Source: Akkermansia muciniphila (GTDB taxonomy: Bacteria; Verrucomicrobiota; Verrucomicrobiia; Verrucomicrobiales; Akkermansiaceae). From it: a stretch of DNA of 33,767 nucleotides. Under the pieces are notes generated by a model that searched no databases, was not told the origin of the DNA, and worked only from the letters and a program-made list of their open reading frames with translations. Position 1 is the stretch's first letter. The number at the start of each line of letters is the position of its first letter. The stretch covers positions 1 to 33,767 of the forward strand of contig CAMAQB010000036.1 of assembly GCA_945860285.1 (NCBI GenBank). Direction: 5' to 3'. Below, piece after piece: positions 1 through 33,767 of the stretch. Position numbers and translations under genes: made by a program.

Positions 1-186
1 ATCGACCAATGGTTGCGGGCTCGGCTGCGTTCCATACTGCGCAAGCGGCGTGGCGGCAGAGGCCGTGGACGGGGAAGAGATCACCATCGATGGCCAAACC
101 GCTACTTCACCGGACTAGGGCTCTTTTGCCTGCTGGAAGCCAAAGTCACGGAAATCACCAGTCTCCGAAAAGGAGCAAACCACTAA
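1..186 (+). CDS. ltrA: Group II intron reverse transcriptase/maturase, C-terminal fragment
   Basis: Only the last 61 codons are in the window, in frame 1, ending at TAA 184-186; the start lies upstream of base 1. The fragment has the W-L-R-x-R-L-R-x-I-L-R-K-R block, an Arg/Gly-rich stretch (RGGRGRGRGRD), the conserved RWPNRYF segment and a GLGLFCLLEAK tail. These belong to the maturase (X) domain and C-terminus of bacterial group II intron-encoded proteins. The full protein (usually about 420-600 aa) reverse-transcribes the intron and aids its splicing. No endonuclease (HNH) domain follows. That fits introns that retrohome without one, as class C introns do. The stop lies 5 nt before domain V, the usual arrangement of the intron's 3' end. 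Confidence 0.85.
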   Translation: MDQWLRARLRSILRKRRGGRGRGRGRDHHRWPNRYFTGLGLFCLLEAKVTEITSLRKGANH

Positions 187-191
187 CTGGA

Positions 192-225
192 GAGCCGGAT
201 GCGGGAGATCTGCAAGTCCGGTTCG
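192..225 (+). ncRNA. Group II intron domain V (catalytic hairpin)
   Basis: A 34-nt hairpin with a lower stem GAGCCGGA (192-199) against TCCGGTTC (217-224) and an upper stem GCGG/CTGC closing a GAGAT loop. The AGC catalytic triad is at 193-195. Domain V binds the metal ions that catalyse splicing and is the most conserved part of group II introns; its position just before domain VI and just after the maturase stop codon is canonical. Confidence 0.88.
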
Positions 226-268
226 GAGGGAGGGGCGGGGCAATACAATGCCCCGTTCCTACCTCTAT

Positions 269-603
269 CCTTGGAAATCCCTGCGAACGAAAGCGTAGGG
301 TGAAGGTAGGCGACCGAAGGTCAAAGGCAGGGAAGTTTCTCCGAAAGTTCCGGCGGGCGCAGGATTGTTTGGTCTTGGACATCCTTCCGGACTCACCGGC
401 TTTGTTTGCGAACGATAGCGTGGGGTGAAGGTAGGTCACGTCAGGGTGATCCGCGTCCGCCCCCCACCGGAACGCTCGGAGATCGTTCCCTGCCTTGGAA
501 ATCCCTGCGAACGAAAGCGTGGGGTGAAGGTAGATCACGTCAGGGTGAAATGCGGCCGCCCCCCACCGGAACGCTCGGAGAGCCCTCCCTGCCTTGATTG
601 CCC
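269..603. repeat. Intergenic hairpin-repeat cluster 1
   Basis: No gene lies here. The tract is built from two kinds of block. One is a hairpin block: 331-351, 469-489 and 568-588, each with two 9-base arms around a 3-base TCC or GGA loop. The other is a spacer containing GCGAACGAAAGCGTGGGGTG, GAAGGTAG and GTCAGGGTGA, seen near 284-311, 410-449 and 508-549. Bases 269-310 and 493-534 match at all but about one position. The whole is the reverse complement of cluster 2 at 16296-16870. Open frames across it (reading HPDVTYLHPTLSF on the minus strand) are repeat-encoded and not taken as genes. The last hairpin lies 16 nt beyond the stop of the neighbouring minus-strand gene and could act as its terminator, although there is no T-run. 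Confidence 0.85.
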
Positions 604-3600
604 TCAGATTTCTTCCTTGCTCATCCAGCGGAATGACACCACTTGAAAACGACGACCAAAATCCCCGGCTTTCCCCGGATTCACGGGGTTCACACCGGTG
701 CCGTCGGCGCGGATCGGAGCGGGGTTGCGCTGGACAATCGCCTCGCACCAGGCCCGCGCGACAATACCGCCTTTGTCGTCCAAAGCATCGCCATAGGCCC
801 TGATGCGGAACGTATCGGACCGCGCGCTGAGCACCGGGCCGATGACCTGAAGCACATCCGCCTGGGTCAGATACCCCGGCAGTCCCCAGGCCTTGCTGTC
901 GGGTTTCAGTGTCTGCTCCAAACGCGTGGCATCCCTGAGGTTGTCGGGATGTTTGTAATCGGGCAGCGTCGCTTTGTTGTTCAGCGGATAGGCAGACCTG
1001 AATGCCTGGTTGAGGCCAACGGAGTCGATGGCAGCCTGCAAGGGACCCATGCGACCCGTTTCATCGTCGCGCAGCCGTCGATTGACAAAATCGGAGAGCG
1101 AGAGAAAGGGACCCCGCAATTTCACTTGTTTGACAATTTCCCGGGCGAAGGTTTTCACCTCGGCATCATTCAAAACCCGGTAGCCGTCCCAGGCATTCTG
1201 GTTGGCGGCTGCGAGAGTGCCGCTCCACTCGCTGCCGGATGGATTGAGCACACGAGGAAAGGAAATGGCACCGGCTTTCCCCATCAATCCTTTGGTCGAA
1301 CGCAACAGCGCCTCCCATGCCTCGGGCGAGGTGGAGTTCACATTGAAGGCGCCATCTAACAACAAATGACGCGCGGGCTGGTGAAGATCGGTCAGTTGGC
1401 TTGCGGAGATCGAGCGCGAATCCGGATTGAGGCGGATGCGGCCATTCGGCAGCGGGTTTTTCCCGGGATTGGCGAGGAACTTCTCCTTCGCGTAACGGTC
1501 GCCGGTGGAGAGGAAAAAATCATCCCACAGGGTGTGATTGAGTTCGTAAGAGAGGTCGAAGCACAGGTTGTCGGTGTTGGTGTAATCCTGATAGATCGAT
1601 CGACCCTGCCGCGCCCAGGCATCGTTGTCGGTCGATCGTTCGGCATCGCTCGACCAGCCGATGTTTGTGGCATCGAATCCGCCGCGCGATTTTTCCGTGG
1701 CGGTGGTCAACAACGGCGAGGTTCGGTTCAGGCCGGCCATTGGTCCGGAGGCGAGGCGGGGATCGACCAGCGAATTTCCGAAGGCATAGGAAGGCTGCCA
1801 GACAAACTCCGAAAACTTCGCATGCTGCAATTGTGCCAGCGAGACCACCCCCGTGCCCTTGCGGGGAATGTCGAACAGCACAATCCGCTCCCGACCTTCC
1901 TGGGGTGTGCCGAAGGGATTGCCATGATAGCGGCCATTGCGGTACACCGGCATCTGGTCGTTCCAGGACACCGACTGGTCATAGAGATCGCGGGTGTAGA
2001 TGCCGAAAAACCACGGCCCACCGGCGGACCCCGAAACCGGCAAGGTGCCGCCGACATTGTCCCACGGGTTGCGGGTTGCGTAGGCCGCGCGCGGATTCCA
2101 CGTCGCCAGTGGTGCCTCTTCAAAAAATGCCGTGCTCTTGAGCGGACCGGCGTTGGCGATGTTCGACGGATGTTCCTGGAACCAGCGCAGCCGCATGCCT
2201 TCCCTACTGCGCACGTCCGGCAGGATTGTCGGCTTGGGATTGAGCGTGGCCGTTTTCTCGACATTCTGCCAGGAACTCGCCCGCTGGACCAAGCGCGGTT
2301 CGCGCCCGCCGCCGTATTGGAAGGAACACGATACATAGGAAAACTGTGGCAGGTTGTCGAACTCATTGAACGTCACCGAAGTCCGCCCATCGAGCATCTT
2401 GGCAACGATGCGCTGGTCGTCGGCCTGGTTTCTCACGTAGTCCACTGCCGCGCTGAACTGGTAGCGCAGCGGGAAATAATTCACGTTCACCGCCTGACCG
2501 AAGGAGTTGACGAGTTCATTGCTGACCGCGATGCAGCGTCCGACGTCCGGCGGAACCTCGCAGCTCAACAAATTGTTAGCCAGATTTTTGGTGTCGTATT
2601 CCATCCCCTTGGCGACGGAAAAAACCAGACACTCGCCGGGTTCGAAAACCGTCTCGGGCACGGAGAAATAGTTCGACCCGACAAAAGCCTCCTTGAACGT
2701 CGCCGAGTTGACCAGGTCGCCATTGGGGAAACTGAGGTCATTGCCGCGGCCGTCGTTCCACCACACGCCGGGACCGGTGCCGGTAAACGGTCCCCATTGG
2801 TAGGTTTCGAGCGTTTCGTGCCGGCCATTGCCCTGCATCATGACCAGGATCGGTTTCATCCTGATGCGGGCGTTGTAGGGATTCCACAAAACGACCCGCG
2901 GATACACGTGACGCCGGTACTGATAGAGTCCGTTGGTCACTTGCGGATTGAGGTAATAACTGTAGGTCCACTGCGTTGTCGCCTCGCAAATGATCGGCGC
3001 GAGACTCGACAAGCTGTAGTTCGCGATACTCGCCGGTTTGTAGTTCGCCGAAGCCACCTCCGCGCTGGTATTGATCTTCGGTGTGACTTCGGCTTTGGGT
3101 TCCACCGATGCCACCGGCGCGTCGGTTTTCATGGGAACACCGGCGGAAAGGCCCGCCCATTCGCGGATCAATGCAAAACGCGGCGAGGTGGTCTTGTGCC
3201 GGGTGCTCACCCAATCGATGCCCTCCATTGCGGCGACCGCGGCGTTGGCAGGCCCGACGAGATTGTCCGCGTCCTTCAATCCTGGTGAAACCACCGCGCC
3301 CGCATTCGTTAGGTCGGGAATGGAAGTTTTCGATTCGATGAAAGCGGTCAGGTCCCTTTTCAAGCGACCCTCGCGAACATTGCAGAACACACCGCGCGAA
3401 TGGGTGGTGATGTTGTGAAACGCCGGTCCCGCGACATCATTTCCCACATGGCCGAGCAACTCCAATTGCTGCTGGGAAACGACCCTGGCCCGGTCCGAAT
3501 TCGCGATCGAATTTCCGCCCAGCACGGCGGCGGCATCGGTCTCCTGCGAATTGAGCAAGGCGAAATATCCGCCGTCGCCGGGCGCATTGGGATCGGGTTT

Positions 3601-4239
3601 TTTGCCTTCATAGGCGTTCACCGTTGCCACATTCGCCTTGATTCCCTCATCGCCCACCCAGTAGGCAAAACGTCCGCTCTGCCCCGGACTCGAGGCAAGT
3701 CGAACGAGAGGCGCTTTGACCAGATCTCCGTCAGCGGCCTTATCTCCCAAAGAGCCCTTGTCCACCAGAATCACCGACGCACCACTCGCCAGTTCCCCGC
3801 TGGGCAAATGATTTCGCGCGATCTCATTGCCGCTCACCAGCCAGTTCAACACTTTCTGATCGCGCTTCCAATCGCCACCCCGGGTGTCGATCAATCCGCC
3901 ATTCACATCATCGCGTCGCCACAGCGGCTTGCCGTCGGCCGCACGAGTGCTCCAGACTCCCGTCCAATGGCGCTGCGGCAGATCACCCCCCATCGATGCC
4001 GGCGCCGAAACCCGCTGGTCGGGCCCCATCTGCTTTTGCAAATTGCCGATCGCGAGCATCAATGCCAGACGGGCGTTCGAGCGCGCGATCGCCGCCGCGC
4101 CCGACTGGCTGCTGCGTCGAAGCTCGATCGAAGACATCCCAAGCATGCCGATCGCCAGCAAGGCAATAAGGAAAAGCAAGGCCACACTCATGATGAGCGT
4201 AAAACCACCGCGATGCCCCGGGTATCGGATTTTGTGCAT
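604..4239 (-). CDS. Verru_Chthon cassette protein A (pseudopilin-like)
   Basis: A roughly 1211-aa protein with a type IV prepilin-like leader: RGG|FTLI at residues 10-16, followed by a hydrophobic helix to about residue 35. The Glu normally at +5 after cleavage is Met here. The rest is a long extracytoplasmic region. Near the C-terminus, GAFNVNSTSPEAW, DFVNRR and SARSDTFRIRAYG resemble the inspection domains of GspK/PulK-type minor pseudopilins. Size and architecture match the family described from Verrucomicrobium and Chthoniobacter as cassette protein A, usually encoded with small partners B, C and D. No partner is visible here: recQ is divergent upstream, and repeats plus an intron lie downstream. 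The ATG at 4239 gives a short 12-residue leader; an ATG at 4266 and a TTG at 4296 are alternatives, none with a good ribosome-binding site. The secretion or assembly role is inferred. Confidence 0.85.
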   Translation of the reverse strand: MHKIRYPGHRGGFTLIMSVALLFLIALLAIGMLGMSSIELRRSSQSGAAAIARSNARLALMLAIGNLQKQMGPDQRVSAPASMGGDLPQRHWTGVWSTRAADGKPLWRRDDVNGGLIDTRGGDWKRDQKVLNWLVSGNEIARNHLPSGELASGASVILVDKGSLGDKAADGDLVKAPLVRLASSPGQSGRFAYWVGDEGIKANVATVNAYEGKKPDPNAPGDGGYFALLNSQETDAAAVLGGNSIANSDRARVVSQQQLELLGHVGNDVAGPAFHNITTHSRGVFCNVREGRLKRDLTAFIESKTSIPDLTNAGAVVSPGLKDADNLVGPANAAVAAMEGIDWVSTRHKTTSPRFALIREWAGLSAGVPMKTDAPVASVEPKAEVTPKINTSAEVASANYKPASIANYSLSSLAPIICEATTQWTYSYYLNPQVTNGLYQYRRHVYPRVVLWNPYNARIRMKPILVMMQGNGRHETLETYQWGPFTGTGPGVWWNDGRGNDLSFPNGDLVNSATFKEAFVGSNYFSVPETVFEPGECLVFSVAKGMEYDTKNLANNLLSCEVPPDVGRCIAVSNELVNSFGQAVNVNYFPLRYQFSAAVDYVRNQADDQRIVAKMLDGRTSVTFNEFDNLPQFSYVSCSFQYGGGREPRLVQRASSWQNVEKTATLNPKPTILPDVRSREGMRLRWFQEHPSNIANAGPLKSTAFFEEAPLATWNPRAAYATRNPWDNVGGTLPVSGSAGGPWFFGIYTRDLYDQSVSWNDQMPVYRNGRYHGNPFGTPQEGRERIVLFDIPRKGTGVVSLAQLQHAKFSEFVWQPSYAFGNSLVDPRLASGPMAGLNRTSPLLTTATEKSRGGFDATNIGWSSDAERSTDNDAWARQGRSIYQDYTNTDNLCFDLSYELNHTLWDDFFLSTGDRYAKEKFLANPGKNPLPNGRIRLNPDSRSISASQLTDLHQPARHLLLDGAFNVNSTSPEAWEALLRSTKGLMGKAGAISFPRVLNPSGSEWSGTLAAANQNAWDGYRVLNDAEVKTFAREIVKQVKLRGPFLSLSDFVNRRLRDDETGRMGPLQAAIDSVGLNQAFRSAYPLNNKATLPDYKHPDNLRDATRLEQTLKPDSKAWGLPGYLTQADVLQVIGPVLSARSDTFRIRAYGDALDDKGGIVARAWCEAIVQRNPAPIRADGTGVNPVNPGKAGDFGRRFQVVSFRWMSKEEI

Positions 4240-4360
4240 GAATGTGATCTTTGTCGATTCATCCATTGCATATACAATGCCAATTTTCAAGGACAAAATT
4301 CCCTTGCGGCATGAATTGCCACGATTGACCTCCGCGCGTTGTTTTTTTAGTGTGGGGCGG

Positions 4361-6298
4361 ATGTCGAACTCGCATGCAGCCAGAACAGCCGAGCAGGTGC
4401 TGCGCGAGTTTTTCGGCCTTCAGGCGTTTCGCGGATTGCAGGAGCCGGTGATCCGCAGCGTGCTTGCGCAAAAATCCGCGCTGGCCGTTTTTCCAACCGG
4501 TGCGGGAAAATCCCTGTGTTATCAGGTGCCAGCGTTGCTGCTCGATGGCTTGACGCTGGTGGTCAGCCCGCTGATCGCGCTGATGAAAGACCAGGTCGAA
4601 AAACTCCAGAGTCTTGGCATTCCGGCGGCGCGCGTTGATTCCACGCTCGCCGATGACGAGGTCGAGGAGATTTTTTCAAAAATCCACGCCGGCGAACTGC
4701 GCCTGCTGTACCTCTCCCCCGAACGGCTCGCAGCCTCCGCATTTCGCAAGCGACTGAAGGGAGTGAAAATTCCGCTGCTGGCGATCGATGAAGCACATTG
4801 CATTTCCGAATGGGGCCACAATTTCCGGCCCGATTATTTGAAAATCGCCGCGCTGAGCCGGCGATTGGGGGTAGGCTGCATCCTGGCACTCACGGCCACC
4901 GCCACCAGCGGAGTGGCGCGCGATATCCGCAAGGGATTCCGAATCGCCAAATCCGCGCACTTCCAGGCGGACTTGCATCGTCCGAACCTCCAACTCCGGA
5001 TCACTGCCTGCACAGACGGGGAAAAGGATGCCTTGCTCGTGGAAAAACTGCGCGACTCCCGCGGTCCGGTCATCGTGTATGCCACCACCCGCAACGACAC
5101 CGAACGCATCGCCACGATGTTGCAAAAGGAGGGTTTCGCGGCGAAATCCTATCATGCCGGTCTGACCCCGGAAATGCGCACGCTGGCGCAGGACGGCTTC
5201 ATGGGCAATAGTACGATGGTCATAGTAGCAACCATTGCTTTCGGCATGGGCATCGACAAGGCGGACATCCGCACGATCATTCACTACCACCTGCCAAAGT
5301 GCATGGAAGGCTACTGCCAGGAGATCGGACGCTCCGGGCGCGACGGGCTGCCTGCGCACTGCGAGCTTTTCGCTTGTGCGGCCGACACCCGCACGCTGGA
5401 GAACTTCATTCATGGATCCACTCCCTCGCGCGCCGCGCTGAAAAACCTGCTCGACCGAATCCTGCGGCTTGCCGTGCCCGGCGGGTCCTTCGCGATTTCG
5501 CCTTATGAACTGGCGGTCACCCACGACATGCGCGAGGAAACCGTCCGCACCGTGCTCGCCTATCTGGAGCTCGACGGCATCATCAGTCGCAGCGGCTCTT
5601 TCCATTGTCACCTGCGAGTCAAGCCATTGCGGACATTGGATCAGATCGTCGCCGGATGTGCAAAGAAAGAACAGTTGCTTGTTCGCAAGCTGTTCGGTGC
5701 CGCCGAGTCCGCCTACGGATCACTGCATTTCAAACTGTATGAAATCGCCACAAGCACCGGGATTTCACGAGAGAAGTCTCTGCAAATCATCACCGATCTC
5801 GCCGATGCGGGCGACATCCGCCTTGAGCAACGGGGCTTGCGCGAGGTTTTTCTCATGAACAAAAAATGGGACGCGTCGATTGCCCCGGTCATTGAAAACA
5901 TCACCGACCGATTTGAAGCGCGGGCGCAGTTCGAATTCGCACGCATCCGCTCGGTGGTGAAGTACGCCGAATCGCGCAAGTGCCGGGTCCGTTTTATCAG
6001 CGATTATTTCGGCATGAAATCGCAAGCACCCTGCGGCGTATGCGATCTTTGCCAGGGCGGCAAACCGCTGCGAATGCCGGATCGCTCCACCGCTCCCGTG
6101 CCTGCGGACGAATGGTCCGCGATGCTGGCCCTGCGCGAGGAAAATCACGCGGCTCTCGGAACCCCCTTGCAACTCGCCCGCTTCATGTGCGGCATCCACA
6201 GTCCCGCTGCCTATCAGGCACGACTGCAAAATCGCGGCGAATTCGGCATGTGGCGGAACCACCGCTTCACCACGATCCTGCAAATGCTCGAAGCATGA
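4361..6298 (+). CDS. recQ: ATP-dependent DNA helicase RecQ
   Basis: A 645-aa superfamily 2 3'-5' DNA helicase acting in recombination and repair of stalled forks. Visible motifs: motif 0 (FGLQAFRGLQ, about 18-27), Walker A PTGAGKS (45-51), DEAH box (143-146), LALTATAT, FGMGIDKADIR, and motif VI QEIGRSGRDG. A zinc-binding region follows: Cys in ESRKCRVRF, then CGVCDLC. After it comes a winged-helix-like tail of about 100 residues ending LQMLEA. I see no clear HRDC domain, so the architecture is shorter at the C-terminus than E. coli RecQ. The ATG at 4361 precedes the conserved N-terminus; GGGGCGG just upstream is a poor Shine-Dalgarno. A TTGACC at 4325-4330 could be a -35 element but would leave almost no leader. 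The gene is transcribed alone, divergent from the Verru_Chthon gene and convergent with the exporter operon. Confidence 0.95.
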   Translation: MSNSHAARTAEQVLREFFGLQAFRGLQEPVIRSVLAQKSALAVFPTGAGKSLCYQVPALLLDGLTLVVSPLIALMKDQVEKLQSLGIPAARVDSTLADDEVEEIFSKIHAGELRLLYLSPERLAASAFRKRLKGVKIPLLAIDEAHCISEWGHNFRPDYLKIAALSRRLGVGCILALTATATSGVARDIRKGFRIAKSAHFQADLHRPNLQLRITACTDGEKDALLVEKLRDSRGPVIVYATTRNDTERIATMLQKEGFAAKSYHAGLTPEMRTLAQDGFMGNSTMVIVATIAFGMGIDKADIRTIIHYHLPKCMEGYCQEIGRSGRDGLPAHCELFACAADTRTLENFIHGSTPSRAALKNLLDRILRLAVPGGSFAISPYELAVTHDMREETVRTVLAYLELDGIISRSGSFHCHLRVKPLRTLDQIVAGCAKKEQLLVRKLFGAAESAYGSLHFKLYEIATSTGISREKSLQIITDLADAGDIRLEQRGLREVFLMNKKWDASIAPVIENITDRFEARAQFEFARIRSVVKYAESRKCRVRFISDYFGMKSQAPCGVCDLCQGGKPLRMPDRSTAPVPADEWSAMLALREENHAALGTPLQLARFMCGIHSPAAYQARLQNRGEFGMWRNHRFTTILQMLEA

Positions 6299-6365
6299 AT
6301 TGTGCGGGACTTGATCGAACAACATTGCAGCCCTTGCAAACGATACAATCAATCTACCGCGCCAA

Positions 6366-7631
6366 CTATTTCGCACCGCGCTCGGCAACCTGCGCATTGT
6401 CTTTAACGGTGTCGGGAGGATGCAGCAAAACTTTGTCGCCGGTTTGCAAGCCTTTGAGAACTTCGGTCAACCGGCCATCGGAATGCCCGGCTTCGATAAG
6501 AGTCAGGCGCGCCCGGCCGTTTCGATAGACAAAGGTTTTCCACTCGTTGCCCGCCCGGAACAACGCGCCCGAGGGAACGATCAGGACGTCGTCGGAATGC
6601 CAGATCGCGACGCGGGTTTCGACACGGTATCGATCACCCAGGGCTTGGGCGGCGGCGGGCGTGTCGATGAGATCGCTGAGCACGATGACCCGTTGCTCCT
6701 CCACACCCAAGGCGGAAATTTTTGTGAATGCAGCGGGCTCGACGCGGCGGATGCGGCCCTTCAGCGGTGTTGCGCCACCCCATTGCTCGATGTCCACGGA
6801 ATCGCCGGGTTTGATCGCCACCGCATCGCGCGAAAGAATTTCGGATTCGATCTCGATGTCGGTCGGGTCGCCGATTTCCAGGATGGCCATGCCGGCATTG
6901 ACGACGGTTTCACTCTCCTGCATCACCCTGAGCACAAGTCCGCGGACCGGTGATTTCACTTCAACAAGATTGCCGGTAGTGATGGTGTCCGGTCGTTCAA
7001 GCACGGCACGGGCCTGCGCGAGTTCGTATTCGGTCACTTGCAGCGAAAACTCCATCGCCCGCACCTCGGCGGCCTTGACCGAGGCTTCGGCGTCGATACG
7101 CTCGCGATCGCTCATCGAAATCATGCCTTCGCTTTTCACCGTGCGGATGCGATCGCGCTCGGAATCCGCACGCTTCTGCATCGTACGCGCCGCCTCGAGC
7201 GATTCATTGACCTTTTTCCGCGCTGCCTCCTGCATGGAAACCACCGCCTCCGCCTGCGCGCGCGCACGAGGGTCGAGCAACGGTGCGGCCACCGGTTCGA
7301 TCACCGTGAGAATGGTTTTGTCGGCCTCCACGGCATCACCCGGTTTGAGCATCACGCGTCGCATCTTTCCCGCGACCGGTGCAGCCATGACATACCGATT
7401 GCGCACGCGCGTTTTTCCTTCTTCGGAAACCCGCACAGTGAGCGCCGAGCGGAAAACCTCGCCTGTTTCAATGATGACCGGTTTCGGCCACAAACCCCAC
7501 ACGACCAGGGCGACAAGGGCAATGATGCCAAGCCAGGAAAGCATGCGACGAACCAGGTGTTTGCCGATCGGCACGCGTTTGCTCGCCCAAGGGGCGCTGG
7601 CGTCAGAGGGAGGTGAGACTTGTGTTGCCAT
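6366..7631 (-). CDS. HlyD-family periplasmic adaptor of ABC exporter
   Basis: A 421-aa membrane fusion protein. A cytoplasmic N-terminus with basic residues precedes one membrane helix (LSWLGIIALVALVVWGLW, about 31-48). Then come a biotinyl-lipoyl half-motif (APVAGKMRRVMLKPGDAVEADKT split over two strands), an alpha-helical hairpin rich in Glu, Ala and Arg (about 120-215), the second half-motif (VKSPVRGLVLRVM), and beta-barrel/membrane-proximal domains ending near LHPPDTVKDNAQV. Such proteins connect an inner-membrane transporter to an outer-membrane channel. It is the last gene of a three-gene operon, 24 nt after the permease stop. No outer-membrane factor is encoded in the window, so a TolC-like protein would have to come from elsewhere. 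The substrate cannot be read from the sequence. Confidence 0.9.
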   Translation of the reverse strand: MATQVSPPSDASAPWASKRVPIGKHLVRRMLSWLGIIALVALVVWGLWPKPVIIETGEVFRSALTVRVSEEGKTRVRNRYVMAAPVAGKMRRVMLKPGDAVEADKTILTVIEPVAAPLLDPRARAQAEAVVSMQEAARKKVNESLEAARTMQKRADSERDRIRTVKSEGMISMSDRERIDAEASVKAAEVRAMEFSLQVTEYELAQARAVLERPDTITTGNLVEVKSPVRGLVLRVMQESETVVNAGMAILEIGDPTDIEIESEILSRDAVAIKPGDSVDIEQWGGATPLKGRIRRVEPAAFTKISALGVEEQRVIVLSDLIDTPAAAQALGDRYRVETRVAIWHSDDVLIVPSGALFRAGNEWKTFVYRNGRARLTLIEAGHSDGRLTEVLKGLQTGDKVLLHPPDTVKDNAQVAERGAK

Positions 7632-7655
7632 GGAATGCTGGGAAAGGATAGAAGA

Positions 7656-10022
7656 TTAGTCGCGCGCTTTCAAGACACCAACGAGATCAAGTTTGCCAAG
7701 CAACCGGCTGACCAGGGCAAACGAGGCGATGGCGGCGCTGCTAACGACAATCGCGGCGATCGAATAGGTCGCGGTGCTGATGACAATCGGCAGTCGCACG
7801 GTTTCGGTGCTGAACGAAGACATGATGAAAAGTGCCAGTCCACGACCAAACAGCAGGCCAACCGGCAGGGCGAGCAGCACCAGCATGGCGAGTTCGCCGA
7901 CCAGCACGCCGCGCACCTCGGGAAGGCTGAAGCCGACAACCCGCAGTGTCGCCAGCTCGCGGCTGCGTTCCGACAAGGCGATTCGCGCGCTGTTGTAGAC
8001 CACGCCGAATGAAACGATCACCGCGAGAATGAAATACATGGTCCGGAGCATGCCGATGCTTTTGCCTGTCGTATCGCGAAACGCCGCCAGTTGGTCGCTT
8101 TTCACCATCACAAAAGCGGCGCGCGGGGTGTCTTTCAACTTGCGCATGAATTCATCCCATCGATTGTGATCAACCGCAAGATAGGCACCATTGACGGTGT
8201 CGCCCTCCTTGAGAATCCGCTGCAGCGCGTTGATGTCCATGTAGGCGGCGACACCGGCAAAATCGGTGATCAGGCCACGGATCGGCACGTTCACCACCGC
8301 ACGCCGACCTTCCAACATTTCCACCTGTACATCGTCGCCGATTCGCGCCCCGAGGATTTCCGCTAGAATCGATGACATCAGCAGTCCTTCGCCGGGCATG
8401 ACAATCGGGTGTTCGTTTTCGTCCAGCAACCGGTTCAAATCCGCATCGCGGGGAATGCCGGTGATCGAAAGCTTTCGTTGGTGATGGCCGAACTTCAAGC
8501 GCGCGCCGATGCTGCGGATCGGCTCCGCGCGGGTCACGCCCGGCAGGTGGCCGAGATCGTAAAGTCCTTTTTTCGAGGACGGCTCGTTGAGAAACACGAT
8601 CACATCCTGCCGCTGCGCGCTGTTCCATTGAAAAGTAAGCAGATGGTCGATGCTGTCGCTCATCGCACCGGGAAGAACCATCAACCCGGTGGCGAGGGCG
8701 AGTCCACAGCACGTGAAAAACGCCTGCCACGGACGGCGTTCGATGTTGCGCAAGGCCATGCGGAAAGCCGGTGTGAAAAATCCGGACAGGCCGATGCGTT
8801 CGAGCAGCGACGGTTTGAAATCCGCCGGTGGCTCGGGTCGCATCGCCTCCGCGGGCGGCATTTTCACCGCCTGGCGGATGACCGCTAGCACTCCCACCAC
8901 CGCCGAGCCCATGCTGATGGCGATGGCAATGCCCAGGGCGCCGAAATCCATTTGAAAAACCAGCGAGGGAAAGGCGAAAAACTGCACGTACATTTCCAGC
9001 AGCTTCGAACCCAACAAATATCCTCCGGTGCCGCCGATCACGGTGCCGATCAATCCTGTCACCGCGACATATTTGAGATAGTGCCGACCCACCATCCAGG
9101 AAGAATATCCCAGCGCTTTCATTTGCGCGATCTGTTCGCGCTGCAGTCGCACCAGACGGGAGAGCACGGCATTGACCATGAAAGAAGCCACACTCAAAAA
9201 CACCAGTGGGTAAATGTAGGAAAGCGAGCGCAGCACGCGGATTTCATCGTCCACCCGCTGGGCCGACGGCTGCTCCTTGCGGGTGAAGGCCCCGCCGCAA
9301 CCATAGCTGTTGAGCAGGCGGTCCATCTCCTCGATCACCGTTGCGGCCGGCGCGCCGGGGGCGAGATCGATGCAGACGTCGTTGAAAGCGCCATCCATGT
9401 TGTAGGCCACCGCCAGCGCGCGATAGTTCATCCAGATGACGCTGAAGCGCTTGTGATCGGGCAATGTCTCACCGGCCCGTGCTTCGAAAACAAATTCCGG
9501 TGACAATCCGATGCCGCAGATTTCCAGTGTTTCCTTGCGACCGTTGATCACGGCAATCAACGATTCGCCCGGTTGCAGTTGGTTGGCGATGGCGAATGAT
9601 TCGCCAAGCACCACTTCGCGTCGTTCATCCGGTCGGGGAAATCGTCCGCTGCGCAGCATCACCCGGTTCAGTTTCTGCGCAGAGCCGTCCTCGGGCAGCG
9701 AAACGATGTGACCCGTCGCCGGAGCCGCGAGCTCGGGAAGATCAAGGGAAACATCGACCACCACGCGCGCTTCCACCGCAGCCACGCCGGGCAATGCGGC
9801 CATTCGATCCGCCACGGCGAGCGGGGCTCTTTTCACCGAGGCAAAGACATCCGCAAAGGCGAATTGCTGGTAATAGGCTTCCCGCGTCGATTCCAGTGTT
9901 AGAATCAAACTGCGGGTCATGATCATCATCGTCAGTCCGCAGGCCATCACCAGACTGACGGCAAGTATCTGGCCTTTCATGCGGCCCAGTTCGCGCAGCA
10001 ATTTGCGGTCAAGCGGGTCCAT
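7656..10022 (-). CDS. ABC transporter permease with two FtsX-like domains
   Basis: A 788-aa inner-membrane permease. The first helix is at about 17-38 ([17 protein letters not shown]), followed by a periplasmic domain of some 220 residues, a first FtsX-type membrane block (about 270-385), a central helix after [13 protein letters not shown], a second periplasmic domain and a second FtsX block (about 660-780). Length and duplication resemble the YbbP type rather than the roughly 400-aa LolC/E or DevC permeases. ATG 10022 is preceded by AAGGA at a spacing of 5-6 nt, a good ribosome-binding site; the GTG one codon upstream is less likely. It lies 10 nt after the ATPase gene and 24 nt before the adaptor gene, so the three are surely co-transcribed. 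Family members typically extract or export lipids, lipoproteins, peptides or toxins; which applies here is unknown. Confidence 0.92.
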
Positions 10023-10032
10023 CACTTTCCTT

Positions 10033-10797
10033 CTACCATTTCAACTGCGAGGCGGGCAGCCGCGTGCGGTTCGTTTCGATGTTGATGATTTTCCCGTCGG
10101 ACAGGTGCAACACCCGGTCGGACATCTCCGCGATCACGGCGTTGTGGGTGATGATCACCGTCAAGGTTCCCAGTTCGCGATTGATGCGTTCGATCGCCTC
10201 AAGCACGGCGATGCCGGTTGTCACGTCAAGCGCCCCGGTCGGTTCGTCGCAAAGCAGCACTTCCGGTCGTTTGGCGATCGCCCGGGCGATGGCGACGCGC
10301 TGCTGTTCGCCGCCCGACAATTGCGAGGGAAAATGGTCCATGCGTTCACCGAGACCGACCATCTCCAGCGCTTCCTCGGGCGACATCGGGTTTTGCGATA
10401 TGGCGGTAATGAGCGCGATATTTTCGCGGGCGGTCAGCGAAGGAATCAGGTTGTAAAATTGAAAAACAAATCCCACGCAATTGCGGCGGAACATGGTCAG
10501 GGTGATGTCCTCCGCGCCATCCAGTCGCCAGCCTTTGTAAATCAGCTCGCCCGAGGTTGGCAGGTCGAGACCGCCGAGAATGTTCAACAAAGTCGATTTG
10601 CCACTGCCCGAGGCACCGAGCAAACAAATCAACTCCCCGGCGTTGAGTTGCAAATCCACGCCGTGCAGCGCCACCAGTTCCAGCGCGCCCATTTGATAGA
10701 CCTTGCGGAGCTTGCGGGTCTCGAACACCATCCCTCTGGCCGCAGGTGCGGCTTCCAACGCTGCGGAATTTTTGTTGATCGGGAAATGTGTCTCCAT
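10033..10797 (-). CDS. ABC transporter ATP-binding protein (LolD/MacB-N type)
   Basis: A 254-aa ATPase subunit. Walker [10 protein letters not shown] (61-69), Q-loop Gln (about 113, VFQFYNLIP), signature LSGGEQQ (160-166), Walker [13 protein letters not shown] (180-191) and switch-region His in VIITHN are all present, so it should be catalytically complete. The sequence style ([28 protein letters not shown]) is that of the LolD/MacB/DevA group that partners FtsX-type permeases, as the next gene does. ATG 10797 has GAGG 6 nt upstream (TTGAGGCAGCAC); an ATG at 10821 is in frame but has no ribosome-binding site. It is the first gene of the exporter operon, so the promoter should be in the gap upstream, where no clear promoter was identified. 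Confidence 0.94.
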
Positions 10798-11045
10798 GTG
10801 CTGCCTCAAGGATTGGACCATACACGCAGCGAACTTTCATGCCAATGATACTTTTCCCCCAAGAAACGGAAACGCATTTTTTCCCTGAATGAATGCTGGA
10901 TGTTGATGCACTCACCATTCAGGAGCATCCATGGTTCGATCAGGCTGCCCAACTTTGCGGATTCAAGCCACGAGCACAATACACCTAAGAGAACGGCTCC
11001 CATCGCTCCAGGCTAGTTCCACGATGGGCGCAGCACCCTTTCTTG
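10798..11045. other. Gene-poor gap upstream of exporter operon; possible promoter region
   Basis: This 248-base gap separates the exporter operon from the accessory island. A 65-codon minus-strand frame at 10806-11003 (starting MGAVLLGVLCSWLES) has a GGAG only two bases before its ATG, overlaps the exporter gene start and has no recognisable family, so it is not called. The clearest structure is the inverted repeat at 10983-11051, listed separately. Confidence 0.4.
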
Positions 11046-11051
11046 TTAGGT
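10983..11051 (-). other. Imperfect hairpin at island edge, attC-like or terminator
   Basis: Read on the minus strand, ACCTAAC (11051-11045) spans the TAA stop of the small membrane protein. After 55 bases comes CTTAGGT (10989-10983). ACCTAA/TTAGGT pair fully, AGAA/TTCT lies just inside, and CCCATCG/CGATGGG forms an inner 7-bp stem. ACCTAAC fits the integron attC R'' consensus RYYYAAC, and the 69-bp length is within the attC range, but the partner box should begin GTT rather than CTT. With one degenerate site and no integrase in view, a plain transcription terminator (without T-run) is equally possible. Confidence 0.25.
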
Positions 11052-11444
11052 TTTTGGGCGTTTGTCATCAGGTTCGAAAAAGCGTCGTGCAAAAGACGGG
11101 ACAAACTGGAGGATGCCGAGAACGCTCAGTGCAAAAAGCGCCTGCTTGTGTGCTGGAAAAATGAAAAGCCCGAGAAAGCAGGTTGCCTCCGACATCGCGA
11201 GTCCGAAGATGAACAAAACAAGGGCAGCCTGAGCATTCCGGATCCGAGGGAGGACCACCCACCTGATGATCGAGCTTATCACAAACGGTGCGAGTCCCGC
11301 CAGCCAGCTCAACGAATCCAGGGATGGAGACCGCGACGGTGCTGCGGTGCCGCCGAGAAAGTGATATATCACGAACATGTCGGTCAAAATGGCAGCCCAC
11401 AAGACCCACCAGACGATCCATTGTTGTTTGGATTCATTTGTCAT
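11046..11444 (-). CDS. Small four-helix membrane protein, unknown function
   Basis: A 132-aa protein that I do not recognise. Hydrophobic segments suggest four membrane helices: WIVWWVLWAAILTDMFVIY (about 9-27), LSWLAGLAPFVISSIIRW, AALVLFIFGLAMSEATCFLG and ALFALSVLGILQFVPSF. A basic/acidic tail (RRFFEPDDKRPKT) follows. ATG 11444 is chosen over an in-frame TTG at 11450; no strong ribosome-binding site precedes either. It is the last gene of the accessory island, and its stop lies inside the hairpin at 10983-11051. Members of this size often travel in integron cassettes or small islands, but no function can be assigned. Confidence 0.7.
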   Translation of the reverse strand: MTNESKQQWIVWWVLWAAILTDMFVIYHFLGGTAAPSRSPSLDSLSWLAGLAPFVISSIIRWVVLPRIRNAQAALVLFIFGLAMSEATCFLGLFIFPAHKQALFALSVLGILQFVPSFARRFFEPDDKRPKT

Positions 11445-11535
11445 TTTCAATGTGGGTGAATGTTATACAACCTGGCGCGATGGCCGGAGTCGCTGCTGCG
11501 CATGGATAGGTGTCGGTGTCATGATGTCATTACTT

Positions 11536-11895
11536 CTATGGCTCCATCTCGCTCATATGGGCGAGTTCCCAATGATGGCCGTCGGGGTCATCGAATCCTT
11601 GCAGATACATGAAGCCGTGATCTGTGGGTGCGGGCTCTTTCGAACCGCCAGCCTCCACGGCCTTCGCGATGAGTTCATCGACCTGGGCGCGGCTCTCGCA
11701 GCTCAGGCAGAGCGAGACCTCGGCGGCTTTCGCGGTGTCGCATATGGCCTTCGTCGTGAACGTGCGCCACTTCTCATGCGAGAGCGCCATGTGGTAAATC
11801 TCCTCGCTGATGACGATGCACGCCGCATCATCGTCGGTGAACTGCGGGTGGTGCGAGAAGCCAAGTGCTTTCCAGAATGCCAGCGTGCGCGGCAC
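11536..11895 (-). CDS. VOC (glyoxalase/bleomycin-resistance) family protein, start uncertain
   Basis: A single-domain VOC protein of about 119-135 aa. The C-terminal block DHGFMYLQGFDDPDGHHWEL is the family's usual second beta-alpha-beta half, and FTTKAICDT and the ESRAQVDELI helix match a common bacterial VOC subgroup of unknown substrate. The given 5' end is a GTG at 11893-11895 that has no ribosome-binding site and would remove the first beta strand. The same frame continues upstream to about 11943 and encodes TKNRQIYINLPVAD, which is the expected family N-terminus. At the place where a start would be expected (about 11938-11940) there is ACA rather than ATG, GTG or TTG. The gene may therefore have lost its start codon or begin at an unusual codon. 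Confidence 0.75.
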   Translation of the reverse strand: MPRTLAFWKALGFSHHPQFTDDDAACIVISEEIYHMALSHEKWRTFTTKAICDTAKAAEVSLCLSCESRAQVDELIAKAVEAGGSKEPAPTDHGFMYLQGFDDPDGHHWELAHMSEMEP

Positions 11896-11983
11896 GTCGG
11901 CGACGGGAAGGTTGATGTAGATTTGCCTATTCTTGGTTGTGTGTTCTTGGTGATGGTGTGGCGTCAGTCGTGAGCCACTACCG

Positions 11984-12208
11984 TTAGCCCTTTGGCACCA
12001 CGACCTTGTTCACTGTACTCATTCTGAGGAAACTTACCTCAGATAGATCGCTCCGAAGGCTGGCATGCTCGACTGTAATCGAAACGACATGACCAGAATC
12101 ATCAAAGTCCAGATAAATGTCCTCGGACAATTCTCGAGTCTCGACAGGGGTTGCGCCACTTAGTTCCAGGAGGGCAGTGTCCGTATCTTCAAAATATTTT
12201 ATTTTCAT
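11984..12208 (-). CDS. DUF2283 family small protein
   Basis: A 74-aa protein beginning MKIKYFEDTDTALLELSG and continuing ELSEDIYLDFDDSGHVVSI, the short beta-rich pattern of DUF2283 (YuzE-like). The ATG at 12208 is one base after the TAA of the gene upstream (TAATATG), so translation is probably coupled. DUF2283 genes often sit next to a small partner similar to the one found here, and the arrangement resembles toxin-antitoxin or other two-gene addiction modules, but no activity is established. The C-terminus (STVNKVVVPKG) is non-repetitive and appears complete. Confidence 0.8.
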   Translation of the reverse strand: MKIKYFEDTDTALLELSGATPVETRELSEDIYLDFDDSGHVVSITVEHASLRSDLSEVSFLRMSTVNKVVVPKG

Positions 12209-12209
12209 A

Positions 12210-12458
12210 TTATTGTTCTTGGTAGTCGCGGTCGAAAAAGGCGTTGTGGACGGTCTGAGTATCCTCAAGAAGGATAACCCGCAACGCCCGATTCTCAAAC
12301 TCAGAAATCCGTGCCCAACGGCGAATTCGCCCATCTGATTGAATTTCTTCATGTTCCGGATGCGCAATGACCTGCTCAATCCACTCATCTTTGATTACAG
12401 CCCGGTCTGAGCGCTGGCGCGTGTGCCGGAAGTATTCAGTCTGGAGAAAACGTGGCAT
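12210..12458 (-). CDS. Small DUF4258-like partner of DUF2283 protein
   Basis: An 82-aa basic protein. Features are YFRHTRQRSDRAVIKDEWIEQ followed in sequence by VIAHPEHEEIQSDGRIRRWARI and RALRVILLEDTQTVHNAFFDR, that is, an N-terminal helix and a small beta sheet with Arg/Asp/His residues. The layout resembles DUF4258-type proteins, compact alpha-beta folds reminiscent of RelE-like toxins. It lies immediately upstream of, and is almost fused with, the DUF2283 gene, forming one transcription unit. ATG 12458 follows AAGAAG at a long spacing. I infer a toxin-like role from size, charge and pairing only. Confidence 0.7.
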   Translation of the reverse strand: MPRFLQTEYFRHTRQRSDRAVIKDEWIEQVIAHPEHEEIQSDGRIRRWARISEFENRALRVILLEDTQTVHNAFFDRDYQEQ

Positions 12459-12497
12459 CTGGTATTATCTTCTTGGCAGGACGAGGTGAAGCACTGG

Positions 12498-13796
12498 CTA
12501 GTGGGAGCTACCCTCCGATTCTGGTTTAGGTTTCTCTTCATCCTCCGACTTCGGCTTCGGAGCGATAGCTGATTGTTCAACGCCGCCTTGTTCAAGCCGT
12601 TTGGATTTCGTAGGTAGTTCCTTCTCGCCGTGCGCATACAGGGAAAGCACATTATACAATTTTTCGACACTAACCCGACCTTTTTTTGCTTCCTTTCGTA
12701 GCGCGTCTACTTCTGGAAAGTTGTGAGTAAGCGTCTTCATGTAGTCACAATCCGCATCCATTGTAGCCTTGTTCCCATCTACTTGTATAGTGCTTGATAG
12801 TAACATGGCGAATGAGATCAAATCCCAAAGATCCCGATTGTTAACGTTGTGCGTGGGGTCAGGAACCACAATGGCCTCGACATAGGCGACGAGATCCAAA
12901 TCACTTGAGGAAAAATCAATCTCCGGCAGAACCACTTTCAGAGTTGGCTCCTGTCTCCCCACGACCTTCTCCTCTCGAGGGGCGCTGCCATAAGTGTGCG
13001 ACCACCGCGAGAGTTTCCCGTCAAAAAAGTCCACTTTGAAGCCGTCAGGTAGCATCTTCCGCTTCGGGTTGTCGGGGCGCTTCTCCGGAGCAATGTGGTA
13101 AATGAAATCGAAATTGTCGTCGTGTGGTTTGTCCGAAGCTGGGTATGGCTTCCCGAATATCTTTAACACTTCCTTACCAGTCATCCCTTTGCGAAGAACC
13201 TTGTTGAGATCTTCTATTGTCGGCACTGCATCAATCTGAAAAATACCCATCTTCTCCCGCATCGCCTTGTTGGCCTGATACTCCTCCTCAGTGAACGGAA
13301 CGGTCTCGAGTTTCGGAAGGGGATTGGGCGGATTGGGATCCTCCCCTTCAGGTCGGGGCGGCCGGCCCGACATCTTGCGGGCAAGGTCGTCCAAATCACG
13401 AAATTCCTTATCATGGAATCCATCAATTACAAAAGCAGAACCCAGTGTGGTCTGAACAGTCGGAGCGCTGATCAAGCGACCGTCAACAATGATGGCCAAA
13501 CGATCTCGTCCATAACGCATCCTTGCAGTGGTCTCCTTCAGCTTTTTCCCCCCTTCCTCGTTCAGTTCCACGCAGATTTGCCCGTCGAATGCATGCTGAG
13601 GCCACGCCTGCTTGACATCAGAATATCCCAACACGGCTTTACTCTTCACAAACAATGCTTCTTCTCCCGTCTCGGTCTTGAGAATCATACGCTCAACACC
13701 TTCTCCAGCCGCGTCCGCCAATTCTGAGATACGAAGTGTGTCGCCTCTACAAACGCTCGCGACGGCGAAAAAGATAATTGCGAGTATCGGCTTCAT
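12498..13796 (-). CDS. Secreted protein with SecD-P1-like and BamE-like domains
   Basis: A 432-aa protein with an N-terminal signal peptide (KPILAIIFFAVASVCRGDT). Residues about 35-150 (VKSKAVLGYSDVKQAW, FDGQICVELNEEGGKKL, RLAIIVDGRLISAPTV, GSAFVIDGF) match the periplasmic P1 head domain of SecD, but no SecD membrane helices follow. A Pro-rich linker comes next. Around 205-290, LRKGMTGKEVLKIFGKP resembles the SmpA/OmlA/BamE fold. An unrecognised helical region and a Lys/Glu/Ser/Pro-rich tail finish the protein. ATG 13796 is chosen because it starts the signal peptide. Base use is visibly A+T-richer than in flanking regions. Its role is unknown; a borrowed SecD head domain suggests substrate or peptide binding outside the membrane. 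Confidence 0.75.
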   Translation of the reverse strand: MKPILAIIFFAVASVCRGDTLRISELADAAGEGVERMILKTETGEEALFVKSKAVLGYSDVKQAWPQHAFDGQICVELNEEGGKKLKETTARMRYGRDRLAIIVDGRLISAPTVQTTLGSAFVIDGFHDKEFRDLDDLARKMSGRPPRPEGEDPNPPNPLPKLETVPFTEEEYQANKAMREKMGIFQIDAVPTIEDLNKVLRKGMTGKEVLKIFGKPYPASDKPHDDNFDFIYHIAPEKRPDNPKRKMLPDGFKVDFFDGKLSRWSHTYGSAPREEKVVGRQEPTLKVVLPEIDFSSSDLDLVAYVEAIVVPDPTHNVNNRDLWDLISFAMLLSSTIQVDGNKATMDADCDYMKTLTHNFPEVDALRKEAKKGRVSVEKLYNVLSLYAHGEKELPTKSKRLEQGGVEQSAIAPKPKSEDEEKPKPESEGSSH

Positions 13797-14118
13797 TTTT
13801 TGGTCGAGACCTGATAGTGGCGACTGGTTCCGGCCATAATCCACCTGATTGACTATGGAATTGCAAATAGGGCCCCTTGTCTGATTCAAGTCGTGGGATA
13901 TCCAGCACGTGCTGGATCTATCCAATTTCACTAAATCACAAATTTTGCAAACGACCCCTGACACGATGACCAAACTCTACATCGGATCCAATGGGCATAA
14001 AGAAAAATCTTCCTTCGCCCTCGCCGATCCCTTCACGGTAGGGAACATCATCTATCGCTCCGGGCTGGATCAACCAGGGGCACGGCCGGAGCTTCGTTCC
14101 CCACTTCCTCAACACCGT
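13797..14118. other. 322-base gap with an 18-bp palindrome
   Basis: No convincing gene is present. A plus-strand frame begins MTKLYIGSNGHKEKSSFALA near 13964, but it has no family resemblance and runs on antisense through the lipoprotein gene. The gap contains the perfect palindrome at 13900-13917 and is the likely promoter region of the SecD-P1-like gene. Confidence 0.5.
13900..13917. promoter_or_regulatory. Perfect 18-bp palindrome, candidate operator
   Basis: ATCCAGCACGTGCTGGAT is fully self-complementary with a CACGTG centre. It lies about 104 bases upstream of the minus-strand start at 13796 and 202 bases beyond the stop at 14119. A two-fold symmetric binding site for a dimeric regulator is the simplest reading. 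A hairpin terminator for the lipoprotein gene is less likely, because the stem would need a loop and there is no T-run. Confidence 0.35.
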
Positions 14119-14622
14119 TTATTGTTGCGCTTTTTTGTTCACGTCTCCTCCGGTATAGGTTCCTCGATAGATCTTGTCCCATGCGCCTTCGACCCGCTTC
14201 ATTCCAGTACGCTTCCATCCTCCCGGCACACGGATCAGTTCGTAAATCGGGTCAGGTCCACCACCTTGCGCAGCGATAGTCAGGCGAATCCTCTGATTTG
14301 CCGAATCGGCCGCGGAAATCCGTTGGATCGCCACGCTGTCCTGGGCACCATCGCCCACCAAAACAAGCTCATCGCGCGACTCCCTGCGCCGCTCGGAATT
14401 CGAAACCCACCGGTTGCGCTCGGCTTGATCGGTCATCTCAAAAATAGGAAGGGTGAGAGCATACTTTTGGAGATTCCTACTATCCGGTGGCGACAATGGT
14501 GTCACATCCGCGACAAATTTGTGGTCGATAGGCCTCGTCCGACCCGAGTCCTGATGGGTGCAAGATGTTACCAACGCAAATGCGGCGATCAACGTGACTT
14601 GCCATGATAGGTTGGAATGCAT
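14119..14622 (-). CDS. Hypothetical lipoprotein
   Basis: A 167-aa protein with a lipoprotein signal: hydrophobic stretch LIAAFALVTS followed by Cys21 (lipobox VTSC). The mature part is polar with no family I can name. It includes RNRWVSNSERRRESRDELVLVG and IRLTIAAQGGGPDPIYELI, and ends in VNKKAQQ. It should be anchored to a membrane after secretion. ATG 14622 has only a weak AAGAATT upstream. It lies 45 nt after the HicB gene in the same direction. Confidence 0.7.
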   Translation of the reverse strand: MHSNLSWQVTLIAAFALVTSCTHQDSGRTRPIDHKFVADVTPLSPPDSRNLQKYALTLPIFEMTDQAERNRWVSNSERRRESRDELVLVGDGAQDSVAIQRISAADSANQRIRLTIAAQGGGPDPIYELIRVPGGWKRTGMKRVEGAWDKIYRGTYTGGDVNKKAQQ

Positions 14623-14667
14623 GATGGATAATTCTTGCAGAAGGTTGGGAGGGATGTCTTGTTCGTC

Positions 14668-14997
14668 TCATGTTGTCCGAGTGAGTTCTCCCAGTCGCGA
14701 GGCAATCCAATTGTTCAGGCTCTCACCTTCGTCGGCACTCAGTTCCACCAGCCTTCGATGGAGTGAGGGGTCGATTCGCAGGAGAAAGCGCCCGGAAAAG
14801 GGTTTGTCGGGTGACTCACCGCGGCCTTCGCAGTACTCGAGATAATCGTCAATTGATTCCTGAAACGCCGTCTTCAGTTCATCAACCGTCTTTCCTTGAA
14901 ATGTCACCACATCGCGCAGGCCAGAGACCTCTCCGTGAAAAATCTCGGCTTCATCATCGAATCGAATCGTGCTCCCGTATCCTTTGTAATTCATCAT
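14668..14997 (-). CDS. hicB: HicB family antitoxin
   Basis: A 109-aa antitoxin. The N-terminal half (YGSTIRFDDEAEIFHGEVSGL, FQGKTVDELKTAFQESIDDYL) is the HicB partial RNase H-like fold; the C-terminal half (GRFLLRIDPSLHRRLVELS, SLNNWIASRL) is a ribbon-helix-helix DNA-binding domain. HicB binds and neutralises HicA and normally represses its own operon. ATG 14997 overlaps the hicA stop (ATGA), and AGGA lies about 9 nt upstream inside hicA, so translation is coupled. The gene order is toxin then antitoxin, as in classical hicAB. No operator was found upstream of hicA by eye. Confidence 0.9.
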   Translation of the reverse strand: MMNYKGYGSTIRFDDEAEIFHGEVSGLRDVVTFQGKTVDELKTAFQESIDDYLEYCEGRGESPDKPFSGRFLLRIDPSLHRRLVELSADEGESLNNWIASRLGELTRTT

Positions 14998-15248
14998 GTC
15001 TGTATTCCTGCTTCGGTTAAAAATCTTCGCATCGACTTCACAGCCCCGTTATCAGTTGTTGGTTGGGGATGCGGCCTATGAAAAACCGCCCTCACACCAT
15101 TGAGTGCGATCCGAATTCTCGATCCACGACCTTCGGAGAGTTCGGCTCCAAGCGCTTCCAAAAGAGACTCGATATCAGCCCATTTGATCGACGCTGGAAC
15201 CGGATTCTTGTAGATGTCGACAAGTGTGTTTCGGTGGCCGTTGTTCAA
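14994..15248 (-). CDS. hicA: HicA family mRNA-interferase toxin
   Basis: An 84-aa dsRNA-binding-fold toxin. IKWADIESLLEALGAELSE, GRGSRIRIALNGVRAVF and HRPHP, then VKSMRRFL, follow the HicA pattern. The usual catalytic His of the GSH motif is Arg here (GSR, residues 42-44), while FHRPHP carries His57 and His60, a variant also seen in other members as far as I recall. HicA cleaves mRNA unless bound by HicB. No ATG is available; TTG at 15248 gives the expected family N-terminus (NNGHRNTL). A TTG at 15284 would add 12 residues. Neither has a strong ribosome-binding site, which may keep toxin levels low. Confidence 0.85.
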   Translation of the reverse strand: MNNGHRNTLVDIYKNPVPASIKWADIESLLEALGAELSEGRGSRIRIALNGVRAVFHRPHPQPTTDNGAVKSMRRFLTEAGIQT

Positions 15249-15448
15249 TGCCAGTAATGATACCAGTTTCCGGTATCGCCGCAAGAGAATTTTTTGGCAA
15301 ATGTTTCATGTCATTTCCCTGACAAACTATCATGGCGCGGCACCAGCACGGTGGGTGGAAAGGTGGCGATTGAAAGCAGGTGCCATGACACCAGGAACAG
15401 TTCGCTGTAGCACACGCTTAGGCGATTCTTCGCTTGCAGAAATGCGTC

Positions 15449-16138
15449 TCACAAAGTCGCCCCAAACAATGCGCCGACTCCGGCAGTGAGTGTCATTGCA
15501 AGTGCGCCCCAAAAGGTGACGCGCACTGTGGCGCTCAACACAGATGAACCCCCGACTCGAGCAGCCAAGGAACCCAGGAGCGCGAGAAAAAACAACGAAC
15601 TGCCCGATACCGTCCAAACCAGTGCGGAGGTCGGCACCACGAGAACGAGTAAGAGTGGCATGGCGGCACCCACGGCAAAGGTGGCAGCCGAAGCCAGTGC
15701 CGCCTGAACGGGTCGCGCGCTGAGGGTATCGGAAATGCCCAACTCGTCACGGGCATGAGCGCCCAAGGCGTCTTTCGCCATCAGTTGAGTGGCGACCTGA
15801 TCTGCCAGCACGGCGTCCAGCCCGCGCCCGACATAGATGGCGACCAACTCGGCATGCTCGTGCGGGCCGCCAGCGGCCAGTTCCATGCGCTCGCGTTCCA
15901 AGTCGGCGCGCTCCGTATCGGCTTGGGAGCTGACTGACACATACTCGCCTGCGGCCATCGACATCGCACCCGCGACCAAGCCGGCAATGCCAGCAACGAG
16001 AATACTGCCACGGCTGGAATCGGCGGCGGCGACACCGACGATTAAACTGGCCGTGGAAACGATGCCATCGTTGGCGCCGAGGACAGCGGCACGCAGCCAG
16101 CCAATACGATGGGTGCGGTGACATTCAGTGTGTCTCAT
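15449..16138 (-). CDS. VIT1/CCC1 family iron/manganese transporter
   Basis: A 229-aa membrane protein. The N-terminus HRTHRIGWLRAAVLGANDGI is the family signature, followed by helices SLIVGVAAA and IAGLVAGAMSMAAGEYVSVSSQ. A cytoplasmic helical segment follows (ERADLERERMELAAG, ELVAIYVGRGL, MAKDALGAHARDELG). Then three hydrophobic stretches run to the C-terminus (FAVGAAMPLLLVLVVP, SLFFLALLGSLAARVGG, FWGALAMTLTAGVGALFG), giving the five-helix VIT fold. Such proteins move Fe2+ or Mn2+ out of the cytoplasm. ATG 16138 is the conserved family start; an in-frame TTG at 16174 would add 12 residues. It is the first gene of the minus-strand accessory series. The 200-base gap to hicA contains nothing I can identify. 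Confidence 0.92.
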   Translation of the reverse strand: MRHTECHRTHRIGWLRAAVLGANDGIVSTASLIVGVAAADSSRGSILVAGIAGLVAGAMSMAAGEYVSVSSQADTERADLERERMELAAGGPHEHAELVAIYVGRGLDAVLADQVATQLMAKDALGAHARDELGISDTLSARPVQAALASAATFAVGAAMPLLLVLVVPTSALVWTVSGSSLFFLALLGSLAARVGGSSVLSATVRVTFWGALAMTLTAGVGALFGATL

Positions 16139-16295
16139 AGTAGATGCGCGTAGCGACGCCTGACATTGTAACAAGCGATAGATCGTGATGGTTCACGACG
16201 CTTCGTTTATCGCCGTGTAGTTTTCCTGTCGCGAATTGAAGTGTGCGTGGTTATGCGGACTTTCACAAGGTTAAAGGTGAGTGGGGGGATATGCT
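16139..16295. other. Gap before repeat cluster 2, nothing recognised
   Basis: This 157-base stretch joins the transporter start to the repeats. It should hold the transporter promoter, but no -35/-10 pair stands out. It belongs to a gene-free interval of 876 bases (16139-17014), the rest of which is repeat cluster 2 and the leader of the dehydrogenase gene. Confidence 0.4.
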
Positions 16296-16870
16296 CGCAG
16301 ATTCTCCCAGGTGGGGAAGGATCTCCGCGCGTTCCGGTGGGGGACGGACTCGGATCACCCTAACATGACCTACCTTCACCCGACGCCTTCGTTCGCAAAC
16401 AAAGCGGGTGAGTCAGGTAGAAACATCGTGAACAATGTATGCTGCCCCCACCGGAACTTTCGGAGAAAGTTCCCTGCCTGAAAGGCATCAAAAGGGAAGG
16501 CTCTCCGAGCGTTCCGGTGGGGGACGGACTCGGATCACCCTAACGTAATCTACCTTCACCCCACGTTCTCGTTCGCCAACAACGCCGGTGAGTCAGGAAG
16601 GATGATCGAGAGTTATGAATCCTTCCCAAAAGGCAATGTTCACGGCGCTGTTGCCTGATCTTTCGCAAAAACCCGCGTCCGGCGGAATGCCGAACGCAGC
16701 ATGCGGGACGCAGGCGCTCCCCGGGGGGAAATTTCCCTGCCTTTGACCTTCGGGCATCCCACATTCATCCCACGCTCACGTTCGCAAAGAAAGCCGGTGA
16801 GTCAGGAAGGATGATGACCCGTCAACCATCCTGCCCCGACCGGATCGCCAGGGACAGCGATCCCTGCCTT
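16296..16870. repeat. Intergenic hairpin-repeat cluster 2 (inverted relative to cluster 1)
   Basis: The same repeat family as at 269-603, in opposite orientation. Hairpin blocks lie at 16315-16335, 16453-16473, 16495-16515, a shortened palindrome GGGAAATTTCCC at 16726-16737, and 16842-16863. Each is followed or preceded by CCCTGCC(T/C)TT or its complement. Between them is the spacer GGATCACCCTAAC, TACCTTCACCC, then GTTCGCAAA/GTTCGCCAA, and GGTGAGTCAGGAAGGATG. The copies differ in detail, including a divergent insert at 16600-16725 with its own GCGTCC/GGACGC stem. Frames such as DHPNMTYLHPTPSFANK come from the repeat and are not genes. Confidence 0.85.
16453..16473. repeat. Perfect hairpin copy of the repeat family
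   Basis: GGAACTTTC (16453-16461), loop GGA, GAAAGTTCC (16465-16473): a 9-bp perfect stem with a three-base loop, followed by CTGCC. It is the cleanest example of the hairpin that recurs in both repeat clusters. Confidence 0.85.
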
Positions 16871-17014
16871 TGCTCATCTCCCTGGCTTGATCGCCGTGCG
16901 GCAAGTCCGCCATTTTTCTGCTTGCGCCCGCAACATTGAATCCCTAATTTTCGATTTGTCGAGGGACTTATAGTTGCCTCTTCGAACCCATCAAATCCAA
17001 CCATACCCAGCAAG

Positions 17015-18349
17015 ATGAACCCGATCTCCAAACTCTCGATGGCCCTATGCGCCGCCTCCGCCTGCCATGCAGCCGAAATCGCACCCGCACAACCCGGCGG
17101 CAAACTCCCCGGCTCGCCGGCGATTCAATTGGTCAAGGTCGCCGATGGCCTGGTCGATCCGATCCATGTGGCTTCGGCCAACGATGGCAGCGGCCGCCTG
17201 TTCGTTTGCGAGCGGCCGGGTCTGGTGCGCATCGTCAAGGATGGGAAATTGTTGGAAAAACCATTTCTCGATCTCAAGGACAAAACGCTCAGTTCCTTCC
17301 TCGAAGAAGGATTGTTCTGCATCACCTTTCATCCAAAGTTCAAGGAAAACGGCTTGTTCTATGTGTCCTACTCCGACCTCTGGTTCAATGGCGCGACCTT
17401 GCTGACACAATACAAGGTTTCTGAAAAAAATCCCGACAAGGCGGACATGGACAGCGCGAAGGTGATCATGCAGATCGATTTCCCTTACTGCAACCACCAC
17501 GGCGGCAAGATGGCATTCGGACCCGACGGCTACCTGTATGTGGGTGTCGGCGACGGCGGCTGGGAGGGCGACGTGCTCAGCGCCGGCCAGGATCTCAATT
17601 TGTTGTTAGGGAAAATGCTGCGCATCGATGTCGATCACAGCACACCGGATCGCGCCTACTCGATTCCCAAGGACAATCCGTTCATCACCCCACTCCAACA
17701 AATGACCTTGTTCGGGGTGACGGAAAAGCAGTTTTCGCAAATCCATCCCAAGGCGCGTCCGGAAATCTGGGCCTACGGAATTCGCAATCCGTGGACCTTT
17801 TCCTTTGACCGCAAGACCGGGGACCTGTTCATCGCCGACATCGGTCAGAACCATTGGGAGGAGATCGATCACCAACCGGCAGCCAGCAAGGGCGGAGAAA
17901 ACTACGGCTGGAAGTTCATGTGTGGCAGCCATACGTTTCCCATCGAGGACGACAAAACCAATCCACGGCTGGGCGTGTTGCCGATTGCCGAATACAGCCA
18001 CGTTGACCAAGGCAACTGTGTCATCGGTCTCGGCATCTACCGCGGCAAGGATTTCCCCTCACTCGAAGGAATGTATTTCGCCGCCGACTGGGGCAGTGGC
18101 AAGGTCTGGGGCATGAAAAAAGACGAGGCCGGCAAGTGGCAGATGCAGGAGTTGCTCGATCTCGACACCCCGCTGCGCCCGACCAGTGGCGGCGAGGATG
18201 AAGAGGGCAACATTTATCTGACCCATGCCAGCGCGAACTACGGAGGTCCTGTCGATCCCTACACCGGCGAACGCGGTGCGCTGTGGAAACTCGTCGCCGC
18301 CGACAAAGTGCCCGCAGGAGCTGTGAAAGCACCCTTGCAGGCCAAGTAA
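17015..18349 (+). CDS. PQQ-dependent sugar (glucose/sorbosone-type) dehydrogenase
   Basis: A 444-aa secreted six-bladed beta-propeller of the soluble aldose-sugar dehydrogenase family. The N-terminus is a signal peptide (KLSMALCAASACHAA). Landmarks: RLFVCERPGLVRIV, LEEGLFCITFHPKF, then NHHGGKMAFGPDGYLYVGVG (160-179), where His161 aligns with the catalytic His144 of soluble PQQ glucose dehydrogenase. IWAYGIRNPWTFSFD, IGQNHWEEID and GENYGWKF follow. The enzyme should oxidise a sugar or sugar-like alcohol using PQQ and Ca2+ in the periplasm. No cytochrome domain is fused. A cupredoxin gene follows after 54 nt and is an attractive electron acceptor. No PQQ-synthesis genes are in the window. ATG 17015 directly starts the signal peptide; the ribosome-binding site is weak (CAGCAAG). 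Confidence 0.9.
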   Translation: MNPISKLSMALCAASACHAAEIAPAQPGGKLPGSPAIQLVKVADGLVDPIHVASANDGSGRLFVCERPGLVRIVKDGKLLEKPFLDLKDKTLSSFLEEGLFCITFHPKFKENGLFYVSYSDLWFNGATLLTQYKVSEKNPDKADMDSAKVIMQIDFPYCNHHGGKMAFGPDGYLYVGVGDGGWEGDVLSAGQDLNLLLGKMLRIDVDHSTPDRAYSIPKDNPFITPLQQMTLFGVTEKQFSQIHPKARPEIWAYGIRNPWTFSFDRKTGDLFIADIGQNHWEEIDHQPAASKGGENYGWKFMCGSHTFPIEDDKTNPRLGVLPIAEYSHVDQGNCVIGLGIYRGKDFPSLEGMYFAADWGSGKVWGMKKDEAGKWQMQELLDLDTPLRPTSGGEDEEGNIYLTHASANYGGPVDPYTGERGALWKLVAADKVPAGAVKAPLQAK

Positions 18350-18403
18350 ACCGCCACCGAAAATCGCCGTTCTTTTTCCATCTTGTTCGATATTTATCCC
18401 GTC

Positions 18404-19021
18404 ATGACCTTGTTCACCCGCCTTGCCTCTGTTGTTCCATTTATCCTGCCCGTGTTCGCTGTCGAACCACCGCCTGCCAAAGAGGATCATTCCCAGCATG
18501 CATCGGCGGTGACCGAGGGCCGGAAAATGGAGATGATCGCAGGCATCACGGCGGCGGATTTCCTGCGACTCGGCAGCAAGCCGAACACCGTGGAGGCGGT
18601 GGTCATCGCGGTGTTCAACGACGTCAATTACGGGATGAATTTCAACGGTTTCGCCAAGGGCGGGGCGACCTACGTCATTCCCAAGGGCTGGACGGTGAAT
18701 GTCACCTACATCAACCCCAGTCCGATTCCGCACAGCTTGATCGTGATTGAAAAAGACAGCCTGAAAAAATTGCAGGTGCCCGAGCCCTACTTCAAAGGGG
18801 CCGCGATACCCGACCACTTGAAAGGCCTGGCCTATGGCAAAAGCAGCTTTTCCTTCGTGGCGGACGAGGCCGGCGACTTCGCCTTCGCCTGTGGATTTCC
18901 TTCGCATGCGATGAATGGTCATTGGATCGCCTTGGAAATCTCCGCCGATGCCAAAACCCCGACGCTGAAGCTCGGCGATGCCGCCGCTGTGCCGGCTTCG
19001 GCGGCGAAAGCGAAGGAATGA
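18404..19021 (+). CDS. Sulfocyanin-like cupredoxin
   Basis: A 205-aa secreted copper protein. Signal peptide MTLFTRLASVVPFILPVFA; then a spacer with His (EDHSQHAS) and a cupredoxin fold from about 60 to 182. Copper-site residues: His110 (PIPHSLIV), Cys163 and His168 (CGFPSHAMNGHW). In sulfocyanins the axial Met lies ten residues after the Cys; here that position is His173, and the only nearby Met is Met170. The site may thus have a different axial ligand and redox potential. It sits 54 nt after the PQQ dehydrogenase gene and is probably co-transcribed, suggesting it receives its electrons; this is inference. ATG 18404 is chosen because it begins the signal peptide; the upstream TTG at 18383 is less likely. 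Confidence 0.85.
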   Translation: MTLFTRLASVVPFILPVFAVEPPPAKEDHSQHASAVTEGRKMEMIAGITAADFLRLGSKPNTVEAVVIAVFNDVNYGMNFNGFAKGGATYVIPKGWTVNVTYINPSPIPHSLIVIEKDSLKKLQVPEPYFKGAAIPDHLKGLAYGKSSFSFVADEAGDFAFACGFPSHAMNGHWIALEISADAKTPTLKLGDAAAVPASAAKAKE

Positions 19022-19120
19022 TTTGCGGAAGTGGGGGCCCGCCAGCCTCGCGAGTCTGTTTTTTGTCTTTGCACGTCTCATTTTCAAGCTTAGCTTCAAA
19101 GCGAAAGTTTTCTCACAAAC

Positions 19121-20044
19121 ATGAAAAGCAAAATCATCTTGGCCATCGCAGGAATCGCACTTCTTGCAGGCGGCATTTATCTCGGCAAAGGCATGGGCAG
19201 CAAAACGGGTGCTGAGACAGCAACATCGGATGGCGCTCCACAACCCCCGGGTTTGGGTAGTGCCGGAAACAACGCCCCGGCAGCAGCAGGAAAAAAAACC
19301 TCCCGCAAGCGCGAGGGGGAATCATCGTGGGCGAAGCTGACGGAGAAGTATGGCGATGGCAAAACCAAGCTATCAAAAAAAATCACCCAAGACATGGCCG
19401 GCATGCTTGATGATGCCATGGATCTCGCCGACATGGGTGCCGAACTCGGTGGAGCAACATCCGCCAGGGCGCTTGCGAGCAAACAAGCACTCGATGCACT
19501 CACGGCGAAACTCGGCCTGACCGAAGAACAAAAAACCAAGGTCGCCGATATCGTTGCGGAGCGCGTCGGCAGACGCATGGATGCCGTCAAGGAACTCACG
19601 ACAGCCATGCGCGACGACCCGGGCGGCATGATGGAGACAATTCTCGCTGGTGATGCTTACTCGCGCAAGGAGATCACCGAGGAAGAATACAAACAGGCAT
19701 CGGAGGAAACGCTTGCGGTGCTCAAAAATGTCAGCGGCTTCGCGCTGTCCGGTCGGGGCGCCGGATCGGACATCACCGACCCATTGCTCGCCGAACAACT
19801 GCGGCCGGTGCTCGGCACTGATCAGCAAAAACAGCTCGACGATCTGATGCAACAAGCGGAGGCGGCGAAGGCGAATTCGAGCCGACCGGAAATGCCCTTT
19901 CAGAATGGCAATCTGCCGGCGATGGAATTGGAAAAGCTTGATCAAACCATGGCATCGGCGCAAAAACTCACCACCGGACTCAAGGCCATGATGGAGGGAT
20001 TCAAAGGTCTTAAGTCCGCGAACCCGGTGCCGACGGAACATTGA
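19121..20044 (+). CDS. Membrane-anchored helical protein with LTxxQ-like motif
   Basis: A 307-aa protein with one N-terminal helix (KIILAIAGIALLAGGIYLG, residues 4-22) as signal anchor, a Gly/Pro/Ala/Ser-rich linker to about 60, then an almost entirely helical, Met-, Lys- and Glu-rich body. LGLTEEQKTKVADIV and VLGTDQQKQLDDLM look like the paired LTxxQ motifs of Spy/CpxP-type periplasmic proteins, which sense or buffer metal and misfolding stress, but overall similarity is faint. It lies 99 nt downstream of the cupredoxin gene, so co-expression is possible; a T-run at 19059-19064 might terminate part of the transcripts. Otherwise unrecognised. Confidence 0.75.
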   Translation: MKSKIILAIAGIALLAGGIYLGKGMGSKTGAETATSDGAPQPPGLGSAGNNAPAAAGKKTSRKREGESSWAKLTEKYGDGKTKLSKKITQDMAGMLDDAMDLADMGAELGGATSARALASKQALDALTAKLGLTEEQKTKVADIVAERVGRRMDAVKELTTAMRDDPGGMMETILAGDAYSRKEITEEEYKQASEETLAVLKNVSGFALSGRGAGSDITDPLLAEQLRPVLGTDQQKQLDDLMQQAEAAKANSSRPEMPFQNGNLPAMELEKLDQTMASAQKLTTGLKAMMEGFKGLKSANPVPTEH

Positions 20045-20120
20045 AAAATGGTGATTCCTGCAAACGTAGATGAGGCAGTCCGACTCAACCGGCGCACCGC
20101 AACCCATGACACCTAATCCG

Positions 20121-20990
20121 ATGAATTCTTATCCCATGACTTTCTGCACCCGACTGTTACCGCTGCTCGCACTCTTTGCAGCGTCACTTTCACTATCTGC
20201 CGAGGAGCCCGCCAAAAAGCCGGAAGCGCCAAAGGAGGAATGGAACGGTTACGAAATCCGCAAGTTCGATGTACTGAGCCGCGGATCCATGCTGGTGATT
20301 CCCAAGACTCCGGCAGCGGGCAAGCCGTGGATCTGGCGCACCGAGTTCTTCGGCATCGACCCCCAGGCTGACATCGCCCTGCTTGGCAAGGGCTTCCATG
20401 TCGGCTACATCAACGTCGGCGGGCTCTACGGTGCTCCGGTCGCGCTCGATGCGATGGATGTTTTCTATGATTACGTCGTCAAGACCTACGGCTTGAACGC
20501 CAAGGTGGTCGTGGAAGGATTCAGCCGCGGTGGATTGTATGCACTCAACTGGGGCATCCGCCATCCCAACCGCGTGGCCTGCATGTATCTGGATGCGCCG
20601 GTTTGTGATTTCAAAAGCTGGCCCGGCGGCGGCGGCGGCAGTCAGGGCAGGCTGGTCAAAATGTACGGCCGCGAATGGGGGGAGGTCCTCGCCGCTTACA
20701 AGATGAACGATGAACAGGCGCGGGCCTACAAGGGCAATCCGATCGACAAGAACGAAAACCTCGCACCCATGGCCAAGGCGAAAATTCCGATTCTCGTCGT
20801 TTGCGGCGACATGCACGACTGGGTCGTTCCCATCGACGGCAACACCCTGGTGTTGGAAAAACGCTACAAGGAACTGGGCGGGGACATCACCGTCATCCGC
20901 AAACCAGGTGCGGGACATCGTCCGCACAGCCTGCCGGACCCCACACCGATCGTCGATTTCGTGCTCAAACACACGAAGGCGCTGAAGTGA
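20121..20990 (+). CDS. Secreted alpha/beta hydrolase
   Basis: A 289-aa protein with a signal peptide (TFCTRLLPLLALFAASLSLSA) and an alpha/beta hydrolase fold. The nucleophile elbow is GFSRGG (G-x-S-x-G), preceded by KVVVE. PILVVCGDMHDWVVP holds the likely acid Asp, and GAGHRPHSL the catalytic His. A Gly run (PGGGGGSQG) follows the elbow in a cap-like segment. The N-terminus after the signal is Lys/Pro/Glu-rich. The substrate (ester, lactone or peptide) is unknown. A lactonase would suit a neighbouring sugar dehydrogenase that makes aldonolactones, but this is conjecture. Starts at 20121, 20136 and 20070 are all in frame; 20121 or 20136 give a normal signal peptide. Confidence 0.85.
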   Translation: MNSYPMTFCTRLLPLLALFAASLSLSAEEPAKKPEAPKEEWNGYEIRKFDVLSRGSMLVIPKTPAAGKPWIWRTEFFGIDPQADIALLGKGFHVGYINVGGLYGAPVALDAMDVFYDYVVKTYGLNAKVVVEGFSRGGLYALNWGIRHPNRVACMYLDAPVCDFKSWPGGGGGSQGRLVKMYGREWGEVLAAYKMNDEQARAYKGNPIDKNENLAPMAKAKIPILVVCGDMHDWVVPIDGNTLVLEKRYKELGGDITVIRKPGAGHRPHSLPDPTPIVDFVLKHTKALK

Positions 20991-21023
20991 GTTGACTGTG
21001 GCGACAAGCGCTGCACATCACCT

Positions 21024-21043
21024 GGCGGCGAAACATTTCCGCC
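21024..21043. terminator. Candidate hairpin between convergent genes
   Basis: GGCGG (21024-21028) and CCGCC (21039-21043) can pair around a 10-base loop in the 81-base gap between the convergent hydrolase and DUF1501 genes. There is no T-run on either side, so this is only a weak candidate for a shared terminator. Confidence 0.25.
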
Positions 21044-21071
21044 GCGCATGACATCGTGTGTCTCCCACTGA

Positions 21072-22538
21072 TCACGCCAGTAGGCCGTGCACCACTTCGC
21101 CCTCGACGTTGGTAAGGCGGCGGTCGATGCCGTTGTGATAGAAGGTCAGCGCTTTGTGATCGAGCCCTAACAAATGCAGGATCGTGGCATGGAAGTCGGG
21201 CATGGTCACTTTGTTTTCGCCGACGAAATATCCAAGTTCATCAGAGCTGCCGTAGCTGATGCCTTTTTTGACACCTGCACCAGCGAGGAAACAGGTGAAT
21301 ACCGAGGGGTGGTGATCGCGCCCCGGGGCGCCGACACCCTGGGTCACCGGGCTGCGTCCGAACTCGGTCGACCAGATGAACAGCGTGTCTTCGAGCATGC
21401 CGCGCTGCTTGAGATCCTGAATCAATGCGGCCACGGGTTTGTCCATCGTCGCCGCCTGATTGTCGTGATTCTCCTTCACATTCTCATGACCGTCCCAATT
21501 GATGCGCGGACTAACGAATGTACTGCCGTTGATGATTTGCACAAATCGAACGCCGCGTTCCAGCAATCGACGCGCCATCAGACAGTTGCGGGAAAATCCC
21601 TTGTTGGCAGGTTCGCCGATGCCATAAAGTTTCTTCACGCTTTCCGGTTCGCTGTCGAGGTCGCTCGCCTCGGGGATGCTGGCCTGCATGCGCGCGGCGA
21701 GTTCATAAGAACGCAACCGGGCTGCGAAGGCTCCGTCATCGGGATGATCGGCGGCGAATTTCCGATTCAAACTCGCGAGCAATTTCATGTCCGCGTCGCG
21801 CGAGGCGGGAAGAATGCCCGACGGCGTGCGCAGGTCGGGGATCGGATCACCGCCCTGGGTGCGGAATGCCACACCCTGATGGTTGGCGGGAAGAAAGCCC
21901 GACGTCCAATTGATCGACCCGCCCGCCGGAAGTCCGCGGGGATCGGGCAGCACGACAAACGCCGGGAGGTTTTCATTTTCCGAGCCGAGACCGTAACTCA
22001 ACCACGCGCCCATCGAAGGGAAGCCGTTCAGGGTGAATCCGCTGTTCAGTTGGAACGCCGCCGGCGTATGATTGTTGCTCTTGGCGAACATCGACTTGAT
22101 GAAACAAACATCATCCACGCAACCGGCGAGATGGGGCAGCAGACTGCTTACCCAGGCACCCGACTGGCCGTGTTGTTTGAAGTCATAGACACTCTTCATC
22201 AGCTTTCCCGGCTGGCCGAAAAAACCCAGGTTTTCCCCCTTGCCCTCGAGGGACTTGCCGTGCATGCGTTCGAGTTCGGGTTTGTAGTCGAAGGCATCGA
22301 TATGGCTGACTCCGCCGACGCAGAAAATCTGCACCACCCGTTTGGCTTTCGCGGGGAAATGGGGGGAAAGCACGGTGTCGGAATGTTTTGTCGATGCCGC
22401 GGATTTTTCCTGATTCATCATCCAGGCCAGGGCGATCGCGCCGAGGCCACCGCCTGAATTCCATAAAAAATGCCTGCGCGACAAGAGTGCGTGATCGCTC
22501 ATGTCAAATGCGGAGGAAATCAGCGGGTCACTTGACAT
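21072..22538 (-). CDS. DUF1501 family protein (twin-arginine exported)
   Basis: A 488-aa sulfatase-fold-like protein of the DUF1501 family, common in Planctomycetes and Verrucomicrobia. SRRHFLWNSGGGLGAIALAW near the N-terminus is a twin-arginine leader. Family blocks visible are IFCVGGVSHIDAFDYKPEL, CVDDVCFIKSMF, NLPAFVVLPDPRG, LLERGVRFVQIINGS, WDGHENVKENH, then IWSTEFGRSP and GRDHHPSVFTCFLAGAGVKKG, ending in DRRLTNVEGEVV. The His/Asp residues in WDGHEN and GRDHHP are probably metal ligands. The function is not established; the gene is nearly always next to a DUF1549/DUF1553 gene, as here. ATG 22538 overlaps the upstream stop by 11 bases; an ATG at 22502 would place the RR motif nearer the N-terminus and is equally possible. 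Confidence 0.93.
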   Translation of the reverse strand: MSSDPLISSAFDMSDHALLSRRHFLWNSGGGLGAIALAWMMNQEKSAASTKHSDTVLSPHFPAKAKRVVQIFCVGGVSHIDAFDYKPELERMHGKSLEGKGENLGFFGQPGKLMKSVYDFKQHGQSGAWVSSLLPHLAGCVDDVCFIKSMFAKSNNHTPAAFQLNSGFTLNGFPSMGAWLSYGLGSENENLPAFVVLPDPRGLPAGGSINWTSGFLPANHQGVAFRTQGGDPIPDLRTPSGILPASRDADMKLLASLNRKFAADHPDDGAFAARLRSYELAARMQASIPEASDLDSEPESVKKLYGIGEPANKGFSRNCLMARRLLERGVRFVQIINGSTFVSPRINWDGHENVKENHDNQAATMDKPVAALIQDLKQRGMLEDTLFIWSTEFGRSPVTQGVGAPGRDHHPSVFTCFLAGAGVKKGISYGSSDELGYFVGENKVTMPDFHATILHLLGLDHKALTFYHNGIDRRLTNVEGEVVHGLLA

Positions 22539-25476
22539 ACAAAAATTCGGTTGAGTTCAGCAGCGCCCAGCACACGCTGGTGAAATCCCTTTCCGTTGCG
22601 GCGGCGTGCGCGAGTTCCGCTTCTTCGGCCAAGGGCGGGCGGGAGAGAACCAATTGATAGGCGAGTTGGATGGCGGCGTGCGGATCATTGTTCGAGGATT
22701 TCAACACCCGCTCCGCAAGCAGTTTCGCCTGTCGTTGCACAAACGCGTTGTTCATCAGTTCGAGCGCCTGCAGCGGCGTGATCGTAACGCCACGCCGCGG
22801 CGTTTTCACAGCGGGGTCCGGACAATCGAAGGCATCGAGCAAAGGATCCTTGCCGCTGTTGATGTTCATCCGATAGACCGAACGACGATTGAACTGTGCG
22901 CCTTCCTTGTTGTTTTCCACATAGGTGTTGCCTTGAAAACCGGGACCGCCCGGTTGCAAATTGATCTCGCCGCTCGCGGAGAGCATGGCATCGCGCACCG
23001 CCTCGGCCTCCAATCGACGCGGTGCGTACCGCCAGAGCAACTGGTTGTCGGCATCGACGGCTGCGGCCTTGCGGTTGAAGTCGCCCGATTGCCGGTAGCT
23101 GCGCGAGTTGACGATCAATCGATGCATCGCTTTCACGCTCCAGCCGTTTTCGATGAATGTCGTGGCCAGCCAGTCGAGCAGTTCCGGATGGCTGGGTGGC
23201 ATGCCGTTCACGCCGAAATCGTTCGGTGTCGAAACAAGGCCCTGGCCGAAATGCAGGTGCCAGATTCGATTCGCCATGACCCGGGCCGGCAGGGGGTTTT
23301 TCGGACTGGCGAGCCATTCGGAAAACATCAGCCGACGCTGTGCTTCCGGCGCATCCGCAGGCAGACCGAAATCGGACTTGAGCGCCGTGATCGCGGAAAG
23401 CGCGCCCGGGGAAACAACTTCCGCGGGCTGGTTGACATTGCCGCGCACCAATCGTTTGGTCGGCTCCGGCTGGATTCGTGTGCCCACATAGGACTTGCCC
23501 AGGGCAATTGGTTTGAAGCCATTCAGCTCCTCGCGAATGCCTTCAAGTTTATGCAGCGCTACCAACCGCGCAGAGCGTTGATCCTCGCCGAGAGCTGCGA
23601 GCAATGCTTGCTGCGACACCGCAGAGCCGCCGCTTTGAAAGGCGGCGAGAACCTCGGCGTCGCTCAGGGCCCGGTCGTACAGCGCGGCTTGCTGGATTTC
23701 CCCCGTGAGCTGGCCGTTGCTGGCGCCGGTGTGCCGTTTGCCCAGCAGCACGTGGGCATCCCCGGCGGTAAATGTTGGCAGTTCCCCAACTTGATAGGTT
23801 TTGCCGATCATCGCGCCGTTGCGATACATGGTGAGGCTGTTGTCGGCGCGATAGACCGCGGCCATGTGAATCAACTCGTTGGGCGCGGCGGTTTCATCCG
23901 CCACCTCGAGCTCGCGGGTGCGGGTGAAGTTGTTGCTTCCCAGCATCCATTTCTTCGGCTGTTTTTCGGCAAAGACGATCGCGTCAAAGGTAGAGCCGTT
24001 GGCGCTTTCGAGGGAAATCGCGGCACCACCGGATTGTTCGAGAGTGGCCAGAGTCAGCCATGCCTCGATGGTTTTTTCGCGAATTTCGCGCGACAAGGGT
24101 TCGGAGACAAAAAAATCCCCGTCCTTGCGCAGTTGCAAACGTCCTCTTTCGATGATTGCTGAACCCTGCAGTTTTCCCGCTGCTTTCAAAAGCTCGGCGT
24201 CGTCGAATTTCCATCGCAACATTGCAACCGGCCCCACCACTGTGGAGCGTTGCGGCTGTTTTGCAACGGCAAGCCTGGCACCCTCCGCATCGATTTTCGC
24301 GATCTGTTCCGTTAGATCCGCCAACTGCTTCTCCAATGCTTGTTTGCGCTCCTGCCGGTCTTTGGTTTCCACGGTTCCTTCGATCATGCGCTCGCCGTGT
24401 TTGACGCCCTCGAAGACCGACTTCATGCGGTAATAATCCTCGTGGGGAATCGGGTCGAACTTGTGCGCATGGCAGCGGGCGCAGTTCACCGTGAGTCCGA
24501 GAAACGATTGACCCACAACGCCTAACAAATCCTCGAGTTCGTCCTCGCGGGTGATCATTTTTTGCGTGGGATTGGCCTGGGCGTTGCCCGCCTCATCCCA
24601 GGGACCGCAGACCAACAGGCTCGACCCGATCATGCCCTCGCTGGTCAGCGGCACCATTGCGTCGCCCGCCACCTGTTCTTTCATGAACCGGTCGTAGGGT
24701 TTGTCGTCGTTGAAGCTCTTGATCACATAGTCGCGATAGTGCCAGGCATTTTCGCGAGGGCGGTCGTATTCGAATCCCTGGCTCTCCGTGTAGCGGGCCA
24801 CGTCCAGCCAGTGGCGGCCCCAGCGTTCGCCGTAATGCGGCGAGGCGAGCAGGCGCTCGACCAGGTTTTCGTAAGCTTGGGGAGAGGCATCGGCAAGGAA
24901 GGCGCGCACTTCCTCCGGTGCCGGCGGCAAACCTGTTAGATCGAAACTCAGCCGGCGGATCAAGGTGGAACGGTCCGCTTCGGGGGCAAAGGTCAGGCCT
25001 TCTTTTTGCAGGCGGGCGGCAATGAAATCGTCGATGCCCGCACCGGCAGGTTTTTTGATCGGCTGCAGCGACCACAGATCACTGCGCACTTCGGCGATTT
25101 TGCCATCATCCGGCCAGATCGCTCCCTGATCAATCCAGGTTTTGAGCAGCGCGATTTGATCGGCGTGCATTCGATCGCCCTTCGACGGCATGAACTTCCC
25201 CTTGTCGCGCTCCGTGACCAGGTGGATCAATTTGCTTTCGTCCGCTTTGCCGGGCACAATGGCTTGTCCGTCATCACCGCCGCGCATCGCGAACAATTTT
25301 GCATCAAGCCGCAGGCCGCCCTTTTGTTTTTCCGGGCCGTGGCATTTCACGCAGTGCTCCTGAAGGACCGGCTCGATATCGCGTTTGAAATCGACCGGCC
25401 CTGCCGGGTCCGCTGTCGCCCTGGCAAGACCCAGCATCAGCAGGGCCCCGGCACAGGATATGGGCGACAACGACAT
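22528..25476 (-). CDS. PSCyt1 / DUF1549 / LamG / DUF1553 protein
   Basis: A 982-aa secreted multidomain protein. After a signal peptide (to about 22) comes a planctomycete-type cytochrome c domain with heme site CVKCH (42-46) and GGLRLDAKLFAMRGG. Next is DUF1549 at about 140-365 (LIRRLSFDLTGLPP, HYGERWGRHWLDVARY, NCARCHAHKFDPIPHEDYYR, a second CxxCH). A LamG/concanavalin-like lectin domain follows at about 420-610 (WLTLATLEQSGGAAISLES, QQAALYDRALSDAEVLAAF). DUF1553 is at about 690-940 (NPLPARVMANRIWHLHFGQG, NDFGVNGMPPSHPELLDWLA). It probably carries electrons and binds carbohydrate at the cell surface; the biochemical role is unproven. It partners the DUF1501 gene, which it overlaps, and follows the SGNH hydrolase after 12 nt. 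Confidence 0.94.
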   Translation of the reverse strand: MSLSPISCAGALLMLGLARATADPAGPVDFKRDIEPVLQEHCVKCHGPEKQKGGLRLDAKLFAMRGGDDGQAIVPGKADESKLIHLVTERDKGKFMPSKGDRMHADQIALLKTWIDQGAIWPDDGKIAEVRSDLWSLQPIKKPAGAGIDDFIAARLQKEGLTFAPEADRSTLIRRLSFDLTGLPPAPEEVRAFLADASPQAYENLVERLLASPHYGERWGRHWLDVARYTESQGFEYDRPRENAWHYRDYVIKSFNDDKPYDRFMKEQVAGDAMVPLTSEGMIGSSLLVCGPWDEAGNAQANPTQKMITREDELEDLLGVVGQSFLGLTVNCARCHAHKFDPIPHEDYYRMKSVFEGVKHGERMIEGTVETKDRQERKQALEKQLADLTEQIAKIDAEGARLAVAKQPQRSTVVGPVAMLRWKFDDAELLKAAGKLQGSAIIERGRLQLRKDGDFFVSEPLSREIREKTIEAWLTLATLEQSGGAAISLESANGSTFDAIVFAEKQPKKWMLGSNNFTRTRELEVADETAAPNELIHMAAVYRADNSLTMYRNGAMIGKTYQVGELPTFTAGDAHVLLGKRHTGASNGQLTGEIQQAALYDRALSDAEVLAAFQSGGSAVSQQALLAALGEDQRSARLVALHKLEGIREELNGFKPIALGKSYVGTRIQPEPTKRLVRGNVNQPAEVVSPGALSAITALKSDFGLPADAPEAQRRLMFSEWLASPKNPLPARVMANRIWHLHFGQGLVSTPNDFGVNGMPPSHPELLDWLATTFIENGWSVKAMHRLIVNSRSYRQSGDFNRKAAAVDADNQLLWRYAPRRLEAEAVRDAMLSASGEINLQPGGPGFQGNTYVENNKEGAQFNRRSVYRMNINSGKDPLLDAFDCPDPAVKTPRRGVTITPLQALELMNNAFVQRQAKLLAERVLKSSNNDPHAAIQLAYQLVLSRPPLAEEAELAHAAATERDFTSVCWALLNSTEFLYVK

Positions 25477-25488
25477 GTCAGTGATGGA

Positions 25489-26214
25489 TCAGGGAGCCGG
25501 TTTTGCTGCCGGATCCGCCCAGCTTGCTTTTGCTTTCTCGATTTGTTCGTCGCTCAGACCAAAAGCCTTGAGCACGCCAAGTGCCATCATTTGATCTCCC
25601 GCCGGATTCATGTGCACGCCGTCGCCGGTGAGGATGTTGCCTTTTTTCTCGGCTCCCGCCTTGGTGATGATGGCCTGCATGTCGGCATTCAAATCAGCCA
25701 GCAGGCACTTTTTCTCTTTTGCCAGTTCCTTGAGGAAATCATTGTAAGCGACCAGTTTCTGATTGTTGGGATTCGGCTGGTCCTCACCGATCATGGTTGA
25801 TGTGAGGATCATCACCTTGACACCGGCGGTCTGGCACTGGTCGACAATCTTGGTAATGTTGATCTTGTATTGGTCGAGCGGCACGCCATTGGCACCGTGC
25901 CAGACGTCGTTCACTCCGCAGCTCAGCGTCATCCAATCGGGTTTTTTGCTCAAGGCATCGCGATCCAGTCGTTCGAGCATGTTGTTGGACTTGTGGCCAC
26001 TGATTCCCGCAGGGATGGCGGTGGTTTTCACACCGGCGGCCTCGAGACCCTTGATGACCAGGGTGACATACCCCTTGGGTCCGGCACCGGCCTGGGTGAT
26101 CGAGTCGCCCATGAAGGCGATTTTCTGACCTTCCTTCACCGCGATCTCCCCGGCCATCAAAGTGCTCCCTGCCATCAGCGCTGCCGCTGCCATCATGTTG
26201 AGTATGTTTTTCAT
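25489..26214 (-). CDS. Secreted SGNH/GDSL hydrolase
   Basis: A 241-aa esterase-type hydrolase with a signal peptide (MMAAAALMAGSTLMAG). All four SGNH blocks are present: GDSIT with Ser38 (36-40), Gly73 in GISGHKS, Asn102 in GVNDV, and DGVH with Asp198 and His201. Such enzymes remove acetyl or other acyl groups from polysaccharides and related substrates, fitting the sulfatase next to it. ATG 26214 has AGGAAG 13 nt upstream; an open frame extends to 26313 but runs into the sulfatase gene and lacks a good start. It lies 34 nt after the sulfatase and 12 nt before the PSCyt1/DUF1549 gene. The C-terminus is Ala/Lys/Pro-rich. Confidence 0.93.
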   Translation of the reverse strand: MKNILNMMAAAALMAGSTLMAGEIAVKEGQKIAFMGDSITQAGAGPKGYVTLVIKGLEAAGVKTTAIPAGISGHKSNNMLERLDRDALSKKPDWMTLSCGVNDVWHGANGVPLDQYKINITKIVDQCQTAGVKVMILTSTMIGEDQPNPNNQKLVAYNDFLKELAKEKKCLLADLNADMQAIITKAGAEKKGNILTGDGVHMNPAGDQMMALGVLKAFGLSDEQIEKAKASWADPAAKPAP

Positions 26215-26248
26215 ATTGCTTTGGTAACTTCCTGTTGTGATAGAATAA

Positions 26249-27595
26249 TTATTTTTCCTTCTTCGGCTCCAGCACCTTTTTCTCCGGGTAATCCAGACCC
26301 TCGCGGCTGTCATAAACGGACTTCAGCCAGGCCTGCATTTCTCTTTTCATGCGTGCCGTGACTTCGGGCAGTTTGTCCGCCAGGTCGGTTTTTTCGGACA
26401 AGTCATTGATAAGATCGTAGAGTTCGTATTTGTCGGCACCCCGCCGATGCAGTTTGTATTGGTTGTCGCTCCATACCACATAACCGTCTTCCAGGCTGGT
26501 TTGGCCGTGATGAAAGAAACCGATCGGCCGCGGGCGTTGCTTCATTTCTCCATCGAACAACGGCAGCAGGCTCAGGCCATCGATGGGCAGCACCTGGTTG
26601 GGCAGTTGGATTTTCAGGATGTCCATCACCGTCGGATAGATGTCGCTGGTCACGGCGGCGACATCGGTGATCGCCGGTTTTTTGATCCGCGACGGCCACT
26701 CGACAATGCCCGGCACACGGATGCCGCCTTCCCAAAGTTCGCCCTTGTGGCCGCGCAGGTTTTTGTTGGAACCGAAGGCATCCGGCTCCTTGTTGTCTTC
26801 CATCCACGCGCCGTTGTCGCTGTTGAACCAGACAATCGTGTTGTCGGCGATGCCGAGTTTGCGCAGTCCGCTGCGCAGCGAGCCCATGCTGCGGTCGACA
26901 CCGATGATTTCGCCATAATACGGCGAACCACCGGCCGCTTTGAGGTCCTCGGGAGTCGGTTGCAGCGGGACGTGCGGACTGCCGAACCAGACGACCGCAA
27001 GAAACGGTTTGCCATCCTTGTTGCTTTTTTCGATGAACTTCAAGGCCTCGGCGACGATGGCATCGGACCCGTCACCTTTGGTTTTCTCCGGCACGCCGTT
27101 GTGGCCGAAGGTCCAGTCGGGTTCGAAGTAGTTCGACACCGAGAACGACTCGTCAAAGCCGACATTGAGGGGCGAAAAGCGTTCGGTATTGGCGATCACC
27201 TTGCCCGGTCCGGGAACTCCGTTGAGATGCCACTTGCCGAAGTGCGCCGTGCTGTAGCCCACGGTTTTGACCGCTTGGGCGATGGTGACTTCCTGTTTGC
27301 GAAGGGTCATGCCCGGCCAGAGGCAGTTCATCCGGTAGGGATGCCGACCGGTCATCACGCTGGCTCGCGTGGGCGAGCAACTCGGATGGGCGGAGTAGAA
27401 ACGATTGAAACGAAGTCCGCCTGCAGCCATCGCATCGAGGTTGGGCGTTGGAATTTTTTTCAGACCGTTGTAGCCGACATCACCCCAGCCCTGGTCGTCG
27501 GTCATGCAGAGGATGATGTTTGGTTTGGCATTGTCAGCCGCATGAGCGGTGACCCATGCAAGCGCGCTCAAGGCGCCGAGTAGGGCGAATTTCAT
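26249..27595 (-). CDS. Secreted sulfatase (formylglycine type)
   Basis: A 448-aa type I sulfatase with a signal peptide ending near AHAADN. Metal-binding Asp33/Asp34 lie in MTDDQGWGD. The modification motif CSPTRASVMTGRHP is at 73-86, with Cys73 to be converted to formylglycine (C-x-P-x-R). GYSTAHFGKWHLNG, VVWFGSPHVPLQPTPED, WFNSDNGAW and LRGHKGELWEGGIRVPG complete the core. It should hydrolyse sulfate esters on a polysaccharide or glycan outside the cytoplasm. No formylglycine-generating enzyme is in the window. The next genes in the same direction are an SGNH hydrolase and a PSCyt1/DUF1549 protein, suggesting polysaccharide deacylation and desulfation. Confidence 0.95.
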   Translation of the reverse strand: MKFALLGALSALAWVTAHAADNAKPNIILCMTDDQGWGDVGYNGLKKIPTPNLDAMAAGGLRFNRFYSAHPSCSPTRASVMTGRHPYRMNCLWPGMTLRKQEVTIAQAVKTVGYSTAHFGKWHLNGVPGPGKVIANTERFSPLNVGFDESFSVSNYFEPDWTFGHNGVPEKTKGDGSDAIVAEALKFIEKSNKDGKPFLAVVWFGSPHVPLQPTPEDLKAAGGSPYYGEIIGVDRSMGSLRSGLRKLGIADNTIVWFNSDNGAWMEDNKEPDAFGSNKNLRGHKGELWEGGIRVPGIVEWPSRIKKPAITDVAAVTSDIYPTVMDILKIQLPNQVLPIDGLSLLPLFDGEMKQRPRPIGFFHHGQTSLEDGYVVWSDNQYKLHRRGADKYELYDLINDLSEKTDLADKLPEVTARMKREMQAWLKSVYDSREGLDYPEKKVLEPKKEK

Positions 27596-27667
27596 CGTGG
27601 ATTATTTATGAGGTGAAGCGTTGGTGGTTTTATTCCCGACCATAACGGATGAAAAACGATCCATCTT

Positions 27668-28369
27668 TCATCCCAAGTCAAACAGCAGGGCCTCGCTGTC
27701 GGCGGCGGCGTGGATGGCGAAATTACCCGCCGACTCCGTATGCGCGGCATCGCCGTCGTGCAAGGTTTCACCGTGGACCGCAAGTTCTCCGCGGATCACC
27801 TGCAACCACAGGCCGCGACCTTTCGCGACGTCATGACCCAATGTGTCGCCTGCTTTCAGGCGAATCCGATAGACGTCAGCGTCCTGACGGATCAATGCCG
27901 AATCATCGCGACCATCCGCGGAAATCACGAGGACCTTTTTTTCATGGTCGCTGCCCTGATGCGGGTGCCACTCGGTGTACGACGGGGTGAGTCCGTTTTC
28001 CCGTGGCGTGATCCAGATTTGCAAAAACCGTGCATCGCTGGTTTTGCTGGGATTGAACTCGCTGTGGGTCACGCCCGAGCCCGCGCTCATCAGTTGAATC
28101 TGCCCGGGCGAAAGAGTGCGGCCGTTGCCCATGCTGTCGTGGTGTTCCAATTGTCCCTCCACCACATAACTGAAGATCTCCATGTTGCGGTGCGGATGGG
28201 CGGGAAATCCGCCGCCTGCCGCGACCCGATCCTGATTGATGACCCGCAGCGTGCGAAAGCCCATGTGCCGCGGATCATGGTAATCGGCGAAACTAAAGGT
28301 ATGGTAGGAGTCGAGCCAGCCGTGGTTGGCATGACCGCGCTCGAGTGATTTTCGGACAATGACGTTCAT
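27668..28369 (-). CDS. Pirin family protein
   Basis: A 233-aa double-cupin protein. The N-terminal cupin carries the metal ligands His58 and His60 (FPAHPHRNMEIFSY), His102 and Glu104 (GVTHSEFNP), the classical pirin set. The C-terminal cupin (VYRIRLKAGDTLGHDV, RGLWLQVIRGEL) has no metal site, which is normal. YhhW-type members oxidise quercetin in vitro; other pirins are redox-related regulators. There is no signal peptide, so it is cytosolic, unlike its exported neighbours. It lies 42 nt after the thioredoxin-like gene and 72 nt before the sulfatase. Confidence 0.93.
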   Translation of the reverse strand: MNVIVRKSLERGHANHGWLDSYHTFSFADYHDPRHMGFRTLRVINQDRVAAGGGFPAHPHRNMEIFSYVVEGQLEHHDSMGNGRTLSPGQIQLMSAGSGVTHSEFNPSKTSDARFLQIWITPRENGLTPSYTEWHPHQGSDHEKKVLVISADGRDDSALIRQDADVYRIRLKAGDTLGHDVAKGRGLWLQVIRGELAVHGETLHDGDAAHTESAGNFAIHAAADSEALLFDLG

Positions 28370-28411
28370 GTCCCTGCTGTTACCATGGGATCGGCACCAG
28401 TCAACAGGCGA

Positions 28412-28900
28412 TCAAGGCTTTTTCTCCGCCGCTGGTTCCGCAGGCTTTTTCGCGCCCGCTTTTTCCAGCAATTCGCCGAGATGTTTCACGTAGGCCTCGG
28501 GTCCGCCTTCGCGGTAGCCGATGTCTTCGGAAAGTTTTTTGCCCTCGGCATCAAGAAGCAGCACCGTCGGGTATCCTTCAAGCGGATATTGTTTTTCGAG
28601 TTCCTTGTTCTGTTTTTTCAAATCGGCCGCCTGTTTCGATTTTTTTGGGAAATCGACTTCCATCAGCACCAAATTTTTCGCGGCGTATTCCTTGAATGCC
28701 TTTTGAGCAAAAACCTCCTTGTCGAGCTTGATGCACCAGCCGCACCAGTCGGACCCGGTGAAGTCGATGAGGATCGGTTTGTTTTCGGCCTTGGCTTTCG
28801 CTTTGGCTTGTTCCCAGTTGGTCATCCAGCCTTCGCCACCGGCGAGGGCGAAGGAACTGCAAAGAAGAAATCCGGCGGCGATGCGTGTGATGTGTTTCAT
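28412..28900 (-). CDS. Secreted thioredoxin-like protein
   Basis: A 162-aa protein: signal peptide MKHITRIAAGFLLCSSFALA, then a thioredoxin fold with the active site WCGWC (Cys53 and Cys56) after PILIDFTGSD, and the cis-Pro loop GYPTVLLLD. The DxxGSDWCGWCIKL pattern is the DsbD-gamma/YyaL-like kind that reduces or isomerises disulfides in the periplasm. The tail is Lys/Ala/Pro-rich (KAGAKKPAEPAAEKKP). It lies 36 nt after the PPC-domain gene; it may serve the Cys-containing exported neighbours, but this is inference. Confidence 0.92.
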   Translation of the reverse strand: MKHITRIAAGFLLCSSFALAGGEGWMTNWEQAKAKAKAENKPILIDFTGSDWCGWCIKLDKEVFAQKAFKEYAAKNLVLMEVDFPKKSKQAADLKKQNKELEKQYPLEGYPTVLLLDAEGKKLSEDIGYREGGPEAYVKHLGELLEKAGAKKPAEPAAEKKP

Positions 28901-28936
28901 GGCTTCCCAATTAACGATGTCGCGGACGATTTTTGT

Positions 28937-31363
28937 TCATTGTTTCTTTTGCCGCAGTTGTTCCAGCCTGCTGAGCGGTTTTTCGGCGGGTGCGGGCGCA
29001 GGGGCGGCCTGCGACGGCGGAGCTGCCTGGGCCGCGACAACGGGTTGGGCGGGCGCGGGGGCCGATGGCGCATCGATCCGCAAAACCCCGCCCTTGGCGC
29101 ACTGGTGGGCGATGCTCCGACCGTTTTGCGGGATCAGGATTTTGCAGAACAAATTCTGGTGCTTGCCGATCGTCGCGTCGGCGGCAACTTCGAGCGCGAA
29201 GCTCAGCTCCTTGGCGCTTTTGTCAAACGACATCACCGCCGCCTTGACGCCATGCGGCAGGCCCAGCAATTCCGCACTGGCATTGCCTTCAAAGGGTGTC
29301 GCGATTTGAAGTTTACCGTGAATCGATGTCGCTTTGTTCTGTTCGGTGGCGGCCATTTCGAGGCTCATGGTGAGGAATGGTTCGGCCACGGTCAGCGTGG
29401 CGAGTTTTGAGGAAACCAGCACCGTGCCTTTGGGGGTTTTCGATTCGGCCAGGATCACGATCGGCCAGGAACCGGGAACGGCATCGCTGCTGGCATTGAT
29501 TTGATAAACCGCCGCCGCCGCATCCTTGGCGACATCAAGGGTCACCGGCGCACCGATTCCCGGCGGCGACCAGAGAAATCGCAGCACGACCGGCTCGGCG
29601 AATCCCGGCGCGCGGAGGACTTTGACGTTCAAGGGCAGCACGCCGTTCTTGACGATCGGCACGGTGGGTTGTTCGAGCTCGATTTGCAGAGGTGCTTCAT
29701 CGATGACCGCCATGCTGATCCGGTCGACCGAGGTGCCGTGGTAGGAACCCTGGTTGTTGATGTCCACGTGTTCGATGCGTTCACCCAGCAGCCCCGCAAG
29801 GGCCGGAGGAGCGCCGTCGCCCGCCGCCTTGAGCTGGATTTGATACAATCCTCCCGCCACCGGGGCATCGGCCGCCGCTTCTAACAAAACAGGAAACGAC
29901 GTGGCGTTTTTGGGAGCGACCGGCGCGGTCATGGTCATGCCCGGCGGCAGGGCATCCGCTTGCAGGCGGAGTTCGCAACCGACATTTTCACGGGTGAAAT
30001 TCACCACGGTGGCGTAGCGGTTGCCGCGCGGCACGGTGAGCATTTTCCACTTCTGCGACTGACCGCGATCAACGGTGGGCAGCGCGGCGCTGATCGCGGG
30101 TGATTTTTCGGCAATTTCTACCCGATACGTGAAATCCTCGCGACCATTGCGCAGTTTGTCGGTGATGCGGACGAAATAATCGCCGTCGGCCGGACAAGGC
30201 CAGACCAGCGAGCTGTCGAGACCGCCCTGATCATCGTTGCCTTGGATTCTTTTCCCGGCGGCATCGTGCAGGGTGAGCACCGAGTCGAGCGGCGAACGAA
30301 GCGCCAGTGCCAGAACTTTGATCACAAGCTGCTGGTCTTTTTTTGCGTTGAAACGAAACCAGTCATTATCCTTGTCCTCCGCAATGATTCCCTGCGCGGC
30401 GCAGGGTAGAGCAGGCAAAACAGTGGCTTTCTTGAAGTCGTTGTTCGGTTCGCTCTCATTCGCGTAGTTCAATCCGCTCAGGGCAATCCAGTTCGGCGAG
30501 GGCGCGGAAAGTTTGCCGCTAAAAGCAAAAAGCGGAAACGGGTTCGGACCCGACGGCGGTAGAGTGACGGACTGCTTGATCGGTCCGGCGGGGTCGCCGA
30601 GGAAGGTGAACTCGACCGTTTCGCCGGGTTTCGCGCCACAGGGGAAAACCGCGGCGGGACGCGGCGCGGTGGAAATGTGCAGCCGATAACGGCACTTGTC
30701 GTTGCCCTCGTAGGCGGCTTCGCGGACGACGATGCGGTAGTCGCCGTCTTCCGAAGCGACAATCGACGCATAACTGTCGGTGCGCAACAACGGGGTGTCG
30801 TCGCGGGCGCTCAGTTCGAAACGACGGGGATCGAGAATCGCCACGAAGGCATCGAACATTTCCTGGCCGAGCCGGATGGCCTCCACTTCGGCGGTGAGGC
30901 GCTGGCCTTTTTTCATACGACAAACATAGTAGTCCTCGTCCTCCAGTTTGACGACCCCGTGAACGGTGGTGTCGGGCACGATTTTCTGCGCCTGTTCGAA
31001 GCTGTTGTTCGGCTCCACTTCGTCGACGACCGGAAACTGGCCGACCATGAAAAGTTTCATCTCGCTGATGCCGCCGGAGCAGCGCACACGCAGCGGGTGT
31101 TCGCCGAGCGGAGCATCGGCGGCGATGCTGGCCATCGCGGTGAAATGCTTGTCATCGCGGACTTTGATGTCGGTGATCACCAGCCCCTTTTGATAGCAAA
31201 GGATTTCCTTCACGTCGTCGAGGCGCTCGCCGTGAAAATGGAGCTGCACCGCCGTGCCGCGCTGCCCGCCCGGCGGTTGCACGAGGGACAGCAGCGGGGA
31301 AAACGCCTGGGCTGCGGCGGCGAACAACAGCAAAAGCAGAGCATGGAGGACGGCGGATTTCAC
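28937..31363 (-). CDS. Secreted protein with two PPC-like beta domains
   Basis: An 808-aa exported protein starting at GTG 31363 with a clear signal peptide (VLHALLLLLFAAAAQAF). An IPT/TIG-like N-terminal segment (QPPGGQRGTAVQLHFHGE) is followed by two pre-peptidase C-terminal domains (PPC), near 115-235 (DEVEPNNSFEQAQ, DYYVCRMKKGQRLTAEVEA, DGDYRIVVREA) and near 305-430 (ANESEPNNDFKKAT, DNDWFRFNAKKDQQLVIKV, DGDYFVRITD). The rest is beta-rich, with a Pro/Ala-rich tail. No protease catalytic site is visible. Such proteins often accompany DUF1501 genes in this phylum and are thought to bind surface polymers. It lies 12 nt after the second DUF1501 gene. Confidence 0.88.
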   Translation of the reverse strand: MKSAVLHALLLLLFAAAAQAFSPLLSLVQPPGGQRGTAVQLHFHGERLDDVKEILCYQKGLVITDIKVRDDKHFTAMASIAADAPLGEHPLRVRCSGGISEMKLFMVGQFPVVDEVEPNNSFEQAQKIVPDTTVHGVVKLEDEDYYVCRMKKGQRLTAEVEAIRLGQEMFDAFVAILDPRRFELSARDDTPLLRTDSYASIVASEDGDYRIVVREAAYEGNDKCRYRLHISTAPRPAAVFPCGAKPGETVEFTFLGDPAGPIKQSVTLPPSGPNPFPLFAFSGKLSAPSPNWIALSGLNYANESEPNNDFKKATVLPALPCAAQGIIAEDKDNDWFRFNAKKDQQLVIKVLALALRSPLDSVLTLHDAAGKRIQGNDDQGGLDSSLVWPCPADGDYFVRITDKLRNGREDFTYRVEIAEKSPAISAALPTVDRGQSQKWKMLTVPRGNRYATVVNFTRENVGCELRLQADALPPGMTMTAPVAPKNATSFPVLLEAAADAPVAGGLYQIQLKAAGDGAPPALAGLLGERIEHVDINNQGSYHGTSVDRISMAVIDEAPLQIELEQPTVPIVKNGVLPLNVKVLRAPGFAEPVVLRFLWSPPGIGAPVTLDVAKDAAAAVYQINASSDAVPGSWPIVILAESKTPKGTVLVSSKLATLTVAEPFLTMSLEMAATEQNKATSIHGKLQIATPFEGNASAELLGLPHGVKAAVMSFDKSAKELSFALEVAADATIGKHQNLFCKILIPQNGRSIAHQCAKGGVLRIDAPSAPAPAQPVVAAQAAPPSQAAPAPAPAEKPLSRLEQLRQKKQ

Positions 31364-31375
31364 GGCATCAACCGA

Positions 31376-32707
31376 TCATGCTTTTTTCGCAAGGATTTCC
31401 TCGATGATCCGACCGCCGTCGCAGATTTCGATCGGTCGATTGCCCGGGGCCATGAGCTCCTTGTCGGCGGAGATGCCGATCTGATTGTACACCGTGGTCG
31501 CGAGGTCGGCCACCGACACCGGATCGTTTTCTGGTTCGGCACCGAGGGCGTCCGAAGATCCATACACCATGCCCCCTTTGACTCCGCCGCCGGCGAGCAT
31601 GGTCGAGAACACCCGCGGCCAGTGGTCGCGACCACCAGTGGGACCGATCTTCGGCGAGCGGCCGAATTCACTTGTTACCATCACCAATGTGGAATCGAGC
31701 AATCCGCGTTGATGCAGGTCGTTGATCAAAGCGGCAATCGCCTGGTCGGTCGGCGGCAGGTTGGTTTCGATGCCGGCCTTGATGTTGTCGTGGTGGTCCC
31801 AGCCACCTGCGGTCAGGGAAACAAAGCGCACCCCGGCTTCGACCAGCCTGCGGGCAAGGATCATCCGCTGCCCCGCCTGGGTGCGACCGTATTCGTCGCG
31901 TAACGCCGCCGGTTCCGCCTCCAGATTGAAGGCCTCGCGCGCCTGCTGCGAGGAAATCAATTTGTAGGCATGCTGGTAAAAGGCGTCCATCGAGTCGAGT
32001 TCGTCCGATTTCTCCATGCTGCGGAAATGTTGATCGACCGTCTGCAACAGCGATTGGCGACGGGCGAATCGCTCATCGCTGACGCCGTTGGGCAGGCTCA
32101 GGTCGCGGACCTTGAAGTCTTTTTGTGAGGGATCGGCACCGAGGGCAAAAGGACCGAATGCGGAACTCAGATATCCGGAGTTCGCGTATTCGTTTGGCAC
32201 GCTGGGGATGCAAACATAGGGCGGCAGATTGTTTCGCGGTCCGAGTTCGTGGGAGATGATCGATCCGATCGACGGATACTCCACGGCGGGCGACGGCCGA
32301 TAACCGGTGAACATGTTGTGCGTGCCGCGCTCATGAGCCGCTTCACCGTGGGTCATCGAGCGGATGACGGTGATCTTGTCAGCGACCGCGGCGGTTTTTT
32401 TCATGAACTCACCGAACTGCACACCGGCGATTTTCGTATCGATCGCACCAAAGGGCCCGCGGTACTCCGAGGGCGCGAGCGGTTTGGGATCGAACGACTC
32501 CTGATGCGCCAGTCCGCCGGGCAGGAAGATGTGGATCACCCCCTTGGCGACCCCTACTTTGGTTTCGTAGAATTTCTGCGCCGCGCTCGCCTGCTTTTGC
32601 AGGAATCCCGGCAAGGTCAGGCCGAGACCGCCGAGCAGACCGACATAGAAAAATTCCCGCCTTGAGGAATACTGTTCGAGTGGATTGCCAGGGCACTTCG
32701 GTTTCAT
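31376..32707 (-). CDS. Second DUF1501 family protein (twin-arginine exported)
   Basis: A 443-aa DUF1501 protein with the leader SRREFFYVGLLGGLGLTLPG. Family blocks: GVIHIFLPGGLAHQESFDPK, KITVIRSMTHGEAAHERGTH, NLPPYVCIPSVPNEYA, LVEAGVRFVSLTAGGWDHHD, VTSEFGRSPKIGPTGGRDHW and FSTMLAGGGVKGGMVYGSSD. It differs clearly from the DUF1501 gene at 21072 and is not a recent duplicate. Its usual DUF1549/DUF1553 partner is not adjacent; a PPC protein follows instead, with the LamG-containing partner 6 kb further on. ATG 32707 opens the minus-strand run of eight genes. Confidence 0.94.
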   Translation of the reverse strand: MKPKCPGNPLEQYSSRREFFYVGLLGGLGLTLPGFLQKQASAAQKFYETKVGVAKGVIHIFLPGGLAHQESFDPKPLAPSEYRGPFGAIDTKIAGVQFGEFMKKTAAVADKITVIRSMTHGEAAHERGTHNMFTGYRPSPAVEYPSIGSIISHELGPRNNLPPYVCIPSVPNEYANSGYLSSAFGPFALGADPSQKDFKVRDLSLPNGVSDERFARRQSLLQTVDQHFRSMEKSDELDSMDAFYQHAYKLISSQQAREAFNLEAEPAALRDEYGRTQAGQRMILARRLVEAGVRFVSLTAGGWDHHDNIKAGIETNLPPTDQAIAALINDLHQRGLLDSTLVMVTSEFGRSPKIGPTGGRDHWPRVFSTMLAGGGVKGGMVYGSSDALGAEPENDPVSVADLATTVYNQIGISADKELMAPGNRPIEICDGGRIIEEILAKKA

Positions 32708-32723
32708 GGGGATCGATGGGATG

Positions 32724-32760
32724 ATAACCGCTTCGCTCGGTTATGCAATGGTTCAACCAT
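32724..32760. promoter_or_regulatory. Two inverted repeats upstream of DUF1501 start
   Basis: ATAACCG (32724-32730) pairs with CGGTTAT (32738-32744) around a 7-base loop, 17 bases upstream of the minus-strand ATG at 32707. ATGGTT (32748-32753) and AACCAT (32755-32760) form a second, tighter repeat next to it. They lie in a 132-base divergent promoter region and are candidate operator or leader structures. Confidence 0.35.
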
Positions 32761-32803
32761 CGACTACGCGACACATCACAATCATGTTTCACCGAACTGG
32801 CGG

Positions 32804-32830
32804 CTTGCAAATTGTCGGCCGCTTTGCAAG
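32804..32830. promoter_or_regulatory. 8-bp inverted repeat just before plus-strand gene, candidate operator
   Basis: CTTGCAAA (32804-32811) and TTTGCAAG (32823-32830) are exact inverted copies separated by 11 bases, with arm centres 19 bases apart, roughly two helical turns. The repeat ends 9 bases before ATG 32840, so a bound dimer would block transcription or translation start of that gene. Confidence 0.35.
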
Positions 32831-32839
32831 AGTCCCGCC

Positions 32840-33634
32840 ATGGGGAAATGGCTGCTGGTTTTGCTGATGATCGCACACGCCGCAGGTGCGGAAGCCCCCG
32901 AAAAAAACCAGGGAAAAAGGCAGTTGCGCTTTCTGCCGGTGGGCGACATGCCTCCTTTCCGACAGGAGATTCGCAATGGCGTGCGCTACGAACTGGAGCC
33001 CGATGCGGGTTCGATCCCGCCGGGTCTGTTGCAACTGCCGCTGGGCAAGGAGAAGGCCGTCGAAACCACCCTGAACTTGGGAAATTTCTCCCCCTCCCTG
33101 ACCTGGCCCGCAGGTCCGCTGCGGCTGGAGCTGATGCAAAAAACCGGCGAAGTGGTCAAAAAATGGCACGAAGTCACCCTACCCGAACAAGGCGACATCG
33201 CGGTGCTGCTGTGGCGCGACCCCAAGGTCAACACCTGGGGATCCGCCCGATCCGTGGTGCTGGGCGACGGCTTGGAAGCCTTCCCTGCAGGCAGCGTCCG
33301 ACTGGTGAACCTGATCCCCTCGATGGTGAAAATGGTTTTCGCCGACAAAGCGGTGGAGTTGAAACCCGGCGTCTGCCAGGTGGAGCTGCTGAGCAAGGAA
33401 ATCACCCCCGTGCAAATTTCCGCCCAGGATGCCAAGGGCGACTGGCACGTGGTGTTTCAAAGCGCCCTCACCCAGAACCCCGGCGAACGCGGCAACGTGA
33501 TCGTCTATCGCGCCGATGGCGAGTCCCCGCGCAGCCCGGTCAAGGTCCTCTGCCTGCGCGAGCAGGCTCCCGTCCCCCCGGAAAAAAAACCGCCGCCCCG
33601 CGCGGGTGCCGGTAAGGGAGCGAGTGGCAGGTGA
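32840..33634 (+). CDS. Secreted protein, unknown function
   Basis: A 264-aa protein with a signal peptide (GKWLLVLLMIAHAAGAEA). The mature part is mostly beta: LRFLPVGDMPPFRQEI, YELEPDAGSIPPGLLQLPL, TWPAGPLRLELMQ, RSVVLGDGLEAFPAGSVRL, then VNLIPSMVKMVFADKAVELK and GNVIVYRADGESPRSPVKVL. The paired FPAGSVRLVNL and later KPG blocks are vaguely like DUF4397-type beta-sandwich repeats, but I cannot assign a family. The C-terminus is Pro/Lys/Arg-rich and low-complexity. AAGAG nine bases before ATG 32840 may be the ribosome-binding site. It stands alone, divergent from the eight-gene run, with an inverted repeat across its leader. Confidence 0.75.
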   Translation: MGKWLLVLLMIAHAAGAEAPEKNQGKRQLRFLPVGDMPPFRQEIRNGVRYELEPDAGSIPPGLLQLPLGKEKAVETTLNLGNFSPSLTWPAGPLRLELMQKTGEVVKKWHEVTLPEQGDIAVLLWRDPKVNTWGSARSVVLGDGLEAFPAGSVRLVNLIPSMVKMVFADKAVELKPGVCQVELLSKEITPVQISAQDAKGDWHVVFQSALTQNPGERGNVIVYRADGESPRSPVKVLCLREQAPVPPEKKPPPRAGAGKGASGR

Positions 33635-33705
33635 ATTTCAATGAAGGCGCAGCTTGACGATAGGGACTTACTATTCACCATTTTTCTTCTCATCTCTGTC
33701 AGCAC

Positions 33706-33758
33706 CAGAATACTTTTTCCAAAATACTTTGTCTGTCCCAGAATACTTTGTCTGTCCC
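33706..33758. repeat. Tandem GAATACTTTGTCTGTCC repeat at window edge
   Basis: Three head-to-tail units: a degenerate CAGAATACTTTTTCC (33706-33720), AAAATACTTTGTCTGTCC (33721-33738) and CAGAATACTTTGTCTGTCC (33739-33757), then CC. On the other strand this reads GGGACAGACAAAGTATT, twice. GGGGACAGAC motifs of this kind often flank REP-associated (Y1) transposase genes in bacteria, as I recall; the element itself, if present, lies beyond the window. Confidence 0.55.
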
Positions 33759-33767
33759 CATCTCATG

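Follow-up and report, generated by a model that had tools for sequence, protein, structure and literature searches.

The window (the whole 33,767-nt stretch of Akkermansia muciniphila DNA analysed here, which starts at the first base of contig C36) opens with the 3' end of a group II intron that runs directly into a dispersed repeat, raising the question of what this intron recognises as its landing site. The coordinates of the intron end and of the repeat copies in the window are listed below, together with the EBS1/IBS1 pairs of related introns.

Table. Features of the window (positions in nt) and EBS1/IBS1 pairs read in related introns
Feature	Position	Strand	Remarks
C-terminal end of IEP	1..186	+	61 codons + stop; open at contig edge
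Intron domains V and VI to 3' end	190..268	+	RF00029, 52.5 bits, E 1e-7, full model
Presumed branch-point A, domain VI	261	+	Unpaired A opposite GAGGGAGG, 7 nt before 3' end
CCTT, first 4 nt of 3' exon and last 4 nt of repeat unit	269..272	+	
3' exon running into next, partial repeat unit	269..309	+	98% identical to 493-533
Intact BIME-like unit	324..496	+	Inverted REP ends AAGGCAGGG...CCCTGCCTT
REP hairpin upstream of insertion point	469..489	+	8 pairs + 1 mismatch
CTG (spacer/IBS1)	490..492	+	In occupied copies, intron lies between bases matching 492 and 493
Second, partial repeat unit	506..596	+	Hairpin 568-588, CTG 589-591; 90% identical to 407-497
Further repeat copy	16306..16479	-	83% identity to 325-498
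Further partial copy	16493..16604	-	89% identity; reads CCCTTTTGATG at insertion point
Further partial copy	16758..16844	-	79% identity
EBS1/IBS1, G006			GACT/AGTC
EBS1/IBS1, G038			GACT/AGTC
EBS1/IBS1, L157			GTAG/CTAC
EBS1/IBS1, L182			GGAT/ATCC
EBS1/IBS1, L159			CGTT/AATG, one G-T

Window 1-268 is a group II intron 3' end, consisting of a protein tail and domains V-VI. The translated tail shares 63% identity over 56 aa (E 7e-22) with the C-terminal end of a complete IEP, namely the group II intron reverse transcriptase/maturase of G006, a same-genus relative that supplied both a complete intron and a complete IEP; the tail alone gave no match in Pfam and NCBIfam profile searches. At gathering scores, RF00029 is the only Rfam family found in the window, and its match terminates at T268, the base at which an earlier note on this DNA had placed the intron end. 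The branch point proposed there, A261, coincides with the unpaired A of domain VI, whose role as branch point we infer from the sequence. The intron ends in AT, in line with the AY expected at a group II 3' end. An intron end after CCTT instead of T268 was considered and rejected, as the 3' exons of relatives differ past the same domain VI and intron-free repeats carry CCTT themselves. From base 269 onward, the sequence (CCTTGGAAATCCCTGCG...) belongs to the repeat that recurs at 493, as the note had stated. In the intact copy, 469-489 reads GGAACGCTCGGAGATCGTTCC and is followed by CTG, which agrees with the hairpin plus CTG described in the note, but the 9-bp stem given there turned out to be eight pairs plus one C-T mismatch. 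Since base 1 of the window is also base 1 of its contig, the 5' exon of this copy is unreadable; the lack of the remaining intron is most likely due to the assembly breaking off within a multi-copy element.

Searching the genome for sister copies, as the earlier note had suggested, revealed four intron 3' ends of the same RF00029 family, on contigs C36 (the window), C114, C134 and C97, the latter three each near a contig end, like that of C36. Over the shared part, these three match the window copy at 98-100% identity. The intron terminates with CTAT in three of the copies and with CTAG in C97, which thus ends in AG. In all four, CCTT directly follows the intron and the flanks then diverge; since CCTT occurs at a frequency of 0.0047 when both strands of the window are counted, the chance of finding it four times out of four is ~5e-10. 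Of 61 intron-free repeat right-ends, 10 share 18 identical nt with the 3' exon of C134 (CCTTTTGATTGCGACATT) and three with that of C36, one of these three being the neighbouring copy in the window.

The 5' ends were sought with the complete G006 intron (5' end at L065:1969; IEP with 395 bits to TIGR04416). Two were found, at C138:6050 and C123:8272, the five other matches of this search having E values of at least 0.48. Compared to the GTGYG that begins group II introns, C123 reads GTGCG and C138 reads GTACG, with one change. A junction pattern search gave 33 matches against 13 for a control pattern, mostly unrelated; it included TTCCCTGGTGCG at C123 and missed C138 with its GTACG. The dispersed repeat supplies both 5' exons, which end with GGAACGCTAGGGACAGCGATCC-CTG in C138 and GGAACGCTCGGAGAGCCTTCC-CTG in C123 directly before the intron and which, once aligned to the window copy, both stop at the base matching window 492. 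In two of two cases, the sister 5' exon thus ends as expected, with the hairpin plus CTG and at the corresponding repeat base, and both 5' exons together with all four 3' exons place the insertion between CTG and CCTT, three bases past the hairpin of a dispersed repeat. Altogether, the six junctions read correspond to one nucleotide of the repeat, hairpin-CTG|CCTT. The TIGR04416 profile had no match in the whole assembly, so that the body of the IEP was not found, which fits the same collapse of a multi-copy intron at contig ends.

It might be argued that the intron inserted only once, long ago, and was then copied along with the repeat by amplification or recombination instead of repeated retrohoming; the near identity of the 3' ends and the capacity of repeats to recombine would suit this. 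However, beyond CCTT the four 3' flanks soon become dissimilar, and neither the hairpin nor the left half of the repeat is the same in the two 5' exons, so that the intron copies sit in different repeat copies. A single insertion is therefore quite improbable, and the differing flanks point to separate insertions.

Several other traces of the intron were observed in the genome. Retrotransposition normally leaves 3' ends, whereas C123:8272-8298 (L106) holds an unusual 5'-end-only fragment of ~26 nt, in place after the REP and followed by unrelated sequence. At C9:43633-43678 (L038), a perfect 20-bp palindrome is built from intron domain VI: its 5' arm is the exact complement of its 3' arm, whereas the native arms of domain VI are only 82% complementary. 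It keeps the native loop ATACAA, is followed by CCTT, and has the appearance of an intron cDNA that folded back and primed itself. Moreover, degenerate remnants of the intron 3' end are present at C14:11312 (L107) and C58:13946 (L134), with the flanks TATCCCTG and CGATCCTTTGATGCC, respectively, the latter again resembling the repeat edge.

The repeat unit is ~173 bp long and occurs in dispersed and tandem copies. A search with window 1-600 gave 93 matches in the genome, part of which fall on the intron itself or on the opposite arm. From the fetched genome stretches, we gathered 63 repeat right-ends, a lower bound for the genome, after dropping 19 of 82 BLAST rows that were short or did not reach the right end. 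Except for two, these right-ends are free of the intron, and among the 61 intron-free ones CCTT stands at the insertion point in 48 and CTG|CCTT in 38. The inverted arms of the intact unit, 321-364 and 456-499, are 77% complementary. In addition, four copies, namely window 16493-16604 (minus strand), C129:7175, C35:12510 and C120:630, lack GCC exactly at the insertion point and read CCCTTTTGAT, perhaps by slippage between CCT repeats, or perhaps as scars.

On its own, the window hairpin is modestly stable (DNA fold -4.7 kcal/mol, z -1.3, with 18 of 200 shuffles as good), and in this genome the repeat hairpin is weak (z -1.0 to -1.7). Across 31 distinct members of the hairpin family, picked by sequence similarity alone after dropping 3 of 29 rows (those of L240, which duplicate L233), 78.9% of the cells are paired, compared to 67.8% (sd 1.5) in column shuffles, a level reached by none of 2000. 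In the same 31 members, with kinship uncontrolled, neither double-change pairs (6; reached by 734 of 2000 column shuffles) nor further pair types (17; reached by 274 of 2000) rose above the shuffles. As a query, the repeat unit matches 8 of 57 genomes, the own one included. In G009, of the same genus, the repeat has decayed to ~70% identity, and in G015, G016, G021 and G028, from other genera of the family, the match covers only the terminal 27-41 nt. The end that is conserved folds into a hairpin with GGA in the loop, whereas its arms vary (GACCGCTC/GAGCGGTC, GACCTTTC/GAAAGGTC, GACGGTTC/GAACCGTC and GAACGCTC/GATCGTTC).

The organisation of the repeat is that of a REP/BIME with its RAYT, a short palindrome present in many dispersed copies, inverted pairs and tandem arrays, with a RAYT gene between inverted hairpins. 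In the own genome, the 158-aa product of C160:381-857 scores 74 bits with the RAYT model NF047646, just below the curated cut-off of 80, and its gene sits between inverted hairpins of the repeat. An ORF on contig C1 of G015, flanked by two inverted copies of the hairpin, scores 73 bits with the same model, again just below the cut-off, and matches TnpArep (PDB 4er8) with an E value of 3.5e-4 and Pfam Y1_Tnp weakly (E 0.01-0.025). The two proteins share 59% identity over the whole length of the C160 protein; the CCTGCC hairpin tails face the RAYT gene in C160 and point outward in G015. The genome has 19 NF047646 matches in total, and flanking by the repeat is shown for C160; around its 16 PF01797 matches, flanks of up to 1.5 kb hold only short, chance-level matches to the repeat. 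The own-genome repeat differs from canonical REPs at the foot of the hairpin, where the tetranucleotides GTAG/GTGG or CGTC are absent and CACC or GGCAG stands instead, yet RAYT subclasses with atypical structures are reported (PMC6006769), so the missing motif is no ground for exclusion, and we use the label REP-type.

This organisation also bears on whether the repeat might carry integron attC sites, which would make the intron one of the known group IIC-attC introns (PMC7923331). The tandem arrays, spaced ~182-184 bp in the genome, would be in keeping with that. However, neither RYYYAAC nor GTTRRRY occurs on either strand of 269-600, the repeat ends are AAGGCAGG/CCTGCCTT, and the gene between inverted hairpins is a RAYT, all of which makes attC sites hardly credible. 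The resemblance to IIC-attC introns lies in a IIC intron located next to a mobile-element hairpin that serves a different enzyme; the difference is that the attC core motifs are lacking here and that the linked enzyme is RAYT, an HUH transposase, not an integron integrase.

We assign the intron to class C (IIC-type), as the earlier note had done, with the class carried over from the IEP and EBS1 of its relatives. The IEP of G006 has the Pfam domains RVT_1 and GIIM only, with no endonuclease domain, and among solved structures it is nearest to the IIC reverse transcriptases (GsI-IIC RT 217 bits, E. rectale 204), followed by 6me0 (162) and LtrA (148). A stem-loop lies directly upstream of the insertion point in C123, C138, G006 and the intron L182 (see below), the stems of the own genome being weak. 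In the relatives, a 9-nt loop between GRCGAGCCT and [AT]GGCGAAGYC carries EBS1 at loop positions 3-6, and pairing read by hand joins all four nucleotides of EBS1 and IBS1 in five of eight relatives (Table); the fit is poor in the other three, with 3/4 in G042 and 2/4 in L156 and G052. Two candidate intron 5' ends exist in four of the eight (G042, L157, L159 and L182), and the one taken lies 164-178 nt upstream of the EBS1 loop, as in G006. L151 is the same intron as that of G006, and L164 has the loop but no 5' end. As EBS1 pairs fully with IBS1 in these five relatives, the window lineage is predicted to carry the EBS1 CAGG. By analogy, the corresponding loop of the own intron should lie between GGCGAGCCT and TGGCGAAGCC and contain CAGG.

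Class C introns such as B.h.I1, E. rectale and GsI-IIC reportedly insert after intrinsic terminators (Robart et al. 2007). The present intron is similar to these in its IIC-type reverse transcriptase without an endonuclease domain (in the G006 relative), the short EBS1-IBS1 pairing predicted for it and the hairpin just upstream, whereas this hairpin ends a dispersed RAYT-linked repeat without a T-tract. The IBS1 differs as well, being CCTG, AGTC or ATCC in the introns studied here, compared to a TTTC-like sequence in the E. rectale structure. The repeat might still be an intrinsic terminator, and the insertions ordinary terminator targeting, since published descriptions place class C insertions immediately past terminators (PMC8919778, PMC4424553) and 12 of the 63 repeat copies have at least five T in the 8 nt after the stem. 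However, the remaining 51 lack such a T-rich tail, a terminator scan of window 180-700 found none at the repeat, the 5' exons end in CCCTG, AGTC and ATCC, and the hairpin forms the terminus of a RAYT-linked unit with inverted ends. Terminator targeting thus appears improbable.

Related introns in other hosts also follow palindromic repeats. The G006 intron follows AAAGCGGCAGCAGGCTGCCGCAGTC, another palindromic repeat, which has one other copy in the G006 assembly, none in G009 and 21 matches in G015; 19 of these cover the last 31-55 nt of the G006 5' exon and two an earlier part. All nine G015 rows inspected continue GCAGTC-CAAGG, and the 3' exon of the G006 intron begins with CA. In Methylotuvimicrobium buryatense 5G, a related intron (L182) interrupts a CGTC-type repeat after the 5' exon CGTCATTCCGCCAGGGATTGGCGGAATCC. 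This repeat shares the CGTC tag and the CCA tail with CGTC REPs, most of which are described as ending in CCA (PMC3733652). Its 5' exon has at least 39 further matches (149 first-look candidates, 40 of them scored); eleven other copies were fetched, of which ten were caught by the pattern (L285 was not), and all ten continue with A. At L287, the identical 25-nt palindrome is joined to the first 37 nt of the 3' exon of the intron, and judging from this arrangement the locus reads as an empty site. In both hosts, the query stopped at the insertion point, so the matches end there by construction, and the sequence beyond was read separately. Brevibacillus panacihumi copies, considered as a terminator control, were dropped as no clear intron 5' end was readable. 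Altogether, related introns lie 2-4 nt beyond the hairpin in three different repeat families, from hosts of two bacterial groups (Verrucomicrobia-like bacteria and a gammaproteobacterium).

Taken together, it is highly probable that the insertion sites of this class C intron are REP-type elements, namely the hairpins at the ends of a RAYT-linked dispersed repeat. We propose that the intron RNP would bind the REP hairpin in single-stranded DNA, by analogy with the E. rectale IIC structure, in which the RNP holds a DNA stem-loop followed by a short spacer, IBS1 and IBS3 (PMC10190682). A REP extruded on single-stranded DNA would offer the shape of a IIC target, with CCTG as IBS1 and C as IBS3, which may pair with the predicted EBS1 CAGG and with EBS3, respectively. 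The intron RNA would then reverse-splice into the DNA and be copied by its own reverse transcriptase. Because the endonuclease domain is absent, priming of the cDNA would occur at the replication fork, as introns without this domain are thought to use replication-fork primers (PMC4424553). Insertion into REPs, described as largely intergenic (PMC6006769), would for that reason cost the host little, and the spread of REPs driven by RAYT would renew the targets and keep supplying landing pads.

What can be contested is not the junctions but their specificity. The intron might take any stable hairpin with a matching IBS1, and REPs might be hit merely as common hairpins, with no special link to REP or RAYT. 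The IIC structure, which recognises a stem and a 4-nt IBS1 (PMC10190682), argues for this, as do the hairpins that precede the introns of G038, G042 and L159 and the finding that hosts have the intron family in common but differ in their repeat families. By contrast, the six junctions all map to the same base of a single repeat family, and repeats are likewise present at the introns of two other hosts. Moreover, EBS1 fits the local repeat in both G006 and M. buryatense, which would be expected of introns that adapt to the repeat their host carries. We consider such a general taste for hairpins nearly an even possibility, and its odds overlap those of the REP-targeting explanation. A broader version of REP targeting, which we put forward with some hesitation and rate as a little doubtful, holds that a branch of class C in at least two phyla has specialised in REP hairpins as a further target type, with its EBS1 re-tuned to whichever REP family a host carries; RAYT and the ribozyme would read the same single-stranded hairpin, and the REPs spread by RAYT would serve as landing pads of the intron. 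Three cases do not suffice to distinguish specialisation in REPs from a preference for abundant hairpins of any kind.

The printed accounts list terminators, attC or similar inverted repeats as class C targets (PMC4424553, PMC8919778, PMC3522654, PMC7923331, PMC3240598), and a 2015 review names three target types of bacterial group II introns, namely homing sites, terminators and attC (PMC4424553). For group II introns at REPs, the accessible literature, with its poor coverage of subscription papers, contained one direct match, and earlier reports may exist. This match is a table line giving a group II intron of Pseudomonas putida KT2440 at REPs in two of nine copies, where it is neither classed nor mapped to the base (PMC1525189). 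The same source describes insertion sequences (ISPpu9, ISPpu10, IS1397 and others) that prefer REPs as landing sites; these are DNA transposons, whereas the window element is a retroelement. Our data suggest that REP hairpins are a landing site beyond those usually described for class C. REPs may reach high copy numbers, and as their spread is attributed to a transposase of their own, they would form a renewable target for an intron. The locus also offers a testable system, in which one hairpin is possibly recognised by two unrelated mobile machineries acting on single-stranded DNA. M. buryatense is a named cultured strain with a clear empty site, and the re-tuning of EBS1 to local repeats can be read straight from genomes.

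Further features were observed among the related introns. The introns of L156 (a Chthoniobacterales MAG) and L159 (a gammaproteobacterial MAG) also follow hairpins, with the arms ACAGCC..GGCTGT and TTCCCAAGC..GCTTGGGAA, respectively. In M. buryatense, the intron reverse transcriptase (L182:2410-5885) is split by two opposite-strand ORFs that by eye resemble IS transposases, so that this copy is probably inactive in cis. In addition, intron ends and pieces of domain I lie too close together for an IEP at G038:C227, G042:C122, G056:C105 and G005:C179, which suggests ORF-less introns in several relatives.
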